Origin: Scytalidium lignicola
Lineage: Eukaryota; Ascomycota; Leotiomycetes
NCBI GenBank assembly: GCA_002812745.2
Contig: NCSJ02000018.1
Coordinates: 124,001 to 188,000, forward strand
Direction: 5' to 3'
DNA length: 64,000 bases
Shown here: positions 1 through 64,000 of the stretch, piece after piece
Position numbering within the stretch: the stretch's first letter is position 1
Layout of the letters: every line of letters starts with the position of its first letter
Position numbers and translations under genes: made by a program
The notes under the pieces: generated by a model
The model's input: only the letters and a program-made list of their open reading frames with translations
Told to the model about the DNA's origin: nothing
The model's database searches: none

Positions 1-1233
1 GAAGCTGGTCTCGATAAATACCAGAGTAACATGGACTGGCCCACCAACAATAACTGCCCACCTGGCTGGACCCACGTCCCTCACATCTTCTATGAGGTCT
101 ACTGGAACACTCCTCTTTTCGCTCAATACTGGACCCCTGGCCAAGGCAAGCAACCTTTCGTACTCTCCAACGGTGACCCAACTGGTTACTCCCTCCACGC
201 CGACTTCTTCGCTGGTTGGGATGAACCCACTCTTCAGCAAATTATCGAAAACTGTGATGCTGGTGATTCCGGAATGGACAAGTGCCCAGGTCTGATCGGC
301 GGTGTCAACGATGCATCAACCTCTTGCAACATCAAAAACCCATTCTCCGACGCCGTTACCGGTACCCTCGACAAGCTTCCTGGCAACAACCCAGTCCTTC
401 CATGGGGCTCTCCAGCTGCTCCTATGGCTCCAGCACCGGCTCCAGCCACATCTTCCTCGACCAAGGCCCCAGTTGCCACAACTTCAAATGCTGCTGTCGT
501 CAAGCCTGTGAGCCCAACTTCTTCCTCTAAGGCACCTGCTAAACCATCCTCATCCTCTGCTGTGGTTGCTAAGCCCCCATCTGCTACATCCTCTTCCGTT
601 GCTGCCCCTAAACCACAGCCACCTGCCACCACTGCTCCAGTTGCTCCAGCTCCAGCTCCAAGTGCTCCAGCAGGTGGTAACGGTGCTGTCAGCACCAAGA
701 TTATTACCGAAACCGTCACTCTCTATGTATACCCTGACGAGAGCACCACCGTCACTGAGCCACTGAAGACCATTGACCACACTTCCACCTCCACCACTCA
801 GATCACCAGCACCAACATAATCTACACGACCGTGAAGCAGAATGACGCTGCTCCCACTGCTCCTGCTACTGGTAACGCCAAGACCGTCGCTGGTTCATCC
901 TACTATGGATGCTGGTCTGATCGTGTCGAGCCTGCCACCCGTGTGCTCAGCGGTATCACCTTTGCCAATATTGGTAACGGAAAGGTCACCAGCAGCAACT
1001 GCGTTCAATACTGCACTGGCAAGGGTTACAGCTTTGCTGGAACCGAGTATGGTGGACAGTGCTTCTGTGGTAATGAGTTGGACAACAGCACTCAGATCGA
1101 TGAGTCTACTTGCAGCATGCCTTGCGAGGGTGATGCTACTGAGATCTGCGGTGGTCCCAAGGCTCTGTCTGTCTACAAGGCTGCCAACAAGCGCCGCCAC
1201 TTAAACAGACACCGACGCAGCTCTGCTTTGTAA
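1..1233 (+). CDS. DUF1996-WSC domain secreted protein, 5' end cut by window
   Basis: The reading frame is open from base 1, so the gene starts upstream and only the last ~410 residues are seen. The N-terminal part (GWTHVPHIFYEVYW, SLHADFFAGWD, a Cys-containing CDAGDSG stretch) matches the C-terminal half of the fungal DUF1996 domain. A ~110-residue linker rich in Ala, Pro, Ser and Thr follows, typical of an O-glycosylated wall spacer. The end is a WSC domain (from SSYYGCWSDR to the GPKALSVYKA region) with the usual spaced cysteines, ending in a basic tail with RRH/RHRR motifs. Family knowledge: WSC domains bind carbohydrate, and DUF1996-WSC proteins are secreted; their enzymatic role is not established. 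No GPI or membrane segment is visible at the C-terminus, so a wall-associated or secreted protein is inferred. Confidence 0.85.
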   Translation, partial: EAGLDKYQSNMDWPTNNNCPPGWTHVPHIFYEVYWNTPLFAQYWTPGQGKQPFVLSNGDPTGYSLHADFFAGWDEPTLQQIIENCDAGDSGMDKCPGLIGGVNDASTSCNIKNPFSDAVTGTLDKLPGNNPVLPWGSPAAPMAPAPAPATSSSTKAPVATTSNAAVVKPVSPTSSSKAPAKPSSSSAVVAKPPSATSSSVAAPKPQPPATTAPVAPAPAPSAPAGGNGAVSTKIITETVTLYVYPDESTTVTEPLKTIDHTSTSTTQITSTNIIYTTVKQNDAAPTAPATGNAKTVAGSSYYGCWSDRVEPATRVLSGITFANIGNGKVTSSNCVQYCTGKGYSFAGTEYGGQCFCGNELDNSTQIDESTCSMPCEGDATEICGGPKALSVYKAANKRRHLNRHRRSSAL

Positions 1234-2808
1234 AGTAGTTCAGCGCGCTGGACATTCCCGTGATGAAGGGAGTATGGAATGATGGATAAGGATAGATATG
1301 GAATGCAAGTTCTGATGTTACAGAGACGAGAAAAGAAGAGCGAGAATGGCTTTTGCACGGATGGCCTGGAAAAATCCGTTCGGATTTCCAGATTCTCCCC
1401 CATTCCATTGCAGAAGAAAATTCAAAGTTAATTAACTTCTATACTAAGCGTCCGTGGCGCGATTCTTTATGGTGCCTGTTTTTATTTTTGCTGCTTTTTT
1501 CGTGCACCGCCCTTTTACATTAAATGAGTTTGTTTTTCTCAACCCTCCCTTTGTATACTTTTTTAATAAGTAGTTTGCAATTTGGGGGAAAGAAAAGAAT
1601 CAAGCTCTTTCGCTTCTTACAATTTTCAGCCCTCTTGTTGGAGGGGCGAGAATCAAAAAAAGACTTCTTTTCATTGTATAAATATATTTGAACTCGCGAT
1701 TTTTTTATNAAAAAAAGATTCCGTTGGAATTTTGAGATGGGGGGAGAAGACGTCATGACGAGACAAGTGGCCTAGATGTTTTATGCACGTTTGCTGTGTG
1801 CTTTAGTTTTCTTAGGTAGACAAAAATTCATGACGAGGTTATGTGAACCTAGTTGATTGTCAATCTCGTGTCTCTGTAACTATCTGCTTGACGTGAGAGT
1901 AAGTTTGGTATTAGTCGAAGAGTGCTTTCTGACAGGATTCAATAGGGAAAGAAGCCCAGCCTTAGCCCAACGGCGCAGTTACCCTCCTAGGTACTAAACC
2001 TTAGAGGCATAGCGTAGTGGTAGGCTTCACTTATGGCTTCCTAGAGGCTTCTGGGTGGTGAAATGAGGAAGATTTCAGATGAAAACTTTGGCAATACTTG
2101 CTAGACTTCAAACAACAGTCATGAATTACTTGACCAGCTACAAGGACCTCGTTGGAAGAATGGAGATAAGCGAACAAAGTCCTCTTGTTCAACTTAGAAG
2201 CAGCTGTGACTAAGCCACGGTACCTGTACCGTGGCTTCCCAAGGATGAGAATTTGGCCACAGTTACCCTCCTGCACTATACAGTGATTGCTCCAGCTGCA
2301 ATCCTAGACTTTGCCTACAAGTTTTAGGCGGTGTGGGTGTTCAATGTCGGCAACAGCGCTATGGCATTTCCGTACCAAGTGGGAGGACTTTGCCTCTTCA
2401 AGAATGAACGAACATCTTGTAAAGAATTTCTCCTCTTTGGAAGATCGTATGCTATAACCTAGGCATAGATCGTGCGAGAAAGACGTTCACCTGGTCTCAA
2501 TATCATCGAGTCAGAGATGTAAGTTACACTGATCTAGTTGTGCTGCAACACTCGCGTGCGGTAGGCGGCGGGGAAGTGTGGGGTAGAGCCGAGGTTCAAT
2601 TTCGCAAAATCTACGCTTCCGGACTCATTGCATAGAAACCTGCCGGGAGCTGAATTACCTTAGAATGCGTTTCACAGTTTTTATGATTAGAGATGGTCCT
2701 TATTTAACTTTACAATCCCATATTATTTTTCTATATGTATCATCTAGAACCACCTTGAAAGACTTTTTAATTGTATCACTAGATTTTCGAACCCCCTGAT
2801 CCGCAACC
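1234..2808. other. Intergenic region, 1.6 kb, no supported gene
   Basis: No supported coding region. The first part is AT-rich with homopolymers and an N at 1709. It contains a perfect inverted repeat at 2212-2237. The 13-mer CAGTTACCCTCCT occurs twice, near 1977 and 2260, about 285 bp apart, which may mark a degenerate element. The small ORFs here are short and unrelated to families I know. The last ~150 bp is AT-rich and serves as the promoter and leader of the nitronate monooxygenase gene. Confidence 0.6.
2212..2237. repeat. Perfect 12-bp inverted repeat with 2-nt loop
   Basis: The arms AAGCCACGGTAC and GTACCGTGGCTT are exact reverse complements separated by CT. No T-run follows, so it is not an obvious terminator. 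It sits in intergenic DNA between the WSC gene and the nitronate monooxygenase. Confidence 0.8.
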
Positions 2809-3861
2809 ATGGCTTCTCAGGGACCAATTACCACACCTCTGACTACTCTCCTCGGCATCAAGCATCCAATCCTCCTGGCTGGTATGGCACGCGCTTCAGG
2901 CGGACCACTGGCTGCTGCAGTCTCCAATGCAGGAGGATTAGGTAGCATTGGAGGTCTAGGATACACGCCAAAACAGCTAAGGGAAATCATCCACGAGCTG
3001 AAGGCAAACCTAGTTTCTCCCGATCTTCCCTTCGGCGTTGATCTGGCTCTCCCCAAAGTAGGCGAAGGTGCTCGAAAGACTAACCATGACTACACTCACG
3101 GCCAACTGGATGAGTTGATTACTGTGACTATCGAGGAAGGCGCGAAGCTGTTTATTTCCGCCGTGGGAGTTCCCCCTCCACATGTTATCAAGAGATTGCA
3201 TGATGCCGGGATCCTAGTTATGAATATGGTCGGAGCACCTAAACATGCGAGGAAAGCTCTAGATGCTGGTGTGGATATTGTTTGTGCGCAAGGAGGTGAG
3301 GGAGGTGGCCATACTGGCGAGATTTCAAATTGCATTCTTGTACCTGCTGTGGTGGATGTTGCACAGCAATACAGACCGAAGCTATTAGGTGGTCAAACTG
3401 CTTTGGTTGTCGCTGCTGGAGGCATTTACAACGGCAGGGGTTTAGCAAGCAGTCTCATGCAGGGTGCTGTTGGTGTCTGGGTCGGTACGAGATTCGTAGC
3501 TTCTAAGGAGGCGGGTAGTAGTCAACAACACAAGGAGGGAGTTGTCTCTGCTGACTATTCGGACACAATAAGGACTCTGGTCCTCAGTGGACGTCCACTG
3601 AGAGCACGGAGGAACGAATGGACTGACAAGTGGGAAGCTCAACCAGAGAAGATAAGGGAATTGACGGAGAAGGGGATTGTGCCATACCAATATGATTTGG
3701 ATAATGACAATGATACAGAATTCCCACATTTGATGGGTCAGGTCGCAGGCTCGATCAAAGACATTAAGCCTGCAAAACAGATTGTGGACGAGATGGTTGA
3801 AGAGGCTGTTATCATGATTAAGAAGGGTCAGACATATTTGGGTAATAAGAGTAGGCTGTAA
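2809..3861 (+). CDS. Nitronate monooxygenase (2-nitropropane dioxygenase family)
   Basis: Intronless ORF of 350 residues, starting at an ATG in an AACC context. It is a TIM-barrel FMN enzyme that oxidises alkyl nitronates to carbonyl compounds and nitrite. Visible signature: N-terminal HPILLAGMARASGGPLAAAV, SNAGGLGSIGG (FMN phosphate and glycine-rich loop), PFGVDLALP, the central AQGGEGGGHTGEI segment with the family's conserved His at ~168, VVAAGGIYNGRG and GVWVGTRFVASKEA in the second half of the barrel. Length is normal for the fungal family (~340-380). It is convergent with the unknown gene downstream (235 bp between stops). A second, truncated family member lies at 19060. Physiological substrate cannot be told from sequence; detoxification of nitro compounds is the usual role. 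Confidence 0.93.
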   Translation: MASQGPITTPLTTLLGIKHPILLAGMARASGGPLAAAVSNAGGLGSIGGLGYTPKQLREIIHELKANLVSPDLPFGVDLALPKVGEGARKTNHDYTHGQLDELITVTIEEGAKLFISAVGVPPPHVIKRLHDAGILVMNMVGAPKHARKALDAGVDIVCAQGGEGGGHTGEISNCILVPAVVDVAQQYRPKLLGGQTALVVAAGGIYNGRGLASSLMQGAVGVWVGTRFVASKEAGSSQQHKEGVVSADYSDTIRTLVLSGRPLRARRNEWTDKWEAQPEKIRELTEKGIVPYQYDLDNDNDTEFPHLMGQVAGSIKDIKPAKQIVDEMVEEAVIMIKKGQTYLGNKSRL

Positions 3862-4096
3862 AGTGGTTGTTGATATTCTTTTTAAAATCAATTGATATTA
3901 TATAAATATACAGCCTTATTATCCCTATTATTTGGTGATAGTAAANTTTTTTTTGACAAACAGCATTCCATAACCCAATACCTAGCATGACGAGCGCTTC
4001 GCATGCATATTATATAACGCCAACAATTAGTACAGTTCTTTCTTGCTCGTGATATGCCGTCATAACATCGTGAATAAAGAGTGACAATATATTAAG

Positions 4097-5407
4097 TTAA
4101 CCGAAGTGTGGTAACCTTGCCGGCACAAACCCATTGCTAGGATTGGTATTAGAACTGTCATCTATCCGAGATGTCGAACTTGTTTGGTCTTTGTCAGATT
4201 TGTCTACTTTCTCCGGTCCACCGACTGGTAGTGATTCTGGAATACGGACTGCTGGGGATTCATCTCCAGTTTTTGGTGTTGAATCTGGGGGATATTTGAC
4301 AACATGGAGGCCACGGTCAATTGCTAGTTTTGCCGCAGCTTCTCTTTTCCGCTCAACTTCAATTTCTTCCTCTACTCTGAGCCTCTCCTCTTCTTGTTGT
4401 AAGTCTGTCATTGATGGTGTATCCGCTATCCCTAGAGTGGAGAGGCTAGATGCGCCACCCAATTGACCTGATGATACCCTGGAGCTACTTCGTTGGTTTT
4501 CAAGAGGAGTCTTCCCTGAATTCAGATAGTCGCTTGTCTGTGGTACTGTTCCTGACACAGCTCTGGATCCGGGTTGCCTCTTCCCTTTGCTGCTCTTGGT
4601 CTTCCCGCTGCTGCGATCGTCTGTATTTATCCTTCTTTCTAATGCCATTGCAAATTCATCATCTATGGGCACAGCATCGTCTTCACCATCGCTGGGAAAC
4701 AAATCTCCCCTAGATCTAAATGAATCCGTGGTTTCGCCAGAACTCGTGGTCGAACTCCGTTTCCTCCCAGGTCCCATTTGGTCTCCTTCATCATCGCTGT
4801 GATTGTCCATCAATGGCTCGCCTTCTGCGGTATTTGAGCGCAAGGCTCCCGGGTGCTCCTGTAAATCTGCTGCGCTTGGTCGGTACCTTAGAGTTCCTCC
4901 AAGCTTAAATGGTAACCGGCCTAGAAACCCTAGCGCGCTGGTGCTGGGGATGACTGTAGGATCTGGATCTAGACTTTTCCGCCGTCCGCGGGTACCATAA
5001 CTCATGCCTCTTTTCCTCCTGGGAGCCTGATCATTTGTTCCATGTCCAGATCGCGATCCACTTCCCGCTAGCAGGCGATCGAGTTCATCATTTCCCCAAC
5101 CACCGAGGAGTCCAGGACCGCTAAGTCCATCATCGGCATCCCAATCATCGTAGAAATCAAAGCTCGATTCTGCGCGGCCTCTCGCTCGCGTTCGTTCTCT
5201 CAATCGCCTTCCATGCGAATCTCTATCTGGGAAACACGTTGCGGTGCATTGCTCGAAGCCTGATACAACTGATGACAAGCAGGGCGTAATATAAGTATGT
5301 TGGAAGGTCCATATTCCGGCAGCGGCAGACTCGGTCGCAGTTTCGGCGTTATGTGATATCTGATTCCAGGTCTGTCGAATTCGAGGATCCTCGAGTAGCG
5401 GTGCCAT
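4097..5407 (-). CDS. Conserved-looking fungal protein of unknown function, 436 aa
   Basis: I do not recognise a family. The ORF is open further upstream to 5593, but the ATG at 5407 (MAPLLEDPRIRQTWNQISHN) looks like the natural start because the preceding residues are Cys/His-rich with no domain character. The protein has a short ordered N-terminus (~1-60), an aromatic/acidic stretch (SFDFYDDWDADDGLSGPGLL), then a mainly disordered, Ser/Arg/Asp-rich body with SRSGHG, RRKRGMSYGTRGRRKS and FLGRLPFKLGG patches. Near the C-terminus is a highly charged helical segment (QQEEERLRVEEEIEVERKREAAAKLAIDRG) likely to form a coiled coil. Many SR and SP/TP dipeptides suggest phosphorylation. No signal peptide, membrane span or catalytic motif is seen. 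It is convergent with the nitronate monooxygenase. Confidence 0.75.
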   Translation of the reverse strand: MAPLLEDPRIRQTWNQISHNAETATESAAAGIWTFQHTYITPCLSSVVSGFEQCTATCFPDRDSHGRRLRERTRARGRAESSFDFYDDWDADDGLSGPGLLGGWGNDELDRLLAGSGSRSGHGTNDQAPRRKRGMSYGTRGRRKSLDPDPTVIPSTSALGFLGRLPFKLGGTLRYRPSAADLQEHPGALRSNTAEGEPLMDNHSDDEGDQMGPGRKRSSTTSSGETTDSFRSRGDLFPSDGEDDAVPIDDEFAMALERRINTDDRSSGKTKSSKGKRQPGSRAVSGTVPQTSDYLNSGKTPLENQRSSSRVSSGQLGGASSLSTLGIADTPSMTDLQQEEERLRVEEEIEVERKREAAAKLAIDRGLHVVKYPPDSTPKTGDESPAVRIPESLPVGGPEKVDKSDKDQTSSTSRIDDSSNTNPSNGFVPARLPHFG

Positions 5408-5922
5408 GTTTGGGAATGTTTCCGCGGTAATCAGACAGGTAATCGGATGGGCCGGAGACACTAAGTAGCTGCATGCGCATTTGCTATACCCAACAAGCGC
5501 ATCAATTGACGAGCAAGCTCCTGATTTTAAGTTGTGAGCAGTATGCAACGGTATTATGTTGTGGTTGATGTGACATGATTCGCATGTCATCAATTCATCA
5601 GTGGTCGTTGAAACCCCAGTCCTACCACGTGACGTAAGATCGCAATTTCATTAAACTTTAAGTCCGTTCAGCCTCGCGCTGCAAGGCTGGCATTATCTAC
5701 TGTAGTACGCCAAGTACCTATTCTCCTCCTGTAAGTGGACTCAACACTTGGGAAGTATTTGTAGCGTCACTAGGTAGAGTATAAACAAACAACCGACTTG
5801 ACCTACAGTGGTGAATATCAAGGGCAGGAAATGTAATATACATCGGATAACGGTATTGCAACAATCAATGTACTTACAACTGTGGCCCTGTAGAGGATGA
5901 CTAGGCGAGCAACAAGAGTAAA
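5408..5922. other. Intergenic: promoter of 5407(-) gene and 3' flank of taxilin
   Basis: No supported gene. It holds the upstream region of the unknown minus-strand gene and the 3' untranslated side of taxilin, both read on the minus strand. I see no RNA gene or repeat in it. Confidence 0.5.
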
Positions 5923-7804
5923 CTAGATATTTACATGTTTGACGCCGTTAATACTCGCTACGCCATTCGGAGTCGCAGGAGGAGGTGGCACAGGCCCGAA
6001 TGGTTTCGGTCCTTCTGCATGCAGCTCCTCTTCTGTATCTTCGTCATATTCTCCCTCACTACCATCATCTCCATCATCGTCTTCGTACTCATATTCGCTT
6101 TCAGTACCATCTTCATGTGCGTAATCACCCTCTACGCCTCCTTCTACAACTCCAGCCATGCCTTGCGCAAGTCCACGACCTTGTTTTTGCATTTGCTTAA
6201 TGATATCCGTTAACTTCTGGTTCTTCTTTTTGAGCGCCTCAAGCTCTTGAGTGATTTTTGTACGTTCCTCAGCCATTTCTAGGATATTCCTGTTTGTAAG
6301 ATCATGTTTCCGAGTTAACGTAAGATTTTCCTTTTCTAGACGTTTTGTCTTCTTTGACATCTCCTCCATCTCCTTGCGGAACGTCAAGAATAAATCGTTA
6401 CTATTATTCAGCGTATCTTCTACCTATTACTTTGTCAATAACCCTCCAAATTTTGGATTAATATAACAGGCATACCTGTTTGAACTTTTCCACGTAAATA
6501 TTAAGTTGATTCCGTAGCTCAGTTTCCGTTTTTGAGAATGTTAAGACTTGGGCATTCAAGGCACGGGATCTAGCAACCTCTTGCTCTGCCGCCTTCCTCT
6601 CTCGTTCATACCTCGCCATATTGTACTGAACTTCAAGTTCTTTTGTGCGGAGAAGGGAATGAAAGTGCAGCTCTCGGAGATCGTATTGCTCGATAAGAGA
6701 TTTGAAACGTTGCTTGAATCTGATACAAGAATTAGAAGCCACAATAAAAACGGGATAGCTCTGAGAAGTACTCACAATTCTTCAACTTCCATATTGACTA
6801 CCTGGGTTTGCGGGTGGTCTTTTTCTTGCTGGAAATCCTGAACCTGCCAAAGCATCTCTTCATATTTGATGTCCCATGCTTCATGATTCTCCTTCTCAGC
6901 ATCTAATAAAGTTTTGTTTTCACTCTATCTCTCCATCAGTGATACGCCACGTATTCAAGTCTACGCAACTAACCTTAAGCCGATTGTTTTCGCGCTGAAG
7001 TTCTCTGCAAAGCCTTTCTAGCTTCTCCTTCAGAGTCATCGTCTTATTTAGCTCGTTTTTCGCATGATCCTTCTCCTTCTGGAACATATCCCCGCGTTTC
7101 TTATTCTTAAGGTTCTCTCGTTCCAAGCGCTTCATTTCAGCGAAATGCTCAGCAACTCTTTTCTGGAGGGTTTCAATCTTTTGCAGGTCGTCCATTTTGG
7201 AAGTTAGGTTGTTCAATTCCCGGCTCGCCTTTCTAACTTCCCGTTCTATACCCCAACCACAGTTAGCAAGAGAGTATAACTACCAAACTTTAGTTTGAAT
7301 GACGAAACAACTCGAGGTAGTCACTCGCATAAAGTGATTACGCCCAACATAGTTCCGAAATGGAGAATCTATGACACTGTTCCCTTATCGACTTGTACCG
7401 GGAATATTGTAAAGTGAACTTTTACTTTATCTTCTAGTGCTCATAAGATATGAAAACGGATCCGCGTCGGCCGGTCTAAAATAACAGAATACCACTCTAA
7501 AGGGTTGTACGAACCAATTTCAGCCTCCTGATCTTTACCCTCTGCCGCATCTAGCTCTAGTTGTGAGATTTTTGCGGCGATTAACTTTGAAGCTTCGTTC
7601 GGATCCGGCACTTTTCTTTTGCTTCCCCTTCTTCCCAACTGCAGTTGAGTTTGACTGCATTTGCGTAGGCGCATCATGATGGTGATGGTGGTGGTGCTGG
7701 TGTCCATTCGCGCTAACTGGCTCGCCGTGGATATTATTTGTGTTCAATGATGTTCTCGTGCTTGTTGACGTCGGTGTTTGTGCAGCGTTGTTAGTGGTAG
7801 ACAT
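5923..7804 (-). CDS. Taxilin family coiled-coil protein (apparent 1-nt frameshift in exon 1)
   Basis: Five coding exons fit: 7804-7515, 7245-6974, 6924-6776, 6719-6476, 6423-5923, with GT...AG borders and consistent phases (about 484 aa once the frameshift is allowed for). The N-terminus has a His run and KKGKQKK; then PNEASKLIAAKISQLELDA, the long heptad region with KLERLCRELQRENNRLK, and RFKSLIEQYDLRELHF. These are hallmarks of taxilins (myosin-like coiled-coil family), which bind syntaxins in animals and are implicated in vesicle traffic. The C-terminus is acidic (DGTESEYEYEDDDGDDGSE) and Pro-rich. Oddity: between KKGKQKK and DPNEASKL the frame shifts by one base at an A4 run (7612-7615). 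One extra A explains it, so a homopolymer error or a recent mutation is likely. Divergent from Cym1, 514 bp apart. Confidence 0.88.
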
Positions 7805-8318
7805 GATGTTTCTAGTGCGGGATATCCAAACGCAGAGCTAGCTGGCGCAAGCACAGCTGCTGATTTAGCTATGTGGTTGCGTGTGGGAACTTGCTTAGGC
7901 GGTTTGATAGCTTGAGATTGTTGAAGTCTCTCGAGAAAGGGAAGTGTTGCAGAACTTGAGCTTATTGCAAACCGGACTACTGTAGCGAGTCCGAATTAAT
8001 GGAAATNGGGGGAAGGGTCCGAAACAACTACAATAAGCAAACAATTGGGCATGAGGTAGGGATTCTTGCTTGCAATAGTATCAAACATCTATTTATCTAA
8101 GTTTTTGGCCAGACCAACCGTTTGTGTATCCGAGGTCTTATGAGAAATTATGTTCGAGCTTATTGATCTGACGTCCAAGAGTTATGCAACTAGACTAAAC
8201 CAATTTATGCAAGGTTAGCGAGAAATATAGATTGCCATCGTCATTATCCTATTTTCAGCATCCTAGAACCTTTTTCACAGGGTCCATCCGCTCCGAGTAA
8301 CTCATCCAGCAGGACAGG
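7805..8318. other. Divergent promoter region, taxilin / presequence protease
   Basis: 514 bp between the two start codons. It contains an N at 8007 next to a G run. No TATA box or known operator could be assigned. No gene is seen. Confidence 0.5.
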
Positions 8319-11300
8319 ATGCTGCGCAATGCTTCTAAAAATGCCGTCCGGAAGGGTGTTACTGAGCTTGCGCAATATCCAAAGCCTGGCGAAAAGGTTC
8401 ACGGCTTCACTTTGCTTAGATCAAAGCATGTCCCCGAACTAGAGTTGACGGCATTCCATTTACAACATGACAAGACTGGAGCAGATTACCTCCATGTAGC
8501 GCGGGAAGACAAGAACAATGTCTTCTCCATTGGTTTCAAGACAAATCCACCGGATGATACGGGGGTGCCACATATACTTGAGCATACAACATTATGTGGC
8601 AGCCAAAAGTATGCGTCGTTCAAGCCAACATTTACAAAAGATCCTGACCCTTATATAGGTATCCTATTCGTGATCCATTCTTCAAGATGCTGCCGCGAAC
8701 GTTGTCAAATTTCATGAATGCGTTTACGGCTTCTGACCATACCTTTTATCCTTTCGCTACCACGAACGAACAAGATTTCAAGAACTTGATGTCCGTCTAC
8801 CTAGATGCTACACTACATCCACTTCTGAAAAAAACCGACTTTATGCAGGAAGGATGGCGAATCGGACCCGAAATTGCTCAAATTGCGGAAGGCGGTAACC
8901 CAGCAGCATCCGAAGACAGCAAGCTTGTGTTCAAAGGAGTGGTTTACAATGAAATGAAAGGGCAAATGTCTGATGCAGGATACTTATTTTACATTCGTTT
9001 CCAGGATCACATTTTCCCAGCTATCAACAATTCTGGTGGAGATCCCCAGAAAATAACGGACTTAACATATGAACAGCTGAGGAATTTCCACGCGCAACAT
9101 TACCATCCTAGTAATGCAAAGGTCTTCACTTATGGGGATATGCCTCTTGCGGATCATTTGAGAGAAATAGATGCACAACTGGCGTCTTTTGAGCGTATTG
9201 AGGGAGATTTGGAGATACAAAAACCAATTGACCTGAACGATGGCCCAAAGTATGTCACGGTTCCGGGCCCAATTGATCCATTGGTGGACAAGGATATGCA
9301 ATATAAAACCTCCACATCTTGGCTGATGGGGGATTCAGCAAATGTTCTTGAGATGTTTTCGCTCGGGATCATGTCCTCCCTTTTAATGGACGGATACGGT
9401 TCTCCGCTCTATAGGGGTTTAATCGAAGCTGGCTTGGGCACAGAATGGAGCCCTAACAGTGGCTTTGATACCTCGGGAAGGGCTGGTATATTTTCTATTG
9501 GTCTTACGGGCGTCAAGGAGAATGACGTACCGAAGGTTAAGGAGGCTATCCACAAGACTCTGCAGGAGGTTCGCAAAACCGGGTTCGAACAATCCAAAAT
9601 TGATGGATATCTTCATCAACTTGAGTTGGCGTTGAAACACAAAACTGCGAAATTTGGAATGAGTCTCATGCACCGAATAAAACCTAAGTGGTTCGAAGGT
9701 GTCGATCCTTTCGAGTCTCTGTCATGGAATGAAACAGTTTCGGCTTTTGAAGCTGAACTAGCAAAGGGTGGCTATTTGGAAAGCCTACTGGATAAATATT
9801 TGCTAAACGACAAAACCCTAACATTCACAATGACACCATCAGCAACGTATTCCGAAGAGCTTGCACAAGAGGAAGCTGGACGACTTGCAAGAAAAATTAC
9901 CGAGCTTACGGAACAAGTTGGGCAAGCAGAAGCTCGATCCATGCTAGAACAGAATGAGTTAGAACTTATTAAAGAGCAAGAAAAGTCCAACACTCAAGAT
10001 CTTAGCTGCCTGCCAAGTGTACATGTCAGCGATATCCCTCGGCAGAAAGAAGTCATCGAAGTTCGAGACTCTAAAGCAAACGGAATCAATGTCCAGTGGC
10101 GGAATGCTCCTACAAATGGACTCACCTACTTCAGAGCTATCAATGTTTTTGAGAACCTTCCTGAGGAGTTGCGAGCACTTATCCCACTATTCACTGATTC
10201 AATCATGCGACTAGGGACGAAGGATATGACAATGGAACAACTTGAGGATCTCATGAAACTTAAAACTGGTGGCATTTCTATTGGATATCATGCTACTTCA
10301 TCTCCCACAAATTTCATGTCAGCGAGGGAAGGATTGAGCTTTTCAGGTACAGCATTAGATCGGAATGTGCCTGAAATGTTTGAATTACTGCGCAAACTTA
10401 TTTTAGAGACCAATTTTGATAGCCCCGAAGCCCAGCTTCGTATCAGACAACTCCTTCAGGGTTCAGCAGATGGGGCCGTGAACAATATCGCCTCTTCAGG
10501 CCATGCTTATGCAAGAGGATACGCGGAAGCAGCACTCACACCCTATGGACGGCTAAAAGAACAAGTCAGTGGTTTGTCTCAAGTTAAACTAATCACATCA
10601 CTAGCATCAAGGCCTGAATCAGAAGGTCTAGCAGATGTGATAGAAAAGTTGAAAGCAATTCAACAGATTGCGTTTTCGGGCTCCAGCACTTTTCGTACAG
10701 CGATTACTTGCGGGACAGAAAGCATTACAAGCAATGAACTGTCTCTTCAAAAGTTTCTTGATTCACTTCCGAAGCATGGTGTATCTACCATTAAGAGTCA
10801 GCCCCTGGACTTCTCCAGGAATTCTAAAACTTTCTTCCCTTTACCGTATCAGGTTTATTACGGCAGTCTTGCTCTCCCAACTGTTTCCTACACTGAGGCG
10901 CCTGGCGCTCCTCTTCAAATACTTGCGCAATTGTTAACTCACAAGCATTTGCATCATGAAATCCGAGAAAAAGGAGGTGCCTACGGAGGTGGTGCATATT
11001 CGCGAGGATTAGATGGTGTCTTTGGATTTTATTCTTACCGTGATCCAAATCCGCAGAATACGATCTCCATCATGCGAAAAGCAGGTCAATGGGCAGTTGA
11101 TCGAAAATGGACCGATCGGGACTTGGAAGAAGCAAAGCTGTCAGTATTCCAGAGCGTTGATGCTCCGCAAGCCGTTAGCGAGGAAGGCATGGAACGATTC
11201 GTCTCCGGTGTAACTGAAGAAATGATGCAAGAGCGGCGAGAACGATTGTTAGATGTCACAGCAGATCAAGTGCGTGATGTTGCAGAGGAATATATCGTTA

Positions 11301-11443
11301 AAGCATTGGGGAAAGGAGAAGAGAAAATCGCCTTCTTAGGTGAGAAGAAGGCTTGGGTCGACAATTCCTGGGAAATAAGAGACATCGGAATCTCAGAAAC
11401 AACATCTGAGGATACGAGCAACGAGGCTGCGCAAGGTATGTGA
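8319..11443 (+). CDS. CYM1: Mitochondrial presequence protease (PreP/Cym1, M16C metalloprotease)
   Basis: Two exons: 8319-8608 and 8659-11443, with a 50-nt intron (GTATGC...TATAG) that restores the reading [18 protein letters not shown]; 1024 residues. The enzyme degrades cleaved targeting peptides in the mitochondrial matrix. The inverted zinc motif HILEH (H85, E88, H89) is followed by the distal Glu in [12 protein letters not shown] (~E195), and the C-terminal half shows the M16C motifs [16 protein letters not shown] and [11 protein letters not shown]. The N-terminus ([20 protein letters not shown]) is basic and amphipathic, as expected for a matrix-targeting signal. Length agrees with yeast Cym1 (~990) and fungal orthologues. 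The C-terminus ends in an acidic, low-complexity tail. All key residues are present, so it should be active. Confidence 0.96.
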
Positions 11444-12372
11444 CCATGTATGTATACTGTACAATATTGTATTCCACTCCTTGCATATGGCGGCGTTCTT
11501 GTATCATAGAGAGCTTCAGCGAACATACCAAGCATTTACATGGCTACCAACACTCCGTCTTTCACTCAATATATTATTCAACCACTACGCGCTACGAACA
11601 GATTAAAACGTCTCCAGTCCCTTTCCTTGGCTGGCAGATCACAAGTCATGTCCTCAGGGACTAGCGCAATATCAAAATACCAGTCTGAAAAGAAACCTGG
11701 CGTCAGTCGTGCGNTTTTTTTAAGACTGCCTCCGTCTTATTTCAGACCTGCAATCCTGGAGTTATGGGATGGCGGACTAAAGACGAGAGGACATTGGCCA
11801 AAAAAAAAGGCCAGAGCCTAGGATGAGCGATTTACAGCTCGGGGTTTGGTCGAGTGCGTGTCAAATTCATGCCCAAAAGTGCTTACCCCTGCAGGATGTG
11901 TGATGGGTCTAGGTCTATATAGAGAAATGAAGACCGATGCCGAGTGACTACGCCATATGGTGATCTGGAATGTTTATTTAACGAGTTGCTAAATAAAAGA
12001 ATTCTGACCGCTCTTTTGTTACAACACTGATAATCAGGGCAAAAATTGAGCCCTGCCCTGGAGGTGTAGTATGCGTGATTTTTTGGAGTGGTGTTAAACG
12101 TGCTAACGTGCAAAATAATAGCCGGAGCCAAAATGCTGCCTGCTTAGCGCAATGGATTCCGGCTACTTTTTGACTATGACAAGACGGGGTAAGGTCGGCG
12201 GGATGTGACGGCGCACGAAACCTGGATGGGATTTTTATTTTAGCTTCCCCTCGCCCCTCCTCTCCATCACCTATTTCTTCATCCTCCTTGAAGAGCCACT
12301 TTCTTCTGTCGTTCAACATCTTGATTCCAAGCTCTGAGGAATATATCATATTCCAAATTGCTTAACAGTTTT

Positions 12373-12380
12373 CATAAATA
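12373..12380 (+). promoter_or_regulatory. TATA-like element upstream of ODC
   Basis: CATAAATA lies ~580 bp upstream of the ODC start codon and just ahead of a long pyrimidine-rich stretch that looks like the start of the leader. The assignment is by position and base composition only. Confidence 0.3.
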
Positions 12381-12452
12381 GACTGGCATCGTCATTTGGT
12401 GAGTTGTATTCTCACTTCGCACTCTCAAAATTCCTTGCGAAGACACCGCCAC

Positions 12453-12563
12453 ATGGATATATTTGGTTCAAAAACAAGTACGAAAAGACTAACTGTCCTC
12501 ATTCTAGTCTCTCCCCGTATCTACACCTTCGACTGCCTTTGGTCTATCAAAGGCAACCAATAA
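12453..12563 (+). promoter_or_regulatory. Candidate upstream ORF (36 aa) in the ODC leader
   Basis: An ATG at 12453 opens a 36-residue frame that closes with TAA at 12561-12563, in the presumed leader about 390 nt before the ODC start codon. Polyamine synthesis genes in many eukaryotes are translationally controlled through leader uORFs; whether this one is translated is not known from sequence. Confidence 0.35.
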
Positions 12564-12852
12564 CTACGGCTACCGCGGCCGTTTCTCTAGTTTCTGATCA
12601 AGATTTCTCCCAAAGAGCCAACCCAGACATCATCAACTCTCTTCCACCTCCTTCTGGTCAACATCAAGCAGCTTGAGCGTTTGCTGTTCGATATTTCTTA
12701 CAACTCCCCAATCTCGTCCGAAACTTCTCAGCTGCCGCATAGGACGGGTTTAGAGGTTCTTCCTCTCACCGAGGAAGAGTCGAGCCGACCTCGTCAGATC
12801 AGTACAGGATCTGATCGATATAGACCCCCATAACATTTTCTTAATAGATAAA

Positions 12853-12908
12853 GTAAGTTACAAGCTGTTTGGTTGCTTCAATGGCCGTCAGTCACTAACA
12901 CCTTCCAG
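12853..12908 (+). other. Probable 5'-UTR intron of ODC
   Basis: GTAAGT donor at 12853, a CACTAAC branch-like sequence and a CTTCCAG acceptor ending at 12908 give a 56-nt intron, typical of this window. It lies 41 nt before the ODC start codon and contains its own short ATG frame, which splicing would remove. Confidence 0.65.
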
Positions 12909-12949
12909 GCCATCAATCAATAAACTTATCCTCGACATTGAACGAGGAT

Positions 12950-14328
12950 ATGTCACCTTCAGCTAACGTTGCTATTGAACCAACATTGAGTCTTACGAAT
13001 ATCAATTCGTATTTCGAGGAAATTCCTCAAATTGAATACAATGTTACAACCATCCAACAACAATTAGTTGGAGATGCTCTGAAGGAAAGAGTTGAAAATA
13101 TCGATCATGACTCCTGCGAGGCTGGAGACGAAGATACCTTCTTCGTAGCTGATCTTGGCGAGGTATACCGGCAGCATATGAGATGGAAATTGAATCTGCC
13201 GAGAGTTAAGCCTTTCTATGGTAAGTTTAATTCAACAATACGAACGAGTTAAAGCTAATTTTTATTATAGCCGTCAAATGCAATCCTGACCCGAAAGTTA
13301 TCCAACTCCTTGCGGAGCTTGGAACTGGATTTGACTGTGCATCAAAGGCCGAAATTGAACAAGTGTTGAAGATGGGCGTTGATCCCACTCGCATTATCTA
13401 TGCGCAGCCCTGCAAGACCAAGTCTTATGTTCGTTATGCAGCAACCAACGGAGTCAAGCAGATGACATTCGACAACGCCGATGAGCTCTACAAGATTAAA
13501 CAGTTTTTCCCCGACGCCGAGCTCTTTCTACGTATCTTGACCGATGACTCTTCTAGCTTGTGCAGACTGAGTTTGAAGTTCGGAGCTCCGCTTGACTCCA
13601 CTAACGATCTACTGGCTCTAGCCAAAGAATTGGAATTGAATGTAGTAGGAGTCAGCTTCCATGTTGGTTCCGGCGCCTCCGACCCGACAGCTTTCTTGAG
13701 GGCTGTTCAGGATGCTCGATCCGTATTTGATCAAGCTGCACAACATGGATTCTCGATGCAGACCCTTGATGTGGGGGGTGGTTTCTGCAGTGAGAATTTT
13801 GAGGAAATGGCTGCGGTTCTGAATGCCGCTCTTGACGAATATATGCCATCTCATATCCAGCTCATTAGTGAGCCTGGACGTTACTATGTCTCATCGGCTT
13901 TCACTATTGCTTGCAACATCATCGCCCGGCGCACTATGGAGGATTCAGTCACCGGACGTAAGAATTATATGCTCTACTTGAATGATGGCCTTTACGGAAA
14001 TTTCTCAAGCATCATGTTCGACCATCAGAACCCCGTTGCTCAGGTTCTCCAAAGTGGGAAGCGCTTCTTCTTTGGTACCCCTGAGGCCCAAGACACCGTT
14101 GATGGGTTCGAATACTCCATCTGGGGACCCACATGTGATGGAATTGATCGTATTGCCGAAAGCATCAAGTTCAACCACAAGCTCGACGTAGGCGACTGGC
14201 TCTACTTCGAGAACATGGGCGCATATACTAAGTGTTCGGCAACTCGATTCAATGGATTCAGCGATTCTCATGATGTCATCTATGTGGCAAGTGAGCCTGG
14301 TGCTAAGGCCCTTATGGGCTTGAAATAA
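12950..14328 (+). CDS. Ornithine decarboxylase
   Basis: Two exons, 12950-13220 and 13271-14328, with a 50-nt intron (GTAAGT...TTATAG) that rebuilds the PLP site; 442 residues. It converts ornithine to putrescine, the first step of polyamine synthesis. Visible landmarks: KPFYAVKCNPDP (Schiff-base Lys ~93), FHVGSG, LDVGGGF, SEPGRYYV (PLP phosphate binding), and WGPTCDGIDRI with the active-site Cys ~379 that acts across the dimer, then YFENMGAYT. I chose ATG 12950 because no earlier in-frame ATG exists after the leader intron and an in-frame stop precedes it once the intron is spliced. It is somewhat shorter than some fungal ODCs (~450-480), mainly at the N-terminus. Convergent with the exonuclease gene. 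Confidence 0.96.
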
Positions 14329-14681
14329 AAAGATGTTACTTTTTTGAGTATCAAAAGTGTTTTTGTTGTTCTTTTCTAGACGGGAAGTGGCTATTTTGAT
14401 GATAGATTGGGGAGGTTTCGAAGAGACTCAAACTCTGGTATATGCATAGACATAAGTCAAAACAGCTACCTGCGGTCTTGGGAAGAATTACCTAGACTTT
14501 TCGGGTAGCTTTAATTTCTTGTCACTCCTTTAAAAATGTTAGAAACATAGTTCTATTTAAATTAATGCTATGCCAGGGTATATCATTTTTGCACCTAAGG
14601 ATGTTCCCAGTGATATCTTAAATACGTCTAGCTAAGATCGTCCATCTGATGAGGTTAAACTACAAAGCCATATTATGCTCT
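14329..14681. other. Convergent 3' flanks, ODC and exonuclease
   Basis: 353 bp, AT-rich with T runs just after the ODC stop, as expected for fungal 3' ends. No gene or structured repeat seen. Confidence 0.5.
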
Positions 14682-16516
14682 TTATTCGGATTCTTCTAAA
14701 GCCTTGCTTAAAGACCTATATCTCCCATTCACTAGAGCTTCGGGGAGACTATCGAAAATTTCTTTCAGTCTATCCTTCTTGAAGGGAAGCTTCTCTAATC
14801 TCAATGCCTCGAGGATATAAGTTGTGACTGTATTAGTCTGTAATGGAATCTCGCGCAGCAATGCTGCGATCTCTGGCAATGATAGAGATTCATTATTATG
14901 CCAGATGAAGTAAGCTCGTAGAGAAGCAGGGGTAGTCCGATTTTTCGGATGAGTATCACGGTAGACTGCTGTTTGAGTTTCCGCTGCGAGGACAATAGGT
15001 GATTTTGGGATCTTCTTTTTAGAGACCTTAGAGAGTGAAGGCGCCTCTGCTACTACGTCGTCGGAGTCTACTTCAACGTCTTGTAATGCTGATGCCAAAT
15101 ATGAGGGCGAAAGCTTTCGACATCCTTTATCTTTTTCACTATTAGCTTCGATATCAGCACCATCTAATTCCTCGACCCCTTCATCATCCGTAGGTATGTT
15201 GACTCCCTCTGCTAGGCGGATTGGTTCGTTCAGCTCGGCATGGGCTGGCCTTGGAGGTACTGGATCAAGCGCCTTGCGCTTTATTTCCATGGTATCGTAG
15301 AGATGGATTCCAGCATAAGAATCAGATGCCGCATCTAGAAACAATTAGCATCATCTAGTGGAAATGGTGAGATAACCATACAAACTATCTGATCTAGCTG
15401 CAGAGCTTTGCTCCAGTCGCTGGATCTAACCTCTCCTTTAAACATCGGAAGGTGTAAGTGCTCATTGACTTGTGTGGCAAGAGAGACGAGGCGTTTGTTG
15501 ATCTGTGTGAAGTCTTTCGACTCCGAGAACTTGACCAGTTTGTATAAATGGCTCAGTTCAAAGATGCCTCTCGCGTTGATATCAAGAAATCTCCGAAGTC
15601 TAGTGCAATCTGCTTTTATAGAAACACCGACTTTCGTTATCTCAGGATCTTCCATGATCTCTTTGAGAGAATCAGCTACCAAGTTTTTCACTCCGTCTTT
15701 AGGAAATAGCGCAATATGGAAGAGGCCAATGCGATCTTCGCTGGCTATCTGAATTAATGAAACATTCTTCTTTGGACCCTGACCCTTGTATGCATTTGGC
15801 AACCACTCGATGTCAAATCCAAGAACTTTTTTATCCTTGAAATATTTCTCTATTACCTTCTCTGTAGTCTGCTTGCTTCTACAGTAGTGCACCTTGACTT
15901 TCTGTTCCATTCCATCTATTTTTGGTCCTCTATATAACGTGTGGGACCAGAACGATTCCTCGGAGTCAGAAGGCGCAGCCTTCGCCTTTTGGAATATCTC
16001 TTCCGGTATTTTAAATGGTGATGCTGAGGGAGCAAGCTTATTATAATCTTTGGGTACTTTATCTTCAGCGGAATTCTGAACTAGCCCTTCCTTCTTTGCA
16101 TCCTCTGATTTCGAACTAGAAGTCTTATCCGCTGCTTCTGGCGGGGCTTCAGTGCCTGCAGATGCACCCGCTGTGATCTCATCAAGTGTCTCAGTGTATT
16201 CCGAAACAGAATTCAAAATGGGGTCTTGGGAAATTTCGGTCGCGACAGTTGTGCTGATTGACCGCGTATATCCAAGGATTTCGCGCGTAGAATTGTTAAA
16301 CACAATCGGTTGGTGTTTCTGCCAGATTTTGGAAGCATTTGAAGGAACTGGAGTGGGATAAGAGGAACTAGAAGGAATCCCATAGGTTAGTTTACTATTA
16401 TAAAAATATATTCCTCTGTATACCTACAGCAATCTTCCACTTATAGCCGTGTTACAAGCTGTTCTAATCGTTTCGGAGGCGTGACCAACAGTCTCCTCGA
16501 GGCCGTTCATGGTCAT
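14682..16516 (-). CDS. DEDDy-type 3'-5' exonuclease domain protein
   Basis: Three exons: 16516-16428, 16367-15382, 15334-14682; 575 residues. The first intron (60 nt, GTAGGT...CTAAC...CTTCTAG) removes an in-frame TAG, and the second (GTATGG...TTCTAG) restores the last motif. The DnaQ-like fold shows VLGFDIEWLP (motif I Asp/Glu ~215/217), GVSIKADCTRLRRF (motif II Asp ~283) and YAASDSYAGIHLY (motif III Tyr and Asp). This is the arrangement in WRN-type exonucleases, without a helicase domain. The N-terminal ~190 residues are low-complexity. The C-terminal ~200 residues are acidic, then a helical region (ASLRAYFIWHNNESLSLPEI, LREIPLQTNTVTTYILEA) that resembles a helix-turn-helix (HRDC or wHTH-like) arrangement. 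A nuclease role in DNA or RNA processing is inferred. Start could also be the ATG at 16510. Confidence 0.86.
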
Positions 16517-17128
16517 AATAATCGGTCGTCGAAGTATCTTGCCCAACGTTGATGCTCCATGACTGCAATAGAGCATGACGCGAGCATGGATCTGGCTGCA
16601 TTCCCTCCTCTAGTCTGTCAATGGCAGCAGGCAGTCGGGGCAATTTGCGAGGGTTGTTGAAGTTGGCCGCCAGTGATGGGCTTGTTTGCTCGTTGGGCAA
16701 ACTCGACACAAACCAAAGTCACGAGAATTTCGGCGCTGGCCATCTAATGCCAACCAACTTAGAGCCTTGAACTTGCAATTTGTAAAGCATCTTTCTGTGT
16801 CCCTTCTACCTGAGAGTGTGTATCCTGTTCACTGTAAGTGGCTCACTTTCTTGTTCTTGAAATGTTGTCTGCGCAAAGGGTGTTTCTAGCTGGGTTGGCA
16901 CCAGTATAGCTCTCTGAGACTTGAGAGCGTGGGGTTACTTTCCTTAATTACTGAATCTCTTAATTTTACTCTATTATAATTATCTCTATACTATATCATG
17001 TAGTTTAACCCATAGTTGCTCGTTGAACGATTTATTTAACCTGTCTCGAGAACTTGGCGCACCCACTTCAACTGCTGATCTCATCCTAGTCCCAGTTCAT
17101 ATTGATTTGAAAAGAGGAGTCGGAAAAG
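16517..17128. other. Divergent promoter region, exonuclease / LSm5
   Basis: 612 bp. A minus-strand frame at 16464-16709 lacks an ATG at its start and ends inside exon 1 of the exonuclease, so it is not called. No TATA box can be assigned confidently. Nothing else seen. Confidence 0.5.
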
Positions 17129-17636
17129 ATGGCTTCTCAGCTCTTACCTCTCGGTGAGTTCAATAGAGGCGCTTAATGGTGCTCTTCTAACAAGGACCAT
17201 AGAATTAATTGACAAATGTGTCGGTTCCCAAATCTGGGTTGTAATGAAGGGTGATAAAGGTAATTTGAGATACCTATACTCCTCAAAAACTATACTAATT
17301 GATCTTCCAGAGTTCAGTGGAACACTTCTAGGTTTTGATGATTATGTCAGTAAGTACAGCTAAACATCATTCCCTTTAAAGGAACCCAGCTAATGATGGA
17401 GAAGACATGGTATTAGAAGACGTTACTGAATTGTATGCTCCACACCTAATTTGCTAGAGGGTCATACTTATGATTATGTAGTGATTATTCTGGCAATCAC
17501 ACCAAACTTTCCAAGATCCTATTAAATGGAAATAATATCTGCATGGTAAGCTATTTTGTTGATATTGTCTGTAATCACGAGTTGATGAAGGGTGCAGTTA
17601 ATACCGGGTGGAGAGGGTCCAGTCGCAGCAGAATGA
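17129..17636 (+). CDS. LSM5: U6 snRNA-associated Sm-like protein LSm5
   Basis: An intron-dense small gene: exons 17129-17153, 17203-17259, 17311-17349, 17405-17432, 17482-17545 and 17598-17636, giving 83 residues with all phases matching. The product reads [20 protein letters not shown], then the Sm1 motif ([29 protein letters not shown]) and the Sm2 motif with NGNNICMLIPGG. That is LSm5 and not another LSm, by the [12 protein letters not shown] and [14 protein letters not shown] signatures. It forms part of the LSm2-8 ring (U6 snRNA) and LSm1-7 ring (mRNA decay). Five introns in 252 coding bases is notable; the third ends in AAG. Convergent with RPB11, 340 bp between stops. Confidence 0.94.
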
Positions 17637-17976
17637 TTTTTGAAATTAGGGTGGTAATGTTTATTTCATCAATGTCTTGTGGATGAGACTTTGGACTGGT
17701 AGAGGGGAATCATGATTATGATATGAACCAGTGAATGATACGGAGCAAGGGTCAAGGGTTAGTTATTTCTGGCAGTCACAAAAAAGTTGAGCACAATTCA
17801 AGGCATATCTTGTAATTTTCAGACTTCGATGATTCCTATTGCAATACCCCAATAGCATTAACTAGAAGTGGTCTGCCAACTCCCCAATCCATGAACCATT
17901 TTCCTTTCCTAACGCCGTACCTCATGCTGGACCTCCGTAACTCCGTTCTGGAAATCACAACCCAACTCATAATTCA
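17637..17976. other. Convergent 3' flanks, LSm5 and RPB11
   Basis: 340 bp without coding evidence; no RNA gene or repeat recognised. Confidence 0.5.
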
Positions 17977-18589
17977 TTAGAAGTTTGTGCCATCGCCGCT
18001 GACCATCTTGCGAAGCTCGTACTCCTTGGTGAACTCTCGGCTGAGAATCTCCAAATCAGAGACAAGTGACTTGCAGCAATTGACTAAAGCCTCCTTTGGT
18101 GTAATCTCTCCGTCGGTTTGAATTCGAAGCTCGAAGGTAGCAAACAGAGGATGAGGGACTATATAAATATAAGCATAGCTTAAAAGTGAGAATGTGGGTT
18201 AGAACTTACTCTTGTATCCAGCAAAGAGAACATGACGATCTTTCAGCAGATGAGCACGAAGCATATTGCCGAGTGTGTGGTCCTCCTTGTTGAAGGTGAA
18301 GATAGATGTGTTTGGGGTGCCTGCACGTACACGTTAATACTGGCAATTCCAATATTCGATTAAACAGAACAAATACTTACGAGTATCAGCAGTCTCGGAA
18401 CACTTCTTCTCTCCGTCTCCAAGCAAGAATAACTCGAATCTAGATTCGTTAGCTGGTTGTTCGCCTGATGAATCCATTCCGCCGTTTGTCTTGTGTTTGT
18501 ATGACATGGTCTTTGGATGACTCGCAGGTATGCAGTATAGAGATAGTAAACAAAAGAAGATATATCACGAACCTGTCTGGGGCGTTCAT
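17977..18589 (-). CDS. RPB11: RNA polymerase II subunit RPB11
   Basis: Four exons: 18589-18573, 18439-18381, 18320-18210, 18158-17977, giving 122 residues (yeast Rpb11 has 120). The product reads [18 protein letters not shown], then the signature [39 protein letters not shown] and [20 protein letters not shown], followed by a C-terminal helix. It is the alpha-like subunit that dimerises with RPB3 at the start of Pol II assembly. Donors are GTTCGT, GTAAGT and GTAAGT; acceptors TAG, CAG, TAG. The first coding exon is only 17 nt. The neighbouring LSm5 gene is also part of RNA metabolism, but this is probably chance. Confidence 0.95.
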
Positions 18590-19059
18590 AGTTGCGGCTT
18601 CAAGTTTGCCTGATACAAGCCGCTTCACGCACAGCCGCGAACTAAAATCTAAGCCAAAGGAATCTTGGAAGCAAATAATTGACAAGCTCGGCACTCCAAA
18701 ATTTCACGTTCGGGCGCGACAGAGTTATTATAGAACTTCAGATAGGAATACAGAAAGCTTCTAGAGATTATCGCGGTTTAACGATGCGCTCGGAACAATG
18801 TTCTTCCGCAAACGCTAACTTCACAATGTGACGTGAGGTTGCATGCTGAAGACCTGCATCCGTTTCGGTCCTACGGGATACAATGTGGGGAAGCAACCTA
18901 CATCGGAAGTTATTAGTTTCCATGAGTCAAGCAAAGAATAAATATAATATACGTATGATTTGAGATTTAGTTCGTCTAGTTAATTGTTTCTTTCTTTCTT
19001 CCCTTTTGTCGTTCCCGAATTATTTAGTTTCTGGGTTTTATCATCAGCCAACCTCAGAT
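18590..19059. other. Divergent upstream region, RPB11 / truncated NMO-like gene
   Basis: 470 bp. No gene seen. Pyrimidine-rich DNA precedes the ATG at 19060, as in fungal leaders. A longer in-frame reading to 19006 starts at TTG and was not used. Confidence 0.45.
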
Positions 19060-19659
19060 ATGACATCCATACCAACCCTTTCTCGTATCCTCCAATCCCA
19101 TTATCCATGGGTTTCCTCTCCATTAATATGCTCGGCCCCTCTGCGCCTCATTGCAACTGAAAAGCTTGCTACAGCCGTGTCCCTTTCAAAAGGGCTTGGA
19201 TTTCTTGGTATCGGCACCGATGTATCTACTCTTCAGCCGTTGTTAGCTTCCACTACTTCTGTGCTTGAGAAGTCACCAGTCGCACTTGCGCCTCCTGGTG
19301 TTCTCCCAGTGGGTGTTGGCTTTATTTGTTGGGGCGCAGATCTTGAAGCCGCTATCTCAGTAATTAAGGCTGCTGAACTGAAGCCTTGTGCCGCCTGGCT
19401 CTTTGCGCCTAGAGAAATCAAACATCTTGAACACTGGACGAAGGGTATCAGGGAAGCTAGCAGCGGTCTCTCGAAGATTTGGATTCAAGTCTCTACAGTG
19501 AAGGATGCGGTCGATGCCGCAAAGACATGCCATCCAGATGTGCTAGTAATACAAGGTTCAGATGCAGGCGGTCATGGCTTGGCAAAATCCAGTTCCATCA
19601 TTTCATTACTACCAGAATGTGCTGATACACTAAAGAAAGAGGGCTTTGGCATACTTTAA
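19060..19659 (+). CDS. Nitronate-monooxygenase-like protein, C-terminally truncated (possible pseudogene)
   Basis: 199 residues from ATG 19060. The N-terminal half of the nitronate monooxygenase barrel is clear: PWVSSPLICSAPLRLIATEK, LSKGLGFLGIGTDVS, PVGVGFICWGADLEAA and VLVIQGSDAGGHGLAKSSS with the conserved His. The frame then stops right after LKKEGFGIL. Homologues continue here with the AAGGI and GTRF segments, needed to bind FMN phosphate, about 130-150 further residues. None of these is recognisable in the next 250 bp, which lead straight into the FAM32A-like gene. I infer loss of the 3' half by deletion or rearrangement. The remaining frame is clean, so loss may be recent or a short product may be retained; enzyme activity is unlikely. 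Confidence 0.7.
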   Translation: MTSIPTLSRILQSHYPWVSSPLICSAPLRLIATEKLATAVSLSKGLGFLGIGTDVSTLQPLLASTTSVLEKSPVALAPPGVLPVGVGFICWGADLEAAISVIKAAELKPCAAWLFAPREIKHLEHWTKGIREASSGLSKIWIQVSTVKDAVDAAKTCHPDVLVIQGSDAGGHGLAKSSSIISLLPECADTLKKEGFGIL

Positions 19660-19911
19660 CTCGAGTAAATAGTTTGCTGTAATATTTTAATTCTTGATTT
19701 CATTCAGGATAAATAGGAAGTCTTAATGTTGGGGACACTCGGAGGTCAAAATAACATAAAAGCGCAAGCGTGTTGATTGGCCGTTGACGTTCTCGATTCC
19801 CAAATGGGGCTAGCTCCCGTCCTTACCTAGCTTCCCAAGACCCATACCTCCATCGATCCATTCCTTTAAGTTTCCCTCATAAATTACTTACCAAGGGAAC
19901 AGCAACACAAA

Positions 19912-20573
19912 ATGCCAAGCGACGACTACACACCAGTCGTTCGTGGCGGCTTGAAGCTGAAAGGCGCAGCAAAGCCTGCAGGCATCACGAAGAAGAAGAA
20001 AAAGAAGAAGGAAGGCAAGGATTCTGATAGCCAGACTCAAGCTATTCAAAAGGCACTTGAAGACGAAGATGTTGGTTCTTCTAAGTTGGTGGAAAGCGAA
20101 GAAGGTACGGTGGAGATGGATGATGCTGCGTTAAGGGAGCTCGAAGAAAGAGGGGGCGATGGGAAGACAGCGGCAGAGCGTGCGCATGAGGAGATGCGTC
20201 GGAAGAGGGTAAGAGCTTTCTATATTTCTGTATTTCTTTTGCATACTTTTTATTTTATTTGGAAAACTCAAGTCTAATACAACTGTGAGCGCTGGACAAC
20301 TGAAGCTAACCATTTCTCCCACACAGTTGGAAGATAGACTTAAGAAAGAAGGCATCAAGACCCATAAAGAGCGTGTTGAAGAACTCAATAAGTACCTATC
20401 GAATCTCTCTGAGCATCATGATATGTAAGTTTTTATTTACCCTCCCTTGATATTGCTTTTTACTTGTTATACATTTCCCAAAAAGATTTCAAAATTATCA
20501 CGTGCCTTCACCTACGACTTCTCATGAGCGATGCTGACTTAATACGATTAGGCCAAGAATCGGTCCTGGATAA
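19912..20573 (+). CDS. FAM32A-like protein (DUF1754)
   Basis: Exons 19912-20208, 20327-20424 and 20552-20573 give 138 residues. The product opens with MPSDDYTPVVRGGLKLKG and a Lys tract (KKKKKKKEGK), the diagnostic start of FAM32A proteins. An acidic linker and the conserved C-terminal part (KEGIKTHKERVEELNKYLSN, LSEHHDMPRIGPG) follow. In human spliceosomes FAM32A binds in the catalytic-stage complex and promotes exon ligation; by homology a nuclear role in splicing is inferred. The introns (118 and 127 nt) are longer than most here, with GTAAGA/GTAAGT donors, CAG/TAG acceptors and a CTGAC branch-like site in the second. The last exon codes for only seven residues. Confidence 0.9.
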
Positions 20574-21978
20574 CAGACGCTCTGGATACCGCTGTTTCAG
20601 TTTCATTCTGTTGTTTTTAAGGTATTTCAGCGGAATAGTCTAGTGCTTGCTCCTTGACTGGACTGCAAAAGTTTAGAGGATTTAACTACCGTGATGCTAG
20701 TCAAGCCGAGAGATCATGGTTAGGAAAGCTAGTTGATTGTACGTAACGTATACAAAACTACATGTAACAAAATTTTTACATATAGAAATTATTTGTTATT
20801 TAGAGTCAAGTGTTCGCACATCTGATCCTAGGTAGTGCATGCAAAAAAACTTGTCACATTTTCTGCAGGTTTGTAACATGCTCCGGTGGTCATAGTTCAA
20901 TTATGGTAGAGCTGACGAATCCACGATAGTGCATTGCATATTTATAACTAACTACTTATACTGCCTTGCACAAGTGCGTAAATAGACAATGCAAGCAGAG
21001 TCTGGACCGCATTTCATTCTACGGTATTTTAACTACAACAAACACCAGAAACCTGAAACAAAGGGGTATTGATACGAGAAGATTCCACAGCTCTATGAAT
21101 AGGATATACGAGGTGGGGTAAGGAAAAAGGGATGTACAGTATAGGGAGTTGTTCCGGGTATGACGGAATAACCGAGCATGTTGGAAGGGTCTAAAAGGGG
21201 GGGTGTAAAAGACTGATGAAGATACGAGAAGCAAGGGACTTGTGTCAAGTTGTCATCAAGTCATATCATTCGTATGCATGGACTGCAACCAACACAAAGT
21301 CTCTCTATTTCTGGCTGAGGCCCCGCAGTACACTGTCCAAAGACTAGAAGAATCGAACGGACTAGAAAATAGGTTCTGATATTTGCTTCTCGCTGTGAGG
21401 CAGGAGATTTCCCTTTATGGTTCCAACAGATCAATTAATATTAAGCCCGATAGGTGTCTATCGCCCCTAAATATGTAGCTGATCATCTATTTGCCTGTCC
21501 TCCTATTAGTTGCTGTGTGATGATAGTAGTGCAGCCGCCCATATCAGAACCAGCCCTTCCCAGTTTTCCCCCCCCAACATTCTTAACCAGTATTACTGTC
21601 TCTCAACTATCCTACAATGCATTCTTCTACCTCGTTTCACACCCATTCCCTCTTTTCACTCATAAAGCATGCTGTATAATGCTTGGTAGGTTGAAAGGCC
21701 ATGTATTCCATTTTGTTTTCCATCCATAAAACCGTATACTCGAAAGATATTGTGCTCGTTGCACGTTAGTAATTTTTTTATTCGTTGCCAAATGCCAATT
21801 CCCTCCCCGCACCCCGTCTAATCCGCCCAGTTCAATTACAGCCGTAAAAAGGAGAGGCATTAGTTAAGATTCATGGCGTGATACGCAAACTGTCTCCGCA
21901 ATGCTATGCAGTAAATTCTATCCTTCCGCAAGATTTTCTCTACCTTGAATCGGTACCCAGGGTCATCGTGATAGCGTC
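20574..21978. other. Intergenic 1.4 kb between convergent genes
   Basis: AT-rich with scattered short frames, none with family signal. It holds the 3' ends of the FAM32A-like gene and the GPI-protein gene. No tRNA or repeat recognised. Confidence 0.5.
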
Positions 21979-23134
21979 CTATATCAAACCCAGAGCCACC
22001 ATCCCAGCTACTCCACCAATAACGACTACAGATCCTAGGTTTTGCATGTTCTTTCCTGCCGAGTTCGACTGTAAACTTGCATCGACGGTGGTTTTGGCGC
22101 CAGGAGGTGCAGTACTATCCCCAGTCGCAGCAACAATGGTTAATTGCGTCACAGTACTTACGTCTCCGCCTGGAAGCGTGCTAGTAATAATTACTTTGGA
22201 GGTGGTGAAACGCGGCGGTGCTGTTGTTTCCGCAGTAGATGATGATCGTTCTGGTTCTGATGACGTAGAAGAAGGTGATCTAGTTGAGCTAGTGGTTGCT
22301 ATTGAAGGAATGTTAGATATTGAAGAGGTGGAAGAAGAGATAGAAGAGGAGATAGTTGAAGAAAAGGTTGAAGTAGAAGTTGGAAAGTTGGTAAGGATGC
22401 TGTCTATCGAGGCAAGGCTCGTGGTAGAGGGAGGGGAGGATGGAGATAAAGTTGAAGATGAGTGTCCTGGAAGAGGCATATAAGCCATTAAGAACATGAG
22501 GGTGATAAAGGAAAAGGGGAACAAAGGAACCATAGCCAAGCGTGTATTTTGGCATGGCAATCAAGGGATGGAAATCAAAATTGCAATACTAAATCAATAG
22601 ACCATTGCGAGGCATACCTGAACTAGAAGGAGTCGAGGCTGGCGTCGAGGAAGTCGTGGAGGAAGGTGGTGGTGCAGATGAGCCCGCTGAAGTCGGAGTT
22701 CCCGTGGAGGTAGAAGATGGAGATGGAGGCGAAGACGAAGCTTCACTTGGTGGTATTGAACTTGCGGCTCCAGTCGTGCTCGCTGAGGAAGCAGAACTGA
22801 TGGTGCCATTTGTAGTGCTTCCACCAGTTTGTCTTTTGGCCAACTCAACCAGGCTTGTTGCTACGGCTGCATTCGTCTTGTGTACGGCTTCTAAGGCAGC
22901 TCTGTCTTCGGAATACACGCCATGCTTGAACTTGTCCTTGAGATGTTTATGGAGGACTTCATGGAGGGTGGCAGGCTCGACTGAGTTCAGCAACCTTTGG
23001 AACTCCTGTTGCTCATTCGTAATAGCAGGACCCAGATCCGAAGGACTTCTTGAATCAGCAGAGGCCGATATCAAAGTGAAGGTGAGGACTGAGAGGACGA
23101 GAAAGCCCAGCAGGAAACGATTGACTCGAGACAT
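21979..23134 (-). CDS. Predicted GPI-anchored Ser/Thr-rich cell-surface protein
   Basis: Two exons, 23134-22618 and 22466-21979 (GTATGC donor, CCTCTTCCAG acceptor), give 334 residues. The N-terminus MSRVNRFLLGFLVLSVLTFT followed by SADS is a good signal peptide. A short ordered domain follows (~30-105; NEQQEFQRLLNSVEPATLHE, KHLKDKFKHGVYSEDRAALE). Then ~190 residues are almost entirely Ser, Thr, Pro and Ala, the pattern of heavily O-glycosylated wall proteins, followed by a segment TTSKVIITSTLPGGDVSTVT. The C-terminus (NSAGKNMQNLGSVVVIGG, then VAGMVALGLI) has a small-residue omega site and a hydrophobic tail, as required for GPI attachment. No enzyme motif is seen; I do not recognise the N-terminal domain. 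The ORF continues upstream of 23134, but signal-peptide logic favours this ATG. Confidence 0.75.
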
Positions 23135-26100
23135 GGTCGTTCTTTGAGGATTTCTGTTTTCGACAACGAGAGGAACACCGTGCTTCTCGGAAATCTCGAC
23201 CAACTTGTCGCCCGTCGAGAGATACATATCTAGATGGAGTTGGGCGCCGGCCGGTGAAAAGACTCCAAGCTGGGCTGGTAACCTTGTCCTAGAAGGGCTA
23301 AGAGGCAACACAGAGCGGGGCCAAGCTCACTCCACTGCAAGTATACTTTGGAGCTTTCAAGATAGTGGTTAGTCACGGTCAGACAGCGAATGAAACGACG
23401 GACGATGGAGACTGCATATGAGCAAAGAAGGGGCAGAATCAGACTGATGGCTCGTCAATTGGTTCCGGGCTCACGAGAAGGTCTGAGATATGGAGTAGAA
23501 GTTACTAGACATGAAGTAAAAGTAAGACAATAACTATTTTGCACAGCCAGAGCACAAAGTGAAGAAGTGTCTGCCGCCGGGGGCTCAGCGCGCTTGAGCC
23601 GGATTAATGTGATGGCTGGGAGTGCCGAGACCGGGTTGTCCAGCACCAGCTTTGCAGCGATGCGATGCGACCCAACCAGGCCGAAGCTAGACGATGGCAG
23701 GAGTGATAAGAGGCGCTTGACAGGCTTTGCCCACTGCTACGTCATCCGCAAATGGCCACAAGTCGGGGACTGGCAACCATGAAGTAACTCTCGTGAGAGA
23801 ATAATAATGAGAACGAGTGACTTCTGCTCGGTAGGCACATATATGGTGGAATCCAAGGAACCAAGGCCCGCCAGGAAGTAACGGAACTGACAGATCGTTG
23901 ATACGTGGGATTCCCTCGTCCTCTCTCTCTGGTCCCTCGGCTGCCAGGCAAGGAAAAATAAAACCTGCTGCAAGGCTGGCAGACTGGGCAGAGAATCCGC
24001 ACGGTATGCCGGTATTCGTACTGTACTGAACATCTCTCGTAATACCAAAAAGGCTCCGCGGGTGCATGGACCTCCAACCTCCGTTGTACAGTACGCTTTG
24101 CGTAGCTGCTGCCCATGCACAGCAAAAGAGTGGCGAGGGCGTCGTCCTTCTTGCATTCCATCTGCTTACTTTGTGTGTTGATGGGTGTTGACCGTGCCCC
24201 TTCTCCGGATCTCTCGAAACCTATCAGACATCAGTCTATTCATAGTAACCACAGACGATTTTCAGCACGAGGTAGCTGTAGCCAATGGAGTCGCGCGGTA
24301 TTCTAGAGGATTGCCCACGCATCAGCCTGGCCCCGATAATCTGCATGTTTTTTGGTGCTTGTGTGAGATGGGCTGCCCGGCGCAGGCGAGAGGCGAGAAC
24401 TTCCTGAATACGAGTTCCAGAGCCAGAGCATCCTCAGCGTGGACTGATGTCGTATCCACCATCACTAGTCGTAATGGTCCTGTCTGAGACGTAGCGTCAC
24501 AACGATAAGACATCCAGGCCCTTGTCTGTCTACACGCGTTGCTGCGGTAAATCATTGCGTTGTCGCCTGTAGAGATATTTTGTGTTGATTAAGTGTTGTA
24601 CGGAGGTACTTTACAAAAAGGTAACCACGCAGTGACGGTTCTTTGACCTCATGATAGACCCCGCTTACGCCTTAAACGAGCGGCAAGGTATAAGAGACAA
24701 GTTGAGTATAAATACCAAGAAATTTATCCTACTTGTACTCTTTGGCAAAAAAGATCTTTTTAACAAAGAAATTCGCAGCTGAACAACGGGTCCATTCCAC
24801 CCAACTAGTTGCATTAGTTCTACGAGATGGCGCAGGGTAAAATGGATGGAACTAAATTGATAATTACTAGTACATCTCATGCTCAATGGATTGTATATTT
24901 TGTTAGAACTGGGCAATTCGCAACGAAAATAACAATGCCTGCCTCTTTCGGGTGTAAAAGTAGAAAAGACACCTGCTCACAGCTGTCACTCGTGTCACTG
25001 CGCCGTTGATATTCCTCTGCTGTAGTAATGATGCTCGATCAATATGTTATATCATTACTCATCAATGCTAATGATCGGGAAGTTTGGGACGATCTGACGA
25101 TCATCTACAAGGATTAGGAGGCGAATTTTCTATTGCAAGGTTTTAATAGCAAGAAATCTTAACCCTATAAATATTTTCCTTTTTAGGATTGGGTTATCAG
25201 ATCCGCCCAGAACACCCTCTATACGCCCTCGCTATCATTTGAATCTAGTAGATCAGAAGAAAGACGGACAAAACAACAATCAGATAAGGCGTCAGGTACA
25301 GTTGATTAGTATCCAAATAAGGATTTGAATGCAAATAAAAGTAGTACCAACGCAACAAATAATGGCCTACCTGGCACGCCTAGTTGAAACATGTTGCAAA
25401 ACGTCCCCCTTAATCAGTTTTCCGTCTTTAAATCTCTAGTCTGGTAGATCTTTTTGCCATAGTTCTGAGTAATGCTTGGAAATGTACCTCTTGTCTTGGA
25501 ATATGTTCTAAAAATAAAGCTACACGCACAGTCGTGGTTGTGAGAGGCATACATTATGTTGGTAATGTGGCGGGGATAGGGGCGTATGCGTTGTGTAATG
25601 CTCGAGAAGATACACAAATACCTTTTTAAGAATCCTGCACTGTGGAAGTGTTCACTGCTGGAACAACATCCTCGTATGCTTGAAGAAAGGAAGGTGTCTC
25701 TTGGCTTCGCCTGTCTTGTTTGTAGTATATGTAAGCCATGATCTATTTAAGACAGAAAGCAACGTATGAACAAGATACTTCCCAAAGTCGCCACAACAGG
25801 TCCCACCTGTTTTCATTCACTACTTCAACGCCCTCTTTCTAGAACTAGTGATATTTATCCACTGTGAATACCTCTTATCCAGATAATACGCAACCGATGC
25901 ATTCTGAAAGACGAGGAACTATCCAGACGCTATACTGATAACAATTGTGGACCAAGCAATAAATGAAACTATCACCCAGACACATCCTAACCAAAGGAGC
26001 AATCAAACACATTGATGAAATGACGGATTCACCAGATCACCCTATTGTCGACCTCCCTTTCTATAACAGCGGCATTATTAATTGAATTCTACATACAGTA

Positions 26101-26728
26101 AACCGGAAGAGAGATGGAGAAAAAAGGTCTTCCATCTGGTTGATCATGTGCACATCATTTTGTTCGAAGNAAAAAAATNAAAAAGACAACAAAAGACACT
26201 AACATACCAGACCATGACACTCACTGACCCAGATAAATGACACGGTCCGATCCAAGAACAAATCCGGAAGAGATTGCCATAGCTTGACTCATTTTTCATT
26301 CATCCATCCCATAACCTTAAACCCTCTATAATGATCCCTTGCCAGCCACGCCTGCTTACCCCGAATAAAGATTGCCCGGAAAAGTTTCTTGACTAACTAG
26401 TTAAACAACTCATGAATTTCCCGTAGAGCATCACACGCTCCATTATATCAAACAAATAACTGAACCTGAAACGCGATTGTGGGGGTGTGGTGCTGATAAA
26501 GATCAACAATGTCCCGGGGTATCCGATCTTTGAAAAACAATATCGTGGTGGGGAATAACGACGAACGAAACCGTACAAACGCCAGCCCCAAACACCCGAC
26601 TTAAGAAAGGAATCGTAGCTGATAAATATTGCGTGCCGACAGGCTGTAGTATAATCGGCTGGTTGATGCTTCCACAGTAGTACTCCTTCCCATTCAGGGT
26701 GTCTCCAACTTGATCATTGAAGCTAAAA
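23135..26728. other. Large intergenic region, 3.6 kb, no supported gene
   Basis: The first ~1.4 kb is relatively GC-rich with overlapping minus-strand frames (23687-24161) that have no family signal and shadow one another. An inverted pair of CGTACTGTAC lies at 24017 and 24086. The rest is AT-rich with two Ns (26170, 26179) beside A runs. It includes the GPI-protein promoter and the RhoGAP 3' flank. A gene with many small exons cannot be fully excluded. Confidence 0.45.
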
Positions 26729-29671
26729 CTACTGCTCATGCGGACGTTTGTTATCGTGAAATTGTGGATAGTGTTCCCGGCTAACATCCATACTCTTCCC
26801 TCTGATTTGGATACCCGATGCAGCATGGAGTGGAGTGCGATCAGTGGAAGCAGGAGGGCTTTTGTTTCTCTCCTTTTCAGCCTCCTTTTCTCTGATCTCG
26901 TCACGTTTCTCCCTCACTTTACTTTTGATCCAACCAAGAGGCCCCTTTTTTTCATCTGTAGGAGTAGTTGCGCTTTCATTGTTGTTCTGCGAGTGAGCAC
27001 CAACTAGTGATAGTTCAGAGCTCAATTGAGGATGCTCTCCCTGCAAACTCCTTCGAGGTCGACTGGAGCTGCTGACTGAGCTTGTACTAGCTCCGGCACC
27101 AGTATCCAAATTACCGAGCCTCCTTGGGCTTGTAAGTCCTAATCCTTGCTCATCTTTGCGACGTGAAAGTCTCCAATGGGAACGCTTCTCGCGGTCCGAG
27201 GCTGCAGAGTCATCACGATGATCGAAATCTGAGTGATCGTTGAACGAAGAGTGTGAATGTAACGAGGATGTTGGGGAGGCCAATTGATTTAAAGTTTTCT
27301 CAGATGACTGATGGAGGTCCTCAGGAGGCGCAGACTGCGGAAATGTTCCAGCCATCTCTCCTTTTGGAGTCTGTAAAGTTTGCGCAGTAACCTCAGCATC
27401 AGGTACAAAAGAAGTCCCAGGCTGAGCGTTCTCGGCGTGGGAATATTCATTGAGATCGACTGTACGAGCCTGAGAAGTAACACCCGCAGGAGCTGCATGC
27501 TGACCGTGAAGAGAATGAGTGGAACTTTGAGCACTAGGATTTGAACTATTAGGACCACGTCTCTTCTTCAATTTATTAGGCTGTTTCCGTTCAATATCCC
27601 CTGTTGGTGATCTTTGAAAAAGAGAGCTAAGATTTCTCTCTTTGCTAGGTGTAGTAGCTTCTTGACGGCCTCTCATTTCATCTCCAAGCAACCTTTGTTG
27701 ACTATTATGGTCAGCTGTACCGTATGTTGGCAGGGCTAGGTGTTTGCTGACAGAGGAATTGGGGTCAAGATGTGTAGTGTCCGAAGTAGAGTTATATTGC
27801 GAGTTTATAGATGCGGGGGGGTGTGGTGAAACGGCATTTGGTGTGCTCGGAGTCGAAGGAGAACCTGAACGGTTTAGATGCCGGGCGGACGGCAAGCTGA
27901 CAGATCTTATTGAAGGGACAGTGTTACTTCGATGAACACCAACCCCAGGGCTATGTGGGAGTGCTGGACTTGCTGGACTAGGCGCACCATTTGATTGTCT
28001 TGAATGGCCAGATGATACTGACACATTCCTTCGAATACCACCATATTTCCTTATGCTTTCTGCTCCTGCACTAGCATTCGATGCTGACCTCCCAATGGCT
28101 GCTTTTGATCGTCCTGGGGTGCTTGGCGTGCCTGGCGGGGGAGTATTGCCTTGCTGAACTTGTTGGACAGTTTTTTCATCAGCTGCAGTCCCCCTCATGC
28201 CAATAAGGAAATGATCCTGGTTCTCAATCAAAAATATCAAAACGTCTTGGCTCAAACGATATTCGGTCGGCGCCATATCATGCTGTGGATGCGAAAGCAT
28301 TCCGGGCTGAAAGATTGCAGCGAGGTTTTGAGAGTTCATCCGATTTTCCTCAGATTTCGATGCAAACACAGCAAGAAGATCTAGGATATACAGCAATAGC
28401 TGCCGGTTCAAAGGTGGCAGTTCTGTGATCAGTTGTTGATAAGTTGTGATAGCTTTGTTCACGTCAAAATTTTCTTGAAACTGCGGCCCCTCGGTGTCAC
28501 CAACAGCCTGCATAGTATGGCCCCTCAAAGGCTCTCGAAATCGATCATAAAGATCTAACGGAACAATGGGTTCAGGCAACTGGTTAAGATATCTCCGCAA
28601 AACATTAGCAGCATCGTGAACCGTATATCCTGCCCAGTCAAGACCTTTTCCGTAACGGTCTGGTGAATCAAAGATTTTTCGTAGTTCTTTGATGCGCTTT
28701 TCGGAACCACTCAAACGAAAGATTCCTTCGACGTTGGTTGCTTTTCGCACGTTAGGATATACATTGGGACGTGTAAGTTTAGCACTCTCACCTTTTTCCT
28801 TTAAAAACACACCACACTTAGCAACAACGATTGGCACATAACCATAGATATAACTCTTCCCATCATCGTCAACTAAGGAGATGGCAACGTTTGCGTAAGT
28901 GATGCTTTGTCGGAGAGGGACACCAAAGATGCCGGTAGGATGTTCTTCTGTTACAATTTTCTGCTTAGCTTCATTCTTTTCATTTGATTCTATGATTTCT
29001 TGGTCATTTTGTTGCACTTGCTTGTTTCGTCTCTTTCCGATTCTGATCTTTGAAAAAAAGGAGCCAAAGCAAGACAACTGCGAGCTTTGTGTCTCAACAA
29101 TATCAAGAGCTTCTTCGTGAAAGGAAGCATATGATATTTCTTGAACCTGACCACTTGTGTCACGGTCCTGCGCGGTGAATGGATCACAGATCTCTCTGTA
29201 ACCAGTTCGTGTCAAGCTTCTATTGCGTTGGCCACGGACGGTTAATATAGGCGGTTGATTAGGGTACACGTTGTCTAAGAAACTTCTTGAGCCAACTGCT
29301 GGGGTACCAGGTATGTTTCCCAGTACATAACTGCTGCATAACGGTGTACAAGTCAAAACGTCAGCTTCCTCATCCGCTTCATATCTATCTTCATCTCTAT
29401 CTTCCTTGTTTTTTGGGATCAGATGATGGCTTAGAGCTTCATATATTTCCGGATGATCACTATTGTCTAACTCTTCTACAAACCAGGAAACGCTTCTATA
29501 TTTACCTTGCGGTTCAGTATTTTTTGCGGGAGGTCGAAAATTCTTCCACCATGACTTCAAACTTTGCTTTGTCGGAGGTGAGGCTGCCTGGGAGGCTACA
29601 GGAACTGGGGCTGGTTGAGGACTGGCGAACGGCTGATGGGCAGAGGACGAACCCCCAAATCCGGACGACAT
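26729..29671 (-). CDS. RhoGAP protein of the Sac7 type
   Basis: A 963-residue product from exons 29671-28792 and 28740-26729. The 51-nt intron (GTGAGA...CCTAAC...AAAAG) contains no stop and is in frame, so an unspliced 980-residue form is also possible. The GAP domain runs from GIFGVPLRQSITYANVAISL through YVPIVVAKCGVFLKEKATNV, EGIFRLSGSEKRIKELRKIF (arginine finger in GIFRLSG), YTVHDAANVLRRYLNQLPEP and LLAVFASKSEENRMNSQNLA with AAIFQPGML. This is the Sac7/Bag7 group, which stimulates GTP hydrolysis by Rho1 and tunes wall integrity and actin. The N-terminus is basic with a KQSLKSWWKNFRPP patch. The C-terminal half is disordered, Ser/Pro-rich, ending with a charged helical segment. Splicing is supported because the family has no insert at that point. 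Confidence 0.92.
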   Translation of the reverse strand: MSSGFGGSSSAHQPFASPQPAPVPVASQAASPPTKQSLKSWWKNFRPPAKNTEPQGKYRSVSWFVEELDNSDHPEIYEALSHHLIPKNKEDRDEDRYEADEEADVLTCTPLCSSYVLGNIPGTPAVGSRSFLDNVYPNQPPILTVRGQRNRSLTRTGYREICDPFTAQDRDTSGQVQEISYASFHEEALDIVETQSSQLSCFGSFFSKIRIGKRRNKQVQQNDQEIIESNEKNEAKQKIVTEEHPTGIFGVPLRQSITYANVAISLVDDDGKSYIYGYVPIVVAKCGVFLKEKGESAKLTRPNVYPNVRKATNVEGIFRLSGSEKRIKELRKIFDSPDRYGKGLDWAGYTVHDAANVLRRYLNQLPEPIVPLDLYDRFREPLRGHTMQAVGDTEGPQFQENFDVNKAITTYQQLITELPPLNRQLLLYILDLLAVFASKSEENRMNSQNLAAIFQPGMLSHPQHDMAPTEYRLSQDVLIFLIENQDHFLIGMRGTAADEKTVQQVQQGNTPPPGTPSTPGRSKAAIGRSASNASAGAESIRKYGGIRRNVSVSSGHSRQSNGAPSPASPALPHSPGVGVHRSNTVPSIRSVSLPSARHLNRSGSPSTPSTPNAVSPHPPASINSQYNSTSDTTHLDPNSSVSKHLALPTYGTADHNSQQRLLGDEMRGRQEATTPSKERNLSSLFQRSPTGDIERKQPNKLKKRRGPNSSNPSAQSSTHSLHGQHAAPAGVTSQARTVDLNEYSHAENAQPGTSFVPDAEVTAQTLQTPKGEMAGTFPQSAPPEDLHQSSEKTLNQLASPTSSLHSHSSFNDHSDFDHRDDSAASDREKRSHWRLSRRKDEQGLGLTSPRRLGNLDTGAGASTSSVSSSSRPRRSLQGEHPQLSSELSLVGAHSQNNNESATTPTDEKKGPLGWIKSKVREKRDEIREKEAEKERNKSPPASTDRTPLHAASGIQIRGKSMDVSREHYPQFHDNKRPHEQ

Positions 29672-30912
29672 TTTGACAGGTAATTCGATCTATCCGTCGC
29701 CAGAGCGAATAGGAAATGATAATGTCGAGATGAATGTTGCTACAGATCTGGTGGGACTTGACCTAGCCAATCTTAGGACCATCCATACCGGGGGGCAAAG
29801 TAAGGAGGGGGGACTCACTTGGATGCAGATTACTAGCAATTACTTACAACTTATCTAACTCTCCCGTCAAAGGATTGAGCAAAGATCAAACGCATCAGAT
29901 CGACGCGACAAATGCGAAAAGGGCCTTCAGGATCCGCGACTTAGAAGTGATGGCGGGCGAGGCGCTTGGACAGGCGCAAGACGCGACCGGATAGAATGGA
30001 GCAGCACCGCAAGGCGAGTGAATCAATTCCGAACTTTGTCGATAGAGAACAACAACGATGGAGTATCTTTCGTAGAAGCAAGAGCCGCGTAGTGCGCGGC
30101 GTGGGGGAAGCTGTTAGAGTCAACCAGTTGTCTAAGGGAAGGCTTGCAGATGAGAGTCAAAGGTTGTGGTTGTGGTCGATGTTCCTTACCGAAGAGGCGC
30201 TAAGAGAGTGACGAACTTCTTCAGCAATTGCAGTCTCGGGCTGACCAGTCTTCTTTTTAAAGGAACATCACACGTGACAGCAGGTGCCTTTATGTTTATT
30301 TGGGCGTTGAAAAGGAGATTGGACTCTCGTTTCCAGGGAAATCCTCACAGTCATTACAGGTCCAGAGACATTAGTCTTCCTTCATCCTGCCCTGTGGCTT
30401 CATTACTGAGCTACACTTATGACAAAGTTTTAATGAGAGGCATTGCAGCCAAGCGAGCCTAGCGAGATCTGGATGCTCCATAATTAGATTTCAACGGCTT
30501 AGTCTTAATAAGTAGCAATAAGTTAACGAACAACTGAAACTGCAACAAAACAGATGGCAAGGCTGGTCTGCAGGGAGATAATGAGAAAGGATCCAAAATC
30601 TCCGGTATCACATGCTCTAAACATATCTTTTTTATCCACAGCTAATTCTAGCCTCTCGACAGCCAGGAAATAAGCATAAACCAGTTAGCTTGACAGTTAT
30701 CACTTATTGGCTCGCTTATTGTGCAGAACATGGGCAACGACGTCCCAAGAAGAGCCAAAAAGTTCCGTTCTGGTATTAAGCTACAAAAGAGCTATCCATC
30801 AGCCTCATTGTCTAACGTCGAAATAATCCCCCCATCATAGACACTTTCGAGCCCAGATTGCAATCCTGTAGTTAAATACACTATCAAGGAATCTCTATTT
30901 AATAGTAGCATC
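29672..30912. other. Divergent promoter region, RhoGAP / Tim9
   Basis: 1.24 kb with no supported gene. Short plus-strand frames just after 29673 have no family signal and probably belong to the RhoGAP leader on the opposite strand. No repeat or RNA gene seen. Confidence 0.45.
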
Positions 30913-31297
30913 ATGGATGGGTTTGTAATCTTCCTCAATCATCACCAAAGGCTTCTAACAAGTTTTGCAGACTCACAGCCGCAGAGCAGCGGGAGTTCCA
31001 AAGCCGCATGGAAAGAAAGCAGATGAAGGAATTCATGGGCGTAGGTTCAAGCCATAATTAGATTCAGGCTTCGTCGAATCGATGCTTACATGTCTTTTCC
31101 TACAGATGTTCTCCAATCTCGTCTCTCATTGCTTCGAATCTTGCGTTGATGATTTCACTACAAAATCCTTAATGCAACGCGAAACCGGTTGTGTAAGCCG
31201 ATGTGTCAAAAAATTTATGGCTGGAAGTGAGCGTATTGGACAGAGATTCCAGGAGCAGCAATCACAGATGATGAACCAACCTCCTCCAGGACGATAA
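30913..31297 (+). CDS. TIM9: Mitochondrial inner-membrane import chaperone Tim9
   Basis: Three exons: 30913-30920, 30971-31040 and 31106-31297, giving 89 residues. The product starts [20 protein letters not shown], then [20 protein letters not shown] and [11 protein letters not shown]. It has the twin CX3C motifs (CFESC, CVSRC) of the small Tim proteins, and the LTAAEQRE start and KQMKEFM segment identify Tim9. Tim9 joins Tim10 in a hexamer in the intermembrane space that escorts hydrophobic carriers to TIM22. The first coding exon holds only eight bases, with a GTTTGT donor. The C-terminus is Gln/Met-rich ([16 protein letters not shown]), as usual for the family. Convergent with Nup188. Confidence 0.95.
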
Positions 31298-31782
31298 GAT
31301 ATCTAGGTTAACGGAAAGAGACATGGGGCTTTAGAATCAAGTGGATTGGTAGACGCGACTCTGTAAAATAGATGTACTTGGATCAAGGAACCCTTCTTGT
31401 ATTATATTGATGGGATGTAAAAATCTGTCCTTTGATGCCTAGTGCTATCCCTTAGTATGGGATATGATGGGAATATTCTTCAACTCCCTTTTAATGACAA
31501 AATGTCTTTCAAATTGATGAATGAGCCGCGTCTACGGATGGAATGGTCATTTTCTAATTGTTATCCTTACATATATATTTTCGCTAGTTTATATTCATAG
31601 GTTCAAAAAGGAAGTCGTCGAAAAATATGCACTATAAGGTGTATGACTTTCAATTGTACACGTAGGAAAAGCCTTATACCAATAAGATCCATGACTTGCG
31701 GCTAGCCCAACATGATATCGTTTTTGAATCCGTCCCTGACGCCATAAATTCCTCGGATTATGTCTATCATTAATTCTCGCTT
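31298..31782. other. Convergent 3' flanks, Tim9 and Nup188
   Basis: 485 bp, AT-rich. No coding or RNA signal. Confidence 0.5.
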
Positions 31783-34700
31783 TCAAGCATCACCACCATT
31801 TAATATACTCCTGACTCCCATCAGTTCACTAACGACTCTCTCTTCCAACTTATTTTTTGCTCCATGCAGCCCATTTTCCCCTGTGCCTTGCCTCGATAGT
31901 TCTCCATCTCTTCCACCCATTGGCAATATTCTGTCTCGCAACATAGCTCTCGTTCCGAGCCAGAAATCAACATTTTCAAGAACTGCCGTTGCATCCCATT
32001 TAACTCCTGGAATATCAACCATCCCCGCTAACTTCTCTCTGAAGATGTTCAGAATGAATGTTATAAGTGCAAGAGAATGCACTTCCGCGCACATGGTGAG
32101 AGTAATATACTTAGGCTGCGTCTTCGAGACAGTGCGGGAAAGTTCGGGCGCATCGAAGGCTTTCGCTGAGTCCGAGATTAGGCCAGGGAACTGATTAAGA
32201 AAAATACAGACTTCAGTCGCAATAGATCCTTGCACGGCATCCAAAAGATTCAGAAGGAGAGGTAGAATCCCTCTAACCCAAATGCTGTAGCATCGTTGCG
32301 GTCCCACAGCATCTGCGAATGGACTTACATTACCACGTCTCATATAGTTTGTAATGTTCGCCGAGCTGATATGTCCAAGTACTCCATCTACAGCCAGCTG
32401 TTCAGCCATTGGTGGCATACTCGAGAGTTCAAGAAGAAAGAGAATGCTCAGCTCGCCATAAATTGGATCCCCATCAATGGCGAGGTTATCTGACCAGGAG
32501 AATAACGTTGTTGCAACACGAGCTGCATCACACGAAGCCATTGTTGTGACTATTTGAGAATAAAAGAACTCAATGTGAGGAATTCTGAGACATGTCTGTA
32601 GGATGCCTGTAATGAGAGCTATGTCTTCAGGTGATGATTCAGCTGGTTGGTCATGGATGGCGGTCGCCAGGTGACGTATACCACGCCCTACCACATGCTC
32701 TAGAATTTCAAGCACGGTCTGGATAACTGGTGACATTGCAGGTGGTTGTGAAGACTTGCTAGGCTTGTTACCAGTCTCTGAAGAGGAGCCTTTCGTAACA
32801 TGAACACGAAGAGCAAGGAAGAGCATCTTCAGAAGGGATCGGTAATAAAAGACATCATCAGAGGCCAGGGACAGCTCAAAGCTGGTCCCCGAGCTGCGAA
32901 TGGTTTCCCAAACAGTGAAAAGGACTTCCTCCATCTCAGAAACTAGGACATTCGATTCGATTAATCGTTGCATCAGAATGAGCGCAAGATCGGCCCGCGT
33001 TTGTTTAAGCTTCGTGAAAATCCCTTCTGTGAGTTGAGATCGCCGGTTTGAGAGTAGGCAATCAATGATTACCTTGATTACTATTTTTTGAAGCTCTGAT
33101 TCTTTCGAGATACTACTGCTGAGCTCGAGAATGAGGAACTTCCAGCCGTGCAACAAGGCCTGTATGCTATTAACTTGGATCACGTACTTCAAAAGGGGAA
33201 GACTTACGATCTGGGTGTCAACAAGGGACAAGTTAACATTTGCATGCTCTAACTCAGAGCTAAAACCATCGTTCTTTTTTCCAGCCCAAGCAGCATCAGA
33301 ATGAAGCATTTTACTAGCCAAGTCTATATCGTAGAAGAAATCTTTTCCTAGTTTCCGGTCTTCCAGAGTAGTCCTTTTGAAATCGTCGAGACTACATCCA
33401 ACGAATCTAGCTTCAAAATTCCGTTTGAGGTTTCCATGAAGTGAGGAGTTATAACTAGGCGGTGCTACAGCAAACCTTGAATAATAACTCAAATTTGGTA
33501 GTAAACTTTTCACCAGAGAAACATCCCCCCTTTGCCTCGAATGAAAGAGGTGCATTGCCAAAATTTCAGCGATATAGGCAGTAATTCGTGTTTGATAACA
33601 GGCGTCAATCCCGCTTGACAACTTAGTCGAGGGTTGGATAGGTTTTAAATGGCCAACAAATTCAGCAATACTGGTAATGAAATCAGTGTGCTTCTCCTGG
33701 CCATACATAGCCCATGGCCAGAAGTTTTGCGCAAGGGCTACAAACTCAAGCATCGTCAAGGCTTCAGGTTTTCGAAGTTTGTCAATAGCTGATAGTGCAT
33801 CAAGGGCAGTATTAAGAATAGGCCTACTAAATACAACCTGTTGTATGTTCGAAGATGCATTTTCGAGAGCGTCTTTCGGTGTTTTACCAGTAAGAAGATA
33901 GTTGGCAAACCATTGTTGACGGCTGCTTACTACTATCGACAATAGGTGCCATATAGCAATAACCGTGTCATTTCGTGCTAAAGGCTTGTCTACGTCAGAT
34001 ATGACACTGAGGAAGTTTGTTGACGTATATGCTCCCATATGTCCTAGGAGTGAAGGTGGTTCAGAGGGACTACCTGAAACACTGACAATCAAGGCTTCAA
34101 AGAGAGTCACTATCGACAAACGATAATTCTCGGTGGCTGCATACAGACGTGCAAGGAGAGGAGAAGCCTTGAACAGCTGGTTCTCAAATTGGGCTGCTGG
34201 TAGATCAAGAAGAATTCCAACTCGTAACAGTGTCTTAGTAAATGAGAGAGCGGCATTGACCTGCTCGGTCCATAACTTGAGAAGCTGGACGAAATTACTT
34301 GTGTCCGCAGTGTAGAAACCATCCAAATACGATCTCAGAAGAGGTTGAAATCTCATCAAGCCCGAAGACTTTAGCAAGAAGCCTTCCGCAATATATTTAG
34401 CAGAAGGGACTATGCATGAGAGAGGTTTTGGTGCCGGTTTAGAATGTGTATCAACGCCATACGCAAAATGTAGAACATTATCAAATGTTGACATGATATT
34501 CCGACTTAGATATAGTCGGTCAATATCCGTTTCAAATTTCCAAGTACAAGAGCTCTCAATAACATCCACCATATACCGAGTAAATGATAAAAGCACTCTT
34601 GATATAACTTGGTCGGGAACTCCAGTCCCAACATCTTCATTAGGCCCGAATCGAGCCCCTGACTTTGATCCACATTTTCTCAGCACAGCCCGTCTCATAA

Positions 34701-37443
34701 AATCCGTCACCAGAGAATCATACAGATGTGTGCACGATAAGAGAAGGTTATAGCGCCCTGAGACAAGTTCAACCTTGTCAACAATACTCGAGATTCTATC
34801 GCCGTCCCGACTACCATCAAGAAGTCCACTACGACTTAGGAGCGGCCACACTCGCCCAGGGCAGATTGGGATCAAGGCATAGATCAATTGCACACAACTG
34901 ATTAAAATGTCCAAAGGAGCTTCGGATCCGATATTAGCAGATTGCCTTTGAATCTCCTCTTCAAATATGCTGAATATCACGGAGATGATATCACCGTTAC
35001 GGTGTAGTCCACCGCTAGCAGTTTCTAGCACCTGAAGTGCTTGATCTTTAGAATCAGCCTTGTTCTCTATTGAATTGTTGATACTGAGCAAAATTGTCGC
35101 GAATATCCCGATAATCTCAGCTACGGCTTCGAAATCTGCTGGCCCGCCGATAGTGGCGTCAAAATACTCAGCCGCAGTAAGATATGTTTCTAACAGCTTT
35201 CCAAAGTATTTTAAGCCCGAATACTCATGGAACCAGAGAGCAACCTTCGGTCCTGATTCGTATATTATGCGGCCTATGGTTCCCTGCTGGATACAAAAAT
35301 CCGTATCAGACACAAATATGAGTGATTGGGAGAGATCTCCTCGAGTAAGTAGCAGCTTTGATTTTGAACGAGGTTCAAAAAGCTGCACAGGCTCTGTGAG
35401 GCGAACAGTATTGTTGTTTTCATCTTCATTTGCTGTCTCATAGTGCATGAAATCATCCGTCAGTAGATATGTAAAGGTAGGAAGTTTTCTAAGCATCTCC
35501 ACTGCGGGGATGTTCTGCTCTGCTTCAAGGGGACTTGTACAAGCAGCGATTGCACGAATCATTTTCAAGTATGGAAGTGACTCGTAAGGGTACCTTAATG
35601 AGGCTGCCTTGAGAAGGTCACTTACCAGTGACGAGTCTCTCAAAAAAGCGATAACGGGGTCATTGATATCAGAATATAGAGGTGCATCAGCCAAATCCCA
35701 GAAACTATGGCCCCCCGTTAGAGCTGACAGAGTTGCTGTTATCAACTCTGAAATATATCCTACATCAGAGACCGCACTACTGATTAGATCCAATATGGTA
35801 ATCCGCATTCGGGCGCCGATGGTACTCGAAAAATAAGCATCTGCAGAACTTCCTAAGTGCAGAGCGAGAGTGGACAGATTCTCAAAGACACAACTGCCGT
35901 TGACTGCACTGTTTACCAGGTATTGAATAGGGTCTTCCTCTGTACTGTCCATTATGTCTTCTAAGACAGCATCGTAGGGACTAGGTTCCACATCAAAAGA
36001 ACTATCGAGAGAGAGCCGATGCGAAAGATCAACTTCCTCACCTCCAGGGAGCAATTTTCTAGACGTCAAAATCACTCGCATAGCCTGAATGATAATCCCC
36101 CACGCAAAGACTGAAGACCCCGCTGTAGCAAAATTTTCAGCTGCTACATCCATAAATATGCCTTGAAGACTCGTTAATGTTTTGGGATTCATAATATATG
36201 CTGGATTGCCATCCTCCAGAGCTAAGACACCTCCAGATTGTGTAAAATAGGAGCGACAAGTGCCGACACTAAGAATTGATAGCGATACCATAGATGCTAC
36301 CGACTGTAGTGGGATAAGTAATATTTGAACTGATGGGTTCGACTACCAAAGTTAGTCATTGGCACAAATACAGCCTGCTAGAGTGGAACTTACCATAGCG
36401 AAATCATTGAAGAAGCCGAATTGAGAAATGAGCTGGAACCATCCAAGAACAACAGTCGATGATTGAATACCGGTCGATGAATCTACAACTTGGAATATAA
36501 TCTCCATTGTATGCGTTGCTTCAGCCAGCTGTGTGCATGTCCACTCTATCTCAATTTCTTCACGAGCGCCTTCGCCCCTGTAAAAACCACTTCCCGCAGT
36601 TATATTCTCAACATAAGATCGGATAGCTTTGAAGCATTCTAGTAAGAATTCGTCTGATATTGCCAGCTCCTTCCAAAGGCCTTCGGCAATATTTTCTACC
36701 CAGGATGTAGCCAGCTCCAGGTCCTTTCCCTTCCCCCTTTGAAGTGAAGAATCGGTACGATATAAATGCCGTTGAAGAAGAGTTTCCACACATTTTAAGA
36801 GATATCGTCGCTCCGAAAGGTATGTTGTAATTATTCTGGCTCGCCTGGTATTCAAAGAATCGAAATCTGTCTTGATTGTGTTCACATCTAAACCACTGGA
36901 CAAGAGTGGTAATGGTAATACATTCGAGGCTTTATTATCTCCAGCTGCTTCCTGAATACTAATCAATTCCTCTTCTGAGAAACGGCCCCGTAACTTCGCA
37001 TATGGACGGGACTGGCACTCTTCAACCACAACTCGCAAGGCTGATGTTTCACTGATATTGGCCTCTTTACTTAACCATTGAGCATCGTCCTTGACTTCCT
37101 TTATATCGTATTTAGTCTTAGAGGAAGGTGTGACGTTGATGGCAGAGGTTTTTGTCTCGAATGCAGATTTACTCTGCGCTGAAGGCTTGGGGAAAGCATT
37201 AAACGGATGCGCCAGAATTTCTAGGGTCTCAGAATCGCAGAGAAATCTCTCGATGTCGGATTTATTTTCTAATCCGGAGGTATCGTTATCTTGAATCGCA
37301 CTAAAAACTGCTTTCCAGGAGCTATAATACGATCAGAGCTATCCATAATAATTCTTGACTCGAAGTACTCACACAACTAACAAATCACCGTTAAGACATT
37401 TATCCAGCGGCGGGAAATAGCTGATCCCCGATATTGGCGCCAT
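31783..37443 (-). CDS. NUP188: Nucleoporin Nup188
   Basis: Three exons, 37443-37373, 37321-36394 and 36342-31783, with matching phases (GTGAGT/TAG; GTAAGT/TAG), give 1852 residues, in line with fungal Nup188 (~1800-1900). The N-terminus (MAPISGISYFPPLDKCLNGD, FCDSETLEI-type helix, AFETKTSAI, DAQWLSKEANISETSALRVV) and RRYLLKCVETLLQRHLY match the N-terminal solenoid. In the middle, TYLLTDDFMHYETANEDENN and LTEPVQLFEP mark the region that in fungal Nup188 carries an SH3-like insert. The rest is a continuous alpha-helical solenoid with no enzyme motif. Nup188 is part of the inner ring of the nuclear pore and binds Nic96. The long third exon is unbroken over 4560 bases. Divergent from TRP1 over 500 bp. 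Confidence 0.88.
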
Positions 37444-37943
37444 GGCTACCAATAACTGCAAGATAAACTATGCAGCAATGGAGTTATGTGAAGCATGGGA
37501 AAGTTAGTTCCCAGGATCCTGTGAAATTGACTTCCTGTGACGCGCTTTGAGCATCTCGCGTGCGGGTAAGTCTTTGCGATTATGGGGTGTGCGAGTAAAA
37601 AATACTCACACCGCCCGGAGGTACCCTTGACTGGAAAAAGCTACTGCTTCGTAGGATGTGACAACCCGCATGATTTTACACGAGTGTGGAGTAATGATAG
37701 GAGTTAGTAATTATTCGTGTCAAAGAGGTCAGAAGACACTCATGGAAATAGTGGAGTTGCTCACTATATCAACCATTGAACCTATAATTTTCTCAGTTTC
37801 GTGCCTAAACCACACAGGTGGACGGGATTCTGCCATCCGTAGCGGGGTCTTTTGCCGGGATATGAACTCAGAGAAAGCATATATTAAACCTATTAATCTA
37901 ACTTGAGAATGGAAAATCGGGTTTCATGCCACCTATCTAGAAA
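37444..37943. promoter_or_regulatory. Shared divergent promoter, NUP188 / TRP1
   Basis: 500 bp between the start codons. I looked for the general amino-acid control site (TGACTCA) and found no exact copy here, although TRP genes often have one. No gene is seen. Confidence 0.4.
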
Positions 37944-40288
37944 ATGTCTTCAAGTGATCTAATCGACTATTCTCCCCATCAACCCGAGGCGGTTGCACCA
38001 TTACCCAATGCATCAAATGTTATATTGATCGATAATTTTGACTCATTTTCTTGGAATGTGTATCAGTATCTGGTGCTTGAAGGCGCAACAGTCACAGTTT
38101 ATCGCAATAATGCTATCACCGTGGAGAATATTGTCGCCTTGAAGCCTACCCAATTGGTCATTAGTCCTGGTCCTGGGCATCCAAAAACAGACTCCGGTAT
38201 TAGCAGAGATGCTATCAAGCAATTCGCTGGCAAGATTCCTATTCTAGGTATCTGTATGGGCCAGTGAGTATTCCAACAATCGGAATACTTAGAGTAGGAT
38301 CTAACAAACACAACAGGGAATGCATACTCGATCTTTATGGAGGTGAAGTCTCGTATGCAGGCGAGATCCTACATGGGAAGACATCTCCACTCAGACACGA
38401 TTCAAAGGGCGTCTATGCCAATATACCACAGAACCTACCGGTTACTCGGTATCATTCCCTTGCAGGTACATATCCCACGTTACCAGAATGTCTGGAGGTA
38501 TCGGCCTGGGCGGAGTCAAGTGTGGCTGGTGCCGAAGGAGTTATTCTTGGTGTTCGCCATAAGGAGAATGTGCTGGAAGGTGTCCAGTTCCACCCTGAAA
38601 GTATTTTGACTGCCGAAGGGAGACTCATGCTGAAGAACTTCTTGAACATGAGAGGAGGTACGTGGGCAGAAAATGACAAATTGCAGACCGAGGCATCCGT
38701 CCAAGCAAATCAGACTGTCAACAGCTCCAATGGACCCAAGAAAGAGAACATTTTGAACAAGATTTTTGCACACAGAAAGGCTGTTGTTGCTAGCCAGAAG
38801 GAAATTCCCTCCCAGCGTCCTTACGATTTACAGGCTATGTATGACTTGGATATCGCCCCTCCACTGGTTTCATTCGTGGATCGCCTGAGAAAGTCTCCAT
38901 TCCCATTATCACTTATGGCAGAGATTAAACGAGCATCTCCATCGAAAGGTATCATTTCCTTGGCTGCCTGTGCTCCAGCTCAGGCCAGGACCTACGCTCT
39001 TGCTGGTGCAAGCGTGATCTCTGTATTGACTGAACCGGAATGGTTCAAGGGAAGCATTGATGACTTGCGAGCAGTAAGACAAGTACTAGAAGGCATGCCC
39101 AATAGACCTGCTGTATTACGCAAAGAATTCATCTTTGAAGAATACCAGATCCTAGAAGCCCGGTTAGCCGGAGCCGATACAGTGCTCCTAATCGTCAAGA
39201 TGCTGGATAAGACTACCTTGACAAGGCTATATCATTATTCTCAATCGCTAGGAATGGAGCCTTTGGTTGAAGTCAATACAGCCGAAGAAATGGCCATTGC
39301 AGTCGAGCTAGGCTCGAAAGTCATTGGTGTGAACAACAGAAACTTAACCAGTTTTGATGTAGACTTGGATACAACAAGCCGACTTCTCCATCAGGTTCCC
39401 AAAGGGACTATCGTGTGTGCACTTAGTGGCATTTCAGGCCCCAAGGATGTTGAAGCATATCAGAAGAACGGCGTAGGAGCAGTTCTCGTGGGTGAAGCTT
39501 TAATGAGAGCTACGGATACAGCAAAGTTTATCCGGGAACTTCTTAGTGGTGCAGAGGAACCAATAACTCAGGTAGATCGATCAGTTCTGGTCAAAATCTG
39601 TGGGACGAGGACCGCTGAAGTAGCCACCGAGGCCATCAAAGCAGGAGCTGATCTCATTGGAATGATTCTTGTTCCAGGAAGAAGTCGATCGGTTTCCCGT
39701 GAGGCAGCTTTCGCTATCTCCGAAGCCGTTCATGGGGGACACAGGTCTCAAAAAATTTCTAGTATACATGCAATCAGTGCTCTCCAAGCTTCAGATTTCT
39801 TTACCGCATCTACCTCATTCCTAGACACAGCTCGGCCGCTGCTAGTTGGTGTATTTCAAAATCAACCGTTAAAAGATATTTTAAAGCTGCAGAAGGATTA
39901 CAACCTAGATATTGTTCAACTCCATGGAAATGAACCTTTGGAATGGGCTAGAATAATACCTGTTCCAGTTATTAAAAGCTTTAAACCCGGCCAGTCTGGT
40001 CTGGGGAAAAGAGGATACCACAGCATAGCCCTCCTTGATTCTGGAACTGGCGGCACTGGCCAAAAGCTAGATATGGCTGAGGTTAAAGATGCGCTGTCAA
40101 AGGACCAAGGTCTGCAAGTATTGTTAGCTGGTGGCCTCAATCCCGAAAATGTAGCAGAAGCCCTCAAATCAGCAGGGGATCTAAGTGAGAGGATTATCGG
40201 AGTTGACGTCAGCAGTGGGGTAGAGGAGAATGGACATCAAAGTATAGAAAAGATCAAGGCGTTTATTGAGGCAGCCAAAAATTACTAG
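37944..40288 (+). CDS. TRP1: Trifunctional tryptophan biosynthesis protein (GATase / IGPS / PRAI)
   Basis: Two exons, 37944-38263 and 38317-40288 (53-nt intron GTGAGT...AACAG), give 763 residues, equal to the ~760-residue filamentous-ascomycete enzyme. Domain 1 (~25-235) is the class I glutamine amidotransferase of anthranilate synthase: [26 protein letters not shown], nucleophile Cys104 in LGICMGQ, and GVQFHPES. Domain 2 (~265-525) is indole-3-glycerol-phosphate synthase: [47 protein letters not shown]. Domain 3 (~540-763) is phosphoribosylanthranilate isomerase: [58 protein letters not shown]. It works with the separate large anthranilate synthase subunit. The symbol follows Neurospora trp-1 (trpC in Aspergillus). 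All catalytic motifs are intact. Confidence 0.97.
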
Positions 40289-41109
40289 TAGTGCAGGATG
40301 CCGTTTCTAGATGATCCAAACAGTTAGTTTAAATGAAGTTGCTTGATTTCGTAGGTCCTGAAGAGTCTTTCCAAATTGGCTCTATTTCTCGGAAGCCCCA
40401 ATAGGTGCTAAGGAACACCTGCCTCCAACCAACAAGAGTTGGTGGCCGTTTGAACTCAAAACCCAGACTTTCTAATCAGTAGAATCTGAACATGTACCTA
40501 ATTTGAAGTTTTTCCTGACGATTACTCAATTTACTTCTCCAGGGGCCGCTATTTTGAGTCACTCTCTCCTTCTACATCAACAGAGTCTATTGTCGGAGAT
40601 CGACGAGATACAACTCCCACTGGACAAAATTACCCCCTGCAGCCATCCACGTTTGTGAGGAGTTCAACCTTCTTTCATAGAACTAGTTTAACTTCAGACC
40701 TATCAGTATCTCTAAATCTCTGCAGTTTAACTTTTACCTTTCTCATTACTACTATCTTCGTTCACAGGTTTTCGGCGTCCACTTTATATTTTCATACCTA
40801 TAATTTCATTTGCTCATCCTTTCTATATCTATATATTCCCCATTACTACTAGTGTTGACATATCTATATATCTATTTTAAAAGATATCGTGGGTGCTCGG
40901 TTTATGCTGTGGCATCTCACTTCCTCGACCACATCAGTTTTAACTGCAGCAGGTTTCCTGTTTTCCTTCAATTGACCACTGCCACATATACTACCAAGGT
41001 AACACCGTTGAGTATTCTTGCAATCATCTTCAAACTAAGCTCGTACTACCCTCACAACATCTTTGTGTCAAGCTTAAAAGATTCCCTGGTCGGATTTTTA
41101 AATAGAAAC
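40289..41109. other. Intergenic: TRP1 3' flank and leader of BRCT-WGR gene
   Basis: 821 bp. The last ~450 bp is rich in T and C and lies before the ATG at 41110. A long frame runs through it from about 40810 into the gene, but it is hydrophobic low-complexity translation of leader DNA with no domain. A TTGAGTCA lies near 40554, close to an AP-1/CPC1-type site. Confidence 0.45.
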
Positions 41110-42097
41110 ATGCCGAAAAGAGCTTCAAGAAGTGCGTCGGTCAAGAAAAGACCAGTACAACAAGTCTTCATGGGGAAAACCTTATCGCTTTCTGGAGATT
41201 TTGGACAAGATATGTCCTACAGAGATATGGCTCGATTGATCACTATGCATGGAGGCACATTTGTCAAAGACGTTACGGATGATACCGTAATTCTCATATC
41301 TACACTCGATGATTTCAAGAAGAAGAGCAGTCAAGGTACGGTCAATCTGCCATGTCCGATATATTCTTCACATCCAGTACTTTTAACTCTAAAGCTGACA
41401 GAATGAAGTTCGAAAAGCACTAAAGCTACGTCGTTCTTGCACAATTGTAGGTGTTAAATGGCTTATCGACTCTCTACCACAGTCAAATGCGAAGAAAAGA
41501 TTTATGCCCCCTAAGAAATATGCCTTGAACGAACAACTCAGGGTGGATCCTAAAAAAGAATTAGTGGACCGCAGTGAGTGTTCTTTGTGACCCTTAAGGG
41601 GGATTAGAAGGCATCTATTAACATATCGAAGAACTTCATGATATATATACTGATTCCACGGGCTTCAAGTATGAAGTTAAACTCCACCGCTATGAGAATG
41701 AGGTTAAAGCTCACCATGAGAAATATACTCTCTATGTAAGTTATCACAATCGTTTTTTTCCAGCCAAAAATGACAGTCTGTCATAATAACGTATTTTCTC
41801 CAGCTCTTTCAGTCTCGCGCGGCACCCCACACCTACATGACAGGAGCAAAATTTAATAAAGGTTATACCCCAACGGTTTTCTATCGAGATATAATGTGCA
41901 GGCCAAAGACACTTCAAGATGCTCTTCAGGATTTCAAGAAGCTATTTAAAAACAAAACAGGGGTTCCATGGGAACAGAGACTTGAGAAAAGAGAAGGGAG
42001 GAAAGAGACTGAATTTGTATTTGAGGTGCCGAAGTTAGGTCGACCTGTTGGTGAATTACCGGTGGAGTATATAATGCCTGAAGAATGGAAATTTTGA
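41110..42097 (+). CDS. BRCT-WGR protein, PARP-like but lacking the catalytic domain
   Basis: Four exons: 41110-41335, 41409-41573, 41632-41735 and 41804-42097, giving 262 residues with matching phases; the first two introns end in AAG. The N-terminus is basic (MPKRASRSASVKKRPV). A BRCT domain follows (~17-105): FMGKTLSLSGDF, ITMHGGTFVKDVTDDTVILI, KALKLRRSCTIVGVKWLIDS (the conserved Trp). Next is a WGR-type domain (~140-235): FKYEVKLHRYENEVKAHHEK, YTLYLFQSRAAPHTYMTGAK, then a helical part (DALQDFKKLFKNKTGVPWEQ) as after WGR in PARPs. BRCT plus WGR is the N-terminal layout of fungal poly(ADP-ribose) polymerase, but the regulatory and catalytic domains are absent and the next gene is convergent. 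A DNA-break binding role without ADP-ribosylation is inferred. Confidence 0.85.
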
Positions 42098-42433
42098 ATG
42101 AATGGTGGCTGTGGCGAGAAGAGCTTCAGAGATGGAAGGTCAAATAGCAAAGACTTTCCGGATCTGGAAGATCCTCCTATCTCCTCTAGATACTAGTACT
42201 ATTTTTACTTATCCTTGAGACATAAGAGGTGTATAGTGTCCTCATTTCCTTATGGTATACCCGGTAGAGCATTTTTCATCACAGACACCAGCATAAGTTG
42301 TCATTATCCATAGTTTTACTGGTATTTTTAAGGTTATTTCTTTCTATATCACAGCCAGCTAGATTAGGGTATCAACGAATGCAAGTTCCCTCTTAAACAC
42401 CTATTTGGAAAGCTCGAGTTGTCATAAATGCAA
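42098..42433. other. Convergent 3' flanks, BRCT-WGR gene and KTI12
   Basis: 336 bp. Nothing recognised beyond AT-rich 3' flanking DNA. Confidence 0.5.
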
Positions 42434-43480
42434 CTAACCAGCCCCGAAGGAATCATTCAAATACCTAACAAAGCTTTCATGAATTCTCTTAACGGGCACA
42501 GAAGTTTTTCTGTTCAACGTAATAAACTGCCTCCTCAACCTCTGCAATGCCGGTAGACCTACAGGATTAGCCGGTAGCTCTACCACTAACCCACTAGCAT
42601 CATCACCATTTCCTTCATCAATAACAACCTCCCCTCCTCCTTCGCCAGGATGGTCTTTCGTCCACTCCAAAATTCTATTCAGAATCCCCTGGGTGGCGCG
42701 GTCCAACTCATATAAATAATCCTCACTACTAGCTGCTTTGAGAACGGTAGCTTGGTTAGGCCGAATAGATTTCTTGCCGCGTTCAACTTCTGACCCTATA
42801 ACTGCGTCCCAGATTGCTGAGCTGGGCGGTTCAACATCTTCCCAGACAACGGTGAAGAGAGGGCTATCCCAGCGAACCATTGCATTAGGTTCTTCATACC
42901 GGAATACCAGATTTTCCCAGCATTCTTTTTCATATGGGAGGTCCTTTTCTACGTCTTGTTTGTCTTTCCCATCTTCATTTGTGTTGTTGACGCCGTTCGC
43001 TGAACTCCGGCTCAATCGCTCCTCATTCACCTTTCTTGCTTTTTCCACCGTTGTTCCAACATGGACCACACAACAAGGTGTCCGTACGGCCTTTGCTTCG
43101 CAGTATAACTGGTACCGCCATCCCTTGATATAATTCGCACTGTCTAATATGACGATATCTTTGTTGCTTAACACTCGTTTCACTGCGCCATAAATTGTTG
43201 CTCTTGCATCTTTCTCGGAGGAATTATTTGATCTCTCGTTGACATTCTTAGATTCAAGGTCATATACAGTGCGTGGAATACATAATGTATGATCGGAAAT
43301 TAGGTGTACTCGAAGGTTTAGTGTGGGAGAGGATGCGATGCGATCTCTAAAATAGGAAAGAAGTTGCTCCGCGCGATGGGTCTTCCCTGCCGTTGGGTAG
43401 CCAGATATTATTATTAACTTACAGACCTAGCATTAGTTTACTAGATCACAGAGAAGGCTACTTTCAAGACTTACAGGCAT
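42434..43480 (-). CDS. KTI12: Kti12, Elongator-associated P-loop protein
   Basis: Exon 1 holds just two codons (43480-43475), followed by a 57-nt intron and exon 2 (43417-42434), for 329 residues. Joining them at the AAG acceptor gives MPLIIISGYPTAGKTHRAEQ, the standard Kti12 start with its P-loop GYPTAGKT. Further signatures are VHLISDHTLCIPR, the second-motif region KDIVILDSANYIKGWRYQLY with CEAKAVRT, a Walker-like EERLSR segment, RYEEPNAMVRWDSPLF, and the C-terminal RLRRQFITLNRKTS with a final helix. Kti12 hydrolyses ATP, binds tRNA and acts with the Elongator complex in wobble-uridine modification. The family resembles the kinase PSTK. Without the two-codon exon the ORF lacks a start and the P-loop. 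Confidence 0.92.
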
Positions 43481-46400
43481 TGGTAGTTTGGGGTTTGATG
43501 CAGCTTTACAAAAACTTCGGAGGGGCAGAGAGTTTGCAGTGTTTGCACCGAACGATAAGCCGATTGTGTGTCACGTGTATACCCCTCCTTGGAGAGGGGT
43601 AGCTTTGTAGCAACCACTTAGGGTTTGATAATTCTTTTCTCACGTTCAACTGTACTGAAAAGCTACTTCTATGTGGAATTTGTCTCCTATTCTATTGTTT
43701 CTACTTTGCCTATAACTTGGACTAATTTAATATAATGCCGGATATGAGTAGATTCTCATTGGTTTCTAAGGATCTGTTTCATTGTAAACAGAAATATAAA
43801 GACTACAAAATATAAACATTGTATATGTATTTATAGCAAGTTCTAAGAATACCTCGGCCTTCATTTTGTAGCGTTGAATAAAGCTGCAATTACGACTTGC
43901 TCAAGGAAATGCAAAGGAATCTTGAATTAAAACTAGATCATATCTCATATTCAACTAAATTTTTAGGAACTCCTGTTTCTATGGATAAAACTAGCTATAT
44001 TAGATGGAGAAATATATGATGGCAATAGACTAGCACTCACTTCTACAGTTACTCAATTTTTCCATTCTTGTGCCCCGCTTTTGATCCATCAAACAACAAA
44101 CTCGTTGCAGGTTACAAAAACACACAAAAGAGATAACCCCGAAAGTACAAGTTACACGCAACTTAGTCGTGTAGCCTCTAATCCAGCAATTTCGTGAAAC
44201 ATAGCCACATAATGTAGTTTGAGGAGAGATTACACAAAATGAACTAGGGGAAATTGAACGGTATCATCTGTGAACAGTAAAAGAGACCTGGCAACTTACC
44301 TTCTGACAGCAAATACCCGATGTAGACTGGGCGTTTGGTATCATCAGGATATGCTTTCTGGATGGATCAGAGCTGTGCTCTCCATGGAAAGAAAGCGCTG
44401 TCAGCGCACTGAGCCTCAGCATCTTCGTCATTATCATTTCCCACAACAAAATCATGCCCACAGCGAAGCCTTGCATAATCACACACAACATACATGCATG
44501 CATGTATCTGCAAGCAAGGCAGATTTGAGAAACTGTAGTATTGATTTGATGCTTCAGATTTGACGATGCATGCTCCTATTTCTTCACTTGTCTTCGAATG
44601 GATTTTGCTACAGTTGCGGTGCATTAGGCAGAAGTAAGACCTACACTTGATGCGGCCGCAGATAGCTGCATCCCGTTTGATTCGACCTCACGATGTGTCG
44701 GAGGAGTAGAATTGCATTCATTCTCGTAATCTGGTAGGTGTTGAAAGCTCAGGGATTGGTGAGAGATCTGACAGTGACGTCGAAGCAGGTCATCGACGTG
44801 CTAAATACTCTCCGGTCGCAGGGTGATGACCATCATCCAACCCGCAGGATGCCGGCCAATGGAGCTTAATCTCAGTCACACTTTGGGTTACATACGTGGC
44901 AGTCGGAAGACACCCAAATCAAATGATTGTGCCAAGCACAAAGCAGGATTCCACGCAAGAGGTTGGAAATAACGAGAGGACAAAGCTCGACGCAATTTCC
45001 ACGATGAAGATCCCTCTTTCGGTTGACTTGAGCGAGGCTGAGATCTTCAGGGACTTGGAGACAGAAAATGCCTCAGTTGCGACACGTTTCAACTATCATA
45101 CAGTACAGTACTGTAATTACCAACAAGGGCACGGCGTGGCAAAGCTTTTGGTGCGACGAGCCGCTGGTTGATCTTTGGCTCGGCCCGCCGGGCGCGGATC
45201 GCTCACCGTCATACTGTGTACAAGAAATGCCAGCAAAAAATTTCCAAGGAGCGCAAGCCGCCCAGGATGTCTTTGCTCCCTCACCGCGAAATTTGCTTGG
45301 ATCAGCACGATTCCTTGGCCCGCAGCTTGTCGCGCTATTATCAGCTGCGCCCTCGGTTTACCTCAATCATTTCGCAGGATTTGCGCCTCGTGCAGGTTGT
45401 TGTTTGCTTGCCAGCGTGTGCACGAAGGGTCTCCTGTCTGGCCGAAGGTTGATATCCAGTCTCTTTTGCTCCACGTACCTTAGCGCAAACAAGTGATTCG
45501 CAACTTGTCTGCACCTCGATGGATTATCGTCACATCTAATGCAGTGTCCTTCTCACTTTCTCTCCAACCAAACTCCCCAGCGACCGCGCTGCTGCAGCTT
45601 CACACGGGCGCTGACGTCCATAAGTTGGCTAAATATGCTGATGGAACTGACAACGCATCGTCTGTCTTAGTTGGCTGTCGTCCTCATAAGGGCGCTGATC
45701 CCCACTCTGGCACTTCCTCTCTTCTTCATCTTTCCTCTCCATCCAACCTCCTGCCATATTCCTTTGCACTCGCCTTATGCAAGCCTTCCGACATAAGCAT
45801 AAGCATCTTCATATTTTATCCGACCAATGCTCGTAGATTATAATTATTAGGAACCATTTTTACAACATCACCATCAACCTGCTTCTACCACTGGCTCAAG
45901 TATTGAACACACTTCGTCAACACTGTGTCTTCCTTTTTTGTATAGGAATCCAGATGATTTTTGTCCAAACCCATCAGCCGGATATGGAGGCATTCGAACC
46001 ACAAACTCTCTCCAGGACAAAGGCTCCGAGGTACTTTTGCTTTCTTCCTTTCTTTCTGCTTTCAGGGCGTTTTTGCAAAAATGATGTTGTGCGATAAGTC
46101 ATGTATTGGGGTTTTGTTACATGCTTGAGCAATCCACACCAGCTTCTATGGAGTCCACAGAATCCAAACTGTTTTCCGGGATATTCCATAAGTGGCTTCC
46201 AGGGCGTCTGGACCAAATATGGGATTCTTGTCCACGAGCCGTGGCAGGTGACTGTCACATCCGTTGATATGTTGATCACAAAGCAATTGAAATCGCGTCA
46301 AAATGACTTCTGGTAAGTCCTCTGGAAGCCAGTCTCCGGTGTCCGTTTTATTCCGGTTTTATGCCTGGTTCCTGGTCTTGGGATTCTCCGTGGCTCCTGT

Positions 46401-46808
46401 TTCCTATTTATGAGAGTTTCCCAGTCTTGTCTTGAATCGATATCAACAACCTTTCAATGAAATGGAATCCAGCTGGACGAGATACGGACATGCACACCGT
46501 GCTGGCGCGTCATCTTTCCACACTAAATTTCCAAGGAATATCTGGGCACGTGCCATCACGATGTCAGTTTACAACAGGGTGTCTGAATGACACCACTATC
46601 CAACAGCTTTAATTTAAGTTGGCTTGCAGCCGCACACTGGAAAAGGAACCAAGACTCGAGGAGTGTCGACAAACCCGTTGTCCTGTTGTGTGGAGATCTA
46701 CCCCGGATATATAAGTGGATTTGTCAATCATTCATGTACCACCGGTTCCTTTCACCATTTGGATTTGACTTGCCATCCGGCAATGGACAGTCAGACAAGG
46801 CAATAATC
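43481..46808. other. Large intergenic / regulatory region upstream of the C2H2 factor
   Basis: 3.3 kb without a supported gene. It contains an 18-bp perfect palindrome (44490-44507), a GTACAGTAC (45103) and a GC-richer segment (~45120-45450). From ~45500 the DNA is pyrimidine-rich and could be a long leader of the zinc-finger gene with one or more introns; for example a possible 46-nt intron ends at 45947. A stretch after it (45949-46050) could be read as protein, but it has no start codon in that frame, so it is not called. Confidence 0.4.
44490..44507. repeat. 18-bp perfect palindrome
   Basis: ATACATGCATGCATGTAT equals its own reverse complement. It is partly a simple ATGC repeat, so slippage could have made it. 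Confidence 0.8.
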
Positions 46809-47290
46809 ATGCCATCGAGTACGTACACCTAATGAAAGCCGACTACAAGTCATGCATGCTCCCCTTGAATGCCTAGAGTGCAAACTAACTATTGATTGTG
46901 ATTGCTTTTCTTGCAGAATGAGATTCTATGGTCACTTGCTATAAAATACCTTACCCACAAACCCATAATCCCCATTGACTGGATGATCTTCATACATCTC
47001 AATTTTGGTGTCTTGAACTACATTCTGCTCTCTTTTCTGCTTGGTTGGCCAACTGTTATCTACCTTTCTGCTGGATGGATCCATATCCTATGTTATGGAC
47101 CTGCCTCTCTGGTCGGTAGACTCACGTGTGAATGATTGTTTGGTAGTTGCTGACTCAACAGTTTAGGTCGCTTGGATGGATATTGCCTCACTGCATTTCT
47201 CTTTTATTATGCCTTGGTTTCNTTTTTTTGCATTTGAGTTAATGTTTCGTATACTAACCCTTGATGGTGTAGCGCTTTTGATATTTCCAG

Positions 47291-49123
47291 TGGAGGTGCC
47301 TTTGTTCCTGGAATTACTGGAATTTCATTTTCTCAAACAGAACCTACCCAGGGTCATTATAGTGGATCTTCCTGGGATAATACAAGTGACCAGTACTTGC
47401 AACAGGACAGTACAGTTCAGTCACATAAACCCCATGGTTTTGAAAACTTCACACCGTTAGCTCTGGCCCAGATGGCCCGTTCCGGGCGGAATCCTCGGCG
47501 AGGATCCAATATCTTTTCAGATTCACCTGCGACACCTACTGAATCAGTGTCCATGTCACGCTTCAATTCCCAAGATTCTATTGGGGCCATATCCCAGAGG
47601 TCTACTAATTACTACGATCATAACAGATCTACTAGTTTGTATCCAAACATCTCACAAATGTCATTTCGAATGTCATCTGCGAGCTCAGACATAACCGGCA
47701 GGTCACACAGTCCTGCTAGCTCTGCTTTCTATCCAGCCACCCAGACTATGGACTTCCAGGCCATGGATAACTATTCATACCAGAACGGAGATGACCTATC
47801 CGTAGATTATCCTCTTTATGCGGATTCAGCTATCAGCATGTCAAATGGGGCTGCTGATGGTTTATTGACTGAAGATCAATCATACGGTTTGTATCAAACA
47901 AGCCCAGAGGATATCACTTTTACTACATCCTTGGAAAACGGCCATGGATCGCTGGCTGATCCAAACTCAATCTTGCGGGACTCTGTAATATACAACCCCC
48001 AAAACAGCAACGAGACTTCAATAACATGGGACAATCAAACCTTTATGGAATCCCGGAAATCATCTCCGGCACTTGAGGAGTGGGCCATGGTGCCACAATT
48101 GACAAGGACAACAAATAGCCCATTAGACTATTCCCCAATTCTTGAAGGTAAATCACCGAGATACGCTCAGGATCTCCCAGAGATGATGGACCTGCCTCCA
48201 TATGATGCTGCCAGCTCTAAATCTTCCAGGAAGTCAGTAGGAGTGCGTAATCCCAAAGTTGATGTTGATGGCCATGAGGAACCAGTCCAGGTAATCCGCC
48301 GCACCAGTGGCGAGATCGATAACTCTGCACGGGATCATCCACTTTACCATAATGCCACTGCTGGACCCGATGGATTATATCATTGCCCTTGGGAAGGCGA
48401 TGCGTCCTGCCAGCATCGACCTGAGAAACTCAAGTGCAATTACGAGTATGACCTTTTCATTTCTGATATCTCACTTTGGCAAAACTAACTAATTGGTATA
48501 ATAGTAAATACGTTGACTCCCATCTAAAGCCTTATCGGTGCAAGATGTCCACCTGTGAGAACTTAAGCTTCTCCTCCACAGCCTGCCTGCTCCGTCACGA
48601 GCGTGAAGCCCATGCCATGCATGGACATGGTGATAAACCATATCTCTGCACGTACGAGGGCTGCGAGCGTGGCCAAGCTGGAAATGGCTTCCCCCGTCAT
48701 TGGAATCTACGTGATCACATGAAGCGTGTGCACAACGACCCAGGCACTTCTTCCCGAAGTGATCCCGACTCAAAGTCGCAGTCGTCCACAGGAACTCACA
48801 AAGGGTCCAGGAAGAGGAAGACAGAGACCAGTGATACAAGGCTCCACAAAGCAGGGCAGGTGAAGAAGGTCCAGGCACCGAGGCAAGTGTCACCACGTGT
48901 GCAACCGCGCCCTGCTTCATCACCGGAGTCAAGTTTGATTGACCGTTACCGTCAGACTGAACAGAGGCTCCTGGAAACAGTGAAACAGCTTCATGACCCA
49001 AAGAATGCTAGCAACATGCGATTCCTTCGTGATGCCACTGAATGCATCAAGTTGATGGCACAGACAACGCAACGCATCCATGGGTCTTCATCTCCTCGAC
49101 GCTTCAGCGAACAATCTGGATGA
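47291..49123 (+). CDS. C2H2 zinc-finger transcription factor (5' end unresolved)
   Basis: Two exons are firm: 47291-48445 and 48505-49123 (59-nt intron GTATGA...AATAG), ~591 residues. The first begins after a TTTCCAG acceptor as SGGAFVPG or TGGAFVPG, so the start codon is upstream. One candidate is a 14-nt exon at 46809-46822 giving MPSST before GGAFVPGITG; its donor GTACAC is weak. The N-terminal ~330 residues are Ser/Asn/Gln/Asp-rich, like an activation region. Zinc-binding region: YHCPWEGDASCQHRPEKLKC (irregular), YRCKMSTCENLSFSSTACLL-RHEREAH and YLCTYEGCERGQAGNGFPRH-WNLRDHMKRVH, the latter two C2H2-type. A basic KGSRKRKTE patch is a likely nuclear signal. The C-terminus has a helical region (LIDRYRQTEQRLLETVKQLH). 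I do not recognise an orthologue with a known role. Convergent with USE1. Confidence 0.87.
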
Positions 49124-50314
49124 GGTGTGTAAGAGATTGTTGTGAGTAGTAAGTATATAAATATGAATTCTCTCTTCCTTCTTAGCGATCAAACTAACTT
49201 CTTTCACTTGAATAGTGCCAAATTTTACACCTCTTCACTAGAAATAGAGCAATCCAGACCAGAGACTTGCTATCACTCATGATGAATCAACAGCTGAGCC
49301 ATGGGAAAATAATAAATAATCCTGGGGATTAAATTTCTGAGCAATCACCGAGGATGCCACGGATACTTGAAGCCAGCCAGGATGGATGAATGGACCAGAC
49401 CAGAATGGATATTGGAGCCTGTCTGCCTAAAACGGAGCCACGGAGGATTTATTGCATATTGCCTTGCATTTGGATTATGCCACAAATTTTGGATATGTGC
49501 CTAAGGATTTGAGCAATGCACATCGCTCAGTGAAGACTACAGAGAACTGAGAGAAAGAGATATTTCTCCCATTGATTGATGAAATGAACGACTGATGAGA
49601 TCATGAATGAGCGAATATTGTTTTCCGCATTCTGATTCGTTGTCTTGTGTATTTTGCCTTGTCCTGATTTTAGTGTTCATTTTTTGCAAACTTTGATTTA
49701 GGAATGCCGTGGCTCTTGCGGCAGAAATATAAATGCATGGCTGAGCGATGGATGATAGTGTAGATAGTTTAGATTGGAAGAATTAAAAGCATTTTTTTTA
49801 TTGTTACTTACACACTTACCGCTGTCCCAAGTTTCATTACTATATCCTAGTCTAAGCCTAAAAAGACCACAACAAAAGCCTCACAAGAGGGAAATATATC
49901 CACAGAACTAGCCAGTGTAAACTAGCCAGTGTAAGAATGGCATTGACCGTACACATTTCCCTTGCTGTGGGGGGTTGCGTTAATAGTTTCGAAGGTTTTC
50001 TCTTCTCGTATCTCACTCACAATAGATATATATAGTTTATATTCGTCCAAAACCACTAATTTCGACATCACTCCTCACCTCTTCCTTCACTTTATTCCTT
50101 ACGATAAATTCGCAACTAGTGAATATACATGGTATATAATATCATCATAAAAGGTCATAACACCGTAAAACATGCCACGTGCCAGTCTAATCCTCGAATT
50201 AACTCCCAGCTTCCCTACGCCAACACCAACAACCTCTGACTACACATATTCCCCAAACAACCATACTATGTCAAGTTGAACTAAAACGGAGCGGCGAATT
50301 GCGCTTTTCCGTCT
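49124..50314. other. Convergent 3' flanks, C2H2 factor and USE1
   Basis: 1.2 kb, low in coding signal. It contains a 14-bp exact tandem duplication (49907-49934). The C2H2 3' flank is rich in ATGAATG-like steps. No RNA gene recognised. Confidence 0.45.
49907..49934. repeat. 14-bp exact tandem duplication
   Basis: ACTAGCCAGTGTAA occurs twice head to tail. It is intergenic and may be ordinary slippage. Confidence 0.85.
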
Positions 50315-51456
50315 TTAAAACCTCAGCTTAGGCATCACGAACACAATAACCAGCGCAATGATCCAAAGCCCAAAAATCCAAGCATACATCATCATCCGAC
50401 CCCACCAGCCCCTCCCTTCACTCATTTTCCTCAAGACACCTATCTTCTTCTGCGCAGTATCAAGGCCGCTCTTATTCTTCTCTAGACCCTCCGTTGTGTT
50501 ATTTAGGATGGATTTCTCCGCATCGAGGGAGTCTGAGAAAGCCACAGATGATGATTTTAGCGCCTGTGCCATGGAGAGCATAGATGTTGTCAGGGCTTCT
50601 TGTTCGTGACGGTTGTGTGTTAGGAGTGATTCTTTTGTAGTAGTAGATAGGGTAGATGTGCTGGTTGTTGTCGGGGCGGTGGACGAGGGGAAGAGTTGGG
50701 TGGAGGTGGTGTGTGCTGCTTCGGTCGAAGATGGTGGGGAGGATGTGGAGGTTTGGGTGGTGCGTGCTCGGAGGGTTGATGATTCTAGAATAGGTGCTGA
50801 GGTTGTGGATGTTGAGGGAGGGTCCTTAGCTGGCTCCCTGTCGGTGGCCCGAGGTAAGCGCTCTGCTTGTTCTATTTCATCCATCTCATCTGAATTAGAT
50901 GTCTGGTCGTCGGTCTCATTCGGAGTATCTTGGCCCAGCAAGTCTTCTCCTTCAGAAGTATCGAAATCTTGTGTCTCATATGCTGCGAGCTAGAGAACAA
51001 AAGACTGAGTTAGTATGTATTTTATCTACCGCGGTTGAACAAGTGCAGGAAGTACAAAGCATACCTCATTGAGCTCCTGCAGCCTCTCATTCAAACCTTG
51101 TAACTGCTCACGTTTCCGAATTAGATCTACCTGTGTCTCCTGCTTTCGGGACTGGATCTTAATGTTGGTTGCATCCTGCTCTAATCGCAGCAATAATGAC
51201 CGTGCATATTCTAAGTTCTACGTCCCCATAAAAAACCGTCATGTCAGAACTATGTATCCCATATGATGTTATGCCATGCCAAATTACTCACAGTTTCAAC
51301 TCGCTCTCGCTCGTAGCTCGATCCTCGCAACCTGGCCTCGGTCGCTGCATCAGGTGTTATGAGGATTCCCTGCAAACGTGCAATCATTCGGGCTAGGTTT
51401 ACAGATGTGATATCTGGTGCAGGAGGCGGAGCTCCTGAAATCGAGAGTCTGGCCAT
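50315..51456 (-). CDS. USE1: SNARE protein Use1
   Basis: Three exons, 51456-51292, 51217-51065 and 50989-50315, give 330 residues with phase-0 junctions. The N-terminus (MARLSISGAPPPAPDITSVN, LARMIARLQGILITPDA, SYERERVETNLEYARSLLLR) and the following helix with IKIQSRKQETQVDLIRKREQ match fungal Use1. A disordered Ser/Thr-rich section comes next. The C-terminus has the SNARE motif (EQEALTTSMLSMAQALKSSS, ILNNTTEGLEKNKSGLDTAQ) and a tail anchor (MMMYAWIFGLWIIALVIVFV) ending a few residues later. Use1 is the ER SNARE for retrograde COPI traffic, with Ufe1, Sec20 and Sec22. The frame is open upstream without an ATG (GTG at 51609), so ATG 51456 is preferred. Confidence 0.88.
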
Positions 51457-51933
51457 TGTGAAGCTTTTGTCAGTGGTATATTCGCTGTGGTTGCGGATGT
51501 ACGGAAGAGGATCGTGGAGGAAGCTAGCCTTGTCAATTAGAAGATACAAACGATAGAACGTCAGTAGTGCGGCGGTTGAAGCCGAGTGTGGCTCGAATGG
51601 GTCCACCAAGATGTGGCTGTTCGTGGCTTGACGCTTGAGACAGAATAGGCTAATCCTGATATAGAAAACTCTAATTAGTACTGGACGACCTTATAGCTCC
51701 CACTCTTCTTCCTCACTCGCTCTTGCTATCATCCTCAGATTCGGCCGCTTTTCCTACGGCGAAATTCCATCTTTTTGAATGTATAATGAGCCTGATAAAT
51801 CAAATGGAGCACAATCGTAGCGGATGGCTGTCCTTGATTAAACCGCTGCTACAGCGCAATCCTGAGGATGAAAATCTTCAATACTTTGAGAGAAATGAGA
51901 TTGTGTAGTATGTGGAATTTTAATTCTTTATTA
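51457..51933. other. USE1 promoter / alpha/beta hydrolase 3' flank
   Basis: 477 bp. Short frames only; no supported gene. Both neighbours are on the minus strand, so this holds the 3' end of the hydrolase gene and the USE1 upstream region. Confidence 0.5.
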
Positions 51934-52935
51934 TTATGGGGATCCGTGGTTTTCAATCCACTTAACCAAACTACGCGCCCATTTCTCACCTTCCTCGTCT
52001 CCACTCATCAAGGCCAGTGGCGGCGAAATATGATTCTGGCCAGCCATGATCTGGAAATCAATTCCTTCTCCCCAAACCTGGGTCCAAAGTTCCACAAACT
52101 CCTCACAAGATTTACCAATGGCGTCGATAGGGTCCCACTCTCCCAGCAATACCAGCAATCTCGGCAAGCCTACTTGGGCTCGTGATCTCTTCGATTTGCC
52201 AATTGCACTGAGCAAGCCATAAGGAGAATGATCCTCGATCCCCTGCTTTGAGCCGTAGTATTTGGGGAGCATATCCATTCGTGAAAGGTTGGCATTGCGG
52301 AAGTGAAGCGCCGGTGCCAGGGCTACGGCACCTCTTAATACTAACCCTTCACGTCCATCCACATACTTTATCCTCTGCTCCTTCCAGCGCTCCTCTAGCA
52401 AGAATGTTGCTACGTGCAAGCCCCCAGCCGAATTCCCCATGATGAAAACATCCCGCTTGCCTTTGCCATCAGCGGGACCAGCAGTGGATATCCAGCGTTC
52501 TACCCAGCTGAGTACAAGGCTCACATCCTCGCCCCCGCTAGGATATACGGCATCCTCTCCACCAAAAGAAGAGTTCACTCGCCGATAGTCTGGGATGATG
52601 GTTGTGATGCCATGAGTTGCAAACCAGGCGCCTAGGTTAGCATAGACGAGACCTTCGGGCACCATAGGCTGGATCTTATCTCCTCTCACCAAGCCTCCTC
52701 CGTAGAGGAAGATTAAGATTGGGCCTGGTGCTGGACCAGGCAATGTGAAGTTTGGAGGTTTGTAGATATCGAGCTTTTGCCGTGGATGCGGGCCGTATGG
52801 CTCGGTCTTACGATCGATAGATTTGATCTCTGCCTTGTGCGCTAGGAGCAGCGGCGCGAAGATCTTGTATGTCGCTGGGATGACAGTGGGGATCGAATCG
52901 TCACCTAAGGCGTGTAGATCCCTGACTTCGTCCAT
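51934..52935 (-). CDS. Alpha/beta hydrolase (esterase/lipase type)
   Basis: A single-exon ORF of 333 residues from an ATG at 52935. It has the alpha/beta hydrolase layout: a strand ILIFLYGGG where the family usually shows HGGG (oxyanion hole; here Tyr replaces His, residues 78-81), the nucleophile elbow GNSAGG with Ser169, an acid in LLGEWDPID, and a His in AGQNHISPPL. These complete a Ser-Asp-His triad. The pattern is near the hormone-sensitive-lipase/kynurenine-formamidase-like group (fungal proteins annotated as esterase/lipase). There is no signal peptide, so it should be cytosolic. Substrate unknown. Its upstream side faces the bipartite repeat array, ~600 bp away, which might bear on its control. 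Confidence 0.9.
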   Translation of the reverse strand: MDEVRDLHALGDDSIPTVIPATYKIFAPLLLAHKAEIKSIDRKTEPYGPHPRQKLDIYKPPNFTLPGPAPGPILIFLYGGGLVRGDKIQPMVPEGLVYANLGAWFATHGITTIIPDYRRVNSSFGGEDAVYPSGGEDVSLVLSWVERWISTAGPADGKGKRDVFIMGNSAGGLHVATFLLEERWKEQRIKYVDGREGLVLRGAVALAPALHFRNANLSRMDMLPKYYGSKQGIEDHSPYGLLSAIGKSKRSRAQVGLPRLLVLLGEWDPIDAIGKSCEEFVELWTQVWGEGIDFQIMAGQNHISPPLALMSGDEEGEKWARSLVKWIENHGSP

Positions 52936-55092
52936 GACTGTATTGGTAAGTTTGAGGCAGGAAGGGGGAGGGAAAAGGAGATGAATGCTGAGAACTCTCA
53001 GTTAATCAATATGGTACAGATGTGGTGAATCACGAAAGAGAATTAGAGCTATTAATACACCCAATTCACAAGTAGAGAACGTGGAACCCGTAGATTGATA
53101 TCAAGACTAATAACGTAGGGTGGATCAGGGAAATAGCTAACCTGAAATCAAGCTGGATCTGATTCTAAGGTCCAGCTGATGAGGGATTCCGAGTCCTCTC
53201 GCCTCGTAGATTGGGAGTAGTAAAGATATGTGCTAAACAAAGAGCTTCAAAACATTCTACGCTTCTACGCTCATGTCATGTGTATCTTCGGCTCCACCTG
53301 GGTGCGGTGTTCCGCGCTGGTCAACTGGTCTGCCGCGCTACGACCCGACCCCTCCTTGGCCACCATTCCGAAGGTGGGGCACAAAGGGGACCCCGCCATG
53401 GGTCTAGGCTCGGCTATTGTTATGTTTCCGATAGCTTAGGCACGGTCTTGTTCCATCTCTAACATCAAAACATGCCAATGCTTGAAAATCCTCTATTAAG
53501 CTCTAGCATGAAGACAAAGATAGAGAGATATGAGATGTGCATAATTTGTCGTTGCATGTCTTATAGTGTGAAACCGTCACTATATCTCTCGGCACAGAGG
53601 CACAATGGAAGGTGGCTGTAGTCTACAGGTTTGGGATGCACGAAATGCAGCTAACACTATCTCGGCATGATGGGTTGTAATTTGCTGCTATGTGGAAACA
53701 ACTCTCAAGAGCCTGGCATAGATGGTAAAGACTTAAGTAGGTTGGACACTTCCGTTGCAAGTCTTCTGTCATAAACTAGCGCTAAAGAACTCGGCATTAT
53801 TGTACGATTGGAGCACAACTTAATACATAGTTGTTCTTTGTTATAGATCTACTTTTATATGCTAGTTAAAGAGCTTAATGAAGATATCAAGGGAACACCA
53901 TAGCCTATAAATTTCATCTTCGTTGCAGATCTAATGTTCCTAAATGCAGCGCTATAAAGCTCGCCGAGAAAGCGTGGAGCATGATTGTCAGGTCTTCGTT
54001 GCGAATCTTCTCCATGAAACCAGCGCTATAAGTCTCGGCATGAATAATCAAACAGACAGTACAAACGAAAAGGAGACAACGACCCTGAACAACTTTTTCG
54101 TAGCTAATCAGAATCAAAATCCTTCACTAAAAGACTCGGCACACAACAAAGACGTATTGCAGTGCAGTACTTTGATATGACTCTTAATTTCCAGATCTTC
54201 ACTAAATGGCTTTGCATACAGGTTATGGAAGATGGACTGTAAAAGAATTTCGTTGCACATCAATGTTTGAAATTCTATCACTATAACACTTGGCATGAGA
54301 TTGAAAGAAAAACACCATTGCCAATATTTCGTTCCTCATCAGTGTTTGAAATCTAACGCTATATATCTCGGCATCAGCTAAGAAAGAGACCTACCAAAGA
54401 TATCCTTACGTTGCAAGTCTCAATCTAGAAAACTATCACTATAAAACTCGGCGTTAATATGTGAATGATATAGATTATACTTATCTATATCGTTGTGTAT
54501 CTAAGCTCACACACCTAGCGCTAAATTCTCGGCATAAGGAAATAGAGATGAGCCATGGACATTCAACTCTTCCGTTGCACATCAACGTTAGAAACCATCA
54601 CTAAAGAGCTCGGCATGAATGAAAATGGATGAGTGTGCAAGAAAATCTATCAAACTTTCTAACTAGCTCTAAAAGCACTCGGCATAAAGGAATAAGAAGG
54701 AAATGGTTCAAAATACAGCAATCCATGTTTGCAAATTCGGGTTAAACGTCTTAGCACTATAAAACTCGGCATGTAGATTAATATGAAAGCCCCGTGCTGA
54801 TTATGTTGCGGATCTGTCTGTTTTAGTTAGCGTAATACACGGCATGAAGCTAAATAAAAGACATTGGCCAAAGATATATCACGCACGTTGCAGATCAGAG
54901 GGCAAAAAGTCAGCGCTAAAATACTCGGCATAGGAATACAAAAGGACATCAGTAGGTTTCATTGTGAGCTGTAAGCAGTCGCAGTGTTTTCAAAAATATA
55001 ATATTAACACCATGGCATAGCAGGACATGACATAGATGGGAATATTAGGCACAACGTTATGGGGATTTAGATCCCCCAAGAGAGAAACCAGA
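52936..55092. other. Hydrolase upstream region and repeat array; no coding gene
   Basis: 2.2 kb with no supported coding frame on either strand. About 52936-53480 is the upstream region of the hydrolase. The remaining ~1.5 kb is the bipartite repeat array described separately, up to the stop codon of URB2. Confidence 0.7.
53490..55025 (+). repeat. Array of ~17-20 degenerate two-box units, non-coding, family unknown
   Basis: Each unit has a left box near CGTTGCARATCT and a right box near GCGCTATAAA followed by nCTCGGCATGA (TCACTATAAA is a common variant). Clear right boxes start (at CTCGGCA or equivalent) at 53588, 53661, 53712, 53790, 53960, 54034, 54135, 54210, 54289, 54367, 54447, 54528, 54609, 54678, 54765, 54838 and 54924; weak ones at 53501, 53873 and ~55010. 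Clear left boxes start at 53550, 53673, 53753, 53921, 53997, 54099, 54251, 54330, 54409, 54491, 54573, 54804 and 54886. Left-to-right distance is 36-39 bp in nearly all (34 for the 54804 unit). Spacing between units averages ~83 bp but ranges 51-101. Text between boxes is unrelated from unit to unit. No ORF spans units. All units are in the same orientation. I know no matching repeat or RNA family. Confidence 0.85.
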
Positions 55093-58000
55093 TCAACCGC
55101 CCTTCCACTTTCCAAACTTCTGGTAATCCCTTACCAAAGTCCCGAACAATGCTCTTCCGCTTGAATCCAATCCATCACCAATCATCCTTCTCATCTCCAC
55201 GGTTGTGGTATCAAAAATGGCATATAACCCTGGAACCATCTTCTCTCTCACCTCAGGTTTCATCTTCATCTCCAGCTGAAATTTGATATATGTGGTCAGC
55301 ACGGATTGCATATACTGACCTGCTATACGCTTCGCCTTGTCTGTTGCAGAGGTGAGTGAATTATGCTGTGAGCGCGTCACAGTTGAGACGGAAGGGTCGC
55401 ATATTAAAGTTAAGAGACGTGTGTAGGCCGTACTATGGGCTATTGCAAGCTGATGTTGGGGCCGAGTGGAGAGCCACGGTGGCGGTGGGAACCGTTTAGT
55501 AAAGGCTTTATTAGTATGTGTGAGAGGTGTAAAGAAGCAACGGAGGAGTGACTGCATTGTTTGAACTACAAGGTGAAAGTGACCTTGAGTTTTTAGGCGG
55601 TGGTTTGTAAGCACCACTTGTAAGAGGCGGCAGAGATGAAGATAGATCGTTCCGGCGCGGCTCTGGTTCAGGGATGGGCCATTGCGGGAGCACGTTATAG
55701 CCACACTACCGAAGGTGCTATCGATGTTCCATTGAGACAATGCTCGACCCTATAATAACATTAACAACTATGATAGAATAGCATCTTATAATATCTACCT
55801 TAGTACGAAGCATCATCTCCATGATCTCAGTTATTAAGCAGAATTGCCGGATACTAGTTGTCTTCCACATGTGGGAACACAGCTGAGAATATGTCACAGA
55901 TAAATCATATTCTACGTCTTCAGAGGCGTCATTAGAACGTCGGGTATCTAGGACTGAATCAGTAAACCATATAATTATGAGATTTATGGGGTTGCTACCT
56001 TGACAAGACACAATGATATGCCTTGCTGCGAGAAGGTTCTCTAGAGAATCTGGTCCATCGAAAGCCTCTTCCATAAGGCTTCTGAGTACTTGCAGTTTCC
56101 CGTCCTCATCCAAGCCCTCCAGCAACCCCGAAGTGCTAGCACATACAGTCCTCCTTCCTGATGCTGCTGTTGCAAGCCCCTGAAAAGGTGTTTCCAGATG
56201 CGTGTGGGCTGCCATAAAAGTGGCCAGCTCCTTTCCCAGATCCAGATGTAGATCATGCATCGATGTAATGCATGCCTGTGCATCTTCAACACGCTTAGCC
56301 AGCTTCTTTTCATCGAAACCAACTGCTTCTAGAGCACTCATCGTGGAGAGAAGGGATAGTGACCTTGCACTATCATCGCTGTTGTATTTGCTTGGCTTGT
56401 GTAGTAGTGTCTTGAACTTTGACAGAAGGGCGGAACTGTAGGCAGACATAAAATCCTCATGGTCTGATGTGTCAACTACATCAAGCCTATTTAGCGTGGA
56501 ACCATGAGAAATAAGCGTAGTAGCTACAGCTTGTGACAATGTGTCCAAAGTATAACTATTGTTTTCTATACATTTCTTGTCTGCATCAATCCTCTCTTTG
56601 AGGAATTGGATAGCTTCCAGCAAATAGGTGCGGTTCCAAGGCTGGTCAATATTGGTGACAACGAAACTAGGCCCCTATTAATATCCGTTGAAAGAAAGGA
56701 ACTAACATTAACTCACGATAGTGTTAATTTCACAAGCTCTCGGAACAAGCTCAAAATGATTCGTGGCTTTGGAATCTCGGAGACCAGATACTGGGCCAAT
56801 TGAATGAGATCTTTAAACTTCATATCCTAGGACTAGTCAATTTTCCATAATAACAATCCACAAAAACAACCTAAGACTTACCTTATAAACCATTGGACGC
56901 TGCATAACTTTCAATTTTAAGCTGAGAATAGAAGCATATACACCACCGTGGATATCGCCCAGTGATGACCCAGCAGCTTTGGGCATCCAACTACCTAAGA
57001 CGTGCTCTCTCTGTTTTTTTGAGAAGGCTTCAAGGGGAAGCCGAAGCAAGCAATTAATAGCGAACTCATTCCAGATTTGTACATTGTTTCCAGCCCCTTC
57101 TTTGGCGACACCTGAGAGCAGGATATCGATTATATGACCTGCGTGAAATGTTATTCAAAATGATCACTTTATGATGCTCTAAAACAGGGGTCAATTCATA
57201 CTTATGGTTGCTGGGCTGTTTAAAAGGAAGTTATCTGCTAGTCCAGACAACAACAGCTCTGAGAAAGCATCTTGGGGAGAACGAAGAGAGGAGTCAAAGC
57301 TATTAGAAGCCTTCTCCGAGGTCGCAAGGTCAAACATAGATTTTATTATCCCTGTAAAAGAATCATCGGGTGAATCTGAGCATAACCTGTATATGACGTT
57401 AGTGAAAATTTCCACTAGACATACTAAGTAAGCCATACTCAAGGACTTTCGGGTGCTCAGAAAATATGCATCTAACAAGTGACCAGTGAACCCATAGCTT
57501 CCCTGGGGAATAGGTAGACAATTTGGCACTGATATTAACCTCAGTCGGTGCTGGGTCATCGTGTATATGCACCACTAAATCACCAAAACTCTTTCTCGTT
57601 TCATCCACTAATTTCTGCATTAAGGGTCTCAGTGTTTCCTCCATCTGACCTCCTTTTTTTGCAATGTCCCAGCAGGCACATACGCATCTGAAAATTTCAA
57701 CAGATTTGAGATCATCGATAACTGGAATAGTAGCTGATAGTTCATCGAATGGTCTAACATTTCTCTTCCAAAGATCCTCCAACTCTGGAATTAAGGTGTC
57801 GGAAACCCACCCCAAAGTTTTAGATAGTACCCTCCAGGATCTCCATATATATGCAGAGCTCAGCTTCTGACTATGTCCGTCATCGAACATTATATGATAA
57901 AGACGGAGCCCGACATAATCGACAACCTCTTCCTCGCGAATAGAACTAGCAATAGCGTCAAGGATCAAGAACACGGCATTTCCATTTTCCGAGACTTGTG

Positions 58001-59791
58001 AGGCAAGCCAATCTAGAAGCTCACCAATTTGTTGAGTCGTCAATGAAGCTTCAAAGAGTTCACTCAACTCAGCCTGAAGATCTTCGTCTTCCCATACACT
58101 GAATCTGGTTGGGTGAAGCTTCAACTCTTTACGAAGCCTTTCTAATTCCACAGTCTGGGAATACCAGTGACGGATGAAACCGGATAGATCTCTAGCTTTA
58201 GAGAACCCTCGCATTAAAGGTATTAAAACCTCCAAAACCACCTGTTTAGATATCTCTTCCGTCTTTTCTTCGTTCAGGGAAGCTTGAGTAATCCGTGCTA
58301 AAATATTTTGCAACACATGGTCTTCGTCATTTGGTATGAGGAAGGTATTTATGTCGATCTGCATTACTATTGCGAGTACTTTCCAATCCACATATCCATC
58401 GAGCAAGGCATACTCTAATGTAATAGATTTCAATATGGATAAATCCAAATTTAACTTAAAATGCATTGCATTTTCCAACATCCCATAGATGGCTTTGTTG
58501 CGGCCATCTAAATCCATTGATGATATGGCATTTCTGAATGTTGTAAATGTGGTTTGAAGCCACTTCTCGTCTTGGAGCCGCCATTTTCGAGGTCCTTGGA
58601 GTTTTAATGAACGTATAGCAATATTAAACATGATAGGGGCATAATCAGAATTCAATAATATTGCCCCCTCACCTAAAACAGTTTCGAAATCGGAACCGTT
58701 AGATTCTCCACCAGCTGCTTTTGCTGGGAGAATAATATGGCGTGCAACAAACTGCTCCAACTCTGTGATCCATTCAAGTCTCACGGAGCTAGATAGTATA
58801 GAATGATTTTCTTCCTTAAGAATCCGAAGTAGAGATAGAAGTGGCTTTGTGCAAGATTGGGAGAAAAGGTACATGTCCCCATTGCCTATTGCATGAGATT
58901 CCCATATAGTAATGAAGGGAGACAGCCAATTCTTGGCATTGGTTGGAACTGAGGAAACCTCTGTATACAGTACCTTTTCGCAGATGCTAAGCCATGAGCC
59001 TAAAACCTTTGCTGATTCATCGCCTGAAGTTCGAATGACAGATCTCATACATTCTACTGAAAACGAAGCGTCTATTTTATCTTCGTTATTGGCAAATATC
59101 GGATTCGAGGAAGAGATAATATCGTTTACAAAGCAAAATATCGACTCCACTACGGCTGCTAGCCCATTGTTTCCAGTGTCGATAGTTGTCTTGACTAGCT
59201 CTCCTGACCTCTTTCGCTTTTTAGACACCTTTGTTGGCTGTTCTTGAACCGTTGAACTAGATTCAGACACATAGGTATCCGGAACTTCTGGTCTCCCTTG
59301 CTGTATTTGCACATCGTAAACAGTTTGTTGTAATATGGACGTGAACCTTCTCTCGTTCAATATTCGGGAGGCATTCAATAATGGTATAGACTTAAGAGTT
59401 CGTCGAAGGAGCTGCCATGAGAGGTGAGAGGTCCTATAATGACGGTTAAAACTAGAACTAGTTTAACATATAAGAAACTTGCCTTGGAATGCTGTCCTTA
59501 GGTGATTGGAGTTTCTTAAGCAACCAACGCAGCAACCACTCCTCTCTGGCATGAAACACTGAGACCTTTGATTTGTTTGCTGATTCTAGAATATCATTTC
59601 CTTCCTTCTCAATCGTATATAAATCGACACCAATAAATTTCGCGGCTTCTACAAGTTGCTGTTCATAAGGTGCGGATGCATTTTCAAGTTCCGCAAGTTT
59701 CTCTTGCGCAGCACGAGAATGAGAAGACTACATATTGACCAAATAAGTTAGCCAGCTATACTCCAACGGAGTATCCTTGATAACTTACCAT
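55093..59791 (-). CDS. URB2: Urb2/Npa2, nucleolar 60S pre-ribosome assembly factor
   Basis: Eight coding exons fit: 59791-59789, 59727-59483, 59433-57439, 57386-57202, 57138-56882, 56826-56717, 56666-55799 and 55749-55093, 1439 residues, all phases consistent. The protein is a helical solenoid without enzyme motifs. Its C-terminus (TDKAKRIAGQYMQSVLTTYI, KMKPEVREKMVPGLYAIFDT, GLDSSGRALFGTLVRDYQKF-GKWKGG) is the diagnostic Urb2/Npa2 C-terminal domain, and a nuclear-signal-like KVSKKRKRSGE lies in the N-terminal third. Urb2 acts in early 60S maturation (27S pre-rRNA). Two oddities: the first coding exon is the ATG alone, and the second intron uses a GC donor (GCAAGT). Divergent from Mic10 with 305 bp between starts. 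Confidence 0.87.
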
Positions 59792-60096
59792 AATAACAAA
59801 TATCTTCTAAATCTCAATGCTTCCCAGGGAAGGACACTCTTCCATTAAAAAGTCACCTGGATCTACGAAAATAAAAGTGGCAGAAAATCCACGCTATTCC
59901 TGATTTGGTCGGGCTCCCTTACCGCAAAGCCGATTTCCATGGCGTTGGCCAGAAGAACCGTGAAACCCGAATATCAACAGCTTCAAAAGCTCTCTAATAC
60001 CCCTCAGTGTGATCATAACATATCGCAGTGAGTCAATTGAACTATTAAGATACGATATTTTAGCTTTATTGACGTCTGCATAGTTGGTTCGCAGTC
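59792..60096. promoter_or_regulatory. Shared divergent promoter, URB2 / MIC10, with TGAGTCA
   Basis: 305 bp. TGAGTCA at 60029-60035 is the exact core of AP-1/Gcn4-CPC1-type sites, 62 bp before the MIC10 start codon. A single 7-mer can be chance. No gene is seen. Confidence 0.4.
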
Positions 60097-60494
60097 ATGC
60101 CAGAGACTTCGATTCCTCCTCCCGCGGTCGCGCGACCCAGNCAAGCCGGTCAGCGAGGCTCTTTTGAACGAAAAGGTACGATTCCTCTCCTGGACTGGAG
60201 CGATTTCTAGCAGCACATCCACCGAGTTGGATATACCAGTTGATTTAAGGCAGTAGCCAGGACAACATGCTAACAGGTTTTGCGGTGTATTAGTGGGACC
60301 GATGTCTTTCTTCCATGATAATCCGCTCGTCACTCGGTCTGTCTTTTGGTATTGTTTTCTCAGTCCTTCTATTCAAGAGGAGGACTTGGCCAGCTTGGGT
60401 TGGATTAGGTTTTGGTGCAGGAAGAGCTTACGAGGAGTGTAACAACTCGTTCATTCGGTCGGCGAAAGAAAACAATGCCGTGTCACGATCTTAA
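60097..60494 (+). CDS. MIC10: MICOS subunit Mic10
   Basis: Exons 60097-60175 and 60294-60494 give 92 residues once the N at 60141 is ignored. The N adds one base: without it exon 1 reads MPETSIPPPAVARPSKPVSE then ALLNEK in one frame; with it the frame is broken. After the intron come WDRCLSSMIIRSSLGLSFGI, VFSVLLFKRRTWPAWVGLGF and GAGRAYEECNNSF. Mic10 has two membrane hairpins with glycine-rich motifs; GLSFGI and GLGFGAGRAY are these, with the KRR loop between. Mic10 oligomers bend the inner membrane at crista junctions. Length fits (yeast 97). The intron is 118 nt (GTACGA...TATTAG). Confidence 0.93.
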
Positions 60495-63400
60495 TGGGGA
60501 GATTGAGAGCAGTTAGGAGGGGGATGTGCAGAGATGTTTATTATTGTTGCTTATAGACTTGAAAGCACGAATGTATATTGTACAAAATGCATATTCCTAT
60601 TAGAGATCAATATAGAGTTTGGCCATAGTTGGTTCACGTGCCGGATGGAGCCGTAATAGACCACTTGGCGTATGTACTGAGTGATATTTATACACTTGTT
60701 AACTTTGTTTGTTATATGGTCCTGAATAGTATGTCGTTTTATAAGAGCGATAAATATCTATCAATTATGGAATCAAAGTTGGCAAGATGTCAAGGAAATG
60801 TTTTCATTATTCTTAACTTCAAATGCAAAAGGTGGTCTGGAAGAAGAAGTCACGGGGAGGATTGAAGGAGGGCCCGACTTTTGTTGCACGTCTTAGTTTT
60901 TAGCTTCTACTCTAGACAGATGTAGGCTGGCGTCTAATTATCTATCTCTGACAAAAGTAGAGCTTATTCGCATGATGCGTGGCTCTAGGTTTGTGCTTTA
61001 GGCATTTTAGCTGCATATGATAATATCGTAGCCATGAGACATCCTAGACACAGCCAAAGGGCCATACAACCCTAATACAGCAGATAACTAGGATTTATTA
61101 TATATGAATATGAAGCCCACTACTAACATTTCAAATCTTGGCAATACTATGGGTTTTAGAATCCAATCCTGAGCCGTTTAGGGCGGCATCCATTTAGATA
61201 CCCTCCCTGAATTATGACTGAAATGGAATAATCCTGCTGACAGCCTCCCTAGAATGCCTGCTGGATATAAGCACCAGCCACCAACACCTCCAGCGGCTAG
61301 AAATCCGTATCACTCATACTCCACCACTATTGGTGTTCCCCTATCATCGTTGAGGCCAAAGTAGATTTGATATGAACTGGCTATCAAGCGATAGTATATT
61401 GTCTGAAACGGAGAGACTATTTCTATTCTCAGCAATATTTATGCCACCTTTACACAATATTGTAATGTAACGTCATCATCCCATAGTAATCATAAAGCTT
61501 TCCCCAACTTCTATGAGGGTGTCAGATGATACCAAGACCATCGAGCCGCTTGCAGTGATCCAGACAGGGGGAATTGCAGCGCATTTCGGTCTTCGAATCT
61601 GGACAATAACAACCGCAGAACAATTGGTTGTGATACAAAAAGACATAAGGACATAAGGCATGAATGCCTATATCTAACTATAGCTAGAAGAATGAAAACA
61701 AAATAAGGCTTGGTATTCCTCGATTTTTCTCGTCGTGCAATATACAGCTTGCCTTCCGACATAAAGAAAACATTATGATAACTTACTAGTACTTGCTTTT
61801 GACACATGTCAAATATAATAATGCATATAAATGTACAACTCTGAATTGCGGCATACCAAAGATGGTCAAACTACTTGCGCTCTGGTCTATGCGATTATTT
61901 CGTCATTAAGAAGCACCTACTCTAACAAAGACCGTGAGGGCCGCGGGAGGCATAAATACTCCGTCGGTAAACCTCAGAGTTCCATCCTAGGTATATCCAT
62001 ACAGAGCGGTCTATGCTTAGGAAAGAGGGCAATGCTAATACTCTCCTGTCGCGTGGCATCCTGTCCACACGCACAGACAAGAGAGAGGGAAAAGCACACT
62101 CTTAATGCAATCCTCCAGAAGGGTACCAGTAGTGAGCAGAGACTATACACTAACTACACCGTACCGTCCGTTCGCCCAACACGAGCTCAGCCGTCTCGAC
62201 AGGCCAGCCACATGGTATATTGTCTGATCGTCTAGGGCTAGCTGCGACGATGTGACGGATATCCCGAAACTGAGGTCTCTGATTTGTGAAGAATATTCTC
62301 TAACTGGGTTTCCAAAAGGCATGAGTGAAGAAATAAGCACTGCCCTGATATCAGAAACGATCCCCTTTCTTGTCTCGGGAGCGCTATCTCCACCATTCGC
62401 GTCAGTGCTAGAAAAAGGAGAATAGCTAGAGATTGAAAGAAAATTTTCCACGTGGCAATCCCGCAATTAATGATCCGACCAGCCAAAGGGCAATCTCGAG
62501 CAAATCTCAAACCAGATACAACATCTCTGCTAGTCTATGAATGGAAATATAGGAAATCGAGCCGGTTTATGCCTAGACTTTGCTTGGAGTTCTGACTATC
62601 AAACAAGCGAAATGATGCAGACCCATTGACAAGCGTGACAAGGAAGCAGAGTTGCAGCAGCAGTGGATACAGCAATGTCTTGCTGTAGCAATCATGAACA
62701 TGCTTCTAGAAGCTATTCCAAGGGTTTCCTTGTGCTCTCACGTCAGGTGCAGCTGGTAATGTTACCACATCCTGTTCAGGAGTCGAAGTTCAAATCGTCG
62801 TCATGCCGTGGTAAGGGAGCTGATTGGACACGGGATTTATCTAGATGAAAGTACGGTATGGATTTCGCAACTCTTAGGACAAGGTCCCGTAAGGGGCTCG
62901 AGCCACGGACATTGGGTCCATCAGTCCTGGGTCTCCACGAGACTCGCTGTTGAAGCTTCAAGGTTAAATATGCAGGAACGAATTATCCAGGACGGTACTG
63001 TACTGCACTGCACTGCATTGTACAGTAAGTTCAATGCAGGTGAGGCTCACGGGCAATCCACGGGAACTGTGTATACTTTCCTGACTGTGGAACTGCCGTA
63101 GGTCCAGCTGTTTCAGATGCATTTTGCGGCAATCCGTTAGATCTTTACGACTTGGGCCATCAAAGACATGATTCCAGCCTTTTTTTTTTACCAGAGAGTA
63201 CTAGCCTAGATTGCCACCGCTGCACCGCCCAAGTACGACGGGCCACAGCAGTGAAATTGTGCCTTTTTCTCTCCGTTGCCCCTCGCTCATTGGACCAGAG
63301 CACCATCGCGAGAGGTTGTGGCGTGTGGCTTGCATAGCAGCTAATTTGCCCATACGTTTTCGGTGGCCTTCTCTCGCGACGGGTGGAGGGTTTTGATGCT

Positions 63401-64000
63401 CAAAGGAGTCTGGCTCCGAGATCGAAAACCATATGCGGATCAAGTTTCGCAGCGAGATGCCTGTTGCCATTGCCGTGTTGAGCCAGGCCCCTGAACCGCA
63501 CCGCCGAGAAGCAGAGTTGATCGTAGCTGCCACGGGAAAGTGATCTGAAGGTGATGGATGGGTGATGGGTGATGTGTGTTACCTTATGTGCTCTCATCAC
63601 GTCCAACATCGAAACAGGTGCATTCTGAGACGGATCCCCAGCCATTTGAGGACAGGACCACCAAGTGTATCCTGGAGCAAATCCCACTTCTCAAAGCTAG
63701 CAGACTAGCAGAGAGGGCAGGTCGTGACAGGACTGGCCCACGCCAATAGAAACCCCTTTTAAGCCTCTGAGTGTTCTGAGACTGGTTCTGCACAGGTGGA
63801 GACATCCCCTGGGCTAGTGATGAACGGTATTTGGTGGCCCCTTGTGGCCTAACAGCTCGGTACTATGGTAGAACGCGACGCTGGGGGCGGGCTACAGTCG
63901 TAGTAACGATCGAGGTCAGCGTTAATAATCTAGCACTCTCCGTCGACCACTAGGGTCCGCGGCCTCTCTTCTCCTCCCCATTATTATTCTCTCCTCCCTT
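60495..64000. other. Gene-poor terminal 3.5 kb
   Basis: No supported gene on either strand. The frames present are short, overlap one another and show no family signal. A hairpin lies at 62996-63027. The last 60 bp is CT-rich (CTCCTCCC steps), which could be the leader of a gene beyond the window. A tRNA-like stretch near 62740-62808 was examined and rejected. Confidence 0.45.
62996..63027. repeat. 8-bp inverted repeat enclosing a TGCAC-type repeat
   Basis: TACTGTAC and GTACAGTA are exact reverse complements separated by 16 bp made mostly of CACTG steps. Short, and no T run follows, so not a clear terminator. Confidence 0.7.

What the first reader, a model, noticed from the sequence alone, without database searches (positions are those of the whole stretch)
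53490..55025. Uncharacterised array of ~17-20 paired-box units in intergenic DNA
The sequence directly shows ~17 clear copies of CTCGGCAT-like boxes, each preceded by ACTATAAA/GCTAAA-like text, and most with a CGTTGCA-like box upstream. Copies are degenerate yet keep the same boxes and orientation over 1.5 kb. It is not an ordinary satellite, since DNA between the boxes does not align, nor a CRISPR-like array, since units vary. A possible reading is a multi-site protein-binding platform (regulatory, replication or chromatin) or a transcribed array of small RNA units. I know no described family.
Basis: partly seen in the sequence, partly recalled or inferred. Interest (0 to 1): 0.88.

Follow-up and report, generated by a model that had tools for sequence, protein, structure and literature searches.

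The report
Dispersed arrays of a two-part DNA motif
A stretch of non-coding DNA in a fungus holds a dozen or more copies of a rigid two-part motif, and the same motif recurs in arrays at more than twenty other places in that genome, which suggests a protein-binding platform of a kind we could not match to anything described.

Summary
In window 53.4-55.1 kb, 7 box pairs lie at the stated spacing, against 0.005 expected (maximum 1 in 1000 shuffles). The array is not unique: of 53 stretches of this genome examined, 27 hold the unit at E < 0.01 (153 units; 19 stretches with three or more). A full-unit pattern with 19 fixed bases has 62 hits in the 46.85-Mb genome against 0 for its control; a near-identical pattern has 0 in the viral and 0 in the prokaryote collection.

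The unit spans about 52 bp: TTTYGTTGCNNNTCT, 14-17 bp, then CRCTATAANNCTCGGCAT. Units repeat about every 80 bp. Spacers diverge faster than boxes. I found no RNA structure and no sequence shared by most flanks.

Another array (L017, opposite strand) keeps box 1 and the offset but carries a different second box, GACCAACCAT: box 1 looks constant, the second box exchangeable. Best reading: a multi-site DNA-binding platform with a common and a type-specific factor. No binding or RNA data, and no related species, were available.

The parts
53542..53599 (+). unit of the array (box 1 + box 2)
   Evidence: alignment row; profile hit
53744..53801 (+). unit of the array
53914..53971 (+). unit of the array (box 2 altered: CTCGCCGA)
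53988..54045 (+). unit of the array
54089..54146 (+). unit of the array
54243..54300 (+). unit of the array
54321..54378 (+). unit of the array
54401..54458 (+). unit of the array
54486..54540 (+). unit of the array (end approximate)
   Evidence: profile hit starting 54486, score 22.1
54563..54620 (+). unit of the array
54719..54776 (+). unit of the array (box 1 poorly kept)
   Evidence: profile hit starting 54730, score 21.8
54878..54935 (+). unit of the array
54164..54221 (+). decayed unit
   Evidence: profile hit starting 54180, score 10.3
53661..53668 (+). box 2 without a clear box 1 (decayed unit)
   Evidence: weak profile hit 4.6 at 53659
54678..54685 (+). box 2 of a decayed unit
   Evidence: weak profile hit 5.7
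54838..54845 (+). box 2 of a decayed unit
   Evidence: weak profile hit 8.3 at 54801
51934..52935 (-). flanking alpha/beta hydrolase ORF (5' end faces the array)
   Evidence: ORF; weak Pfam BD-FAE and Abhydrolase_3
55093..55740 (-). 3' end of the flanking Urb2 gene (3' end faces the array)
   Evidence: Pfam Urb2 9e-63; upstream exon 57399-59378

Best explanation
The region is one member of a family of intergenic arrays spread through this fungal genome. Each unit of about 52 bp is a composite protein-binding site: box 1 (TTTYGTTGCNNNTCT) would be read by a common factor, and a second box starting about 26 bp after GTTGC (CRCTATAANNCTCGGCAT here, GACCAACCAT in another array) by a type-specific partner. 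Tandem copies about every 80 bp would bind the complex many times over and so set local chromatin or transcription. Arrays grow and spread by copying of segments; afterwards spacers drift and boxes are kept. Shown: units, geometry, dispersal, the exchangeable second box, faster spacer divergence, no RNA structure. Inferred: that proteins bind, that the second box has its own reader, and the output.
For: Pairing and clustering far above chance. Full-unit pattern 62 hits, control 0. 153 units in 27 of 53 stretches, one strand only in 23 of the 26 stretches with more than one unit. Spacing from box 1 to box 2 within 1 bp in 108 of 129 units. Spacer sites differ more than box sites in related segments, 171 of 664 against 42 of 301, p = 4e-5. 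No pairing or folding signal. Second box replaced at the same offset in L017 (10 units, offset 26-27 in 9; shuffles mean 0.3, maximum 2). Only 4 of 40 neighbouring ORFs scanned and named share a family with another (MFS transporters and the like aside, the neighbours are unrelated).
Against: No binding data. The strict single orientation within arrays is not needed for a plain binding platform and may only reflect tandem copying. One of six related pairs shows no box advantage, and the six pairs reuse some segments. Selection is not separable from conservation by a copying machinery that recognises the boxes. The second-box exchange rests mainly on one locus: the pattern for it has 3 hits in the genome, two of them in L017's contig.
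Confidence: 0.5

Rival explanations
1. Selfish dispersed repeat: the boxes are kept because a copying or transposition machinery recognises them (like subterminal binding sites of a transposase, or amplification through circles), with no host function.
For: Arrays on different contigs share segments longer than a unit, e.g. L015 and L023, 290 bp at 77%. Inverted pairs of the longer box-1 form exist (L015, L409). L012, L015 and L251 hold units on both strands.
Against: No sequence shared by most flanks, no common ends or target duplications noticed, unit number varies, arrays lie beside ordinary single genes, and spacers of most units do not align although boxes do. I made no systematic search for target duplications and searched no transposase family.
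Confidence: 0.22
2. Array of mini-promoters: box 1 and the TATA-like CTATAA at fixed distance drive a short RNA from each unique spacer, in the manner of nematode 21U-RNA loci or snRNA promoters.
For: Rigid spacing of box 1 to CTATAA; unique spacers; box 1 lies within the upstream flank of a TATA-bearing ncRNA-like family in 5 of 25 copies by a strict pattern.
Against: In L017 the box at the same offset is GACCAACCAT, which is not TATA-like. Box 1 was not found upstream of the three U6-like loci. Spacers vary from a few to more than 60 bp (unit spacing 58-116).
Confidence: 0.1
3. Replication-origin or segregation element: the unit is a long initiator- or kinetochore-type binding site repeated for strength.
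For: K. lactis origins carry a 50-bp consensus 'suggestive of a dimeric structure' and are intergenic, and S. cerevisiae origins favour convergent gene pairs (PMC2869322, passages). Here, of 9 arrays with both neighbours assignable, 4 lie between convergent, 5 between tandem and 0 between divergent genes (hand tally).
Against: A few dozen loci in 46.85 Mb are too few to be all origins, and two arrays lie 48 kb apart on contig C26, which does not fit one centromere per chromosome.
Confidence: 0.06

Closest known systems
50-bp origin motif of Kluyveromyces lactis (PMC2869322, passages read)
   Same: Long (about 50 bp) bipartite-looking DNA motif, intergenic, many places in a fungal genome
   Different: Not described in those passages as tandem arrays; about 150 origins in a much smaller genome; sequences were not compared here
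21U-RNA (Ruby motif) loci of C. elegans (search listing and abstract starts)
   Same: A conserved upstream motif repeated next to unique short DNA, clustered
   Different: More than 10,000 loci that make about 28-nt transcripts; here about 150 units found and no evidence of transcripts
Subterminal repeat arrays of DNA transposons such as En/Spm (recalled, no call)
   Same: Many copies of a short protein-binding motif in a compact stretch
   Different: Those lie at the ends of an element with terminal repeats and a transposase gene; none was noticed here
C. elegans meiotic pairing-centre repeats (recalled; one search gave a listing only)
   Same: Dispersed arrays that load a DNA-binding protein many times
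   Different: Short single motif in far larger numbers; no link to meiosis is known here

Membership tests
CRISPR-like array | near-identical repeats with spacers of near-constant length | tested here: not met
   units degenerate, unit spacing 58-116 bp
Ordinary tandem satellite | whole period aligns between copies | tested here: not met
   TRF none in the array; spacers near base composition; some neighbouring units in L010, L013 do align
Structured RNA family of Rfam | match to a covariance model | tested here: not met
   0 matches at gathering score in the window
Structured RNA (any) | compensatory changes or folding excess | tested here: not met
   two of six tested end-stem columns pair slightly above shuffles (p 0.03 and 0.04), the other four do not
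DNA transposon with subterminal repeats | terminal inverted repeats and target duplications | tested here: inconclusive
   no ends shared by most flanks; no systematic search for duplications; inverted box-1 pairs in two stretches
DNA transposon with subterminal repeats | transposase gene in or beside arrays | tested here: inconclusive
   no transposase family among the 21 of 40 neighbouring ORFs with a Pfam match; 19 had none
21U-type promoter array | short transcript from each spacer | not testable with these tools
   no RNA data
Replication origin with long ACS | autonomous replication | not testable with these tools
   no functional data
Multi-site protein-binding array | specific binding of a protein to the unit | not testable with these tools
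   no binding data

The most novel reading that the evidence does not exclude
A modular DNA code in a filamentous fungus: one constant 15-bp box plus, at a fixed offset of about 26 bp, one of several exchangeable second boxes, repeated about every 80 bp (close to one turn of DNA around a nucleosome) in dispersed intergenic arrays. One scaffold protein would load different partners at dozens of loci to set chromatin or expression states: an undescribed class of cis-element.
Probability: 0.3. Interest if true: 0.88.

Novelty: categorically new. Interest (0 to 1): 0.72.

Why it matters
Long, rigid, dispersed composite motifs that are neither evident transposons nor RNA genes are, to my knowledge, rarely described in filamentous fungi. 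The family offers a ready bait (a 52-bp duplex) and 27 mapped stretches, so the binding factor, its partners and the effect of deleting an array can be tested directly. If the exchangeable second box at constant geometry is real, it would be a natural combinatorial array code.

Tried and rejected
Small structured RNA unit: not supported. A TTTCGT/ATGAAA end stem: two of six column pairs slightly above shuffles, four not. Protein-coding repeat: spacings are not multiples of 3. General snRNA promoter element: box 1 was not found upstream of the three U6-like loci; one box-1-like match lies on the other side of the third copy. Other snRNA genes were not looked at. Viral or prokaryotic origin: full-unit pattern 0 hits in both collections (both answers warn that records very near the window's genome may be left out). 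In the viral loci a matrix scan found one pair of weak matches, in two records, on opposite strands. Helical phasing: best period 11.0, p = 0.13 after scanning periods. Alternation of the TCA and GCG forms: 39 like and 24 unlike neighbours, 41.3 like expected. tRNA genes: none in the window or in 16 stretches. A shared function of neighbours: 21 of 40 scanned ORFs have a Pfam match, with no common theme (three are MFS transporters). First pattern with up to 2 mismatches: 168 hits against 87 for its control, so many of those are chance.

Rows dropped before a count: the self-overlapping pair L010 4736/4819 was left out of the spacer-against-box test (with it). Ncrna-like copies L270 and L271, whose ends I had extended by hand, were left out of the strand count. 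For the model I gave 74 of the 129 units.

Full report
WHAT IS THERE. The window is G000:C99:124001-188000 of a 46.85-Mb assembly in 664 contigs. No tool named the organism; Urb2, fungal cellulose-binding and other gene families fit a filamentous fungus (inference). Between an alpha/beta hydrolase ORF (51934-52935, -) and the end of Urb2 (55093, -) lies an array on the + strand. Of 18 box-2 positions listed by hand, a whole-unit profile accepts 12 units at E < 0.01 and scores others weakly. Pairs of both boxes 34-42 bp apart: 7 observed, 0.005 expected, maximum 1 in 1000 dinucleotide shuffles; 0 on the opposite strand.

A GENOME-WIDE FAMILY. A 16-place pattern from box 2 with up to 2 mismatches gave 168 hits against 87 for its control, with visible clusters. 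I fetched 20 stretches around such hits. A matrix built only from 15 window units then showed, in most of the 20, several further units mainly 60-100 bp apart on one strand; L020, L021 and L028 showed only one strong match each. With 12 more stretches, 20 stretches taken around another element and the window, 53 stretches were searched with a profile of 129 units: 27 hold 153 units at E < 0.01, 19 with three or more, 7 with two, 1 with one (L253). Six of the 12 stretches (L254-L259) and all 20 have none. The 129 training units are among the 153 and the stretches were chosen by hits, so this is a census of what I read, not a genome count. Whole-genome pattern counts, both strands, with control in brackets: CACTATANNNCTCGGC 38 (2), CGCTATANNNCTCGGC 38 (0), CRCTAAANNNCTCGGC 19 (1), full unit GTTGCNNNTCTN{14,17}CNCTANANNNCTCGGC 62 (0). 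The full unit with CNCTATA has 0 hits in viral contigs and 0 in genome contigs.

ANATOMY. Consensus TTTYGTTGCNNNTCT, 14-17 bp, CRCTATAANNCTCGGCAT. The offset between the aligned start of box 1 and a fixed point of box 2 is 28 or 29 bp in 108 of 129 units. An alignment of 74 units carries 0.788 bits per position over 58 positions. The one strong coupling is between two box-2 positions two bases apart: T with A in 63 and G with G in 48 of 129 rows; it is not a pairing pattern (observed and expected complementarity both 0.52). Same-strand neighbours between 50 and 125 bp apart: 87 spacings, median 81, range 58-116. Of the 26 stretches with two or more units, 23 have them all on one strand; L012, L015 and L251 are mixed.

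NOT A STRUCTURED RNA. RNAalifold finds 0 pairs. Folding energies equal those of shuffles on both strands (mean z 0.03 and 0.00, 128 units).

CONSTRAINT. In six related segment pairs, spacer sites differ at 171 of 664 and box sites at 42 of 301 (Fisher p = 4e-5). One pair shows no box advantage, and the pairs reuse some segments, so they are not independent. Across the family the core positions of box 2 are 71-98% conserved except the variable ones, while spacers are near base composition. Arrays at different loci share segments longer than a unit (L015 with L023, 290 bp at 77%), so copying between loci has occurred.

CONSTANT BOX, EXCHANGEABLE SECOND BOX. On the opposite strand of L017, around four units of the window's type, 10 units carry box 1 followed at 26-27 bp (9 of 10) by GACCAACCAT with up to 3 mismatches; 300 base shuffles give mean 0.3, maximum 2. 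In the window's type the corresponding offset, from GTTGC to CRCTA, is 25-28 bp (the gap of 14-17). Distances between the 10 are 73-161 bp, with one of 413. The exact pattern for this type has 3 hits in the genome, control 0: two on C78 (L017) and one on C593. A third type, TTTTGTTGCATATCT followed by text with TATATAC and GAAAAGCTTCAA, lies in L011 (5 copies, 207-242 bp apart) and L406 (2 copies). A longer box 1 alone, AAARTTTTGTTGCANNTCTG with up to 2 mismatches, has 72 sites, control 9.

CONTEXT. Of 40 neighbouring ORFs scanned, 21 have a Pfam match and they share no theme. Counting sides with a Pfam match or an ORF of 200 aa or more, 18 of 26 face the array with their 3' end (binomial p = 0.08); of nine arrays with both sides assignable, four lie between convergent, five between tandem and none between divergent genes. 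These tallies were made by hand and are only suggestive.

MECHANISM. I commit to a multi-site DNA-binding platform: a common box-1 factor and a second-box factor bound at fixed offset, multiplied by tandem copying, acting on local chromatin or transcription. The period is close to one turn of nucleosomal DNA (established knowledge; the link is speculation). Shown: units, geometry, dispersal, modularity at one clear locus, faster spacer divergence. Inferred: binding proteins and output. The strongest rival is a selfish repeat whose boxes serve its own copying; weaker ones are mini-promoters and origins.

KNOWN SYSTEMS. The nearest in form is the 50-bp origin motif of K. lactis (PMC2869322, passages); nematode 21U loci (listing and abstract starts) resemble it in having a motif beside unique DNA. 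No sequence comparison with either was made. Paper searches for the box sequences (25 of 1,969 papers listed) and for fungal arrays (0 papers; 12 of 295 listed) showed nothing relevant in what was listed; this is a weak test of absence. Searches gave listings only.

LIMITS.

Noticed in passing
L010:5608-5848, L019:3177-3389 and 4659-4910, L021:3452-3686, L253:161-364, L260-L279: A dispersed family of about 220 nt (42 BLAST matches in the genome; 25 copies read) with helices that keep pairing through changes. In the orientation opposite to these labels it reads upstream motif, TATA box, structured part, T-run, like a Pol III gene. Wobble evidence for that strand is clear in two helices (15 against 2) but opposite in a third, doubtful one (5 against 10). 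No Rfam match at E up to 1 in 8 stretches. In 4 of the 27 unit-bearing stretches a copy lies near units, and a strict box 1 lies within 220 bp of 5 of 25 copies.
   Followed up: partly
L017:3645-4996, - strand: Second array type: box 1 followed at 26-27 bp by GACCAACCAT, interleaved with four units of the window's type on the other strand.
   Followed up: partly
L011:8203-9150, L406: Third array type: box 1 followed by text with TATATAC and GAAAAGCTTCAA, 207-260 bp apart.
   Followed up: partly
L403 (C593:5900-7700); window 60880: Seven box-1 sites on one strand, 95-324 bp apart, each with different following DNA, one followed by a tRNA-like AGGCCGAGTGGTTAAGGCGC (ARAGORN finds no tRNA); a lone box-1 site in the window at 60880.
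   Followed up: partly
L281, L282: Two diverged U6-like copies (47.0 bits, over the cut-off, and 36.3 bits, under it) besides the main U6 gene in L280 (69.2 bits), with a similar stretch beside both.
   Followed up: no
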